Made by a program: the position numbers and the translations under genes. This document shows positions 1 to 64,000 of a stretch of 64,000 bases of DNA, one piece after another; position 1 is the stretch's first letter, and each line of letters begins with the position of its first letter. The notes beneath the pieces were generated by a model. That model searched no databases. It was given only the letters and a program-made list of their open reading frames with translations, and was not told where the DNA came from. The DNA is from Tetracentron sinense (Eukaryota > Streptophyta > Magnoliopsida > Trochodendrales > Trochodendraceae): the NCBI GenBank assembly GCA_015143295.1, contig JABCRI010000989.1:124001-188000 (forward strand). The letters run 5' to 3'.

Positions 1-668
1 TCATGGGCATTTCTCGGTTAGTCTGTTGTTTCAGTCCATGGTTCCTGCGTTGGGAGGCCCCTTCCCTCATAGAGTGATGTGGAACCCCGGTATACCCTCT
101 AAGGTTTCTTTCTTCCTTTGGACAGCCTCATTGGACAAAATACTATCTGGGGATCATTTGCAACATCGGGGATGGAATATGGCAAATAGATGTTTCATGT
201 GCCTGAAAGCGGAAGAAACAGTGAATCATCTTCTATTGCATTGCCCAGTAGCGTTGGAGGCGTGGAGTTTCTTCTTATCCCGATTGAGAGTGGCATGGGT
301 CTTCCCTTCATCTTTCCGTAATCTCCTTGAGTGTTGGCATTGGGGCAAAGGAATGGGGGTTTGGGAGAAGATTTGGGGAGTTCTCCCTGGGGCGATTTCT
401 TAGATTCTCTGGAAAGAAAGAAACCGAAGAGTGTTTGAAGATGAATCGTCATCAGTACCTGGATATGCGACCGCATTCACTTGGTAGTTTTGGAGTGGGT
501 TGGCTTACAATGTAACAGGGAGGAAATACAGGACTTTTGTAGAGAAGAGGGGGGAGGCTTTTGATGGTAGTTTTGGCCGGGGCTGAGTTTACTTGCTTGT
601 AAACTTGGTGGCCTTTTGTTGTTTTCCCTCTCTCTTTTTTCAATAAAATAGCTTATTGATCAAAAAAA
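1..668 (+). mobile_element. LINE retrotransposon, 3' end (zf-RVT domain, 3' UTR and A tail)
   Basis: The frame that is open from near the window edge to about 403 encodes the zinc-binding domain that follows reverse transcriptase in plant L1-type LINEs (zf-RVT). Visible features are the KVSFFLW core and the cysteine/histidine cluster CFMCLKAEETVNHLLLHC at about 195-255. A 3' UTR of about 260 bp follows, with an AATAAA signal near 641, and the copy stops at a short A-rich tail (661-668), as an L1 copy should. The reverse transcriptase and endonuclease would lie before position 1 and cannot be judged. A second, older LINE piece starts directly after the tail. Confidence 0.85.
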
Positions 669-1190
669 CAATCTAGATGGATACAATCATCGGATATGGG
701 CACCTAAGATTTGGAAGGCTTTGATCCATTGAATGGTTCACACTTTCATGTGGATGTCAACACTAGACAAGATCCTTACTATACATTTAAGAAATCAGAC
801 ATGCAAATTCCGAACAGGTGTTGTACGTGTAGAAAAAACATAAGAAGATGTTAACCATCTTCTCTTTCACTGTCCAGCGGCTTGGCCGAATTTGAGTTTT
901 TTCTTATTTGTATTTGGGGTATATGGTCTTCCTCAAGGAGGCAGGAAACATTATTCTTGGCTGGCTTTATGGAGACTTCAGCAGAAGGAACAACATGCTA
1001 TGGGAAAATCTTCCATTTGTAATTTGTTTGGACATTTGGAGTGAAAGAAATAGTAGGGATTGTCGATGGGCTGAGTCCTATTTGCCTAAGTTGTGCTCCT
1101 CCATCAGATGGATTTTGCACAATTAGGTAGCCCTCCTTTTAACAATTTTTGGATGTTAAACATTAGTGATTCTGTAAATAGATGGAGTCA
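669..1190 (+). mobile_element. Second, older LINE fragment (decayed zf-RVT region)
   Basis: Translation in broken frames gives the same zf-RVT pattern as the preceding copy: a WAPKIWKALIH-like start, a short Trp/Phe-rich helix and EDVNHLLFHCPAAW around 840-885, then a tail ending in LDIWSERNSRDCRW at about 1030-1070. There are several stops and at least one frameshift, so this is a dead 3' part of an older insertion. The younger LINE abuts its 5' side. The right border is uncertain because no A tail is visible. Confidence 0.7.
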
Positions 1191-2117
1191 ATATTTTTCT
1201 CACGTTATTCATAAAAAAGAAAAAATAATATACAAACAAATAAGATCCCTCAGAAAAACTTGTGGTACGCTTAAAATCACTGGGTTCTTGGATTAAAGAA
1301 TATGTTGCATAGTAATAGCAAGTCCTAACTTAAAATTTGTGGATTTGATGTCAACTTGATATCAGGATAAATTTTTCAATTAAGAAACTGAAGAATTGAG
1401 GGAAAAGAGTCGACATGTGCCAAGCTGCCCAGCTTATCAAATCAAAGAGCTGAATGTGAAAACAATGGGAATTACAAAAATCAAACAGTTTATTACAACT
1501 CTCAAAAGAAACTGTAGCATTCAGTAGCTATATTAAATATTAATATGCTGCCCATCTATCCTCAATTACCTCCTAAAAGAATTTGATTACCTGTAATCAA
1601 CCATTGGAAGATTTTTCTCCTTCTTCAATCCCAATCTCTCTTTCAACATTGAGATAACCTGTGTGGCTTACATATTATTAAGGCCTTATCCGAAAAAGTA
1701 CTTAAATCTAATATACAGAGGAAGGTTACATGACGGGTTCATATGAAGTCACTCTCTAACTCATGGATTTCACATCCGTAATCAGTTCTTTCATTGTGAG
1801 TAAAGAGTTAGCATTGACAATTAATGAGAAGCTAAAAAAGAGTATCAACACAATGTGCAAATCAACTGTCAAATGCTTTGGTGTACATTACTCTGTAGGT
1901 TCAAGAAAAATGGAATGAATATTTTTCAGCCACTCCTTATTCTCTGAAAGTAAAATATTAGTAAGAATAGGTGGAGCCAACACTAAACGAGGAGCTATCC
2001 GGTTTTAATGATCTATAACAACTGTTGATAATGAACAGCAGTAGCAAATAAATTGTTACTTTAACAAATATCTTATCCATCCACATCTAAATGATCAGCT
2101 TGGACAGAATTTTCTAC
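1191..2117. other. Non-coding stretch, probably part of SPPA intron 5
   Basis: I see no coding sequence or repeat ends here. On the minus strand it follows the predicted donor of SPPA exon 5 (GAG|GTAGAA at 2118/2117). If the gene is complete in the genome, this stretch and the two LINE tails belong to a large intron that runs out of the window to the left. Confidence 0.5.
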
Positions 2118-5100
2118 CTCGTCATCGTAATGGATATTTGTTATCCAGCCTCCTTCTTTCAGCCTTTCAATCTGATAAACTCCTTCATCAATGAAATTCT
2201 CAATTTCTTCTCTTCTCTTCCCTGTAAAAAATAATTTAGGGAACCCACAAAACCAACTCTTATGTTTGAGAAATTAAAGCCAAACCACTAGGTGTAAGCA
2301 AAAGCACCTTTAGTAGAAGAAACTTTATCCAGCCAGTTTCCGTAGATGCTATCAAGCAATGCAGTCAGCATCTCACAATTTTCTTTTGACATGTTTTTGC
2401 GCATGAGTTGATCCCCGGCGCTTTTATATTTACCAATTCTTTGCACTTGTGGTTCAATTCCCACTTTTTCAAGAACACCTGCAAAAAATTTGGTGCTATT
2501 TCATTGCATGTTACTGAAAACTATGAGCAATAAGTACGACCAGTAGCATACCTTTTCACATAATGATATGCTTGGATCCATATAAGTTATTCAATGGCAT
2601 TAGAAGACATGCAAAAAGCTAGAGCACGGCAATAAGAGTATCATTACAAGTCTATGGGGTACGCATGAGGGCACATTAGATATCCTTACAGAAGTAATAC
2701 CACATATAGTTTTGATAGTTGTCTGTCTTTTCAGGATTACGTCGCGTATGTCTTTTGGCCAATCAATATATTTTCTTCCTTTTCTTGTACATATGACATA
2801 TGATGTGCTGGCAGTGGCACTACAGACGTGTAAGATAGACACACTGAAAAGAATCTTACATTTTGACACCCCACACCAAAACAGTCTATAGTGTGTTTAG
2901 AGCAGCATGGACATGTTATATGTAATCAACTTTTGATATTTGGCATATTATCCCACAAGGAATCTAGTTGCAGAGAAAAAGTTGCTCGTCACATGAGCAG
3001 GATGGCATACCATACTAATTCTCATAATAAAGATTAGAAAACGTGTAGATGGTGGCATCACACCTGAAATAAGATCAATGATGAAAAGGAGCCAACTACC
3101 TTGCAGGGTGAGCTACAATGGACTGGTAGGTGGTGGCCATAAACACGCATGGGCTTCATAACAGAAATCAGTGAGTGGTCCAGTAGGGAGAAAAATGTAA
3201 GGTTTCAAAAGAGCAATCACCTGTGAAATACATGACGCAGCACTCTAAATGGAGCTTCTACTTGAGAAGCAAAATAATTTTAGGAGCACCATGTCTCAAC
3301 AAACCATCTAGAATTCATGTGTCAGAACAGAAGGGCAAGAAACTTCCAATTCCTTTCTTTCTGTCTCATACCTATGTAATAAAACCGGGATACACCATTG
3401 GATGGGTGTCACCAAGATCACCTTTAAGGTCAAAGTTCATCCAGACCAGATGGTTGTAGGAAAAAAATCTCTGAATTATAATGAATGGCCCAAAAGAGGG
3501 AAAAAAGGTGTTCTTAGATAGAATGGTAACAATCATCCAATCTGTTTGGTTTTCAACTAGGAACATCTTTGTGGTGGGAGACTCTTAACGGTTAGGCACA
3601 GTCCCACCTGCATGTAAAATTTGTATACAGCAAAAGAGATTCTTCCCGGCTTCCCATCTTGAAGCAACTATTTCTGAACAACATATTAATGTGACCCAGA
3701 ACAGAATACCTTCTTTTTGTCCATTTCATATGCAATTATGGGAGAACTAGCAAAATTGACTTACCCCCGAGAAATGATGCTTGAACCGTCAAACCGTACA
3801 AAGCAAAATAAGCACTAGGAGGAGCATATAGCTCTTCACAAGCACAACCAAGGTAATACTCTTTCTCCCCACAAACTGAGAAATAGCCCACAATGAATTT
3901 ACCTGCACAAAAACATTTATTATCAAACTATGGTTTATCAATATCAAAAAATGCAATGCAAGGATTTGACCAGATGAAGATGTAAAATAACAACTGAGCT
4001 AGTTTAGCAGAAGATGTCAATCAAGTAGGGTAAACTATAATATTTCAAATTAAGGTCTATGCAATGTGGAGTGCAAAGGAAGATCTAAACTGCTCCATAC
4101 TATCGAAGGTAAAGATACCATGCGAATTGTACCACTGAAAGTGAGACACTAGAAAATTGGAATCAATTTATACAAGTGAAAAGAAACATCCGAAAGTTAA
4201 CTAGCATCATGTCTACCACACAAGTATGTACAAATCATCATGTGGAATATTTGCAAAAAGCAGTCACGCACAGGTGATGAGTAGATAACCCGCCACCCAC
4301 ACACACACACAAAAGCTTAGTCATGGTTTAAAAATTCGTCGAAATCATTACACAACGGTCATAAAGTAACAGTTTCAGCTAGTTTTTCAACCATGTTTCA
4401 AGCGAGTTTAACAATCATGCTTTAGTAAACTAGCAGTCATTAAAATTATGTTGTTACCTGACTTCCTGAAATTTAGTATATGCCTCCGTATCTCTTCAAC
4501 TTTGCCCCACCCACAGCTCAGGGGTTCTATCTGAAGATAGACACCAGAGATACGAGGATCGTATGCTGCTTTTGAGAAATTTTCGCAAATTTGAGGCAGA
4601 GATAGTCCTGAAGAGAAACGGCTCTTTAGCTGTTCAGATATCTGAAACAAAACAGAATGACAAATAATCAAGCTAACAACAGAGAGATTTAAAGCTGTTG
4701 AAATCAAATTTGATCCAAAAATCGAAACTTTCTTGAGTTCGCAGTCAAAATCTGTAAACCGCATTCCAATAATATAAGAACCTGGCCTCGAAGCTTCATT
4801 GAAAGTACGCTTCCCTTCCGAACACGCTCCCATGGGAATGCAAAGAGCATTCGAAGCTTCACGACAAAGCTCATCCATCCATTAATCTCCTTGAACTCAA
4901 AATCACCGCTTGGATAATCATCATTTGATCCTACCAAACTTCCATTAACATCCACAGACCTAGTTTCGGTTTCAGAAGAAGAGGATTCGTCTTCCTTCTT
5001 CGAAACCTCCTCATCCTTAGTTTCAGAAGACGATTCTAGGGCTCGAACTGATAAACCCCTTTGATGAACTGAATTACGAAGAAATCGAAGATGAATTTGA

Positions 5101-5258
5101 CGATTTGGGAAGTGATTACGAAGAGAGAAGTGGAATTCGAAGGGGAAACGAGACGGTGAGAGACTGAGTTGAATCGGCACCGGAGATTTGGATAAAATTG
5201 CAGAAAATCTCCGGCGACCTAACGGGTTCAAATGAGAAGTACAGAGAAGTTTCGACAT
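2118..5258 (-). CDS. SPPA: Chloroplast SppA-type serine protease, exons 1-5 (N-terminal half, partial)
   Basis: This matches the thylakoid-associated, light-induced plant SppA (protease IV-like) protein. Exons on the minus strand are 5258-4782, 4641-4458, 3902-3765, 2478-2308 and 2221-2118, all with GT-AG borders and one continuous frame (358 codons). Residues 1 to about 60 are rich in Ser, Arg, Pro and Phe with few acids, as in a chloroplast transit peptide. An acidic linker follows, then MSFVVKLRMLFAFPWERVRKGS and the first S49 domain (LSLPQICENFSKAAYDPRI, PLSCGWGKVEEIRRHILNF). GKYKSAGD in exon 4 carries the lysine (about residue 285) equivalent to the catalytic Lys209 of E. coli SppA. The serine-bearing second domain (SPGG motif), expected in a protein of about 680 residues, is absent. 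Exon 5 ends in phase 0 at a donor; read through, it stops after 15 more codons. Either a large intron leads to exons outside the window, or the gene has lost its catalytic half. Confidence 0.9.
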
Positions 5259-5478
5259 CTCTCTCTTTCTCTCTCAGAGGAGTGAGGCTTGAGGAGAGAG
5301 AGAGAGAGAGATGTTGTTGTGTAGGAATTAGGAAATCGATGACAAGGTTCAATTTCCTCCACATCGTTAGTTTATTTGCCTGTAATCTACAATTACGTGG
5401 ATAAGTCAGAACATGCCATCAATGTTGCATGGACGGTTGTGATGTTCTTGAAGGGGAACTGATAACTGTCAGTGGTTT
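5259..5478 (-). promoter_or_regulatory. SPPA leader/promoter region with GA/CT microsatellite
   Basis: Upstream of the SPPA start is a CT-rich stretch on the coding strand (seen as a GA run at about 5296-5314 on the plus strand), typical of plant 5' leaders. No clear TATA box is visible. The start at 5258 was chosen because the transit-peptide-like sequence begins there and upstream frames show no similarity to the family. Confidence 0.4.
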
Positions 5479-5931
5479 CAGGGGCTGTAAACGGTTGCGG
5501 ATATTATCTATATCCTATTCGTATCCGAATCCGTTTAGTCGGATAATTATACGGTATCCGGTAGAGTGGATTCGGATAGTAAAATACTATCCGTTTATAA
5601 TCGGATACGGATTCGGATACTGTTATATCCGATCCGATAAATATCCGTCCGATTATATAATATATTTTAAATTTATAAAATTAATATAACCTTTAAAATA
5701 ATAAAAATGAATATATTTTTACATTTTTTAAATATTAATTTATATTTTTTAATTAATCGAATAATTCGGATACTATCCAAATCCGGATATTTTAATCAGA
5801 GTCGGATATGGATATCATATTTCACTATCCGCCGAATATTTATTTAGATTCGGATATCCAGATATATAATCAGATACGAATTCGGATATACCAATATCTG
5901 CTACGAATCCGCTCCGTTTATAGCCATGCTA
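5479..5931. mobile_element. hAT-like MITE built of GGATAT/ATATCC repeats
   Basis: The two ends are inverted copies: GGCTGTAAACGG then a GCGGAT block on the left, and the complement of GGCTATAAACGGAGCGGAT on the right. Between them are many CGGATAT/ATATCCG words around an AT-rich centre (about 5650-5760), so the strand can fold back on itself. There is no open reading frame of note. Ends of the CAGGG/TAG type suggest hAT, but I could not find a clean 8-bp target duplication. Confidence 0.6.
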
Positions 5932-6049
5932 GGGTGCACATGAGATCCCCTGTAGTCAATGCAGGAAGAATTTTCCCTTAGACTTTGGAATCATCTACAG
6001 TTTTAACTGGACTTTTTGGAGTCCAGTTGCAATACAAAAGCCTTTCTTT

Positions 6050-6134
6050 TTTTTCTTGTTTTTTTTTTAAGTGAACAACTTTAACCTTTAAAGCTAATAT
6101 TTTTTTTAAAAATCAACCAATGATTGAATCTTAA
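6050..6134 (+). repeat. Left half of a small dispersed repeat split by the Harbinger insertion
   Basis: The order of motifs (TTTAACC, AAGCTAAT, a T run, TTAAAAATC, GAATCTTAA) matches the copy at 35405-35560. The sequence stops at TAA 6132-6134, exactly where the Harbinger element begins, and resumes on the far side at 13126. Confidence 0.6.
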
Positions 6135-6560
6135 ATGTTTGGTTGCCAAGAAAATAGGTGAAAATATGAAAAAGAAAAGAAAATTTTGGATTTCTGACAC
6201 AAATCTTAGTTGTGTCTTGTCTAATTTTTTTTTTACATGTTTTCACTTAGTTATCGTATGATTGTCACTATTGAGAAAGTGCAAAAAAAAAAAACAAAGA
6301 AATGTGTTTTCTTGCACATGAAACACTAGGAAAGTGCAAGAAAACTCATGTTTCTTCACTTTCTCACCAAATGTTGTGTTTGGTTGCCGAGAAAATTTGA
6401 AAAAGAAGAGAAAAGAAACCTTCAAATTTTCCGTCGTTTGGTTATCTAGAAAATTAGAGAGAAAGTTATCGAGAAAGTAATTTCTCTTGTTTGGTTGCTA
6501 AGAAAATATATGGAAAAAGTATATTTGTTTTTTTTTTTACCACAATAATCATTCTTAATT
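6135..6560. repeat. Harbinger left end with repeated subterminal motif
   Basis: The motif GTTTGGTTGCCRAGAAAAT or close variants occurs at about 6137, 6380, 6436 and 6491. A short inverted element with GTGCAAGAAAA arms lies between (6280-6350). Subterminal copies of the end sequence are usual transposase-binding sites in this superfamily; that role is inferred here. Confidence 0.55.
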
Positions 6561-6715
6561 TAAAATCTGATATTTATAATCATCAAATTTTACATATATA
6601 TCTTCATAGAACATTATTTATAATTCAAAGAAATCAAACTTTTGTTCAATATCATTTTCTATTATGTTATCTCTGACAATAGATGACAGAGATGTTAATG
6701 ACACCGGATTCAATA

Positions 6716-7121
6716 TCACTTTTTTCTCTCTTGACATGGGTTGACTCCACTTCTGCCAGGATCGGAACTGTAATCATCATCTCTTATTTCTGTAGGACTT
6801 TCATTGCAAACCTCCCCTGCATCTTCGGAGGTCCAATCATCTAGACTGTCCTCCTTACTCACTTCTGTATGGTTCCCAAATATAAAACCTATCAACAAGA
6901 TTAGGAGAATGGCATTTGGATCAATCTTTGAGCATTTTTATTGCAACAGAGGTATCCACTAGTTTCCATGGATCACTAAGAAGCATCTCAAACCAATGAT
7001 CGTCAACTTCTTGAGGCAAGACCACCAGCAATTTAAGCAAAAAGTTTATGATGTGCTCCTGCACAACATGTTGCGTGTGTGATGCGCAATTGATATATTT
7101 TGCATTGCAACGCAAGCACAT
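6716..7121 (-). other. Coding-like fragment inside the Harbinger element, not identified
   Basis: Two minus-strand frames at 6921-7121 (EHIINFLLKLLVVLPQEVDD, then a HWFEMLLSDPWKLVD helix-like stretch) and 6716-6898 (acidic, Ser/Asp-rich) have amphipathic, protein-like composition and are offset by one frame. They are not standard Harbinger ORFs. A captured host exon is possible, but I do not recognise the family. Confidence 0.25.
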
Positions 7122-8324
7122 CCAGTGCTTTCATGTCTTACTAGCCTTGGCATAAGATATAGCCTCATCATTTTGCCATTGGGATGAATGAAATTGCTTC
7201 TGCAACATCATTTGGACCCTCCAAATAAATGAAGAAATCATGAATGTTGGTCTGATAGTACATAAGCAGCAACTGGACTATAATTCTCATCTCTTCAAAT
7301 AAACAATGTACATCAATATTATAGCTCTATCAATAAAACATACAAAATATACTTCAAAATTATTGAGAATCATCAACCAAATTCCTTTAGTTTGCCTGAG
7401 TGCACCTACTAATATTCAAACTTTGATATTGGATACACCATTGCAAGAGCTAGATTATGCTCCTTAAACTTGGGAAAAACCACATATAGTGCAAAAAAAA
7501 CACAATTTTATCCCTATAAACATCATATCAGCTACCCCCATTTGTTATTTGAAAAATATGCATAAAACGACACTTACACACTGTTTGGAACACTCCGCTA
7601 CACACCCTATAAATATCTGAAAAAATGCCACTAAGTTCTCGAAATCAGACCAAAAATCGACAATTAAGAAGCAACTCCAAACACACATAGCATACAGATA
7701 TTGAAAACTCCATATATCCAAAAAAATCTTGAGAAAAATAAATAGAAAAGAAGATCAGACCAGTGGAACCTGAACAAGCCGATTGAGTTAGAGTGGGTAA
7801 ATCTACAGAATATGTACACAATGCATGGTACACACTGCCGCTGACAATTGCAACACAAAGGCATAGTGGGGTGGATGTGTAATTACTGTGTGTGTGTGAG
7901 GGAAGGGAGTGTGAGTTATTAAGAGAAGATATTACAAACTCTAGAAAACATTACAAACTCTAGAAAGGATGGGGTCGACATTCACACAGTTATGCAGGGT
8001 AGACCAGTGACCACCATCTTCTGGCATAAGAGGAAGAGTTTCATCCAATGAATCCAAATAGAAACCCAAAAAACTATACTTTCAATTAAGATTCTGTCTG
8101 GTGATTACATAACTGTTAGAGAAGAAGACAAAGCTAATCAAAGCCCCAAATCTTCATCAATGAAGACAACTTTTCAAATATCTGCTCAAAAACTTAAAGA
8201 CCCATCAAGGTAAAGTACATAATAGAAAACTCAAATCTAAATTTGCAGTCAAATCCAACTCTTTAACCGAAATTCTTAAAAGCTTAAACAAAACTAACCA
8301 TTACCCAAAACCAAAACTATAATG
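7122..8324. other. Non-coding interior of the Harbinger element
   Basis: AT-rich, no convincing frame. The short frames at 7645-7864 look like chance. I see nothing else here. Confidence 0.4.
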
Positions 8325-9237
8325 TCAATGTCCCATCCTCATGTTTAACCACTCTAGTCGTTCTTCAGGTGGGTAAGCAAGGAAGACTTTCGCTCTCGTC
8401 ACATTCTCAACTACGTAATCAAATGCTCTCATTGGGAAAGAACGGTCTACTCCTTTAATCTTCATTATCTCTTCATATAGTTTGTCATTATTGATATTAC
8501 TTTTGTCGAACGACTCAGATAATTTCTCAATCTTGTTTTCAAGTTCTTCAATTTTCTCAGCAATAACATCTGAACTCCGAGTTCTCTTGTTATTACGCTT
8601 TAAGCCTGAAGAAGATGTGGTTTGAGAAGCAAGCACCGGTTGCGTACAAGTATCAACTAAATCATCACCTGTCTTTCCCTCAACTTCTTTATCGAGCGAA
8701 ACAAACTTCTCCATATTGTCAAGGTTCCTTGTCTCTTCTTCCCTAAAACTCAGTGATGTCTCCTTGGGTGTAAATGTACTAACCCCAGTTGCTTGATCCG
8801 TGCCACAAATAATAAGCAACTTGTCATAATTATGGATAGGCTTGTAGCGGAATTGTTTTGCATTAGAGTGTGCCTATGTATTGACATTGCATACAAATAT
8901 TGTTATTATAAGCATCATATTCAAAATAAACAATAACACAATAAAACTTAAAACTCACTTCTGTGTATGTCCTCCACACAACAGGCTTGGCATCAAATGT
9001 TTTACTCATATCATTCCAATAGAACCCACTACCATTCCTCATAAGTTCTCTTGAAGTTGCAAAGTTCTTCTTAATTGTCTTTAAGAGATTTTTGATATGT
9101 TGAGTTGTGCAATTTATTTGAAATTTATTATTCATTTCTTTGCAAGCTGCTGTATAAGCAAGACCCTTAACGGCTTTATCAACCTTTAAACCAAGTTGCG
9201 CTTGCACTACTAGTATGTTAATAAGACAATTGTCCAT
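8325..9237 (-). CDS. Harbinger ORF1: Myb/SANT-like DNA-binding protein
   Basis: Two exons on the minus strand, 9237-8959 and 8873-8325, with donor GAA|GTGAGT and acceptor ATAG|GCA, give about 275 residues. Residues 1-93 form the trihelix-like Myb/SANT domain (Myb_DNA-bind_3 type): NNKF, TTQHIKNLLKTIKKNFA, then GSGFYWNDMSKTFDAKPVVW. The exon 2 start (AHSNAKQFRYKPIHNYDKL) is the conserved block that follows this domain in plant ORF1 proteins. A coiled-coil-like Glu/Lys/Leu segment lies near the C terminus. In this superfamily ORF1 helps the transposase bind the ends and enter the nucleus. A TAG just upstream of the chosen Met, in a context that normally reads WTQEMD, suggests the original N terminus was longer and is cut by a nonsense change. 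Confidence 0.75.
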
Positions 9238-10331
9238 TTCTTGAGTCTAGGACAAGTTCTTTGTCTTATCCTTCTCAAAACTTGTCTCTACTTGATGAAT
9301 ATTCCTACCTAATATGTACAAGTGTCTAATTGATGAATAATATTCATATATGATAAATTAATCGACATCACAATACTATAGTAAATAATTTAATAACATA
9401 AAAGGTGCAAGTAAAATGTAGAACAATACAAGAGTAAACTATGTAATAACTACAAATGGAGGAGGAAAACCAATCACAATTAATTGGTTTCTGATATATG
9501 TTCTGTAAAGATCTATTATTAACTCACAAAAGTCACTTGTATAAATATCTATGAACATAGGCATACATAACCACATGCACGTGCTTTCTGGTTTAGGCTC
9601 CTACAAGCATCTACTATACACACATGATTGATCATGTAATGCTCTCTGTTGATTAGTTCTGTTTCCATTTTTCCACTTCTGAAATTGTTGATTCATCTTT
9701 CTGATGAAGAACTTAGACATGATAAATGAGTACATCTATAACACCTCAATTCAGAAGGTTGTGAACAATTTGATTAACTTTTCAATTAGATGTTTATCCA
9801 TTATCCAAGATGTATGAGTTTTATGCAACAGATTTTAGGATGTCTATTACACCAAGGTTCAGAGATTCATTAGTGGGCTACCATAAATTACTTCATCATT
9901 GGGTAATTAGCACTTTAATTAACATGATTGAAGGTGTTTTACATCCCAACCAATGGCCAATTTTCTTGGATATCAGTATTGAGTGTAGTTCAATGAAGTT
10001 AAGCAGCAAAACTTAACTAAATCCAAAGCACAACTTTGGTTTTGAGAGTTAATAATAAACAATAACGCAACAACACACACATAGCCTAAGTAGTTATATG
10101 ATCCTATCCATATGCACAACAATAAATAATTGCATGAAAGTTGGTATTTCAAATCAAAGTCTTCAAAACAATAAATGATTAACTTTCATATCACGTGCTT
10201 TCTGGTTTAGGCATCTTCCAACTCATGTTTTGAAACATCAAAAGACTATCAGGAGCTAATCATATCTCTTATTGATGAATTAACATATAATCATGCCCCA
10301 TCTTATCAGCTATATTTTGCCTTAAAGTAGT
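9238..10331. other. Spacer between the two Harbinger genes
   Basis: No coding signal. The 18-bp string GTGCTTTCTGGTTTAGGC occurs twice, at 9581 and 10195, each near a CACGTG or CACATG word. I see no further structure. Confidence 0.4.
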
Positions 10332-11636
10332 TCATTCTCTAGAATCATCACTTCTATTCGTTTGAGAAACATCGCCCTCTCGAGTCACCTCTTGCATCAT
10401 AAGCTCTTGGTCAACTTCAGCCAAAAGTGTGTCATCTGGATCAACGCCCATGAGAAAATTGTGAAGGATGCAAAATGCTTGCACAATTCTTACTTGCGTT
10501 GTAAAAGGATAATTTGGTTCAGTTCCGCTTTCTATAATAGGAAACCGTTTCTTCAATACCCCAAAAGCTCTTTCGATTGAATTTCGCAAAGAAGAATGTC
10601 GAAGGTTCAAAATCTCTCTCGCATTCTCAGGCTGATGGTTAGTATACTCTTTAAGATGGTAACGAGTGTTTTGATGTGGTGCACGAAATCCACTTCGCAA
10701 CGTGAACCCCGCATCAACCTAGTAATATTTACCTAAGACCAAATGAGAAGTTTGGTTACTTCACAATGAGGATGTTATCTAAAATAAGATAAAGTATTTT
10801 AATTTTAAATGTTAATTACCTTGAGGGACAATTAGCTTGTCCTCCCTCGTTAAAGCAGAGTTCAATACTCTAGAATCAGAAGCAGAACCTTCCCAACTGG
10901 GAAGGATATACGTGAATTTCAAATCGAATGAGCATGCAACCAAGATATTCTGCAATGGATAATCTTTTCGACCTTGATATCTCGGCACATCTTCTTTTGA
11001 TACTTTTACACGAATCTGTATCCCATCAATTGCACCTATACAATCCTGTCATAAATGTAATATTATTTTTTACTTTATAGAAAGTTACATGTAATTATCC
11101 TAACCTATCATTTGAATTGTGTTTACCTTGAAATATGGCCAAAATCTATCATTGTTTTTTATCTCCGAGGGAATTTTTGATCCATCTGGTTACTTAAGAA
11201 GTGAATCTTCAGGGCTTATAATTGCACGTAACACTTGGTGAAAATGGCAACTCACGGTCTCACTAGAGCGCCTAAAGTGAAAACCTATTGTTCGATTCTT
11301 CACATTATGTGAAATAATATGGATGGACTTTGCAAATTGCTCCTCCACAGAACTGCGCACATCATCATGTAGACGATTTGTTCTCCTTAGTATGTAAACC
11401 AGTCTGACAAATGCATCTTTGCCCATTCGTATTTGGTTGCGACAATCAGTTTCCCTCTCATCAACTAGCCATCTCATTATATCATTCCTTGTTGTTTCAC
11501 CATTGGTCGATGACAACTTATCCAAATAATTTTGATGGTGGTGTACTACTGCAATACATGTCACATAAGTTGCATATGCAGCTACCATAGCAGCAACACA
11601 TTTTCTTTTCCTTTCCAAGTTATCCTGATTTTCCAT
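10332..11636 (-). pseudogene. Harbinger DDE transposase, three exons, two in-frame stops
   Basis: Exons on the minus strand are 11636-11127, 11045-10820 and 10732-10332. All three catalytic acids of the DDE_Tnp_4 fold are visible: Asp in GAIDGIQIRVK (exon 2), Asp in EGSASDSRVL (exon 2) and Glu in NSIERAFGVLKKRFPI (exon 3). The N-terminal part has the family's helical region (MRWLVDERETDCRNQIRMGK, KNRTIGFHFRRSSETVS). Two nonsense codons break it: TAA after SLLK at 11190 where relatives read KQPDGS, and TAG in exon 3 where relatives read YYLVDAG. Apart from these the frame is preserved over about 378 codons, so the loss is fairly recent. The enzyme would cut and paste the element at TWA sites together with ORF1. 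Confidence 0.8.
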
Positions 11637-13125
11637 CTAGAATTTCAAGAACCTAATAACAATAATTAAAGCAAATTAATAACAAAACGTGAAGAGAGGT
11701 ATTGAGATTTTACAGGTACACCTACTTCAATGGTGCAAAAATTAATCTCGATATCTAGATAACTATTATCACACACCTTATCAGGCTTGCACAATATGAT
11801 GTCAGTCCAATCTCTAATTCGGTTGGAAGTTCCTAGAAGCTTAGAAGTTATATAAAATAATCGGCAACTACCAATTAGTGAGATAGGGACTCTCTCATAA
11901 GCACCAAGAGGTAATTATACTTGACTCTCATTCCATATATCTTATATCTACTTTCAAAATTGAAGTGAAAATGAAAAAGAAAAAAAAGAAGTAAGGAACG
12001 AGTGGTTATAAACCAGATAAATAAGAACAGGAAGCCTATAACCTTTAGGATTTTGCTAGCTCCAGTCGCAAATCTTCCAAAGACGCAACTTATGATTAGA
12101 CTTGTTCTTGGAAGTGATTTCACTTCTCATACTTCAACAAAAATTCACAAGAAAGAACAACCCCAACTAAAAAGAAAGCATTTCAACTAATCCAATCACA
12201 TTTCAACACAAGGCATCACATAATTTTTTTTAAGGGAAAAAAATCCTCAAGAATAATATAAAAAAAAATGGTTCTCAAAGCAAAAATAATCACTTACAAT
12301 ATGTAATTCTACTAATGGTCGAATATGAAAACTCACCCAAAGATAAGATCGAAGAACTGTACAGCTTTGCAGTCCTGCAATCAAGTTAGGCAAGCAATTG
12401 TCAAACTTCAAATATAAATAGTAACTCAAGTAAATAGGGAAAGATAAAGCTTAAATGGGGTTTAGGATTTTGAAAATTTTAAAGAATGAGATAAACCCTA
12501 GAGCTTGTTTAGTATCTGCAGTTAATGAAATGAAAGTGATTTTACCCAGTTCAAGATTTGGTAGTTGGTTTAGCAGAATCTGGGAAGCAAAAAAGATGTA
12601 TTAAAGTCTTGGGACTGCTTTAGTCAATTGAGACATTTCATCAAACATCTTCTATCTGAAACGTGTTAGGGTTCAAAATCATGAACCAATCGCAGAGAGA
12701 GAGAGAGATCACTCAGCCCAACCGAATATGAAGGGAAAATGAACAAGGAGACTAACGAACAGATGGAGAAAGGCGAGAGAGGAGAGATAGAGAGAGAGAG
12801 AGGTACCTGAACCAAGTGGCTGGAGTGGCTGCAAAAGTTGCCGAAAATCAACAGGTCGTGAAGAGGAGTGAGGAAGAAGTGGAGAAGAAGAGACGTGAAG
12901 GGGTTGAAATAAAAACCCCCGATTTTTTTTCCTCTCTTTCTTTTCTTTCCTTTTCTCCTTAAAATCCAACCATTTTGTAAAAATTTAAAATCCATGTTTA
13001 GAGAGAAAAATTTTCTTTCCTTTTTCTTTTCCTTCATTTGTTGTCCTAGTGACCAAATGATGGAAAATTATATTTTCCTTCAATTTTCTTTTCCACCTCT
13101 ATTTTCTCAACAACCAAACACAGCA
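11637..13125. other. Harbinger 5' region and right end
   Basis: Upstream of the transposase. No gene is recognised. GA-rich runs at 12696-12715 and 12786-12802 and the low-complexity frames at 12666-13037 look non-coding. The last 50 bp (13076-13125) are the inverted copy of the left end. Confidence 0.5.
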
Positions 13126-13205
13126 TAAGAGTTAGTGAATCTTAATCGCAATTACAGGTATTAAAAGGGACACGTGTTAACTTGTGGGACGTAACCGTGT
13201 CTCCA
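13126..13205 (+). repeat. Right half of the dispersed repeat split by the Harbinger insertion
   Basis: TAAGAGTTAGTGAATCTTAA then TTAAAAGGGACACGTG is the right half of the repeat seen whole at 35405-35560 and 60930-61130. It starts at the TAA target duplication. Confidence 0.65.
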
Positions 13206-15501
13206 AGGAGTCTGATTATAAATGTAGAAAAGTCCAAGTTTTTCATTTGCATCCGCAAAATGCACACTTGTCTCATTTATTGTAGTTGTTCTGATTTTAA
13301 AAAAAGTGTCAGATTCGTATTTGAATTTGTTTATACAAATAATTAGTCAGCAAAGCGAATATGAATAGTCTTTTTATAATCCAATAAGAATTGGGATATT
13401 GTTATATTACAAGATCATTGGATTAAAATACTCTTAGTAATATACACATATTACATAAATTTCAAAAGATTAAATTATTATTCAGAATATAGATGGTGGT
13501 AAAATAATAATGTCATTTTCTTAAATAAAAATTATATATATTTTTTTATTTTTTATTTTTTTTTCTTCTAAATTTTAATTAAAGTAATCCAATAAGAGGA
13601 ATTTCCTTGATTGCCCCTCTAGTTTAGAATTGTTCCTCATAAATCCATTTTCAAAAACATTCCAAGACTTACAAACACTTTTCTATAATTTAGCATTTTA
13701 TGAAACGTCTTAAATATCCCCCACTATCACCAACACTCAAGAAACAAGTTTTGTAGGTATTAAAAAAGAATTGGAGGAAAAGAGGGTTTATGTACATTCA
13801 TGAGAGGGAGAAGCTTCGACATGCATGATTTTAGCTAAGTTTCTAGTAAAGCTCCCTACTCCCTTCATATTTTTCTCCTATTAAGCTCGTCACTCCTTTT
13901 TGTGTGAAAATATGCATTGGCTTGTTATTGACTTGTACTTACCTTGACCTAAGAAGGTGTGCTTGATTTTTCTTCGCCTTTATTATTTAAATACATTTTG
14001 CTTAATGGTTAATTGATATTCTAGGACAATCTTAATATGAGTATTTCTCTTGAAAAAATTTGCAAAATCTAAAAAAAATACGTGCAAGGTTGATACTAGG
14101 TCTCGACCAATATCGATTTGGTAGATACAAAGTGGTCAGCCATGTTCGACACCAGACTGATATCATGTTGATACAGGTCGATACCGAGTCATTTTCCCCC
14201 AGAGAAATGACATTATACTGTTTGAGGAATGATTAATGTAACAAAGTTATGAGTACTAAATTGAATATCAATTTTGAATTTGAAACGAGAACTCCTTACT
14301 ATTTCAATATATGAAAAATTGATATTATATATGTTTTTTTTTGCAAATAGTAGTACATAAAGTATCACTAATAATATGATAGAAAATGAGATGTGAAAGA
14401 TTGGGAACACTCTCATCGTGCACCAAATGGAAAGACTGGCAAAGCATGAAATTGGGAGTTCATTTCCGCTTTTTTGGCGAACTTTGGGTACAATGTGAGA
14501 AAATGCCCCCCAAGATATGGCCTAAGCACGGAAGACCAAAAGACTAAAATACTTCTCTCACAAAAAAAAGATTGAGAAACAGTAAAATGTAGTAGATATA
14601 AACAAACATGATACAAATAGACAAAGACGCATTCAAAAATTTAGGCAGTTGACTTGTATTTTGTCATTGTATGTAATGAATGTGAAATGAATTAAACTTT
14701 TGATAAATTAGTGTTATCTCACCAACCAATTAACTAATGAACTAGTGTAATCAAAATTTCTACAGTATATGTGTTATTCAGAAATCTAATACATATTTAA
14801 GTATTGCTCTTATGATTGTATCAACCTAGTAGTCCAAGAGCAACATCAGTATCGACCTGTATCGATCCCCTGTAAAATTTGTCTCGATCAAGTATCCTTA
14901 GAGCAGATTTTAGTATCGAATTGGTATATCAACTAGTATCAACCCTGTAATATTTAGTATCAATTTAATATCCAAAGAACAATGTCAATATCAACTAGTA
15001 TTGACTCTGTTCGACTTGTATAGATATGTTTAGCCAAAAAGAATAAATTAAAAATAAATCAACAAAAAGAAATATCAACAACATAAATTTACTTTAGATT
15101 AACTAACCAAATACATGAATTAGGAGAGTTGACAATAAATAACTCAAGGGCATACCCACTAGTACATGACTCCCATATACACTCGGACATCACATGAATC
15201 CCCACGCACCATCGATACACCTCCATGCATCATGCATATATACCCCCTACATCCATCCCACCCTCATCAATCGTCATACAATTACTCATTTCTATACATC
15301 TACAACAACATTCATTAGTTCATAAGCGATTCGGCGCCAAAATTTGATAATGTTGAACTCAAATGCTAGAAGCCCGTATATTAGAAACAATACATAAGTA
15401 TGTTAAAAGCATAACTATGATAATAAATTGGCAAATGGATCAAACAATTAGCTAACTAAATGCATGATGTAGATATGAAGAAATAAAGTGAACATATTAA
15501 A
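13206..15501. other. AT-rich intergenic stretch
   Basis: No gene recognised. Scattered TATCGAT/GATACC words occur at 14080-14190 and 14810-15020, possibly the worn arms of an old foldback element. The open frames at 14213-14616 are low-complexity and look accidental. Confidence 0.35.
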
Positions 15502-15770
15502 TCATGAAACTTTCATTCTTCCCCTTCGAAGGCACATTAACCCCACAACATTAACAATGACTGGGATCCCTTCTTTCAATATTGCTACTAAATCGGAATA
15601 CCTCTCTAATAGATTGTCGGGGAAGTAAGAGTCGCATATATAAGCATCTTTGGTCAGAGGCTCAAGCACTAAAAGAATCCAGTGGGTTCCTTGTACCATT
15701 TTTCCCTCTTCTTGTGGCCTTTTGATTAAACAAGGGAGGCGTTTAATCAAGGGAGGCAAACTCGCGTTCG
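15502..15770 (-). pseudogene. Ulp1-type cysteine protease fragment (transposon-derived)
   Basis: The 85-residue frame contains THWILLVLEPLTKDAYICDS, which matches the His-Trp and Asp motifs of the C48 (Ulp1) peptidase fold. The usual Gln/Cys part that should follow is not seen, and nothing upstream extends the domain. In plants such isolated Ulp1 pieces mostly come from CACTA or Mutator-like DNA transposons that picked up the domain; a host SUMO protease fragment is the less likely alternative. No transposon ends are visible around it. Confidence 0.55.
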
Positions 15771-15839
15771 AATGTCTACATGGTTAGGCAATATTTTTAT
15801 ACAATACCCAAACTACCCTTTATAAGGATTTTTTTGGAT

Positions 15840-18072
15840 TGCACTGGTTATCTATGAAGGGGGATCCGGATAAAAATTTATGTGGAAACTGGATCCCCTA
15901 GATCTTAACACCATAAAATCATCAAAATTATCTAAGAGTTTTAGTCATATCACCTCGGTGAATGTTTTTCACCGGTGAAGCTTAATCCACTCGAACCGTC
16001 AGAACTCTTTGTAGAAATTTCTTCGAAAAAATACTAGAAGCTCGATCCTTGTTCTTCGCTATCCTCACGAAGCTTTAAAATCTCTTTTGAAATTATAGAA
16101 ACAAGAGGAAGAAGATTGATCAATGGTGTAGACCTTCTATCACCAATAATAGTAAGGTTCAAAACCCTAGTTTTGCAAAACCCAACTAGGACCATTAATA
16201 TAGCTCACGAAAATCCCTAGGGGTCTCCCCTAGGGCTCACGGTTTGGAGAGAGAGAGGAGAGGAGAGAAAAAATTCTAGAGAATTCTACTTAATAGTCTA
16301 AGGTGTTGGGGTATTTATAGACTAAGATCTTATCCTAATCCTACTCCAACTTGATCTTATCTAGTAGGATTTATTAATTAACAATAACTCTTATTATTAA
16401 TTAAATAAACTCCTACTTAATCTATAACTACTTTAGTTATAGTAATCCTATTAATTAAAGAGTCTCTATTATAAGAGGATTCCTTAATTAAAAGGGATAA
16501 GTCAGTATCCTACACCAAAGTACGAAACCTAGTCAAACTAGGAATCCACAAGGGGGGGCATGAGCTTCTATGGGGCGTGGGATTTGAGGAGTTAAAACTC
16601 CTTATTGTAATCTAATTACAAGAACATCTTAATCCTAATTGCAATCTAACACTTGGATTTTAATTCCATAATAAAAGGAATTATATTTCAATAATTATTC
16701 AATTAAACAAATCCTAATCCAATTAGGATTCATCAAGTAGGCGCCCCACCCTAGGGTTTAAACCTATGAGCTTTGGCCCATATTAAAGGTTCATTTTAAT
16801 GGGTTTATGGATATGGGTCAAACCCATTTCCCCTTTAATTATGTTAATCAAATAATTACTAAAATAATCCCTCAGTTTAAATTAATAATTAATTTAAACA
16901 ATAGATTAACTATTAATCTATTTAATTAAATGATTAACTTTTAATCACTTAAAATAATTTATTAACTTTTAATCAATTATTGAGCTTGTATTTCTTATGT
17001 GAGTACATCCACAGATTGCTCTGGGACATTCTTACTCTGGCTTATCCAATGTTATCTCATTGACCCTAAATAGGAATTACATCAGAATTGCAAGTGACGT
17101 GAGATATCCATGTTGCAATTGAATCCCAGTGTATGAACATTAACCATTACGGATCCCGCCACATGAACTTTTAAATTCGATTTATCCTTCCAAATACATT
17201 ATCCCTAATGGGCCTTCGAGATTGACATACTATCTAACCCATAGCCCATTGCAAATCATCCGGGTTTCCAAGACTTATGATTAAGCCATGAGAAACAATT
17301 TCTCATGAAAAACATTTAAAAAAAATCATTTTATAAGTATAATACCTTTTAATAAAAGTATATTTCAAAACTTATTTTGTTTTCAAAATCACCTACGCAG
17401 GATTTGAACTTAATCAACTGTCTTACCCGGAACTTGGATAATCTCTCAAATTAATGAGTATGGATTTCTTGTTTGAAATTCATCATAACTCGAACAATTT
17501 TTTGACTATTCAACTGTCACTGTATTGTATTCCCTAAGTTAGAAAATACGTTGGTGGAATCAAAACAGTCAGATCACTGCCCAGTTATAGATGAACTCAT
17601 CAGATCTAAGGATCATCGAAACCGTTCAATGTAAATGAGAGACTAACTATCTGATAGTATGTTTATGCAAGAGGTCTCTCATTGAATGCAATCAGTCAGT
17701 GTACATTTAAGCACCCATATGCTGATGTGTAGTCTCTACTACAATAGTTTGAGATAGAACTACATCTCAACTATTGAGAACATCTTAACATTCTGACAGT
17801 CATATAAGTGAAGTGTCCAGCTTCACCCACAGCTGTGACTATATAAGGTATAAGGAACCGGAAAGTTATATCTACTTGTGATAATCTAATCACATAACTG
17901 TCCTACAATATATCCTATGGACCTTTATCGATATCTCATATCATATAGACCATCTCATGATCATGGTCAATTACCCATAATGAATACATAATAGATTAAG
18001 AAGAAGCATTTATTAATCAAATTAATAAGGTTCTAACAATCTAAATGACTTTTCTGGGCACCATGTCTAACA
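15840..18072 (-). mobile_element. Probable solo LTR of an LTR retrotransposon (fossil)
   Basis: A 2.2-kb non-coding block with TG...CA borders, read on the minus strand (TGTTAGAC near 18072, ending ...CAGTGCA near 15840). A TATA box (CTATAAATACC) is centred near 16316 on the minus strand and is followed by a CT-rich leader, giving a long U3 and a short R-U5. No internal coding region or primer site adjoins it. A Copia assignment is a guess from the TGTTAG start. The target duplication is not clear, so the borders are approximate. Confidence 0.5.
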
Positions 18073-18124
18073 ATCTATTCAACTAGAGATCCTATTCATA
18101 TATTTATATATATATATATATATA

Positions 18125-23416
<5,292 letters not shown>

Positions 23417-23600
23417 TTTATGTGTGTGTATACGTATCTATATATATATATATATGTGTATGTATATTATATGAATCAAGGTCAGGAAGGATGGGGCCAA
23501 GGAGGCCTAGTTCTTACCAAGCCTTGCTCTCAAGTCAGAGGAACTTTCAAAATTAGGCCCCGGTCATGCCTTGCCCTCAAGCCTTAGGAAAAAGGATAAT
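23417..23600. repeat. TG/TA microsatellite and flank of Helitron A
   Basis: GTGTG and (TA)n runs at 23421-23466 directly beside the Helitron 5' end. AT-rich insertion flanks are usual for Helitrons. Nothing else is seen. Confidence 0.5.
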
Positions 23601-23747
23601 GCTTCTGAGACCCCCTAAGGGCCGAGACCATGCTCTAAGAGCATGAGATTTCAGGTAGGGCCTACCATGTGAAATGGGTCCCACTAGAAATCTAATGTTC
23701 TTAGAGCATGATCCCGGTGGTCTTGGCCCTAAGGGGCTCTCAGTAGC
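23601..23747. mobile_element. Short palindromic MITE
   Basis: Arms GCTTCTGAGACCCCCTAAGG and the complement of GCTACTGAGAGCCCCTTAGG, extending with GGGCC, GAGACCATGCTCTAAGA and AGATTTC on both sides, about 60 bp each around a small centre. No coding capacity. The superfamily cannot be assigned because the target duplication is unclear. Confidence 0.65.
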
Positions 23748-24150
23748 AAAGTCCTAGGAAACGCGATAATTGAAGGGCTGGATTGACATCCCTAGTAAAT
23801 GGTCTATAAAATCCTAAAATCGTAGGCTTCCAATATAGTACAGACCAATACAAATTGATATTAGCATTACTGCATCAGCTCCTCCACCAGCCTCTCCGAT
23901 CACTGCTTTTCACAACTTAATACTCGGAAGGAGTGATCTTCCACCATGTCCTATATCATATGATTGCATTGACGGTCCACAATATCGGATCCGTGGTCTC
24001 TACGGCTAACCGTATCTTCTCGAGGTAGTTGGAGATTGAAGGCTTAGGATTCAAAGTCATGATCGGAGGAGCTGAGATGATGCCATGGAGAAGCATTTTA
24101 ATCCTCTTCTATGGCTTCGTACGGGCAAGGATAGGGCCAAGATTATCTTG
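23748..24150. other. Intergenic stretch, nothing recognised
   Basis: Slightly more GC-rich than its surroundings, with short frames (24029-24247) that resemble no family I know. Confidence 0.3.
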
Positions 24151-24348
24151 CAAGGGGCTAACAATGGGGGCTCAGGGGGGGTCTTCTATTTTTTTAAATT
24201 TTTTTTATGGCAAAGTTCATGCGTTAAGAACATATATTTTTTTCTGAGAGCCCCAAGCTATACTCCTATTAGTACTATAATTATTTTATTTTATTTTCAA
24301 AATTTTTGGGGGTGGGTTCAGCCCCGGGCCCCATGTGGCTCCGCCCTG
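24151..24348 (-). mobile_element. hAT MITE, CAGGGCGGAGCC type (copy 1 of 3)
   Basis: Minus-strand start CAGGGCGGAGCCACATGGGG and the opposite end CAAGGGGCTAACAATGG, with AT-rich homopolymer tracts between. Related copies are at 58303-58601 and 62900-63110. Ends reading CAGnGGCGGAGCC are a common plant hAT type. No clean 8-bp duplication was found here. Confidence 0.55.
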
Positions 24349-24423
24349 CATATTAGAACGGGACACTGTAAAATAAAGAGCCGGAGGATATCATATCATT
24401 CCTCTAGAAAACTAATACCTAAC

Positions 24424-24610
24424 TTTTTTTTTTAATTGGTATGAGACACACGGTTAGGTCGTAACCCCGGTTACCAAGTCAGTATTTGTTCTAAGTTAAA
24501 GGAGGGGAGAGAGTGCAACCCACTCTCACCCTCTCCGGAATGGAACCCGGAACCTCTTTCCTAAGGAAGGGATACACCTACCAGGCTATTCCGGGGTGTG
24601 CACCCCTCAC
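24424..24610 (-). mobile_element. SINE, minus orientation, with poly-A tail
   Basis: On the minus strand: a tRNA-like head with box A (TAGCCTGGTAGGTGT) and box B (GGGTTCCATTCCGG), an unrelated body, and a poly-A tail (T run 24424-24433 on the plus strand). It shares its plan with the other minus-oriented SINEs, but its body is its own. Confidence 0.6.
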
Positions 24611-25837
24611 CTACTCTTCCCAAAAGTACAACGGAGATCTGGGAAAACATTTTTAAAAAAAATTTCTTTGGAAACTAATTATTATTATTATTATATATTT
24701 GGAAGTGAGCGTCGAGAAATTGACTTTCAAATTCTCGATATGTAAGTGAATATTTAATTTATCGTGAGAAATGAAGTATATTTCTTCTTGGGTCAGGATT
24801 CTCTCAAGTTCAACTCGAGAGTTTGGTGACTTTGGCTAGCCAATTTTGACCTAAGAGAGAGAGGGTTTGTATTGGTGAAGCTAAGATCTTTGAATCTTTT
24901 ATATATTTAGACTTTTGAGGTTCGTTTGGCTATTTAAGTCGATTGAATTATTCGTTTTCTGCAAATCCCAGATCTTCGATTTCCTGGGTTTGATTCATTT
25001 CTCAAACATTCTTCATATTTTGCATTGATCTGTAGAGAACAGGTTTGGGTTCTTCCTTCTCCATTTTGGGCTTTGATGAATCTGAGATAGTAATCTATTG
25101 TTAATCTGCCTGTTTGAGAATTGCTGATTTGGGTTTTCTTTTCTTCTGGTTTTGTTGATTTATTGATCTTTCATCCTTTTGTTCCTCTTTTGATTGGGTT
25201 TTCATGGGATATATCTGTGTTGTTAGTGAACTATTGAAAGATTACAATGTTTTGGAAATGTTGTCTTTCCTGTTGTTGATTGATGTTATTCAAGAACCCC
25301 ACCATGTTTCTCTTTAAGAATCACTAGTTTGATCTCTTCTTGAAGAATAAAAGTGTGATATTTTTTCTTTGAAATTAGTTCAGGAATCAAAATTCCATTA
25401 AAAATCATGAATTCGCTGATTGATTCTTGTTAAAGTTTCATACTTGTTCTTTTTGAGGATCACAAAGTAGTGGATTTTCTCTTTCAAGTGCTTGTTACAG
25501 AGATCCATTGCATTCATTGTTATTCAATCTGTAGATATTTTCTCAACAAACACGCAACTTCATCTGTAAGAAGTACTAGTTTGTATGTCTTAATCTGTAA
25601 TGGTGGTCATCTTTTTAAAATTCCCATTGGGATTTCCTCTTTTATTATTACAATTTCCTCTCTAAGTACATGGATTAGCATTTTTCTTTCGGGTGGATTT
25701 CATTGGATAATCCTGACAAGTAAATCTGTTTAGTTTTTGGATCCCTGTTTTTCATTTCTATGTTATTTTAGGAATCCTGATTTACTAACTTCCCATCTCG
25801 CCCACTGATAATCACATACTTTGGACAGGATAAAGAA
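24611..25837 (+). promoter_or_regulatory. Promoter and intron-containing 5' leader of the 6PGDH gene
   Basis: A TATA-like TTTTATATATTTAG lies at 24897-24910. A plausible leader exon follows to the donor AACAG|GTTTGG at 25042/25043. The acceptor TTGGACAG| at 25828 precedes GATAAAGAA and the start codon at 25838. The intervening sequence is T-rich like a plant intron. A 5' leader intron is known for several plant 6PGDH genes; the exact donor is inferred. Confidence 0.5.
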
Positions 25838-27304
25838 ATGGCTGCCTCCTCAAACCTATCAAGAATAGGCCTTGCTGGCCTTGCCGTCATGGGCCAAAAT
25901 GTTGCCCTCAACATTGCTGAGAAAGGTTTCCCCATTTCTGTTTACAACCGGACGACCTCCAAAGTTGATGAGACAGTCGAACGAGCCAAACAGGAAGGAA
26001 ACCTTCCCCTATTTGGCTTCCATGATCCTGAATCTTTTGTTCATTCAATCCAAAAACCTCGGGTCATAATCATGCTTGTTAAGGCTGGGGCTCCAGTTGA
26101 CCAAACCATTAAAACCCTATCTGTTTACATGGAGAAGGGAGATTGTATTATTGATGGTGGTAATGAGTGGTATGAGAATACTGAGAGGAGAGAGAAAGCC
26201 ATGGCTGAATTGGGTCTGCTCTATCTTGGAATGGGAGTTTCTGGTGGTGAAGAGGGTGCCCGACGCGGACCCTCTATGATGCCTGGAGGGTCTTTTGAGG
26301 CCTATAAGTACATAGAAGACATCCTTCTTAAGGTGGCTGCTCAGGTTCCTGACAGTGGCCCTTGTGTTACTTACATAGGCAAAGGAGGATCTGGCAATTT
26401 TGTTAAGATGGTTCACAATGGGATTGAATATGGTGATATGCAGCTAATCGCAGAGGCTTATGATGTACTGAAATCAGTCGGGAAGCTCTCGAATGAGGAA
26501 CTACACCATGTCTTCTCAGAGTGGAATAATGGGGAGCTTCTAAGCTTCTTGATCGAGATCACTGCTGATATTTTTGGAATTAAGGATGATAAGGGAGATG
26601 GATATTTAGTTGACAAGGTTTTGGACAAGACTGGCATGAAGGGTACCGGTAAATGGACCGTTCAGCAAGCTGCTGATCTATCGGTTGCAGCTCCCACTAT
26701 AGCATCGTCTTTGGATTCAAGGTTCCTCAGTGGGTTGAAGGAGGAAAGAGTTGAAGCTGCCAAGGTCTTCAAGTCAGGTGGCTTTGGAGACATCTTGACT
26801 GATCAAGCTGTCGATAAGAAGAAGTTGATCGATGATGTTAGGCAAGCTCTTTATGCATCCAAGATATGTAGTTACGCGCAGGGGATGAATCTGATCCGTG
26901 CAAAGAGCATCGAGAAGGGATGGGACCTGGAGTTGGGGGAGCTGGCTAGGATTTGGAAGGGGGGCTGCATTATCCGTGCTGTATTCTTGGACCGTATCAA
27001 GAAGGCCTACGATAGAAACGCAGACCTTGCAAGCCTTCTCGTGGATCCGGAGTTTGCAAAGGAGATCATTGAGCGACAGTCTGCTTGGCGAAGAGTTGTC
27101 TGTCTTGCTATCAACTCGGGTATCAGCACCCCGGGTATGTCTGCTAGTCTTGCTTATTTTGATACTTACAGGAGGGATAGGCTGCCAGCTAATTTGGTCC
27201 AAGCCCAAAGAGATTATTTTGGAGCTCACACCTATGAGAGGACTGATATACCAGGATCCTTCCATACCGAGTGGTTTAAGATTGCTAAGCAGTCAAAGAA
27301 CTAA
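25838..27304 (+). CDS. PGD: 6-phosphogluconate dehydrogenase, decarboxylating
   Basis: A 488-residue protein encoded without introns, full length for the plant family. It oxidises and decarboxylates 6-phosphogluconate to ribulose 5-phosphate with NADP+, the second oxidative step of the pentose phosphate pathway. Visible features are the Rossmann dinucleotide site GLAVMGQNVALNIAEKGF (13-30), NRT at 37-39 (the arginine favours NADP+), the substrate segment SGGEEGARRGPSMMPGG (135-151), the active-site block GKGGSGNFVKMVHNGIEYGD with Lys190 and Glu197, and the signature VLDKTGMKGTGKWT (261-274). There is no N-terminal extension, so it is a cytosolic-type isoform. The C terminus reads SKN rather than the peroxisomal SKI/SKL type, which argues against strong peroxisome import. 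Nothing is broken; this is the best-supported complete gene in the window. Confidence 0.97.
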   Translation: MAASSNLSRIGLAGLAVMGQNVALNIAEKGFPISVYNRTTSKVDETVERAKQEGNLPLFGFHDPESFVHSIQKPRVIIMLVKAGAPVDQTIKTLSVYMEKGDCIIDGGNEWYENTERREKAMAELGLLYLGMGVSGGEEGARRGPSMMPGGSFEAYKYIEDILLKVAAQVPDSGPCVTYIGKGGSGNFVKMVHNGIEYGDMQLIAEAYDVLKSVGKLSNEELHHVFSEWNNGELLSFLIEITADIFGIKDDKGDGYLVDKVLDKTGMKGTGKWTVQQAADLSVAAPTIASSLDSRFLSGLKEERVEAAKVFKSGGFGDILTDQAVDKKKLIDDVRQALYASKICSYAQGMNLIRAKSIEKGWDLELGELARIWKGGCIIRAVFLDRIKKAYDRNADLASLLVDPEFAKEIIERQSAWRRVVCLAINSGISTPGMSASLAYFDTYRRDRLPANLVQAQRDYFGAHTYERTDIPGSFHTEWFKIAKQSKN

Positions 27305-29376
27305 GATTTCTATTGGTGGTCTTCTACTTAATAGAATCATCTCCATTAAGCATAATAATAATCCCTTGGGACTGAAAATGGGAGTTTACTCCATCATCAT
27401 GGTGAAGTGAAATGTCTGTCCCAAACTAGATTTGTCAAATCTGTTTAATTGTTAGGACTTCATTTTTGTTGTGTTTGTTGTTACTGTCCATTTGCAGATC
27501 CTGCTGCGTTTGACATTTTGTATCAGGACTCCAATCCTTCCATTTTAAAGCATATTTTTAAATTAAGGACATATATGTTTTCCGTTGGTCTCTACCGGAG
27601 CTTTATACTGTTTCATGTTGTGCTTGATGAAGAAAAAATCACCAGAACCTTTAGTTATTTTGTTTTGGTTCTATTCTTCTTTTTCTTTTGTTTTATTCCT
27701 TAGATCACCAGTCATGGAGATTCTCTGTATTGATTCTTTTTTTGTTCTAAAATAATGGTAAAATCTGTGACTTGAATCACTTAACTCGGAATTCCATCAT
27801 TATTATTATTTTTTAAATGCTGAGGAAACCTGGTATGATTTCCTAAAAGACCCTCACATGCCTTCCAGGCCTGGGATGTTCTCGCGGCACACATGCTCAT
27901 CAGTATGTAGTGTATGTGCGAGAGCTCTTCTTTAGATGCTCATTGCCAAAATACTCACATTGATTTGGACACTGTAGCCACTGATCTGAAGTGGATGGTT
28001 AGGGTAGCCACACTGGCAGCATATCAAGAAGTCTACTGTTTGTAGTCCGAGCTGTCTAGGTTGCAGAGTGTATATCCCACTTTCAATAGTTCTTAATTGC
28101 TTCCTATAGCAGTTTCATGAATTGTTACAATTATTTGGCTGTTGTGAGAACTACCATAGAATGTATTCATATTAGAAAATGGTTTAATTGTCAATTTCCG
28201 CTAGAAGCAACATGTTCATAACTTTTATTCCGATGAGCAGAATCAAAATCTTCATGTACATGGTGAATAATTAGCATAATTCCAAAGAACCTGTATAGGA
28301 CTCAATCTTCTTGGCAAATTTTGTATTATTATGACCCTTTTATCGAATTTGCTAGGTCTGTTTGCATAGATAGAATTGGTGATGCTTTCATAGGCTGCTA
28401 AACTCGGCCAATGCTGGCATGACTCAGCTGTCATTTTCGATTTCCTTAGAAAACAATGAACTTGAGTTGAAGTTTGATGTTCGCATTCCTTCGACTGAAC
28501 TGGACTTGGCATGAACCAAATGTTACTATGTTTTTTAGTTGAGTTCCAGTGATGAGATTGTATTTCTTAGATAATACTATTGTGCCTTGACTGAGACTTT
28601 AAACCATGGAACTTGCTGTAGTTTATGGGACTAAGGAGAATTTGGAAGTTTTTTAAACTTTAAAACCTTGGACTTGCTGTAGTTTATGGGACTTCTGAGA
28701 ATTCAAAGTTTTTCTGTCTTAATGCATACATTGTCGGGCCATCACAAGGCAAGCTAGTCACCAACATCACTTCACATTTTTCGCAAGTAATGTAAGTAGG
28801 GCAATGTTCCTAGTCTCGTTTATACCTTTTTGGGATTCCCGGCCTTTAGGAATAAACATAACCACTGCTGGTTATAAAACTTAGGTACGCCGCACATAAA
28901 TTTATAATAAATTAAACATGTTCCTTGAAAGTAATAAGAACAGCACATCTCACCATTTGGAGTCTGGAAACTTCGTGATCTGAAAGATTTTTGCTTGTTT
29001 TGAGCTTCGAACTCTTAAGTAAAGGATGTAAGCACATTATTTTTTTATGGGGACCATGAGGTCCCCATTGATTACCACAACAGATATTCTGATGTGATTA
29101 AGACCCGACTTCCATGAAATGTCAGTTCTGTGACTGCTATCTTTGCTCTAGAGCTTCTCAACATCAAGAACCTGGTTTGATTCATATTGCTTCCCTATTT
29201 TCATGGGTCAAATATCACCATAAAATTCCATTTCTATTTAATTTACTTGGATGAATTATGATAGGGTAATGTGTTACCAAACAGTACATTTTCTTAATTG
29301 ATCGAAGATCATTATTTAACTCTAAAATGGACTTTTGGTGATCTATGACTGGTTTGATTGGCTGATAGTCTGGATC
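27305..29376. other. 6PGDH 3' UTR and intergenic stretch
   Basis: T-rich sequence to about 27720 is a likely 3' UTR. Beyond it nothing is recognised. Two imperfect direct copies of CTTGCTGTAGTTTATGGGAC lie at about 28612 and 28672. The minus-strand frame at 28252-28512 shows no known domain. Confidence 0.4.
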
Positions 29377-29681
29377 ATAGTTACCAAGTCAGAGTTCGGG
29401 AATAATTCGTCTAGGAAAAGTTCCGAAAATTCAGAAATAAATCAGGTAAGAAATGAAAAAAAAATACTAATTATTAAAGTTATAAACAAATATATTTCAT
29501 AAATTAAATATTTATTCGGGACTTTTTCAAAAAAATCGTGAATAATTCGTGTTTAATTCGCGACTTTTTGAAAAAGTCACTATTTTTTCCAAAACTCGTG
29601 AATACTTTGAGAATTATTTGTTTGACAACAAAGTCGGATATTATTCGGGATTTTTTGAAAAGATCAGAACTTGGTAACTAT
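29377..29681. mobile_element. MITE with ATAGTTACCAAGT ends
   Basis: Terminal inverted repeat ATAGTTACCAAGTCAGA / complement of ATAGTTACCAAGTTCTGA enclosing an AT-rich body with repeated ATTCGnGA words. A partial relative starts at about 57852 (CATAGTTATTAACCCGG). Non-coding, about 305 bp. Confidence 0.6.
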
Positions 29682-30411
29682 GGTGTAGATGACCTTGGAA
29701 AACAACGGATAAGTGGTAAACTGGCAACAGTGTCAACTTAATTGATTGCCTATGCAGCCCTTTGCTCTTTGGGCCCACTCTGCAGGATCTAGATATTATG
29801 TAGCCAACATTGTGACATTATCAATGCTTCTCCTGCTTCACATATGCGTTTATGTATCGATTTTCCTGCTTCCATACACCAATTATTGTGTTGATTCATC
29901 AATAACATACATACACATAGTGTATTAGTTAGAAGAAAGCACTGGTTATAGGAAGTTTCTACTGACACCGTAGTGCTAGCACATATTTTTGATTCAAAAC
30001 CTATCTTTCCCTTCCACGGCTGACTCTACCACATCGGTCCATCTACTCTTCCTCCATCGTATCCAATCTTGTATGACCTGTATATTATATTTCTCACATT
30101 TCAGATATAGAAATAAAGAATTTAAAATTTTGTTCCCTTTTTTTGGTCATCCGTAAGCTGGCATCTAACTAGTGGCCTTATTCTTATGTGCAGTGCGAAT
30201 ATTATGCAATTGAACACATGCTTGAGTCTTAAATACACTAAGAAAATCTAAGTTTGATTTGATAGAATTAGAAAATTAACAAAGTTTCATTATTTTATTT
30301 AATCAGCACACATTTGAATTATGAGTGCTCCAGGGCTGCTTTCACTTTCTCATTTTTTTTCTACTTCTCTGAGTCTGCACCTGTGCTTTCTATATAATAG
30401 AGGAATATAAC

Positions 30412-30454
<43 letters not shown>

Positions 30455-30519
30455 CCTTTACTATCACACTGGAACTCTGGAACCACAAAAACATAGGAAT
30501 GGATTATGTGCTATTTTGC
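29682..30519. other. Intergenic stretch with (TA)n microsatellite
   Basis: No gene recognised. An uninterrupted TA run lies at about 30414-30451. Confidence 0.5.
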
Positions 30520-31062
30520 TTATTTGAGAAAACATGCCACCATTCTAGAAGGAAATATGAAGAAAAGAATCACTGAAACACATCTATTTTTCTTTGCCCA
30601 TCCAGTTGTTTTTTCTTACCTTGGCAGCCCTTGAACACGACTAGAAGCACTATTTGCCGCACTGGTTCCTTTTCCTGTACTTGCAGCATTCTTCCTTCTC
30701 TTCTTTCCCACTTGATTGTAAGCCTTCTTATATGAGGAACACTTGTTATCATCCTCATCCTCATCTTCATTGTGTTTGAAAGGAGCCATGCCATGGTCCC
30801 CCTCACCATTCCTGCTTGGATGCTCACGATGACCTGGACCAGAAGATGCATCAGAAGCCATAGAATCATCGTCATTGTCATCACCATGATCATCATCATC
30901 GTTGTCATCATCATTGTGATCATCATCATAATCATCATCTTCTTCTTCTTCTTCATCACTATGGTCATCATCATCATGCATAGGGGAGGCTAAATAGGTT
31001 GTCCACCCGGATTCACTACTGCTACATTCTTCTGTACCTCCTGAGAGTTGGGAAGACTCCAT
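30520..31062 (-). CDS. SOFL: SOB FIVE-LIKE (SOFL) protein
   Basis: Exon 1 (31062-30620) encodes 147 residues with both SOFL landmarks: SESGWTTYL near residues 16-24 (SOFL-A) and DDSMASDASSGP at about 65-76 (SOFL-B). The domain ends in a basic stretch GKKRRKN (119-125) that could serve as a nuclear signal. The donor CCAAG|GTAAGA at 30620/30619 and an acceptor CTTCTAG| before 30544 give a short second exon ending RMVACFLK; exon 2 is tentative, and without splicing the frame stops one codon after the donor. I chose the Met at 31062 because the conserved MESS start of the family falls there; an in-frame Met at 31113 is less likely. SOFL proteins raise cytokinin output when overexpressed in Arabidopsis; their biochemical action is unknown. 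The Asp/Glu/His tract between the two motifs (about 29-66) is unusually long. Confidence 0.85.
30865..30985 (-). repeat. GAT-type trinucleotide repeat inside SOFL
   Basis: Imperfect (GAT)n on the coding strand encodes the long Asp run between the SOFL-A and SOFL-B motifs. The purity of the repeat suggests recent slippage growth. Confidence 0.75.
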
Positions 31063-32932
31063 TACTGTAGGTAGAGAAAGAACAGGACACTCACAGAGAG
31101 GAGTAGAGAACACAAAACTCCATTTGTAAATGAGAAACCAAAGACGAAAGATTATCTAAACACCTGTAATCCTCATTACCTGGGAAGCCCAACAATGTCT
31201 TTATCTCCTGAGTCCTGACCCTTCATCTACCAAAGACAGCTTTCTACACCTCACAATTTGAAAAGTACATAAACCCATGTTAGTGAACAGCTAGAATAAA
31301 TTTCACCACCTGGAAATTTAAACACCATTAATTATATCTGGCTTTTAATCAGAAGAGGACAGCTTCTTATCAAATGAAAGCAGAGGAATCCATTAAAACA
31401 CAAGTTCTTAAATTTGAAGAACTGGGGTTGTTCACTTGGTCATTAGAATTCACACCTGAAATACTATCATCTTTACTTCTCTTGTCTGTCATAAATAAAA
31501 AAGCATCTTTAAATGCAAAAACCATATGAGCCCACTTCACAAACTGGAGAGAATATAGAACCCATGTTCTTAAACAGGTAAAACAAGGTCCCTTCATTAC
31601 CCATTTATCTTTCATACCTTTAATTCTCTCTTATCATCTTCAAAGAGCAGTCTTTTTCTATGAAAAATGAAGAGAATCCATAGTAGTGATAGACTGCATA
31701 AAGGGAGTAGGGTAAAATGGAGAGCATGGGTTCTCTCATTCATGTTTTTTTGATCGGTAAAGCAGATAATAAAAGAGAACTAGAAACACAGAAAGGTTCA
31801 CAAAAAGTAAACAAAGAACGAAAACAAAGGAAAAAACAGCGACGAAGGACCCCAACCACATCACAAGATAATTCGTACTTACATAGAAGCAAACAAGGCC
31901 ACGGACTATCCTGTAAATCTGGGCCAATATGTTTCAGGGGAAGACATGAAGTTTCATTTCTGTCTAATTTAGTTTTTTAACCAAAAGAAATGCAGGGTTT
32001 TAGATCAAACTAGATGACTTTGTGGTGGAAATGAAATTTTTTTTGCTTTTGTTCGTTTGTGTTTGTCCTCCCCACCTTTTTTTTGGGTATCATCTGTCTC
32101 CCTCATAAAGCAGGCTTATGTCATGTGTTCTGGGGGATGAACATGAAATTCTAAAATAATTTCTCAGGACATATCAGTAGCAGTAATTGTGTTGATTATG
32201 ATTAAAATTATCACATCAACAAGCAATTGTTATTTTTCCTCTCTTGGGATTACAATTATCACATTAACATGGAATTCTACAATAATTTCTGGGTTAAAAT
32301 TTTTTTAAAAAAAAACTTGAACAAGCAACCTTTTATTCATTTTTTCTACTGATTTTTTCCTCTATTGACTCTTCTGATGGAGTATTCTTTGATTGGGAGG
32401 GGAATGAACAGAAAGGTCTGAGAGTGAAATCCAAGTGGGTTGGGCATGCCTTGTCCATCCTTTTGTAGGCATGGTTTTGGCTATTCCCCACCACTTTTGT
32501 TTCTTTCTTGGCTTATTATCTATCAAAACTGGACAAGTGAGGCCCTTGCATTATTCTCTATGGCTGTCCTTTTGGCAAATTAAATCTTGACTTGCTCTTG
32601 TCTTGGGCTCCCTTTGAACATATACTTTGGAAGTTCTCTTTTGGTGATGGGGGCAACATTCTCAAGACTAGAGAATTGATTCAGCACTTTCACCTTGAAA
32701 ATGTTTTTCACAATTTCTTTCGACAAAGGCAATAAGATAAAATATATATTAAGGTCAACTGATACAGTATAGACATTGGTTGATTCTCCAAATTCATCTA
32801 GAGGACTATGTAGAAGAACTGTATATTGATAATTCTTGGATGGTTTACAAGGACCTAAACAAAGATTTAAATTAGATAATTCAATATTTTTATCATAGAA
32901 AAAAACCTCAATCAAATCAAATCTAATTTAAG
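31063..32932. other. Intergenic stretch upstream of SOFL
   Basis: Contains the SOFL promoter side (no clear TATA box) and otherwise no recognised feature. The minus-strand frame at 32580-32915 (111 residues) matches nothing I know and has no splice or start context. Confidence 0.35.
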
Positions 32933-33485
32933 TAGGGGTGTCAACGAGCCGAGCTGAGCCGACTGCTCGAGCTCGGCTCGTTGGAATTTTACAGATGCTC
33001 AGACTCGGCTTGGCTCGTTGGAATTTTATAGATGCTCAGGCTCAGCCACAAATCATTGAGCTCGAGCTCGAGCTCGGCTCGATAATTTTTTTCTTTTTTT
33101 AAAATACACTAATAAACACTAAATTCAATTAAAAAAATAATAAAAGGACATGTTTTTTTGGGATGTCATGTGACTCCCGTGAAAGCTTGAGTTAAAACTT
33201 AAAATGGAAATAATTATGTTAATGTATACTAAATATATTTTACCAAAAAAAATGTATACAAAATATATAATTTAAATTAACTTTTAAAGGGTATTATTAT
33301 AAAATTAATCGAGCCAAGCCGAGCCGAGCTAAGCCACTTATTGTTTAGGCTCGGCTCATTTATTTTTCGAGCTCACTTTTAAGGCTCAGCTCGGCTCAAC
33401 GAGCCCAAAGTAAAAGCTCAAGCTCAGTTTATTTCAAGTCGAGCTGCTCTAGCTCGCGAGCTGGCTCGGCTCGTTGACACCCCTA
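32933..33485. mobile_element. hAT MITE of the GAGCCGAGCTCG family
   Basis: Near-perfect terminal inverted repeat TAGGGGTGTCAACGAGCCGA on both ends, followed inward by GAGCTCG-rich arms around an AT-rich centre. The 8-bp flanks AATTTAAG and AATCTAAA agree at 6 of 8 positions, consistent with a hAT target duplication. 553 bp, non-coding. Shorter relatives are at 51321-51474 and 56205-56494. Confidence 0.75.
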
Positions 33486-33527
33486 AATCTAAATCTACTC
33501 AATCTAATTAATTTAAGGGAAATGGAA

Positions 33528-33785
33528 AATGGATCCAGGGTCAGCTTAGAAGCTGACCCCAGGATCTTATTGGTCCACGCACCCTTTTTACCACCCATCA
33601 ACTGTGGTTAGGATTCACTCATCTCCTAGGGTTAAACAATCTATCCATGGTTTTTAGAAAAATAAAAAAACAAAATATTAATTTTAATTTAATTAAACTT
33701 AACCATGATAAAAGAGGTGTTAAAAGGGACACGGGAACACTGCCGTCAGCTTAGAAGAGGACCCTGGGTCCTCTTCTCAGACTCT
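33528..33785 (-). repeat. Dispersed repeat with GTGAATC core and GGTCAGCTTAGAAG ends
   Basis: The complement of AGTGAATCCTAACCACAGTT lies at about 33600, and TTAAAAGGGACACGGG at 33720. The flanks GGGTCAGCTTAGAAGCTGACC and GTCAGCTTAGAAGAGGACCC are related words in the same orientation. It is one of several copies in the window and is probably a non-autonomous DNA transposon. Confidence 0.5.
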
Positions 33786-33820
33786 TAATTTAAATTCAAA
33801 TCACCATGTGATACATTTAT

Positions 33821-33955
33821 TATCCTACTCTATTCTCTACCAGCTTAGACACATATTGAATACTTTGGACCTACTAAAAACAAGTATATCCTACTCTATT
33901 CTCTATAAGACTAAACATAATATCGAATACCTTAGACCTACTAATACAAGTATAA
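33821..33955 (+). repeat. Tandem duplication, about 2 x 66 bp
   Basis: TATCCTACTCTATTCTCTA begins at 33821 and again at 33887, each copy ending in CTACTAAnACAAGTATA. The copies differ at several positions. Confidence 0.7.
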
Positions 33956-34154
33956 CAGAAACCTCTGTCAAAACTGACTGGGTGATGCTAGAGCTGAACC
34001 TAAAACTTGGCTAGCCCTACCAGGTTACTGCCAAGGTCATTACATTACATTAAATGGATATAGTTCCAAAGTGAATGAACCGAAAGAATTCGGATTTACC
34101 TGGCTACCACGTCATCTAAAGCTGAAAATGCTTCTTCCTGCTTTCTTTGTATAG

Positions 34155-34562
34155 TAGGGATGGCAATGGGGCGGGTTTGGGCTAGGAGCCACCAACCCTA
34201 CCTTGCCCTCTAATGGGAAGGCTTCTACCCCGTTCTCATCCCAAACCCGGGTCAGGGCAGGGCGGACCCCATCCCCATTTGTCAAAACCCTTATTAGCTC
34301 TGGTCATGTCCCATTAAGCATCAGGATGGGTCGATTTGATATTTTTTATTATATGTAAGATAATAAGGTAATTTTAGAATTAATTTAAAAGTAAAATAGC
34401 TATTTAAATTAGCGGAGCAGGGCGACTTAAATCCATCCCTGTCCAACCTAAGTCAAGTTTACCCATCATTTCCCATCTCACCCCTACCCCGTTTATGAAC
34501 CTCCCAAACCCGTCCCAATAGGGGCGGGTTACTAGATTAGCCCGACCCAGTTGCCATCCATA
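34155..34562. mobile_element. hAT MITE with TAGGGATGGCAA ends
   Basis: Ends TAGGGATGGCAATGGGGCGGG and the complement of TATGGATGGCAACTGGGTCGG. GGGGCGGG/CCCCGCC-type arms flank an AT-rich centre. No coding capacity; the target duplication is not clear. Confidence 0.65.
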
Positions 34563-34668
34563 TTTTTCCCTCAACACACCTGAAGCCGCCCCCATTTTAA
34601 TGGGCTAGGGTTGATGCTTTTGCCCCTTTGGTTGGAAAGTTATTGTTGTTTAAATATCTCATTTATTT

Positions 34669-34917
34669 AGGGTGCATTTGATTATTGTGGCCATAAATAT
34701 TTATAATATAATCATTGGACATATAATTACTAAAAAAATAATTGATTAAATTATAAACATGTTTAAGCTATTTAGGATAGTCCTAGTTAAAATGGTAATG
34801 GTTTTATAAAATTGATTAAAACTCTTGTAATCCAATACAAGTTTATTGAAAAGTAGCATATTTTAATCACTTTTTATTGATTGAATAAAAAAAAAAAATC
34901 AAACAGAAACACACCCT
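34669..34917. mobile_element. AT-rich MITE with AGGGTG ends
   Basis: Ends AGGGTGCATTTGATT and the complement of AGGGTGTGTTTCTGTTTGATT. The 5-bp flanks TATTT/TATTT are identical and could be a target duplication. Non-coding, superfamily uncertain. Confidence 0.5.
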
Positions 34918-35404
34918 TATTTGACTATTATTTATTTAAACAAGATTAGCTCACATGTTGGGGTTGTGAGGGGTTCCTTGTTTAGGATCCGTTTAGTAGA
35001 TCTTGTTTATTTTTGACAGATTTAGTCAAAATAAATTTGCGGTAAATATAGGTTTTTTTTTACAATAGTAATAATAATAATAAATAGATAAAACATGTAA
35101 AAAAAAAAGACAGAAATCTCAATTCTGTTGTCCCCACAATAGATTGACGCACACTTTTCCCCTAAAATTACTTTGGTTTTAGACATGTATATATTTTTTC
35201 TTTTTTCTATAGCAAGTAGACACGCTATCAGACGGTCTAAAACGTGAAAATGTCTATCTGGAATATATATTTTGACAAATAAACTTGAAGTTTAGAGATT
35301 CCTAGGCAATAGGTTTGATTCTGTTTTCTTCAACCTATTTATAAAACAGGATGAGTTCGAGCGGAGGGTTTGGAGGGAGCAAATTTACTTTGGTTAGGCC
35401 TAGC
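34918..35404. other. AT-rich intergenic stretch
   Basis: No gene or repeat ends recognised. Confidence 0.35.
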
Positions 35405-35560
35405 CTTTAACTCAGCCTCTAACACCCTTTAACTCTGGTTAAGAATTTTAATTATTGTAGCTTTTTTCTTAAAAACTAAAGTTGGAATCTTTAATCCTAA
35501 GAGTTAGTGAATCTTAACCACAATTAAATAGAATTAAAAGGAACACATGGCAAGTTGGAG
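35405..35560 (+). repeat. Dispersed repeat, intact-looking copy (GTGAATCTTAACC family)
   Basis: Runs from ACCCTTTAACTCTGGTTAAG through TTAGTGAATCTTAACCACAA to TTAAAAGGAACACATGG. It is the best whole copy in the window and shows what the site at 6134/13126 looked like before the Harbinger insertion. Confidence 0.6.
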
Positions 35561-35688
35561 AGGTTGGGCCAAAATATTTTACTCCGTCTCCGACCAGAGA
35601 AAATCCTATTCAGGTTTGCGCATTGATTGACTTAGATTGCTGCCACGTCTTACTTTTGTGTGTGTCAGTTTGTGGACGCGCGTGTGTG

Positions 35689-35695
35689 TGAGAGT

Positions 35696-35737
<42 letters not shown>
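35689..35737 (+). repeat. (GA)n microsatellite
   Basis: Nearly pure GA run, preceded by GTGTGTG at 35680-35690. Confidence 0.9.
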
Positions 35738-35742
<5 letters not shown>

Positions 35743-37808
35743 GGGTTAAATTCTACTTAAAAACTCTTTTTACAACTCCTAGTGGAAATTATGATTGCAA
35801 ATGTTTCCCACTGAAGAAGATAACGTAGAAATGCTTCTCTCTACTAATAGCCAACTTTAAGCCACACCTTTTCACTTACTCTTCCGACCATATTGCATAA
35901 ACCCTTTAAATTTTCTCAGCCTCCCAAACCAACACATATTTCTTATTTCTACATTCTACCCTCTAATCATTCTCTAAAACCTCTTTACATCTCCGAGCCG
36001 CCGAGTCACCAACCTAACCCAGCACTAATCTACATTTCCCTTCCTTTTGTCAAAATGGGGGCTAATCACTACTCTAAAATAAAGTATTGAGGAGCCCATT
36101 AAAGATGTAATTAAGCAATTGAACGGCACGACTACATGCACATGTTTTTTAGCTTAGGGTCACTGCTAATATGCACCAATAACTAACAGTGTTTCGTGAG
36201 CTGACTTGTTAGATTCATGGAACTTGTGAATGGGGAAGCAAATCAGTCTGCATCCTTTCTTGCGGCCATAAGTGTTTGAAGGCAATGATCAAATTGACTG
36301 TACGAATTTAATAGCTTTAAAAGAGAACCTGACCATCAAACACCCAGGCCATAGGAAAGAACCCAACGAAGAGCATAAACGATTTGGTTCTGTGGATGGG
36401 GGGACATGCCCTTGAACTTTCGAAAAACAAACATGAACTTTTATTTAATTATTTATTTAATAAGGCATAACCATTGGGTAAGGGGGCAACTGTTCCTAAA
36501 CTTTTGGAAACAAAATATACTTTTTATACATTACTTAACAGGGCATAGTCATTGGATAAAGGGATAGCTGCCCTAGTAAACAAGGAGAAACAATATACGT
36601 AGGATATGTACAGAATGACCCATGAACTTAGTTTTTTTTTAGGACTATGCCCCTCGAATACCCATTCCCTAGCTAGACCTATAATATTTCGTACAGCCTA
36701 AATCCTAATCATTCCCTATAAATTCATCAACAATTACTAACATTTTCAATAAACCATCGCTCTCCCCCCCCCCCCCCCCCCCCCCCCTTGGGGCTCCGCC
36801 GTTGGTTAGTGAAGTTGAAACCTCGCATGGCTTCAGAATCTTAAACAGGATTGAATTCTAAAAAGAAGAAAAACTTGAGGTTCTTCATAATTTGATGTAT
36901 GCAAATGACTCCCTGATCATCCTCTTTTCCTTGTGCCTATATACTCCTTTAATAACGCAAGGATGAAATCAACTGTAACCTCAAGGATTCCCCTCACATA
37001 TAAATAGTCTGTGAGATTTATTATGTTCAACTAATCAAGAGCTTAGTTATCGTGGAAAATTAGCAACTGATCCTAATAATTTGGGGGCTGTTTACAGAAA
37101 ACTAGATAATGCAAGAGAGAGATTTACAATGATGATTCCGCAAGTTCTTCAGGAAGAGAAAACAGCATGCCACATACAAAATGAGGACAGTCATGAGTTA
37201 GGATAGAGGTTTGTAATGTACTAATTTGATGGGTCTTGCCTAAGAGATCTTTTGTTTCAATCGCGGACCTTTGCGTCTAATTGCAGCCATTTATTTAGTA
37301 TCTTTGCTTGAACAATTTGAATACGAACTATGGAGAAAATGCAGAAAAATATTTACAATTTTGATCTTTGCGACCGATTTCAACTGATAAAGCTCTTGTT
37401 GATGGAACCTAATAACTGCTTGTTCCAGTCCTTCCATCCTCACCTTCTCATGTTTTCTTGAATTTGTTAATTTACTTAGCTTAATGTTTACAATATTCCA
37501 GTACTGAAATGGAATGATATTGGAACCTAATTTATCGAATACTTTAGAATATCAAGCACTTCTTTTAAAAACTGATAAGCTGCCATTGTTGTTACTGTTA
37601 GGAGTTAGTACACACAGATTAATGCATTCCCCCCAGAAGAAGAAAATGATCAAAATCACATCATTTATACAATTATACTCTACAATTTACATATTCTCCC
37701 GGCGAATAAAAAGCTTTAAAAAGATGGAAAAACAGAAAAAACTGATAACCTGAAGATGGGTTTCTGTAGTTTTGCCTTGTTCAAGATCCATGAGTGAAGT
37801 AAGGGATC
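35738..37808. other. Intergenic stretch with small tandem repeat and poly-C tract
   Basis: Two imperfect copies of an 80-bp unit (GGCATARYCATTGG...) lie at about 36411-36573, and a run of about 24 C at 36764-36787, which may be of uncertain length. The remainder shows no gene; the short frames at 35893-36090 and 37514-37753 look accidental. Confidence 0.45.
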
Positions 37809-38117
37809 TCAGACTTGTTGATCACCATGGAGAGTAGAAGAGACAGGCTTCGCCAGGTACGTAGGGATGTCGTCTCCAGCCATGATGACAACTATTTTTG
37901 GTTCAGTATCGACAGGTGAGTTCACGGCCTTAGCCGGCTTTTCTACAGTATCGCTCGACGAGTTGGCGGAAGACTTGCAGCAGGAGCAGACAAGGATGAT
38001 CAATGCTAATGCAATGAACCCCAACATTACTGCTAGGCCCCCGAAGATGTATGGGACCGGAGAATTCCATCGCTGGAAGCCAGAGGCGGCGGTCGGGGAT
38101 GTGTTTGTAGGCCTCAT
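37809..38117 (-). CDS. GDU: GLUTAMINE DUMPER (GDU) family membrane protein
   Basis: A 102-residue single-exon protein. It has a short N-terminal tail, the conserved NSPVPYIFGGLAVMLG lead into one membrane helix (about residues 19-45), a CSCC cluster after the helix, and the VIMAG motif KIVVIMAGDDIPTYLAKP (about 75-92). In Arabidopsis the helix and VIMAG box are both needed for function; overexpression increases amino-acid export and lowers amino-acid sensitivity, with the LOG2 ubiquitin ligase as known partner. The protein is at the short end of the family (about 100-160). I chose the Met at 38117 (MRPTNTS) because family members start MRP; the in-frame Met at 38150 would add 11 unsupported residues and lies close to the TATA box. 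Confidence 0.93.
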   Translation of the reverse strand: MRPTNTSPTAASGFQRWNSPVPYIFGGLAVMLGFIALALIILVCSCCKSSANSSSDTVEKPAKAVNSPVDTEPKIVVIMAGDDIPTYLAKPVSSTLHGDQQV

Positions 38118-38171
38118 CTCTCTTTCTCTCTCGAAAATTTTTAAGTGCAATGAACTGAGGTTTTTGATCTC

Positions 38172-38182
38172 TGTATTTATAG
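38172..38182 (-). promoter_or_regulatory. TATA box of the GDU gene
   Basis: CTATAAATACA on the minus strand, about 55 bp before the start codon. The transcription start would fall about 30 bp downstream, giving a very short leader with a CT-rich run. Confidence 0.7.
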
Positions 38183-38435
38183 AAGAGAAATAGGATTACA
38201 CAGTGCTTGGAATAGGAAAAAGCAGTTAGTTTACTTATGATACCAAAATACCTTTGGTTTGTTCAAGTGAGATTTCTTTCTTGTGCTTTACAGATCCTGC
38301 GGATAGAAGAAGTTCCTCGGTTCAGTGGAGATCCAAAAGTGCCCTCTCAATTAATTAAAATTACATGAACTCCCCAAAACTTGAAATTTTGTATAATTTT
38401 TCTACTGGGATAGTAACTTAGTACATATGAGTAGG

Positions 38436-38590
38436 TTTTTTTTTTTTTTTTTTGGCTTCAGATATCATTTACCTATCAGGATTAGAGCTCTTGCAACTCA
38501 TCGCTCGGGGGATTAGATTCTGAGACCTCTCACTTGGGAGAGGTCACACCCCCACCATTGGAGCAAGAGGCGGGGTGTCATGTGAGTAGC
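38436..38590 (-). mobile_element. SINE, minus orientation (GAGGTCTCAGAATC group)
   Basis: On the minus strand: head CTTGCTCCAATGGTGGGGGT (box A-like), GAGGTCTCAGAATCTAATCC (box B-like), body ending GGTAAATGATATC, and a poly-A tail (18 T at 38436-38453 on the plus strand). Confidence 0.7.
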
Positions 38591-38604
38591 CTTTACACAT
38601 AATA

Positions 38605-38730
38605 CATTTTTTTTTTCAAGGAGCAGGTAAAGTAAGATGTATAGGAAAACTTTATAGGACTTGATCCTAAGACCTCTCTCAAATGAGGGGCACACCTCGC
38701 TGTTTGAGGCGAGAGGGGCATTTGTAAATC
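38605..38730 (-). mobile_element. SINE, minus orientation, second copy
   Basis: Same head plan as the neighbour (GAGGTCTTAGGATCAAGTCC) with its own T run at 38607-38616. The body is shorter and diverged. Confidence 0.55.
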
Positions 38731-39209
38731 AGTGCAAAACTTCTCTCCAGGTAGAAGAATGCACAAAAGGCGCATTTGTGGAATGAACTTATCCCACTTT
38801 TATAATTCCTTTAAGCCAAACAGCAGATAGCTTTGACTTATATCTAGTCTACCAATGATATATTTATGCCTACAGACGAACACCTTAATAGATTATGATA
38901 GGAAGGACTGAGGAAAACAGAAAAAACTCATAAATCCATAATCAAAGTGGCATTATTTGGAAGGGTGTTTTCGTAAATTTAACGCTTGGGAAATTCTTTG
39001 TTACATTAATGGGCATTTACTTTTCCAGGAATAAGACCCACTAGTACCCTTTCGGCTCAAGTATTCACTCGTTTCCCATTTTGTCCATCAACTGGAAAAT
39101 TGATACAATTATCAAACTCTCCCTGTCATTTTCTAGAATGACTAATAACTCCTTCATTGTCTTTAAAATGAGAAAAACCCCAACATTTTTATGTGGTTAA
39201 CTAACAAAC
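38731..39209. other. Intergenic stretch, nothing recognised
   Basis: AT-rich and without coding signal or repeat ends. Confidence 0.35.
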
Positions 39210-39534
39210 TACCCTTTTAAGGCCTTGTTTTGTCTCTGGCGAAGCCAGAAAGGGCTTGTCTGGGGTGTCCATAGAACAGGGGACATGTAGTGGTGAAGTC
39301 AAAATCATGGGGCCCATGATTTTGACTTCTCCATACATAATAAGACATGTGGCCATAAGTGTGTGAGAAAAAGGGAAAGAGATGTCGGTGGGGGGGGGGG
39401 GGAAGTCAAAATTATATGGAGAAGATGAAATGACTTCCCCCCTATTTTTATGCCAACTGTCACACAATGTGTGGACACCCCCAACCATTTTCTGGCTTCG
39501 CCAGACACAATCCAAGGCCCCCTTTTAAAGGGTA
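39210..39534. mobile_element. Foldback MITE with CTGGCGAAGCCAGAAA in both arms
   Basis: Arms TACCCTTTTAAGGCCTTG and the complement of TACCCTTTAAAAGGGGGCC continue with TGTCTCTGGCGAAGCCAGAA on both sides, then GGGGTGTCCA. The GGCCTTGTTT start resembles Tourist (Harbinger-type) MITEs, but the target site is unclear. About 325 bp, non-coding, with an 11-G run at 39393. Confidence 0.65.
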
Positions 39535-40252
39535 CAAAACATATAGATAAGGTGATTTTCCTTTCTATATTTCCTCTGTTTTCATGGATGAAAAATCAGG
39601 AGAGTTACTTGGTTCGCACCAGGGGCGGTTTATGTGATTCATAATTCACCGCAACTTTTGCGAACTTATAGAAAGAAAAAACGGATACGTTGGCCACATA
39701 TTCACTAAATTGGTTCTCGATAACCATGGCAAAATGTACCATCATGAAGACATTGACATCTATCTGATTCCTTGTCCCTTAACTATTTTTGATACATTTC
39801 TCTGAATTTCACATGTTTGCTAGTTATAAACAGTATTGTTATTAGGGCAATGGCGTAACGAAACTTTTGATCTTATGAGAATTTGCGACATTTAAATATT
39901 GTAAGTCGAGTCATCTTCAATGCATTAGGCATTGTACACAAATTAGGTGACGATTCGGTCACCATTATGTAGGGAAATTAGCTGGACGAAAACCATTTTA
40001 GAAATATAGAAGTGATTTAAAACTTATTAGAGATAGGTTTAGAGAATACAGAATGGTGTAATAAAGTGCTCATCTCATATCTAGGTAGATTTGAATTTGA
40101 AATAGATTAATATCAAATCTTAGATTTGTTTATGATTAGATTTGATTATGATGTAATATTGTTTCTATCTTGAGATTCATATAATCTCTATATAATCCTT
40201 AAGGAAGAGCCATTGTAATCACTTAAGCTATTCAATAGAATCTCTTTTCTAT
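39535..40252. other. Intergenic stretch, nothing recognised
   Basis: No coding frame or repeat ends seen. Confidence 0.35.
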
Positions 40253-40454
40253 CACTCGGTAGTACCTACTATCGCGAGCTAGACCGTTGGATTGAAAATC
40301 CAATAGTGTCAAACATTAAGTGGGGTCCATCATTATAACATTGACCATCAATATCATTCCCAACTAGGGTGTTTGCTCGATTGCGCTTTGGCGCCATTGA
40401 ATTTTCAATCCGACCATCCAACTCTTGATAGTAGATAGTAGGTACCATCGAGAG
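40253..40454. mobile_element. MITE with GGTACCTACTATC arms
   Basis: Arms CACTCGGTAGTACCTACTAT and the complement of CTCTCGATGGTACCTACTAT, then GTTGGATTGAAAATCCAA and the complement of CGGATTGAAAATTCAA further in. About 200 bp, non-coding. Confidence 0.6.
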
Positions 40455-40497
40455 TTTTAAATCACTTTCCTTAGAAATAATAGCTTACAAGAATGCA

Positions 40498-40790
40498 TAG
40501 TTTTCTAAAAAACTATCATCACCACAAAATTATTTGTGAAGTGGTCCTCTATATGGTGGTTGCTCATGTATTAGGGGCTTAGGATTAGGGTTAGTGTTGG
40601 TTACATGATTGTCTTTCTAACTCTTAGCACTATGGTCTATGGGTAGTTTTCTAAAAAACTATCATCACCACAAAATTATTTGTGAAGTGGTCCTCTGTAT
40701 GGTGGTTGCTTATGTATTAGGGGCTTAGGATTAGGGTTAGTGTTGGTTACATGATTGTCTTTCTAACTCTTATCACTATGGTCTATGGGT
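40498..40790 (+). repeat. Tandem duplication, 2 x 146 bp
   Basis: TAGTTTTCTAAAAAACTATC begins at 40498 and again at 40644. The copies differ at about three positions, so the duplication is young. Confidence 0.9.
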
Positions 40791-41027
40791 CATTATCTGG
40801 ATATCAGTGTGAGGGTCATTATTAGAAATTTAGTGACAACTTTGCTTGACGTAAAATATTAGGAGCACCTCACAAGAAAAATGTGTCATTAGCAAAGAAA
40901 GAAATATATTAATTACAACTAGCTTTTAACTTTTACTTTATTCATTAGATAAGAAACTCCCTCAATCATTAATCACCTAAACAAATCAGGATTGGGTTTA
41001 GGTCACATAATGAAAGTGGAGTCGGTC
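40791..41027. other. Spacer, nothing recognised
   Basis: No feature seen. Confidence 0.3.
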
Positions 41028-41230
41028 TATGGGTACTCCCAAATATACTCCCAAATCTACTCCCTAATCCTAACCGTTTATAACCAACCACTAAAGGCCA
41101 GGATTTGAGTTGACTTATTTTGTCTTTTCTAATGTCATGCACAACAGCTCTAATCCTAATCATTTAATAACTAAGATAAACGGTTAGGATTTGGGAAAAT
41201 ATTTGGGAGTACACCTTGGGAGTATCCCTA
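41028..41230. mobile_element. MITE with GGGTACTCCCAAATA arms
   Basis: Ends TATGGGTACTCCCAAATATA and the complement of TAGGGATACTCCCAAGGTGT, followed inward on both sides by TACTCCCAAAT and AATCCTAACCGTTT. About 200 bp, non-coding, probably hAT-like by its TA..GGG ends. Confidence 0.65.
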
Positions 41231-41494
41231 CACTAATTCATACAATTGATCGAAGAGTGAAATTTATAATTCAATCAAAGTTAGAGTGAGAATTAGCAAT
41301 ATTAAACTAAATCAAAGTTAGAGTGAGCATTAGTATTTATAAATTGTACTCCCTCATGTGCTCGAATTTGCGAAGAAAAGTCATGCCAATTTCATGATAA
41401 TCGTGAGTAATCTAGAGTGAGTGACAACCCTAATGCAACTAATTTGTCATAGAAACAAATCATCCACAAAGTGAATAATCCGGAATGGTGAGCA

Positions 41495-41575
41495 TTTATT
41501 TTTGGGTACAAAGCCTCATTTATCTAATGTTATTAACTGTTAGGGTTAGTAAGGCCAGTGGGCCCTTTAGCTAGA
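41495..41575 (-). mobile_element. SINE fragment, minus orientation
   Basis: Carries only the tail-proximal body (CATTTATCTAATGTTATTAAC-like, then GGGTTAGTAAGG) seen in the copy at 50947-51120. The head is missing. Confidence 0.4.
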
Positions 41576-41582
41576 TCATCAA

Positions 41583-41940
41583 TGCTATGTTTGGTTGCCA
41601 AGAAAATAAAAAAGGTATGAAAAAGAAAAGAAGAAGAAAAAGTATTTTTTTTGCACCCTGTTTGGTTGCTAAGAATTAAAATTTTAAAATAAAATAAAAA
41701 TATGAAAAATAAATTTTTTTTGAGACAAAACATGAAGTTGAAGATTTACTATTTGTTTCCTCCCCAAATTTAAGCTTTTTAGAAGGAAATAGAATCCTCA
41801 CTTTAAAAGAAAATTATGATCTAATTTTCTCCCCCTTTTTTTCCCCAATTTTTTTTTCTTTGTAACCAAACACCAAAAAATTTCATTTTCTTTCATTTTT
41901 CTTTACCAGGGCCTATTATTCTCGGCAGCCAAACACAACA
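41583..41940. mobile_element. Harbinger-type MITE sharing ends with the 7-kb element
   Basis: Ends TGCTATGTTTGGTTGCCAAG and the complement of TGTTGTGTTTGGCTGCCGAG are the same terminal repeat as the element at 6135-13125. Both are followed by AAAAT and Lys-codon-like AGAAAAG runs, and an extra internal CTGTTTGGTTGCTAAGAA lies at 41658. The flanks are CAA (41580-41582) and TAA (41941-41943), close to the expected 3-bp site. At 358 bp with no ORF it is a deletion-type passenger of that family. Confidence 0.7.
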
Positions 41941-43739
41941 TAAGGGAATCTATTACCAATTTATTCGTAGAAATCCTCTTTGGGACCTAATCCTAGCCGT
42001 AGGACTCGCTCTGAGTATTCATTTGGCATCTTCTTCCAGGGGCCATCTTTTAGTCTATCTAGAAAGAGAGAACAAACACATTTTTTAGGAGGCGTCTCTG
42101 TCCCAAGATAGTATTAGGTTGCAGGTGCGCAGTCTTCTATTCGAATGAGTCTCAATCAAAGATGAATGTGTTGAAATTGGGGTATCATGATTTATTTTAT
42201 AGCTAGGGGTTTAGCTTTTGTTCTATGACTTTTTGGGCATCTCGTTGCGCATATTTGCCATTGTTTTGTTATTTGCTCATTCTTTACTTTCTCTAATTCA
42301 TTATTAGTTAATTTTTATATTCCTTTATAAACTATATTTTAATATAGTGCTTGTCCGTTTACTGATTTAAAAAAAAACAGTTTGTGAGATTAGCATAAGA
42401 GGGGACTTTTATATTGTGCATAAGTAAATGTTTCATTCATACAATTTTGTTTATAGAGCCATGATCTCTTGAGTCAACTAAGGGCATCAGCGCTCTTGTG
42501 CTAGTCAACATCCGCTTATCAAAGAGATGTTGAGCAATACAAGGTCGGCTATGGTACGTTAACTCTCTTAAGTTGGCTTAGATTACGCCCCTTTATTTAT
42601 AACCTAATCTCTTAAGAGCATGTTTAGGTATGCAGATATTTTTTTATTAAAGGAACAACAACACCTAACTCACTCACACAGTCAAACCTAAGGTGTCATA
42701 AGGGTAAACTCACTCAACCACTCCAAAATTGCCTAACTAATAGAGAATTGTTGGACCCTTATACACCCCTGCAAAGTCTAGTTCCCAAGCGATGTGGGAC
42801 TAATTAAGGGAATAGTATCACCCAGCTGCAAAGCGGATTCACATTTTTAATGTAGATTGTAGGGAGCTTCTTGTAACTTGCTCTAGCTCTTGCTCACCCC
42901 AATAACACACCTTGATTTTGTTATCCATGTCTATAGTGAAATGTTTGTGATAGGAAAGAAGGGAACATTAAGGGCCCAAGAATTGTAACATCTTTTCTTT
43001 AACTTATGAAAGATGTCTCCAGTATCACCTAAACCTATCATTATTAGTGGGGGTTGAAAATTATGAAGAAATATGAGGGTATGATAAGTGTATGTAGGGA
43101 ACTTAGGTCTGCCGTGTGATGGGTATGTATAGTATTTTTCCTATGCCAAAATTCAAATTGGTCAGATGATCATAACCATCCATTGCGAGAGCATTAGGCT
43201 AGTTATTGGCCGAGGAGATAGCAACGCGGAATCTATAGAATTATGGGTCCCAACTTGCTTGAATCTGCACCATGGATCCCTCCTTAAAAACAAGCGTCGG
43301 ATGAGTTTCACTCGACGAATAGATAACAAACCAACAATGATGCATACACCCTCGGCAATTTGATTGGCGCGCCGACATGGATGGAAACTTTGGCTAACCA
43401 TGGAAAATTTGTTGATGAACCCATGATTTTCTATCTCAGATGGAAAGCTGAGTGGGGGATTAGGATCAATGAGGAAAATGTGTTGGTCATGGTGGTATTG
43501 GTAGTGGTAGTGGGTGGGGGGGTCCTTAGATTAGAAAGATAGACAATTTCTTGTTACCGGGGCCTCCCAGCCCCAATACGGATTCTTCCAAAATAGAATA
43601 ACAATTAAGGGGGAATGTATGTACTTAAAAACATAAAATGATGGCATGGTTGTTCTAGAATACATATATATATATATATATATATATGTCCCCTTGTCCC
43701 TTTGTGTTGGATATAATGCCACGATGCCAATTAATTTAT
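41941..43739. other. Intergenic stretch with (TA)n microsatellite
   Basis: No gene recognised. A GCGATGTGGGAC word, common in plant repeat borders, occurs at about 42789. A TA run lies at 43663-43687. Overlapping frames on both strands at 43160-43540 have no domain I recognise. Confidence 0.35.
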
Positions 43740-44081
43740 GAGAAATGCTAGTGAGATCAGTATAAGGTCACGGGGCAACCCAAGACCGTAAGATGTCACA
43801 TGTTCTTAAGGTGTCAAAAAATTGGGATGCTCTATACCCGTTATTTATTTATCTGGTGAAAGACTTTTCATTTCTCAAATAAAATAACGTGTTCAAGTAA
43901 TATTAGGATTTATATTGTTCCATCAAGTAACTTCACTAAGTAAAATAACTTTAAAAAACTTTTACCAAATGAACAAGTAATGAGGACTCTTTGGTGTCCC
44001 ATAATTTTTATCCCTTAAAATGGTGTCTCCTCGGAAATGGTCTAGTTGCCCTATGATCATACAGTATCATAAGCATTTCTC
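43740..44081. mobile_element. MITE with GAGAAATGCT ends
   Basis: Ends GAGAAATGCTAGTGAGATCAG and the complement of AGAGAAATGCTTATGATACTG-like sequence, with GGTCACGGGGCAAC / complement of GATCATAGGGCAAC further in. About 340 bp, non-coding. Confidence 0.6.
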
Positions 44082-44917
44082 TAAAATTATAAAGAGAGAT
44101 AGGGGAGAGATTGATGTTTAACTAATATTTTAGATTATGGGGTTGTTTGAAAACAAGGATAACTCTGTCTATTTGGATTACTTATAGGGTGCAAGTACAA
44201 ACCTCTTTTGAGATTATTACATTTACCCTCTAAAGACTTAAAAATGAGCATGTTTTGAGGAACAAGTATAATTTAGGGGGTGTTTGGTTATGTTCCTCAT
44301 AGAATATTTTTGTAAGAGAATTGCTTATGAACATATTTGAATGATGCATAGAATTTGGTGCCAAAAAAAAAAGAAGTTCACGGGCTCTCAAGCCCCATCT
44401 TTTACTCCATCTGTGTCATCCATAGGCAACATTGATACTAACTTCCTATCATCCTCCTTGGACCCAGATCAGGCTCAACCCCAATTTTCTTCCTTTAGTT
44501 TTCAACTCTCCTATGTCCACCCCCTCGAACCCAAAACACTATCACTATCTTTCTTCCGCAATGCATGTCAAGATCCATAAGCTAGTTCGATTTCAATCCC
44601 CATGTTCTCTCTAGTCCAACCCAATGTCATTCAAATAAATGAGCAATTTGTCGCAAGTTGCACAAAATTGAAGAAACGGATGAATTCCATAATACAATTT
44701 TCCTCTTCACTTTGAGCTATACCCAACAAATGAAAAATCAGAAGTTGCGGAGCAATGTCTGCGAGAAATAGTAGCTGCCTTGAATGAAATCCAAGGTATA
44801 TCATTTGTTAAAGAAAAAATCCTAAAATTTTCGTGGAGATGAAATGGGAAGGTTTTGGAGATATAGGGTTTGGAGGGAAGGACTAGAAGGAGACCTGATC
44901 GATACGGATGCAAAGCC
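44082..44917. other. Intergenic stretch, nothing recognised
   Basis: Frames at 44341-44614 and 44707-44964 resemble no family I know. Confidence 0.3.
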
Positions 44918-45712
44918 GTAATAACCCTAAAGTTAAGTAGAAAATAGTCAATTTGAGATGACAAGTCTCCTCTGAAGTCCTTTTAATTAATTTTTACTTA
45001 ATTTAGAAGATTATAAAGCCTAAAATTTATAGACTAAATAAGACTCCTAAATAAATAAACAATCACATAAACCGCCATAATAACTATTGATAGACTTATC
45101 CTACATGATAAAATCATTGTCCTCAAGTTTGAAGATGGCTATAAATGTTTAACTGATTCTTCATCTTCGTTCTTTTCTTGAAATTGACTTTGGTAAGCAT
45201 ATAGGTGGGGGTGGATCATTCTGCATCATATAGCATAGAAAATCTACTCAATTCACATCTTGATGATCTTGGGCTAGCTAGAATGGTTGCAATTGGATTC
45301 GAAAAGCCCCAATCATCAATTCCAGCCAAAGATTATCAAGACGCGGGTTGAGTGAATTTTCTACGCTATGATGCAGAATGATATATCCACCTCTACCTAG
45401 ATAGCTTATTAAGATCAATTTCAAGAAGAGAATAAAGAAGATGGTCTTCAACCTTAGAAGATGACTGTTATCAAGTGGGAGGGAATGTTACGTACCTCTT
45501 GTTAGTTGGATATGATTAGATTATAATTAGGATACGTCTTTATTTTTAGTTGTTTTGAGGTCATTTATTTATTTTTGAGTCTTGTTTAGTCTATAAATAT
45601 GAGAGTTGTAATTTTTGGAATTAAGCAAAAAATAATTTAAAAAGAGTTTAGATAAGATTTATCATCTCGAATTGACCATTTTCTACATAATAACTTTAAG
45701 GTTGTAATAGAC
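44918..45712. repeat. Large imperfect palindrome (about 800 bp)
   Basis: The left arm from about 44918 reads, in complement, as the right arm to about 45712. Matching blocks include TTTAGTCTATAAAT with GAGTCTT before it, GTAGAAAATnGTCAATT, GAAATTGAnnTT, and ATCATTCTGCATCATA in both arms; even the centre (45265-45350) pairs (CTTGATGATCTTGGGCT with CTTGATAATCTTTGGCT). The outward-facing TATA-like CTATAAAT in each arm recalls promoter regions of LTRs, so the arms may be two head-to-head LTR remnants; I cannot show this. No coding sequence. Confidence 0.7.
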
Positions 45713-46722
45713 ACGAACCAGTCACCATGGTCGAAGAAGATAAGCAATAGAATCACAAACCCAAGTCTCTCTCTAGCCGTTAGATTTCAGTAAAGACCGC
45801 TAGTTCTTCAAATGAAAAATGAATCATGAGAATGCGATCGACACTTAACGGGCCATGAAACCTTTGCAAATCTTTCTTCTCAAGCTCGAAACACATGGAT
45901 TGTCATCAGTTAGTAATGGAGGAGATGGGAGGCAGGAGACTTAAGAGATTCTTAAAAGGAAAGGAGAGAGACTGAAAGAGAGAAAGACAAGGAAAAGAAG
46001 GTCCATTTGATGTATCATTCTGATTGTCAAAATGCTCAAAAGTAACAAAAATGTTTATGAAAAACACAAGAAAATCAAAATTCACAAAAGTAACAAAAAC
46101 GTTCTAGAGTTTGTAGTTTTTTTTTGTTTGTTTTGTGAAATGTTTTTTAGCCCAAAAACATTTCCCATAAACACACCCTATGAAAATAAGGATGGTATCA
46201 ACTTAATTGAAATCTCTAAGAATTTTTTTTTCCTAATGGTGCTAGATGCATCTCAACATTTGTGACTACCCTCCCAAATTTGAAATTTATATATTTACAT
46301 CTCAAAATGACAAAAAAATATCATTGTCTTCAATCTTTTTTTCCCTATCATTTCCTCCTAAGATTCCAGGTAGCTTACCTTCTCTCGTCCCGGTGTGATC
46401 TTCTTCACCTACTTCGGCCATCAACGCCGCCAGTACTATGGTAAGTAGGTGGCTTATATGAGTGAGTCAGAGAGAGGGAAGCCTCCAAATGGTGCCTGCT
46501 ACCATGAAACTATGAAAGACATAAAAAATGATACTAAAAAATATATTGTTTGATTGAAATTATAATATGGAGGTGGTACTAGCCTTATAACATCAACACC
46601 TGAATAAATTTACCACTACCATTTGACAATTCCTAGCAAATCTGCGATATTATCTTCTAATAGGGGTGGGGGAATCAAACAGATTGGATGATTTTTTGTA
46701 ACAATTCAATCTATTGTTCACC
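45713..46722. other. Intergenic stretch, nothing recognised
   Basis: Two imperfect direct copies of a CAAAAGTAACAAAAA word lie at 46036 and 46086. Otherwise no feature. Confidence 0.35.
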
Positions 46723-46730
46723 ATTCAAAG

Positions 46731-47323
46731 CAGGGTTTAAAAAAATGGTTTTGGACACCGTATCGGACACGGTCTAAACCGTTATGTAACGTCGTTACAT
46801 AATGGTTTCAGCTTTTTTTTTTTTTTTTTTGCTTAAAAAATTCAAAAAATCTCAATAAATAGAAAAATATAAAAAAAAAACATGTAATAAATGAGTAAAA
46901 ATGTACTTTTAAAGCCAATATGAAGCTCAAAATGTAGAAATAATGAAATTAGATGGGTCGAGGGTTGAAACATACACATAATCCAGTTCAAACTCCAAAT
47001 AGGCAGATACATACACACCTACTAAGTGCTAAAACCATATAAAATTACGGCCTGACTCATCATATCTTCATCACCATCCTTTCTATTTGGTTGAACGAGT
47101 GAGTTTAGGGATTTTCGGGACCCTTTTAAACCTTAAAAATGCAAACGAGTCCTACACCCAAAACCGTTACGTATTAGGCGTAACGCCCGTTACGTAACGG
47201 TTTCGGATGTTATGTATTACTTTCGGAATAAATGGATAAAGGTTCGATATCGGGTATCTGAGGCAACCAAAACGGTTACGTAATGGGCGTTACGTAACAG
47301 TTTCGACGAGGTTTTTAACCATG
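46731..47323. mobile_element. hAT MITE with perfect 8-bp target duplication
   Basis: Ends CAGGGTTTAAAAA and the complement of CATGGTTAAAAAC, flanked by ATTCAAAG at 46723-46730 and again at 47324-47331, an exact 8-bp duplication as hAT elements make. The arms are rich in GTTACGTAAC and TAACGnCCGTTA palindromes. Non-coding, 593 bp. It is the best-bordered DNA element in the window. Confidence 0.88.
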
Positions 47324-47331
47324 ATTCAAAG

Positions 47332-48052
47332 GTTAAGAAAAATTTGATGGATATCAAACATAAATCTATTGTGTTTTTGAAATGATAGAATGAGCTATCT
47401 ATTATGTTATGAAACGATGGAATAAGCTATCTATTGTATTATGAAACAATGGAAGAAGCTATGGGTGATAAAGAAGAAAGAGGTCTTATAGTTGATTCAA
47501 GATCTTTTGGGAAATGGAGATTTAAAAAAAAAAAACGTCACTGATTGGAGTAAGAAAAAACATGAGCCGGCCCTCATTACTAACAAACTTTGTAAAAATA
47601 ATTTTGTCATGGTAATTTTTAGCACGCATGGCTTTATGGGATACAACCAGACACCCCATAGCCAGTAAGATTAGGTTAGAATATACAAGAGAAAAGACTT
47701 TGTAATTGCATTCCGTCTAGAGAAACTATTAGGATGGTGTGGGAAGATGTTTACAGGCCAAGCGAGCACTATATATTGTAGGTTATAGATTATAAAAATA
47801 GAAAAAGAAATGGTCAATGATGACAGTTGTGGGAGCACTAGCTGCAACAATGCCATTACTGGCTAGAGAGATGAAGAAGATTGGTGCCCCAAGCTAACTG
47901 AGGTCTTCGTCAAAGACAATAGGAAAAGAAAAGGTTGAAGATGAGATCATAATTGTCCATTTTGGATACAAATATATCATCAAATTCTGGGGTGCGCTTA
48001 ATACCATTTTTTGTTTTGTTTTTTTTTGGGAGGGGGAGGGGGTGTGTACAAC
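47332..48052. other. Intergenic stretch with small triple repeat
   Basis: Three imperfect 32-bp units (GAAAYRATRGAAKRAGCTATC...) lie at about 47374-47465. No gene recognised. Confidence 0.4.
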
Positions 48053-50369
48053 TGTAACGACCCCAAATCCTACCTTGACCAAAATAGGACCTTGGGTCAC
48101 CACGTTTCTTAAACCTGCTTAAATTCCATGACATACAAGGCATACAACACGAGTCTCAAAAAATAAGAGTAATAAAATTTCGATATATAAAACTAAATCA
48201 TCCTGCTCAAATATATGGTCAACATAAACATAACCCACAGTGAACAAAATACTCTGAGAAGTAACACCATCTAAAAGTCTATTACAATTCTCTACTAATG
48301 ACGCAAAAGTAAAAGCCTACAGATAAGGCCACCTGTCCAACTCTTGCTCTCCTTCAACCAGAGGATCACCTTACTCCTATACGCCGTAAGCCTCCTCCAC
48401 CCAAGGCTCACCTACAAACTCGAGCTCCACTCTAGCTGAGTACAAATACACTTGGTGTATATAAAATCCAACCAACAACATAGTATATCTGTACTTAGTT
48501 AGAACCATAATCAATAGCATAATAACATAATCAGAGTGCAGAAAAACATGTGCTCATATACATCATATCATCACCTTGACTCATGTACTTGTGAGAACCT
48601 TAGACTTAGGAGACAACATACTTATGAGATGCTTATGCTTATGAGACCACGTGATTGTGAGATGCTTATGCTTATGCACTTATTCAGATCATACACTTAT
48701 TCAGATCCACCAATGGGCTTATTCAGTCTGTCAGGCGTATGCAATGCTTATACTTATGAGTTCTTGAGTAGTTTCTTCAAAACATACACTTATTCAGATC
48801 CCTCATTAGACTTATTTAGTTTGTCAGGCGTATGCAATGCTTATGCTTGTGGTCCACATGTGTGACTTGTGAGACTCTTATCTTAACATACACGTGAGTT
48901 TATGCATAAGTGTCGCAATTAACATTCGAATCGGTCAATGCTTAGATTTCGATCTCTCACCATGGAAATTCCATTATACTGTCTCATACCAAATAGTTAG
49001 AGAATTCTCGATTTGAAAGATTTTCCTCTAAGTATTGGCTTACCCGAATATCAATTACCATGCAAAATAATTAGGCATAATTTAACAAATAATCACATAC
49101 GACTACCTTCTCATGATTCTTAGCATAATTCATAATCAATTTCCAATAATTCCATAGTGTCATATTAATATTTATTATCTCAAACATTTCAACAAACACT
49201 TTGGCACGTAATTTATGAATACATTGCCCTTTCCAATTTTTAACATTTCACTATACCATAATTCATCCATATAACCCAAACACAATCCACATCCATACAT
49301 TCATCCCATTCTCTATACATTCCATCCATATTATTAAACCATATTTTCATCTATAATAACTTAATTCATACCATATTGGGGGAAAACACATCTAATCTCT
49401 ATTTCTATCATTTTTGTCATACTAATATTCACGAAACATCATAATAGGGTTGAGTTGGATAGTATATCAATCTTAGGGATCCTTCAATTGGATCCAAATC
49501 GCTCAAGAAGGCTTTGGAAAAGATCTCCAGACTTTTCTTACAATCTCCAAGCAATCTCCTTCCTCTCCAATCAAATTCTTCCTTAGAACTCTAGGTTCTC
49601 TCATTTCATTTGTCAAATTAGGTTTAGAAATGTCTAGAACCTTAAAACTCTCGAAAAAGAACCTCTATTTATAGTCTAGGGGTTTAAAACCCTGATTTCT
49701 GAACTTTTAAAAAAATCTGGGCGTGACTGCAATTGATCGCAGTTTAGTGCGATCTATCGCACCTGAGAGAGATCTATCGCAAAATACACAGAGAGCTTCT
49801 GCAATGATTCCATTGAGTGCGATCGATCACACCTTACTTGCGATCGATCGCAGCTAGCACAGTTCCTGCTGTTCTTCAGCAGCAACAATACCAGCATCCT
49901 TTCTTTTTCAACATCAGCCCAACAATGTACTTTAAGTTTTAAATTAAAATAAGAAAGTACCCCACATTCGTATGCAATAAAAAATACTAGAAAATTCAAA
50001 TCCTTATAAATCAAAATCTCATTTTCCAGTTTTAGGTTAAAAACTAAAAATCTCGATCGTCGTAAGATTTTCTATAGTCAATTTAACACTCTATGCTTAA
50101 TAATAAAATCTCATAAAATCACATACATTTATTTAACCTATAAACATCCATTTCTGAGAAAAATCATCTCAAAATTCAACAATTTATGTTTTTACTAAAA
50201 CCACACCTCTTCTAGAATTTCTGACATTCCTGCACTTAGTCATTTGAAATTTTTTTATTTAAGATCATTAAGGAACAAGGCATCACATATATTAGAACTC
50301 ATATTTGACCATTTAAACCCTTATTAATTGAATTGAAGACATGAATGAAAACTTTGGGTCTCTATAACA
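48053..50369 (-). mobile_element. Probable solo LTR of a Ty3/Gypsy-type retrotransposon (fossil)
   Basis: A 2.3-kb non-coding block with TG...CA borders, read on the minus strand from TGTTATAGAGACCC (50369) to GGGGTCGTTACA (48053). A TATA box CTATAAATAGAGG at 49662-49674 (minus) separates a U3 of about 0.7 kb from a long R-U5. The ...GTTACA ending is common among plant Gypsy LTRs. It holds internal repeats (two TTATTCAGATCC...CAGGCGTATGCAATGCTTA units at 48692-48855) and a cluster of GCGATCGATCGC-like words at 49738-49855. No primer site or internal region adjoins it. The flanking duplication is weak. Confidence 0.55.
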
Positions 50370-50698
50370 ACATTTGAAGGTTAAGTTCAATTGTTCAACT
50401 TTATTGCCTAATCATGGTTTTTTCTTATGTGTTAGGTTGGGGTTAAGTGGTAAAGTAAAATAAAATAAAACTACAGTTTCTTTGAGGTGTTTAGTTTGAG
50501 AGATAAATATTAGGAGAAAAGTACGGGTTTCTTTCGATACTTTTCCCTCAATGCACGAGTCATCTATTAGAAAAGTTTGATGCATAGCTTTGTTACACTT
50601 GGAAGTCAAAAGGGGGTCATTGTCTTGCCACACCTTTTCCCGTCTAGCAAACTTCACCCTATTCTCTTAACTATTTTTTTTGATAATTTTTTTATTAA
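50370..50698. other. Intergenic stretch, nothing recognised
   Basis: No feature seen beyond the SINE target site at its right edge. Confidence 0.3.
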
Positions 50699-50713
50699 TC
50701 AATTGGTGCTATT

Positions 50714-50865
50714 TTTTTTTTGTTGGTCCTCATCATTTATTTACCTAGGTTAGCAGTTAGGGAGCTAGCACTCATGGTGGGTGTCAACAGCCACACCAAG
50801 ACTCGAACACGAGTGACACCTCCCTAAAGGGAGATACACTACTACTGGGACAGGCCCATGGTGTG
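50714..50865 (-). mobile_element. SINE with perfect 15-bp target duplication
   Basis: TCAATTGGTGCTATT occurs at 50699-50713 and again at 50866-50880. Between them, on the minus strand, is a tRNA-like head (GGGCCTGTCCCAGTAGTAG; box B-like GTGTTCGAGTCTTGG), a body and a poly-A tail. The exact duplication proves insertion by target-primed reverse transcription using a LINE's enzyme. Confidence 0.85.
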
Positions 50866-50946
50866 TCAATTGGTGCTATTCACTAGAAGGTATGGGGGAC
50901 AATTCAATACACCGAAACTGGGAAGTTTATTGTGCATTTAAAAAAA

Positions 50947-51120
50947 TATATTATGGGTACCATTTATCTAAGGTTAGTTGTTAGGGTTAGTAGGGTGAAT
51001 AGGCCTTCCAGCCACATTCCAAAGAAAACTTTTGTCAATTCATTAGGAGTTTCTCTCACTAGAAATTGAACCCAACCTCCTAATGATGGGCACATCTTCA
51101 CCATCCTAGCTATACACTAC
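50947..51120 (-). mobile_element. SINE, minus orientation, no clear tail
   Basis: Body ACCATTTATCTAAGGTTAGT and head region (box B-like GAGGTTGGGTTCAATTTC on the minus strand) as in its relatives. Diverged. Confidence 0.5.
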
Positions 51121-51126
51121 TAACCA

Positions 51127-51199
51127 AGGGTGTGGTGGGTGTGTGTTGTTGGCCTAAATGTGTGCACGTTGTGTTGTTACTCTTAACCAAAAAAAAAAA
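51127..51199 (+). mobile_element. Short A-tailed retroinsert with long target duplication
   Basis: GCTATACACTACTAACCAAG at about 51105 is repeated as GCTATATACTACTAATCAAG at 51200. The 70 bp between end in CCAAAAAAAAAAA. This is the pattern of a 5'-truncated retroposed RNA; the source RNA is not recognised. Confidence 0.55.
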
Positions 51200-51320
51200 G
51201 CTATATACTACTAATCAAGGGCATTGTACAATTCCTTGAGAGCCCCATATCAGATGAATCGCCTAGATTTGAACATAGACAACGAAATTTACATTTCTGC
51301 ATCTCAGAGGATACCCTATT

Positions 51321-51474
51321 TAGGGATGGTTAACGAACAAGGTGCTCGCAAACAGCTCGAGCTCAACTCACTAAAAGCTCAAGCTCGTTCATTAATATAT
51401 TTAGTAAACAAGCCAAGCATGAGTTTGATTTTTGAGCTCGTTTAGTTAATGAGCCGAGCTTGAACACATCCCTA
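51321..51474. mobile_element. Short hAT MITE of the GAGCTCG family
   Basis: TAGGGATGGTTAACGAAC at the left and the complement of TAGGGATGTGTTCAAGC at the right, with CAGCTCGAGCTC inside. A trimmed relative of 32933-33485. Confidence 0.6.
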
Positions 51475-52596
51475 CTCGTCTCGCTAAAAGGTCAACTCAA
51501 TTATATATATATATACTTAAAATATTTTTAAATTACTAAAATATTTAAGTTAAGTACATAATTAACATACTTAAGTGGCAAAAAATGGAACTTTCAGCCT
51601 TGAGGCTTGTTATGCTAAGTTACTTGGCATAAAAGTTGTAGAATAAGGTGGTGAATTTAAATGATTTCATCTTATTAAATGGTTGTATCTATACTACTCC
51701 TATATAGCAATTGGTATCCACGTGGCACACTCCATTGCTCTTCATTCCCTTCAAATTAGTGCCATGTGGCATACCCTTCAATTAATAATTTTTTAACATA
51801 TGGACTGTGAACCCCAGACATTAAATATCCGTCTCCAACCATACCCATCTCTTTCTCTCTCTCCTCACATCTTCCTATCTTCCACAAATTCGTCCGCCCA
51901 AAGCGTCTCTCTCCCTCCATTAAACACCCTCCCCACATCAATTTGGCCCCACTCACTTTCAATTACACTCTTGCAATTCAGATCCCCTTGTCTACGGCCC
52001 TCCTCCTTCCATCTCTTCATTAATAAATAAGGCTTTAGATAGTAGATACATCTTCCCAACACTTCTTCTACCTTCACCCCTCTATGGCACGTCTACCTCC
52101 TTTCTCTTCACTTATAAAGTCTTAGAAAGTCCTTTTCGCTTCTCTCCTCTACGACTAAGGAAAAAAAGGGATAAGAAATGGTATAATCAATCGTTGGGAG
52201 GTTATTGAGATTGGGATCGAGTGGCATTGGCAAGGAATTTACCCCCAACCTTTTTGTGCTATTAATCTTGCTATTTTCACCGATTTGTGATTTTTCCCTG
52301 ATTTTTTTTAAAAAAATAGATTGATTGTTTGGATGAACTTAGTGTTTTCAAATCTAATTTATTTGTGTTGATTTAGTTCTCCTCTGCATCAATGATCAAG
52401 AATCTGGTTTCCCTCGGTGACATTATGAATCATCGCATGCTATTTTTTTTTCCTTTTCAAATTTTCAAACTCAAACCCTACCTTTCCCTTCTTGGTCCTA
52501 CGATTGGTTTTATCATTTTTAGTTCCTATATTTGTGTTTTCTCTTTAAAGCTCAATTAGGCAAGTTCATGATTGATGATTTCACTACTTTATTTTA

Positions 52597-52955
52597 TTAT
52601 CAACAAAAATAATTCTTACAAAACTTTATATCATCCCCCAAATCTATTTGCAATTCCTTGTTTTTTTTTCAATTTTCAAATAACTTTTCAGATATTTTGG
52701 CATGTTGCCTTCTCTGTGTAGGTGAAGCAAATAGTAGTGGCTACGCTTGCTCAATCTGTTATGGATCATTCAGATGATGCAAAGGTGCCCCTTAATCCCA
52801 TTTGATTGGTACATCACTTTATTTTTTGAGCACTAAAATAATTTTTATAGAACTTTTATCATCCCCCATTTCTATGTGCATTTCCTTGTTTTGTTCAATC
52901 TTTCAAACAACATTTCAGATATTTTGGCATGTTGACTTCTCTGTGTAGGTGAAGC
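52597..52955 (+). repeat. Internal duplication in Helitron B
   Basis: Two diverged copies of about 130 bp (CATCCCCCA..., then TTCAGATATTTTGGCATGTT and CTTCTCTGTGTAGGTGAAGC) each end at the same AG acceptor-like site. Confidence 0.7.
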
Positions 52956-53405
52956 TCTCCAATCAGCCATTTCATGTGTGGGTTTTTCTTATTTTGTGTT
53001 TTCATTTTAAGTTAGAAGTATTGATGTGAATTTCATTTTGTTCTTTGCTCTATTATACATAATCTATTTTGGACTCTGGAAATAATAAAATATTATAACA
53101 TTTGTGAGCCTATGCAATGATGCAAATTATAGTTGCATCTATTGAAAGTGATGGGTATTTATTGCTTACTTCCATTACTTTAGTTATTTATTATCTTCTT
53201 CAACCATTCATTTGTCAAGAGTTTGAGTTTCAGTGTTCCTTTTTACTTATCAGAGTTGAACATTTCATTAATGGGTTTCATTTGTTTATTGATTTTGCAG
53301 TTTTGTGTATGAGCAAATGCGATCCGCATATTCTAGTCAGTATTTGACAAACATGGTTTTGAAGGAATCTTAATTTTAACTATATCCTATGTTCTTCCCT
53401 GACAG

Positions 53406-54582
53406 ATGAAGATTTGAAAAAAAGGAGAGGAGGCCATTTCTAACACACTTCTTCCCACTATGTAGGCATTTTCCAATATGTTCTTTGGCGAATGGGGTGA
53501 CAAGAGCCAGGTAAGCAACATATTGGAAGCTCCGTGTATGTGCATACATTGAGGATCACAATTGGTATTGCTTCATCACCATGTTAAAATGAGTATAACA
53601 TGATTTTTCATCTAGCTACAATTGGATTGGCTACAACTGAGAACCCTCTAGGCGTGGTGCTTGGTGGAATCATGTAAGTTTTGTTCCATATACGTGCATG
53701 TGTGTGTGTGTGTGTGTGCTAAGTATGAGGGTGGAGGGATTGGAAGAAGGATGCTCTATTTGTTCCTCATATGCTACCTTTTCTGTGCATGAAACGAACT
53801 GTTCTAAATGCCCATACATTTTGTGAACTACCAAATGTGCATTTTAGTCATTTTGAACATTTGAATTTGGCCGTTTGCATACTTAGACTACCTTTTACTA
53901 TATCCACATTTTAAATCTCAAACTTTACTAGACCATTGACCTGGAAACTAATGCTCTAGCTTATTTGATTCAATCCTTGACCAGGAAAGAACAAACCCAA
54001 TGCCCTTGTCGATTGAACCGTTGACCCGCTTGATCAGGGTGAATCATTGCAAAGTAGCTATGTCCATGTATGTCACATTTATAGTTTCAATCAAACCCTT
54101 GGGTGAGAAAAAATAGCTTTTGAATCCCAAACTTGGCAATCCAAATGTATGCCAATCACTGTGAGAGATATGTGAGTGTTTCTAGTAGGTGTTTGTATCC
54201 ATTATTTTGCTTGCGAAGATGTTTTCATTCAAGGATGGAAATTCTATATAGCATCTAAATTGGGAATGGAATCATTGATTCAAGGTTTTGATGTGGGCAC
54301 CTCAGAATTCTTTGCAAAACAGATATGGAATAGGTTTACAACCATTCTATATGACATCTTATTGTGTCCTTAACATTGATTGATGATTCATATGTTTTGT
54401 ACCACCTTCACATTGCAATTTAGAAATATTGTGTGAAATCACATTAACGTTATTGATGGACATATACTACATGAGTACTGAAAATTGTCTCATTTTTAAT
54501 TTTTCTGCAGAGGACAAGCATTTATTACTGATGTAGCTGTTCTTGGGGGGAAAGAGCATGACATTACTATTTTTATTAGTAT
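53406..54582 (+). pseudogene. Captured GDT1-like (UPF0016/TMEM165) gene fragment
   Basis: Exon-like pieces in order: 53406-53510 (DEDLKKRRGG..., then AFSNMFFGEWGDKSQ, donor at 53511), 53612-53673 (LATIGLATTENPLGVVLGGI, donor AT|GTAAGT) and 54511-54582 (GQAFITDVAVLGGKEH). They match the second half of Arabidopsis GDT1-like proteins such as At1g25520, including the E-W-G-D-K-S metal-transport signature of this Ca2+/Mn2+ transporter family. Decay is clear: a stop and frameshift between the acidic linker and AFSNMFF, and the acceptor before CTAGCT has changed from AG to AT. The first ExGD repeat and the C-terminal membrane segments are missing. The preserved introns show capture at the DNA level. 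Confidence 0.8.
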
Positions 54583-55228
54583 GTAAGTTATATGATTTTT
54601 GCTTACTGATGTTGACCTCAGTGAACTTCTGCCCATAAGGGTTGATTTACTTTGTGTTGTTTCCAATTTATTAATACTGAGTAAGTTTCTATACAATGAT
54701 CCCTATATTCTTTTAAGCATTTAAGTGTCTGCTTTTAATAAAATTTAAAGACAATGATTGGAAATTTCTATACAATCGTCCCTTTTAATAAGTGGTTATT
54801 TTCTTGGTCAACTTGAAGTTGCAGGTTGGAAGGCTTAGCCAATAGACATAATAGAAAAAACGAGTCATGTAAGCAATCATTGTCTTTTGTTGGGTTTTAT
54901 TTCTTAGCTAAATTTGATTTAATTATTCCTATACATTGTTCTTAGTTTGATTGTTTAGTGCCTCAAAGCTGAATTTATCTACTGTCATTTGAGTCAACTA
55001 TTGATGATAGATATCATCAAATTTATAGATTTTTAATGATCTCTTCTCAATTAAACTAATCTCATTGTAATTCTTATTTTTATATGATAGTAGTTATTTT
55101 TGACTAAATTCTATACCTGATTCAGCGATTATTTAAGTATTTTTAGTACTGTAATTAGTTTTGCGTGATAGAGGACAGGCGTTGGGCATCCTTTTGTCTA
55201 AAATTCTAAAGGACACAAGTGCCTCTTA

Positions 55229-55352
55229 TTCTTCCAAAATTTGTCTTTCAGTCGGGTTATCATTCCTTCAATTTACACACATGAATTCTATTCTTCCAAA
55301 ATTTGTCTTTCAGTCGGGTTATCATTCCTTCAATTTACATACATGAATTCTA
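55229..55352 (+). repeat. Tandem duplication, 2 x 62 bp
   Basis: TTCTTCCAAAATTTGTCTTT begins at 55229 and at 55291. The copies are almost identical, so the duplication is recent. Confidence 0.9.
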
Positions 55353-55574
55353 TGAGAAATCTTTGTATTACCGGCCTTCCTCTTTTCCTTGGGATATCTA
55401 CTCCTCAGTATTTTTGATGATTTTAAATTTTCTTCTCATCATGGACGTTCACTCCCACCCGGGATGGGTTAGTTAAATCCTTAAAACCCTCATTCTTCTC
55501 CGAGCAATTGAAATACCAAATGGGTACAATTGACGCCCCAGCCAAGTTCAATCGCCCCAAAAAGTCAACAAGTG

Positions 55575-55700
55575 ACTCTTTTAATCACCATTAACTGTGG
55601 TTAAGATTCACTAACACTTAGTATTCAACAATTTAACTTTATTTTAAAAACAATATATTTTTAAAAAAAACCGTTAACCGGGGTTAAAAGGGGGCTCTGT
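55575..55700 (-). repeat. Dispersed repeat (GTGAATCTTAACC family) inside Helitron B
   Basis: Contains the complement of AGTGAATCTTAACCACAGTT and ends in GGGGTTAAAAGGGGG. It lies close to the Helitron 3' end and is therefore younger than, or was carried along with, the Helitron. Confidence 0.5.
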
Positions 55701-56029
55701 GAATGCCATTGATCTCTCAAGACTCATTGATGATTACAAATAATTGTTTTTCTTTATCATTGCCTTCATTCATGTCTATGTTACTACCTGTGCATCGCAC
55801 GGGGTGTTTGCTAGTATATATATAAACTAATCTATCTTAGTTTAACTAAGCTCGTTAAAAGCTCGAGCTCGACTCAAGACCCACCCCTAACCCTATCTTA
55901 TGGATGATATCGATTCACTATATATGTTAGTTTTCCACATGACTAGAAAGATGCCATCACAGCCGAGCTTGGACAAGTCGGTCCACTTCACTTATGAACA
56001 CAACCTACTTTTTGTTGGCCCATGGTGGG

Positions 56030-56195
56030 GGCGTTGATATCATTTATCTATGTTTATGTTTAGTTGTTATATAATAATTAGTGATATGAGTGAGCCTCAT
56101 GACACATCACCCATGAAGATCTTTTACCAATTCACTGAGAGTTTCACTCTCTTAGAATTTGAATCCAGACCTCCTAGTACACCTTCTAAGACTGG
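56030..56195 (-). mobile_element. SINE, minus orientation, diverged
   Basis: Body GATATCATTTATCTATG and minus-strand box B-like GAGGTCTGGATTCAAATTC. The tail is lost. Confidence 0.5.
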
Positions 56196-56204
56196 TTAAG
56201 GAAC

Positions 56205-56494
56205 AAAGAAACTAACTCAAGCTCGGCTCATTAAAAGCTCATTTATTCAATAAACGAGCTAGGCTCAGACTTTATTTCGAGCACAGGTGTTGGCTCTTCA
56301 AACAATAAATAAAATAATGTATAAATTTTTTTATATTATATAAATAAATATTATAAACAATCCAAGTCAAGTTGAGCATGAGATTGGGGTGTTTTTTAAC
56401 GAGCTGTACTTGAACAAAGGTGGTTAAAGGTTGAGCTCGAGTCGAGCTTGAACATCTTTGTAGTTTAACGAGCCAAGCCTGAACACCTCATTAC
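56205..56494. mobile_element. Worn hAT MITE of the GAGCTCG family
   Basis: CAAGCTCGGCTCATTAAAAG near the left, GAGCTCGAGTCGAGCTTGAAC and GAGCCAAGCCTGAACACC near the right, AT-rich centre. The ends are degraded. Confidence 0.5.
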
Positions 56495-56794
56495 TCGGCT
56501 CACCTTCCCATCCTAGCTAAAGAAGAGGGTGCACACAGCATGCTTTGGGCAGTTTTTTTTCTTCTTGGACTTCCAACAGCTGGGTTGGGCTTGGTGATAG
56601 AAGTGTGGAGCCTGCCTTGACTGAACATCCTACCTCTGTTCACACGGATCCAACTTCACGGTAAGTTGGTGGGAGCTTGCAGGGGGGTACTTTGGTATTT
56701 TCGACTTCTGTTATGCAGCCCTAATATTATTAAGAATAGGTGTGGGCGGCTACTGTCATTTTTAAATCGCAACTCTGTGATTCTCTTTTGCTCA

Positions 56795-56940
56795 AGAACA
56801 TAGTGAAATCTCGATAACTCTGTGGACATACCTCAATTTGAGGGAACCACATAAATCTGTGTTTTTTTGTGTTTGTTCTTATTATTTTTCTGTCTATATT
56901 TCGTGTCTCTCAGATCCTGTTTAGGGTTCATTCCCTAACA
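56795..56940 (+). mobile_element. Ty1/Copia-like LTR 3' part (fossil fragment)
   Basis: GAACCACATAAATCTGTGTT followed by TTTGTTCTTATTATTTTTCTG and a CCCTAACA ending resembles the R-U5 end of plant Copia LTRs. Only this end is recognisable; the rest is missing or too worn. Confidence 0.4.
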
Positions 56941-57358
56941 CTTTGACCTTTTTATTTGAACCCAAATAGTATACATGAGCCAGGTCTATGCCTAACTTAA
57001 AGCTTTAAGTATGTGGCTAGGACCCCAACCAGAGCTCAAGTCTTGAACCAGTTATAGCCTTGAATATAAAGCATGAACCAAATTATTTGTACTTATCATC
57101 GAGCACATGCTAGTCTTGGCCAGCTTCTTAGGTGAGAGCTACGCTTTAGCTGATGGCTGATCTTGGTCTCCCAAGCCCTGCTTATGTGCGTCCTCAAAAT
57201 AAGTTCTATTTGCTTGAAAGCCAAATCAAGCTCAGGGTTATTATAGGTCACTATAGGCAGATCTGTTGGTGGGTTAGTAGTTAATTGTAAAGTGACCTAC
57301 AAGACTGTTATCTCACTATACAAGGATTCAAGACTTGGCCTCCCAAATGAGGAAATGA
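56941..57358. other. Intergenic stretch, nothing recognised
   Basis: No gene seen. Part of it may be plastid spacer DNA continuing from the rpl16 fragment, but I could not confirm this. Confidence 0.3.
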
Positions 57359-57493
57359 TCTCCTGAATATTGGGTATATGTCGTTAAATCGGATCGAATA
57401 CTTTATGAAATGAGTGGATTATCTGAAATTATAGCCAAAAAAGCTATTGAAATAATGGCGTCAAAAATACCTATACAAACTCAATTCATTATT
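57359..57493 (+). pseudogene. rpl16: Plastid rpl16 fragment in nuclear DNA
   Basis: The frame [20 protein letters not shown] followed by [20 protein letters not shown] and TQFII is the C-terminal third of ribosomal protein L16, plastid type (family: [20 protein letters not shown]...). It is the last part of rpl16 exon 2. Several amino-acid replacements at conserved sites and a one-base loss just upstream of SPEYW show it is an old, non-functional transfer (NUPT). A mitochondrial source is less likely because the sequence follows the plastid version. Confidence 0.8.
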
Positions 57494-57851
57494 CCCGTAT
57501 GCTACTTTCCCGGATAGACATTCGCTATCATTCCATGCTTATCCGTATAAAATGAGTGACTTTTAATTTGAAGCTATACCCGCGGCCGTCATCTATGGTC
57601 ATTATGCACATACATGACAGAACAGAGGTGGCTAAAAGATGACATGATTATTGTTGTTAACGGGCCAGGGCATGGAAAGCCTAGAACCAATTTGTCTCTG
57701 TAGATGTAGGCCCAAGACAATTGAGGCCCAATACTAACAAGCTTAGAATGGTCAGACCAGTCCAGGTAGTGTCTTCCCCATGCTTGGACTGAAGCGATTC
57801 AAATTCGGGCATCCAACACAGTAATTAAACCTGCAAAAGATTTGGGATTAA
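57494..57851. other. Spacer, nothing recognised
   Basis: Could include plastid rpl16 downstream sequence near 57494-57560. No other feature. Confidence 0.3.
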
Positions 57852-57908
57852 GCATAGTTATTAACCCGGATAACGAATTTTTAAAATTATAAATTCAGAA
57901 ATAAATTT
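57852..57908 (+). mobile_element. End fragment of the ATAGTTACC-type MITE
   Basis: CATAGTTATTAACCCGGATA, then an ATTCAGAAATAAAT word as in 29377-29681. Interrupted on the right by a SINE. Confidence 0.45.
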
Positions 57909-58135
57909 GGTGTAAGCCCATATACGGGTTAGCAGTGGTTCTCAGGACGTACACCTCATGAAGTGGAAGGTCTTGGGTTCGACTTCTCACTCCCCCTTTC
58001 GGGTCAGCCCCACATGGGATTTTCCCAAACTTTTCTGGTGCGGTGGATTGTGGGCCGGCCTTTGTCGCATCCTCGGGGATTAGTCCTTATCCAAAGGGGT
58101 TAGGGACACCCCCCGAGTTATCAAAAAAACAAAAG
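57909..58135 (+). mobile_element. tRNA-derived SINE (Au-like), plus orientation
   Basis: Pol III promoter boxes are clear: GGGTTAGCAGTGGTTCTCAG (box A) and GGTCTTGGGTTCGACTTC (box B) about 35 bp apart. The body ends CCCCCCGAGTTATCAAAAAA, the TATCAAAAA-type 3' end of the Au SINE group. It is the only SINE here in plus orientation and belongs to a different family from the others. Confidence 0.75.
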
Positions 58136-58302
58136 TCTTGATCTTGAAGCTTATAGGCAAGTTCTCAAGTCTAGTGGTCCAGTGCTGAGTGGTCCAGTCT
58201 TTTCCCATCCTATATGTATATCTTTGAATTGTTTTCAAATATGGGAAACACCATCAATAATCAATGGGGCCGCGAAAGGACACAATCTAACTTACTGTAG
58301 GG

Positions 58303-58601
58303 CAGGGGCAGGGGCAGGGGCAGGATTTTCTTGTAGGGGCTAATAGTAGGCCATCTGATATGTCTGTTTGTAAACTTTTTTTTTTAAAAATAACGGGCAG
58401 CTGCGTCCTTGTCCTTGTCCTTGTCCTTGTCCATGACTATGTCATCTTAAATTAAATAATTTATGATAAAATTTAGTCTTCTTAACCCTTCTCCCATGCA
58501 GACCCTCTTAAATTAAGTAATTATGTAAGTATAAATTTAATTTAATTTAATTTTTCTCCTCAAAAGTTAGGGGGGCTAGAGCTGCACCCGGCTCCGCCCT
58601 G
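58303..58601. mobile_element. hAT MITE, CAGGGCGGAGCC type (copy 2) with GGGGCA tandem repeat
   Basis: The right end CCGGCTCCGCCCTG is the complement of the family start. The left part has TGTAGGGGCTAATAGTAGG. Four GGGGCA units lie at 58304-58328 and five CTTGTC units at 58408-58433, both expanded from family sequence. Confidence 0.55.
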
Positions 58602-58641
58602 CTCCCAGTTACGCACACGCATATGTTGTTACTATCACTGT

Positions 58642-58860
58642 TGTTAGAACCGGACCGGACCGGCCGGTCGAACCGGAAAAATCGGGAACCGGTCCCCTCA
58701 CCAATTCCCAAACCTCACAAAACCGGACATGTTTAAAAACAGGTCATTTTTGTCAAAACCGAAAGAATTGGACAGTTGAACCGAGAACCGGTGGTCGGAA
58801 TCGATCAAACTGGGAACCGGCCACTTAGCCGGTTCGATGACTGGTCCGGTTCTAATAACA
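58642..58860. mobile_element. MITE with TGTTAGAACCGGACC ends
   Basis: Ends TGTTAGAACCGGACCGG and the complement of TGTTATTAGAACCGGACCAG. CCGGTTCGA/TCGAACCGG arms fill most of its 219 bp. Non-coding. Confidence 0.7.
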
Positions 58861-59393
58861 TTGGTTACTATATAGTGTTTTTATTTTTTCCAAAGAAAAG
58901 TAACCAAACAATCACAACACAAAAGTCATGTGGTTGGCCTACAATAATGGGGCTATGCAATCTGGCAATGGTAACTTCCCTATTGAATTGAAGATTACAA
59001 GTAGATTAATGGTACAATCTGCTGAAGCCCTCCAAATCCCTCTTTGCCTGACTCCACCAACACTGGTTGCTTTACGGGCAACTCCAAACAATTTTGGATA
59101 TCTTGGGTTTGAATAAAGTTCTTGGTGTAAGCTCACTCTCTAAATAATTTTTATTCTCGTATTTCTCTTAAATAGGTATTTCTAAGTCATTTTTGGGTCA
59201 TGCCCAAGATGCCCCTCTAAAAATAATATTTACACTCCAACCAAGATAACATAAATAAGAGGCTTGGTGATTTTAGTTATCACGAAACTCAACATATTCC
59301 ACTCAATATTTTTCTTCTAAGGCTCGTAAATAGTTTTATGACATAAATCATGTACAATATAATTTCTATAGCAAAAGATGAATTTTTAACTTA
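58861..59393. other. Intergenic stretch, unidentified protein-like frame
   Basis: The frame at 58928-59116 (62 residues) contains FPIELKITSRLMVQSAEALQ and PTLVALRATPNNFGYLGF, which look protein-like. A related, diverged stretch (ACTCTCTAAA and an NNFG-like part) occurs at 59830-59920. Family unknown, possibly a worn transposon. Confidence 0.25.
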
Positions 59394-59679
59394 TTTTTTG
59401 TTGTTTGGTTGCATTCTAAAAAATAATGTGAAAAATTCATTTACTTGTGTTTGAAGTAAAGGAACATTGAAAATCACTTGTAAAATAAAAAATATAAATA
59501 TAGAATATACAAAAATAAAATAATTAACAAAATAACGAAATTTTGAAATGTAAGTTATTTTCCCAAAAAGTTGTTTATCTCCCGTAAAAGATTTTACATG
59601 CAAACAAACATGCGAAAAATGATATTTTTACACGGATTTTATTTATTTTTCCTTATTTTACATCGAAACAAACAAAACA
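59394..59679. mobile_element. AT-rich Tourist-like MITE
   Basis: Ends TTTTTTGTTGTTTGGTTG and the complement of TGTTTTGTTTGTTTCGATG, flanked by TTA and TAA. Non-coding. Confidence 0.45.
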
Positions 59680-59916
59680 TAAGAGAAAAAGTACCAAAAG
59701 CATCCTAACTACAATACAAAGATACAGATGGTTCATCCACAATGGGGCTACATTAATGACCAATCTAACAAGGATAAACTCAGTATTTAATGAAAAATTA
59801 CAAAAGGAATAACATACAGACTCTATTAATAATTACCAACATTTGTTGCTCCCCAAATAATTTTGGGCTTTTGGATGAAGAAGTAGAGAACTTGAGAATA
59901 AACCCACTCTCTAAAC

Positions 59917-60085
59917 TTTTTTTTTGGTATTATCATTTATCTATTGTTAATATCAATCATGGGTTAGTCATCAGTGACTGGGAGTGACAATCTTGCAAGA
60001 CATTACCCATTGAGATTAGATCTCACAACCTCTTTCATAAAAGAGGTCACACCATACTATTAGAGTAAGTGGTAGTAGTGTAACC
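59917..60085 (-). mobile_element. SINE, minus orientation
   Basis: Minus strand: box B-like GAGGTTGTGAGATCTAATC, then the body and a T run (plus strand) at 59917-59925. Confidence 0.65.
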
Positions 60086-60170
60086 TTAATCTCCTTTACG
60101 ACTAATCTTTTCTCACATTTGTTTCTTTAAGTAATGATTTTTAGTCAATTTACACCTTATTGAAAAGGCC

Positions 60171-60350
60171 TTTTTTTTACTGGGATATTATTCACCTACG
60201 GTTAGTATCAATTGTTATTGGTTAGCATTAGAGTTCTTGCTACTCATCATCCCCATGGTGGGAGGTGGGTGGGTGGTGGTGGGGGATGGATCCCCGAGAC
60301 CTCTCTATTAGTGAGAGAAGCTTCATCCCACCATTGGAGCAAGATGCAAG
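60171..60350 (-). mobile_element. SINE, minus orientation
   Basis: Minus strand: head CTTGCTCCAATGGTGGGAT, box B-like GAGGTCTCGGGGATCCATCC and a T run (plus strand) at 60171-60178. Close to the copy at 38436-38590. Confidence 0.7.
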
Positions 60351-60929
60351 ACAAATATTACATTTAAAAAAAAAAAAAAAAACCAACGCAATTTATACAT
60401 TTCAACAAGAGAATCAAAAAGAGTTAAATCTTAGAGATTTAAGCTATCACCAAAATGGACATATCCCACACTTCCATGTCTCTCACTCACTATATCCAAT
60501 TATTCTCTAAAGCTCCATTTGGTCAACAAGAATGTGGTACAAGAAAGGAAAATAAAAAATTAATTAACTTCCTCCAAGTGTTTATTTAAGGAAAATTTTT
60601 TATTAGAAAAGCTATTTATTCCCAAAAAAAAAAAATTTATGAGAGTGATCTTATGAAACAACTCAAAACTATGTATTTGAGAGTCATGTAGTTATTGGTC
60701 TAATTGGCCTCACTATTAACTTGACCCAATTAATATTAGTCAACATCCGTTAATTAAGAAATATTTACCAATATAAGATTGGTTAGAGTTCGGTTTGAGT
60801 TGACGTAGGAAACCATTCCCCTTCATATTTTTTTTGTATTAAAACTAATTTTCATAAAAGAATTTAAAGAAAAAATAATGCATGCAAGAAAATTCTAGAG
60901 TGGTGATTAATGGACCCATGAGTCTGCTA
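60351..60929. other. AT-rich intergenic stretch
   Basis: Poly-A run at 60366-60381. No gene or repeat ends recognised. Confidence 0.35.
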
Positions 60930-61130
60930 CTTAAGTTACCGCCGTGTCCTTGTGTCCCTTTAAACCCCCATTTATCCCTCATTAAGCTTACCTAAATAAT
61001 TAAGTTAAGATTGTTGTTTTTTAAAAAACCAAGATTGGATTGCTTAATCCTAGGGGTGAGTGAATCTTAACCACAATTGGTGAGTGTTAAAAAATGGGGT
61101 GTGGACCAATGAGGACCGGCCCTTTCGTTA
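60930..61130 (+). repeat. Dispersed repeat (GTGAATCTTAACC family)
   Basis: TGTCCCTTTAAACCCCC at the left, GAGTGAATCTTAACCACAAT at 61061, then GTTAAAAAATGGGG. Same order of motifs as 35405-35560. Confidence 0.55.
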
Positions 61131-61158
61131 CATAATGGCAACCACGGTAAGCTAAGGT

Positions 61159-61398
61159 GGCATTTGGATTTGATTTTATTAATGAAAAATCAATTCTGAT
61201 AAATTGATTATGTAGAAATTAATGGTCAAATAATCATTTTTTCAAATAATTGTGTTTGGAGAATTCAAAGTTGAGTCTTTCAACTTCCTATTCTCCAAAT
61301 ACTATTATTTAAAAAAATGATTATTTGACTATTAATTTCAACATAATCAATTTTATCAGAATTGATTTTCGGCTAATAAAATCCAATCCAAACGCTTT
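61159..61398. mobile_element. Near-perfect foldback MITE (240 bp)
   Basis: The arms cover almost the whole element: GGCATTTGGATTTGATTTTA / complement of GCGTTTGGATTGGATTTTAT, then AATCAATTCTGATAAATTGA, GGTCAAATAATCATTTTTT and TTTGGAGAAT matched on both sides. The arms agree at roughly nine positions in ten, which suggests a young insertion. Confidence 0.75.
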
Positions 61399-61834
61399 CC
61401 AAAATTCTATGAGCCTGAGAAAGTAACCTTTTCCCAAGAAAAAAAGTTTATTTTATACCAATTAAACGCAAGAAAAGTGTCGTTTTCAATTTATTTGCGT
61501 GTTAATTAAGCTGATAGAATGATTTATGATTTGATGGCCGTATATCTAATTTGTCCATGCAAATGTGGTTTTGAGTAGGCAGGTGAACCATCCCAATCAA
61601 AGGGCCTACACCTCAACTGGCTAATTGTTCTATGTTTCGTAACTATGGTCTCAGTTTATTAAGTTAATATATTTAGAGCCTTATTCCAAATAGTTGGGTC
61701 TCTGAGTCCATTGCACTTTATCAAAAAGTCATGACTATGATAGCTAACAAGTTTTTTTTCCTTATAAGCATGAGTAGTTAACAATCTCATGTATAATAAT
61801 AATAGGGTGGTTCTATGCACACACCAATTTTTTT
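61399..61834. other. Intergenic stretch, nothing recognised
   Basis: No feature apart from the SINE target site at its right edge. Confidence 0.3.
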
Positions 61835-61844
61835 TAATACACAC

Positions 61845-61980
61845 CATTTTTTTTTTTTGTGATATCATTTACCACGTTAGTTCAAGGTTAGAAGTTAGTT
61901 TGGGCATAAGAGTTCTCGCAACTCATACTCAGGGGATTAGATCATTGGACCTCCCTCAACAGGCGCTAGAGTAAAATTAC
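61845..61980 (-). mobile_element. SINE with 10-bp target duplication
   Basis: TAATACACAC occurs at 61835-61844 and again at 61981-61990. Between them is a minus-oriented SINE with a T run (plus strand) at 61847-61858, body GATATCATTTACCACG and box B-like GAGGTCCAATGATCTAATCC on the minus strand. Confidence 0.75.
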
Positions 61981-61990
61981 TAATACACAC

Positions 61991-62899
61991 ATTTTCTAAA
62001 AAAAACATTACTTTCTCTCTCTATGGCCAAAGACCTCAGCAAGACACTAGAAGGATTATTCTAAGCTGAAATCTCTTTCCTCTATTCCTTTTGTCATTCT
62101 TAATTGTATGATTTGGAATTGATTTTCTCCGCTTCGATAGAAAAAAAACCATATGCAGCAAATTGACATGGAAAGGTGGTGTCTTCACGGAGACAAAAAA
62201 GAGAGCAAATGGAGAAGCGAAGTGTTTGAGTTCCTGTTAGTGATCTCTTAGTTCTTTTGAAAACTTAATTCATCATTCGGTAAGAGGAAAATTGAAATTT
62301 TCGATATCCGATGGAGAAGCAAATCCAAACTGAATTGAATAATATTACGAATAAAAGAGAGAATAGTAGCATTGAAGAACGTTCGATGATTGGAGAAGAA
62401 CAAGTACTTTTACCGGTGGATGAATCTTAGGCTCATATAAGAACAACAATTAATTGAGGTATTTGATCAGGGCACTATATAGTTTTAAGAAAATGATTCG
62501 TAATAGTAATTTTAAGTTTAGTGTGTAGTTAACAAATGTTGACGTGCACATAACTAAAAATTATATGATAAAGAACTTTACCTACAGCTACCTTATTTTA
62601 GGACTTTGACCAAATGCAGCCTCTTTCTCCTTCATATAAAAAGATAAAAGGAATACCCAAAAGCAAACTCCATGAAAAGTGTAAGAACTCCAAAGAATAT
62701 GGATTATCAGGATATTGTTAATGTATATAGGTTGATCCCAAATCCTAACTTGTTGATTCCACTACATACGTTTACTTTTACATTATAAAGTCAAAGTCAA
62801 ATGGGCATTTTCATATTTTGTACAATCAAGAAAACTGTGGCAAATTGGAGAATCAGACAAGATGAAGGGGCAATTAGGGTAGAGTCATGATTCTCTTTG
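61991..62899. other. Intergenic stretch, nothing recognised
   Basis: AT-rich, no coding signal or repeat ends. Confidence 0.35.
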
Positions 62900-63110
62900 C
62901 AGGGGCTAACAATGGGTTCGAGGCATACCCTCAATTGAGTGCTAAGTTCATGGGTCATCGCATCTGTTTGTGTCTGTTTGCAAACTCCCGTCCACCTAGC
63001 TCTGCCCCTCTCACTACGCCCTTATTAGTACAATACGATTTTTATTTCATTTTTTTCAAAATTTCAGACGGAGATTTAGCCCTCCTGCCCCATTTGGATC
63101 CGCCCGGGGC
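62900..63110. mobile_element. hAT MITE, CAGGGGCTAAC type (copy 3)
   Basis: CAGGGGCTAACAATGGG at the left and CCCCATTTGGATCCGCCC at the right match the ends of the copy at 24151-24348. It lies within 300 bp of the LOH start codon. Confidence 0.55.
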
Positions 63111-63385
63111 AATATAATCATTAAGTATGAAAAAAAGTATTTCTTTTATTTTTATAGAGCTGAACCAATAGCATAGTTTCTGTAGCGCTCTGTGCTAGAA
63201 GGGGTTTGTTGCAAATCCACGCTCTCTTAAATTCTGTCCAAGTGTTTTTTTTTTGTGTTATTTCAATAGGAAATCTTCTCCATCTAAGGAGTGTCGCCGA
63301 GGTAAGAGAGAGTCTGGAGTCTCTCTCGATCCAACATTACTGGATCTCTCTGCTCTGTAGATTCTTTAATCATTGAAGGTCGAAA
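63111..63385 (+). promoter_or_regulatory. Promoter and leader of the ceramide synthase gene
   Basis: A CT/GA-rich leader with an inverted pair GAGAGAGTCTGGAGTCTCTC at about 63307 and no clear TATA box. CGAG|GTAAGA at about 63300 could be a leader intron donor, but no matching acceptor stands out. Confidence 0.4.
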
Positions 63386-63523
63386 ATGGGTATTTGGGAA
63401 TCCATAGGTTTCATCGAGTGGGAGAAGGAATCTTACCCTCAATACGAAGATTTCTCTGTTCTTCCCTTCCTCGTTTTGTTCTTCCCGTCGATTCGTTTCT
63501 TTCTGGACAGATTCATCTTTGAG
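63386..63523 (+). CDS. LOH: LAG1-type ceramide synthase, exon 1 (partial)
   Basis: Exon 1 encodes 46 residues, MGIWESIGFIEWEKESYPQY then EDFSVLPFLVLFFPSIRFFL and DRFIFE, ending in phase 0 at GAG|GTATTA. This matches the start of plant LAG1 homologues, closest to Arabidopsis LOH1/LOH3 (MGLLESVKSINWEHESSPVY...LDRFVFE). The enzyme joins a sphingoid base to a fatty acyl-CoA in the endoplasmic reticulum; the LOH1/LOH3 class prefers very-long-chain acyl groups, and that preference is inferred here by similarity only. The first membrane helix is residues about 25-41. The remaining exons, with the Lag motif and its two histidines, lie beyond the window. Confidence 0.92.
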
Positions 63524-64000
63524 GTATTATGTTAAATAAATTATGTAATTGGTCTGGGGTTTTGATTTTATTGGTGGGTTTTTATTTTTTTTCAGTTCAG
63601 TGGATTATTGATGAAGTGGGTCTCTAGTGTTAGTAGATTTGTTCACTTTCTTTCATAATTTCTTTTCTGATTTTAATTTTTTATTTATTGCTTCAGCTTA
63701 GAATGCTCTATACCCGAAATCTTATCTCTTTAAATGATTCTTTTAGTTTTACTTGGTGGGTTTGTGTTTACTATTGTAGTTCTGTTTTTCATTTATAGGT
63801 ACTTGTGTTTTTGTTTGTTAAGCAGATGATACTTTAATGCTTCCATGATTCATATGTTTTTCTACAGTTTTAGATGCAAGGTTTGATGCTACTATGTGAA
63901 CCGAGATCAATGTTTGTAAACCGATTGTTGGTTTATCTATTTATCCTCCAATTGCTAGTTCAAATATCCTATTTGTGTGCCTTCAATTTGAGAAAGGAGC
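63524..64000 (+). other. Intron 1 of the ceramide synthase gene (runs off the window)
   Basis: T-rich sequence with no further coding match up to the window end. A first intron at this place is usual for the family. Confidence 0.7.

What the first reader, a model, noticed from the sequence alone, without database searches (positions are those of the whole stretch)
51688..55814. Helitron carrying exons and introns of a GDT1-like transporter gene
The ends meet all Helitron rules (TC start, GTGC/GCAC hairpin, CTAG end, A-T insertion site), and the interior holds three ordered pieces of the UPF0016 domain, one with its EWGDKSQ motif, at genomic exon spacing. This is gene capture by a rolling-circle transposon. 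The captured part is in the element's own orientation, so chimeric transcripts are possible.
Basis: partly seen in the sequence, partly recalled or inferred. Interest (0 to 1): 0.75.

Follow-up and report, generated by a model that had tools for sequence, protein, structure and literature searches.

The report
Helitron carrying decayed GDT1 gene fragment
A rolling-circle jumping gene in what looks like a plant genome carries a broken, intron-containing copy of part of an ion-transporter gene stitched to scraps from other places, a well-known kind of gene capture.

Summary
Window 51688-55814 is a 4,127-bp non-autonomous Helitron in a 1.16-Gb genome. Both ends are family ends: 39 of 43 match rows for the first 313 bases start at base 1, and 30 of 44 rows for the last 125 bases end at the last base. 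Related repeats continue across 51687/55815, with 12-19 extra bases there. Inside lies a GDT1 (PF01169) segment, 53314-54564, with introns; its nearest apparently complete gene is C4:44461851-44473772 (85% identical over 1,238 columns). Corrections: (1) the segment is a decayed pseudogene (two frameshifts, a lost splice acceptor, a deletion, a truncated end); (2) GDT1 stops near 54564, not 54582; (3) the element is a mosaic, GDT1 being one of 12 segments I list, ends included; (4) the only other full copy found, on C23, shares both flanks at about 98.7%, so it is the same insertion; (5) related GDT1 pieces lie at further loci, two of them with intact Helitron 3' ends of this family. Transcription was not testable. 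Helitron gene capture is long known in plants; this is a well-documented new member.

The parts
51688..51792 (+). Helitron 5' terminal region (TCTATACTACTCC..., preceded by A)
   Evidence: 39 of 43 match rows start at base 1; most of the rows stop at base 99-106
51895..52448 (+). mosaic piece 1 (T/C-rich leader-like sequence; source gene not identified)
   Evidence: 83-85% to C8:9829405, C9:44723349, C4:48399829; 52223-52448 also matches other loci
52504..53219 (+). mosaic piece 2, with an internal direct repeat (84-86%) at about 52586-52728 / 52816-52955; source not identified
   Evidence: C6:22681905-22682609, C3:57380020-57380894, C3:60257469-60258297, C12:1778441-1779297 match parts of it
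53219..53314 (+). mosaic piece 3, 96 bp
   Evidence: 95% to C4:13361009-13361105, 85% to C14:24889196; no match to it in the C4:44.46-Mb gene region read
53314..54564 (+). captured GDT1 (UPF0016, PF01169) segment with introns, sense orientation, pseudogenic
   Evidence: aligned to C4:44471.9-44473.6 kb through introns, p-distance 0.148 over 1,238 columns
53404..53460 (+). GDT1 exon remnant (DEDLKK..RRPFL), 2-bp insertion frameshift; the exon's end and most of the following intron are deleted (limits approximate)
   Evidence: alignment to genes B and C
53466..53510 (+). GDT1 exon AFSNMFFGEWGDKSQ, followed by GT
53612..53673 (+). GDT1 exon LATIGLATTENPLGVVLGGI, donor GT kept, acceptor CAG changed to CAT
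54511..54564 (+). GDT1 exon remnant (GQAF...VLGG), 1-bp insertion frameshift, truncated at the junction
54556..54733 (+). mosaic piece 5
   Evidence: 92% to C14:41578156; 88-89% to C7:9342720, C6:4621720, C617
54774..55237 (+). mosaic pieces 6-8
   Evidence: separate matches at element bases 3087-3172 (C8:40.9 Mb), 3193-3398 (C7:41.8 Mb, C15, C11), 3354-3550 (C6:29.1 Mb)
55227..55353 (+). 62-bp tandem duplication (2 copies here, an extra copy in the C23 version)
55309..55814 (+). Helitron 3' region and terminus; hairpin 55787-55803, end CTAG then T
   Evidence: 30 of 44 rows end at the last base; hairpin
51321..51687 (+). left flank: dispersed repeat interrupted by the Helitron
55815..55878 (+). 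right flank: continuation of the same dispersed repeat

Best explanation
This is a non-autonomous Helitron of a family with at least dozens of copies in this genome. It inserted between an A and a T inside an older dispersed repeat, presumably mobilised in trans by RepHel proteins of autonomous Helitrons elsewhere in the genome. During earlier rolling-circle or repair events its lineage took up a stretch of a GDT1-family transporter gene at the DNA level, exons and introns together, in sense orientation, along with other fragments. Junctions with short shared sequence suggest template switching or end-joining at capture or later. Related copies kept different parts. The window copy has since decayed and cannot encode GDT1. 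Shown: ends, insertion into a repeat, captured introns, an apparently complete donor-like gene elsewhere, disabling changes, GDT1-bearing Helitrons at other sites, Rep-domain genes in the genome. Inferred: mobilisation in trans, the microhomology route, one capture rather than several. Not tested: transcription.
For: Ends and family. The joined flanks align across the junction in 4 of 4 loci examined; separate flank searches list C8:16956, C6:42800, C21:32248 and C7:42926 kb in both. GDT1 gene at C4:44461851-44473772 and paralogue from C18:15795469 on (PF01169 85.3 bits for the C-terminal half of the C4 gene). Intron-through alignment, p=0.148 to the C4 gene over 1,238 columns against 0.234 to the C18 paralogue over 338. 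Disabling changes. Helitrons at C14:41711 and C21:28835 kb carry GDT1 exon pieces and intact 3' ends; homology between the two loci ends 17 bases past CTAG. A 9-bp deletion is shared by the window copy and the C14, C21, C769 and C10 copies against genes B and C. At least 151 Helitron_like_N matches in the genome, some in open frames over 1,100 codons. No ORF of 150 codons or more lies in the element.
Against: The four related sites hold 12-19 extra bases at the junction that the window lacks, so they are paralogous, not a clean allelic empty site. The site's flanks read TA|...|TA, so this site alone does not exclude a 2-base target duplication. The hairpin alone is not energetically exceptional. 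Tree support for grouping the GDT1-bearing Helitrons is weak (0.68), and three-way site patterns among the window copy, the C4:13.36-Mb relic and the C4:44.46-Mb gene are nearly even (85/73/68), so single versus repeated capture is not settled. The C4:13.36-Mb relic showed no recognisable family ends in the 20 kb read (3.9 kb of it upstream), and the C10 copy none in 9 kb.
Confidence: 0.95

Rival explanations
1. The element is two or more nested or adjoining mobile elements, or a Helitron that later received insertions, so that the GDT1 piece was not captured by this Helitron itself.
For: The interior has separate genomic matches for many pieces; the C4:13.36-Mb relic carries mosaic piece 3 and a downstream piece around its own GDT1 copy but showed no Helitron ends in the 20 kb read.
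Against: C14 and C21 Helitrons carry GDT1 upstream of the same kind of 3' end. No inverted repeats of 40 or more bases in the element (shorter ones were not sought there).
Confidence: 0.12
2. The GDT1 piece is functional: the element is a chimeric gene or a regulatory (siRNA) source acting on GDT1.
For: Sense orientation, one exon with intact motif and donor site; Helitron captures are reported to be transcribed in maize and to act as siRNA reservoirs (passages of PMC13317346).
Against: Two frameshifts, a lost acceptor, a deletion across an exon end and intron, truncated 3' end. About 15% divergence from the C4 gene would limit siRNA matching (inference).
Confidence: 0.05
3. Ordinary duplicated pseudogene fragment with Helitron-like ends by chance.
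For: The hairpin energy alone is not rare (12 of 200 shuffles).
Against: Dozens of match rows begin and end at exactly these bases, and a dispersed repeat is split at these points.
Confidence: 0.01

Closest known systems
Helitrons carrying GIGANTEA pseudogene fragments in Lolium perenne (PMC2702305; abstract and outline seen)
   Same: 5'-TC and CTAG-3' borders, sub-terminal hairpin, A/T insertion site, multi-exon fragment of a host gene as a pseudogene, related fragments both associated and not associated with Helitrons.
   Different: The gene is GDT1 rather than GIGANTEA; here a whole genome could be searched for the donor-like gene and for sister copies.
Gene-capturing non-autonomous Helitrons of maize and rice (PMC2575219; passages seen)
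   Same: Multiple exons captured from host genes; the paper says that copies made by transposition lost some portions, so that Helitrons retain different portions of the same capture event, as appears to be so here.
   Different: Different species and captured gene; no GDT1 was named in the passages seen.
Helraiser / Helibat (PMC4778049; passages seen)
   Same: TC/CTAG termini, a palindrome 11 bases before the 3' end, AT target; source of the read-through capture model.
   Different: Autonomous reconstructed animal element; read-through transduces DNA that flanks the 3' end, whereas here GDT1 lies 1.25 kb inside the 3' end among other pieces.

Membership tests
Helitron (canonical, plant type) | 5' end TC, inserted after A | tested here: met
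   A at 51687, TC at 51688; same start in 39 of 43 rows; A precedes 12 of 14 end-like sites in fetched loci
Helitron (canonical, plant type) | 3' end CTRR followed by T | tested here: met
   CTAG at 55811-55814, T at 55815; 30 of 44 rows end there; T follows 11 of 11 end-like sites in fetched loci
Helitron (canonical, plant type) | hairpin about 10-12 bases before the 3' end | tested here: met
   7-bp stem, 3-base loop, 11 bases before the end (12 of 200 shuffles fold as well); compensating stem changes among related ends
Helitron (canonical, plant type) | no terminal inverted repeat and no target-site duplication | tested here: inconclusive
   0 inverted repeats of 40+ bases, and the two termini as read are not inverted copies of each other; flanks TA|...|TA leave a 2-base duplication open at this site
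Helitron (canonical, plant type) | RepHel protein in the element or in a partner | tested here: met
   none in the element (no ORF of 150+ codons); at least 151 Helitron_like_N matches in the genome. That any of them moves this family was not tested
Helitron (canonical, plant type) | transposition by rolling circle or peel-and-paste | not testable with these tools
   needs an assay; inferred from family
Gene-capturing Helitron | contains introns and exons of a host gene that exists elsewhere in fuller form | tested here: met
Gene-capturing Helitron | captured segment mobilised with the element to new sites | tested here: inconclusive
   the window and C23 copies are one insertion; C14 and C21 copies share GDT1 plus 3' end at different sites, but their link to this copy rests on a shared 9-bp deletion and a weak tree
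GDT1 / UPF0016 (PF01169) as a working gene | both conserved E-x-G-D-K motif regions in one open gene | tested here: not met
   only the second motif region is in the element, as broken exons; the C4:44.46-Mb gene matches both halves

The most novel reading that the evidence does not exclude
The GDT1 segment was captured once, and Helitron lineages then exchanged 5' and 3' modules around it (GDT1-bearing loci have partly different surroundings), so that this family works as a shuffling system that recombines captured pieces through short homologies rather than by 3'-end read-through.
Probability: 0.3. Interest if true: 0.45.

Novelty: new member of a known kind. Interest (0 to 1): 0.25.

Why it matters
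It is a clean, checkable example of gene capture in an unnamed, probably plant, genome, with a donor-like gene and partial sister copies at hand. Because copies keep different parts, the set could help tell read-through capture from template switching or repair-based capture. It also warns that the GDT1 exons here should not be annotated as a gene.

Tried and rejected
Considered and rejected: the C4:13.36-Mb match as the parent gene. It was the top DNA hit after the self match and the C23 copy, but its motif is altered, the protein search listed only one match there (query 163-192, with stops inside), and it carries non-GDT1 pieces shared with the Helitron, so I read it as a relic. The gene at C4:44.46 Mb matched both halves of the query. 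I call it apparently complete: query residues 97-122 were not matched, and some exon matches run over a stop, probably at their edges. Considered: C23 as a second transposed copy; rejected because both 1-kb flanks match at 98.7% and 98.6%. C769 likewise looks like the same insertion as C14, since homology runs past the 3' end.

Led nowhere: identifying the gene behind pieces 1-2 (reading frames in L047, L049 and L056 gave no protein that I recognised; no family search was run on them); finding the 5' ends of the C14, C21, C769 and C10 copies (not found in the DNA read); naming the species (a guess of Tetracentron gave one unrelated paper in the listing). The PF01169 profile search found 4 places, neither the window copy nor the C4 and C18 genes among them, probably because their exons are short. 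A search for papers holding Helitron and GDT1 found 0 in that library; it says nothing of other literature.

Not done: RNA data, related accessions, dating in years (species and rate unknown), a statistical test of junction microhomology.

Full report
WHERE IT IS. That it is a plant is an inference from genome size, gene content and Helitron type.

THE ENDS. Position 51688 starts TCTATACTACTCC after an A, and 55814 ends CTAG before a T. A search of the genome with the first 313 bases gave 43 match rows, of which 39 start at query base 1; most stop near base 105, which is what a family with a shared 5' end and variable interiors gives. A search with the last 125 bases gave 44 rows, of which 30 end at query base 125 (counts; both include the window and its C23 copy, and the tool calls them lower bounds). 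In fetched loci, A precedes 12 of 14 sites similar to the 5' end and T follows 11 of 11 sites similar to the 3' end. The hairpin (7-bp stem, 3-base loop) ends 11 bases before the 3' end. On energy alone it is not exceptional (12 of 200 shuffles fold as well), but related ends keep it through changed pairs, e.g. CCTGTGC/GCACGGG, CCCGTGC/GCACGGG, CCTGTGC/GCACAGG.

THE INSERTION SITE. The left flank from about 51321 belongs to a dispersed repeat, and the first about 62 bases of the right flank belong to the same repeat. Joined flanks align as one stretch to 4 of 4 related loci examined, L052-L055, so the Helitron sits inside an older repeat. These are paralogous sites. In all four, the copies without the Helitron carry 12-19 extra bases at the junction that the window lacks; that could be a small loss at insertion or variation of the repeat.

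THE SECOND COPY. C23:11152298-11156488 is a full copy, 4,079 of 4,116 aligned bases identical (99.1%), but its 1-kb flanks are also 98.7% and 98.6% identical. It is the same insertion seen twice (other haplotype, or a duplicated segment), not evidence of a second jump.

THE GDT1 SEGMENT. A protein search located an apparently complete GDT1-like gene at C4:44461851-44473772 and a paralogue on C18 from 15795469 on (query residues 97-122 of the C4 gene were not matched, and some exon matches run over a stop, probably at their edges). The C-terminal half of the C4 protein scores 85.3 bits to PF01169 and the two joined window exons 43.2 (cut-off 27). The Helitron segment aligns to the C4 gene through introns: p-distance 0.148 over 1,238 columns, against 0.234 over 338 columns to the C18 paralogue. 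There are four exon remnants: about 53404-53460, 53466-53510 (EWGDKSQ), 53612-53673 (LATIGLA...), 54511-54564. The tblastn search printed no other window match at E below 0.5. Compared with the C4 gene the segment has a 2-bp insertion in the first remnant, a deletion removing that exon's end and most of the next intron, a CAG to CAT acceptor change before the third, a 1-bp insertion in the fourth, and then an abrupt end. It cannot encode GDT1.

A MOSAIC. Whole-genome searches with the rest of the interior show separate matches for many pieces. My list has 12 segments, including both ends and GDT1; together they cover 3,778 of 4,127 bases. Some abut; others are separated by up to about 100 unassigned bases. 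Some pieces also occur in loci with Helitron ends of this family, so not every piece need be a separate capture by this element. At three junctions that could be lined up with both sources there are short shared stretches of about 2-6 bases; this is my reading of alignments, without a statistical test. The genes behind pieces 1 and 2 were not identified.

OTHER GDT1-BEARING COPIES. C14:41711, C21:28835, C769 and C10:9055 kb carry the EWGDKSQ region. C14 and C21 also have intact 3' ends of this family. C14 and C21 are 93-95% alike over 4.4 kb, and their similarity ends 17 bases past CTAG, as expected for copies inserted at different places; their 5' ends were not reached. C769 continues past the 3' end with C14 and is probably the same insertion. 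The window copy and these four lack 9 bases that both complete genes have, which suggests one capture. Against this, tree support is weak (0.68), site patterns are nearly even, and the copies have different GDT1 limits. A further GDT1 relic at C4:13.36 Mb carries two non-GDT1 pieces shared with the Helitron, but no family ends were found in the 20 kb read.

MECHANISM. The element has no ORF of 150 codons or more. The genome holds at least 151 matches to Helitron_like_N (PF14214), some in open frames over 1,100 codons, so possible partners for mobilisation exist. Read-through of the 3' end, supported for Helraiser (PMC4778049, passages), is one route to capture. The internal position and many small pieces fit repeated template switching or end-joining at least as well; this is inference.

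COMPARISON. PMC2575219 (passages) describes for maize that multi-exon captures are copied by transposition and that copies retain different portions. [quoted passage not shown] PMC13317346 (passages) cites about 2,791 such elements in maize. The present element is a new member of that known kind. A search for papers holding both 'Helitron' and 'GDT1' returned 0 in the library searched.

Noticed in passing
window 18125-20455, minus strand: A second complete-looking Helitron of related type, 2,331 bp: A then TCTTTACTACTACTA at 20455, and a hairpin with TTTGCTAG then T at 18125; its 3' end differs from the main element's by 4 of 32 bases.
   Followed up: partly
window 25838-27304, plus strand: A 488-codon uninterrupted reading frame that looks like 6-phosphogluconate dehydrogenase (recognised by eye, no family search run).
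   Followed up: no
window 55213-55336: A 62-bp tandem duplication inside the Helitron with one extra copy in the C23 version, a length difference between the two copies.
   Followed up: partly
L048 (C4:46040000-46049999): Four Helitron 3' ends of this family in the same orientation spaced about 2.6 kb apart, which looks like a tandem array of Helitrons.
   Followed up: no
L047 (C9:44721000-44730000), 6167-6544: Three Helitron 5' ends of the family starting within about 280 bases, in tandem.
   Followed up: no
L031 (C4:13.36 Mb): A GDT1 relic with altered motif and inserted stretches; it carries non-GDT1 pieces also present in the window Helitron but no recognised Helitron ends.
   Followed up: partly
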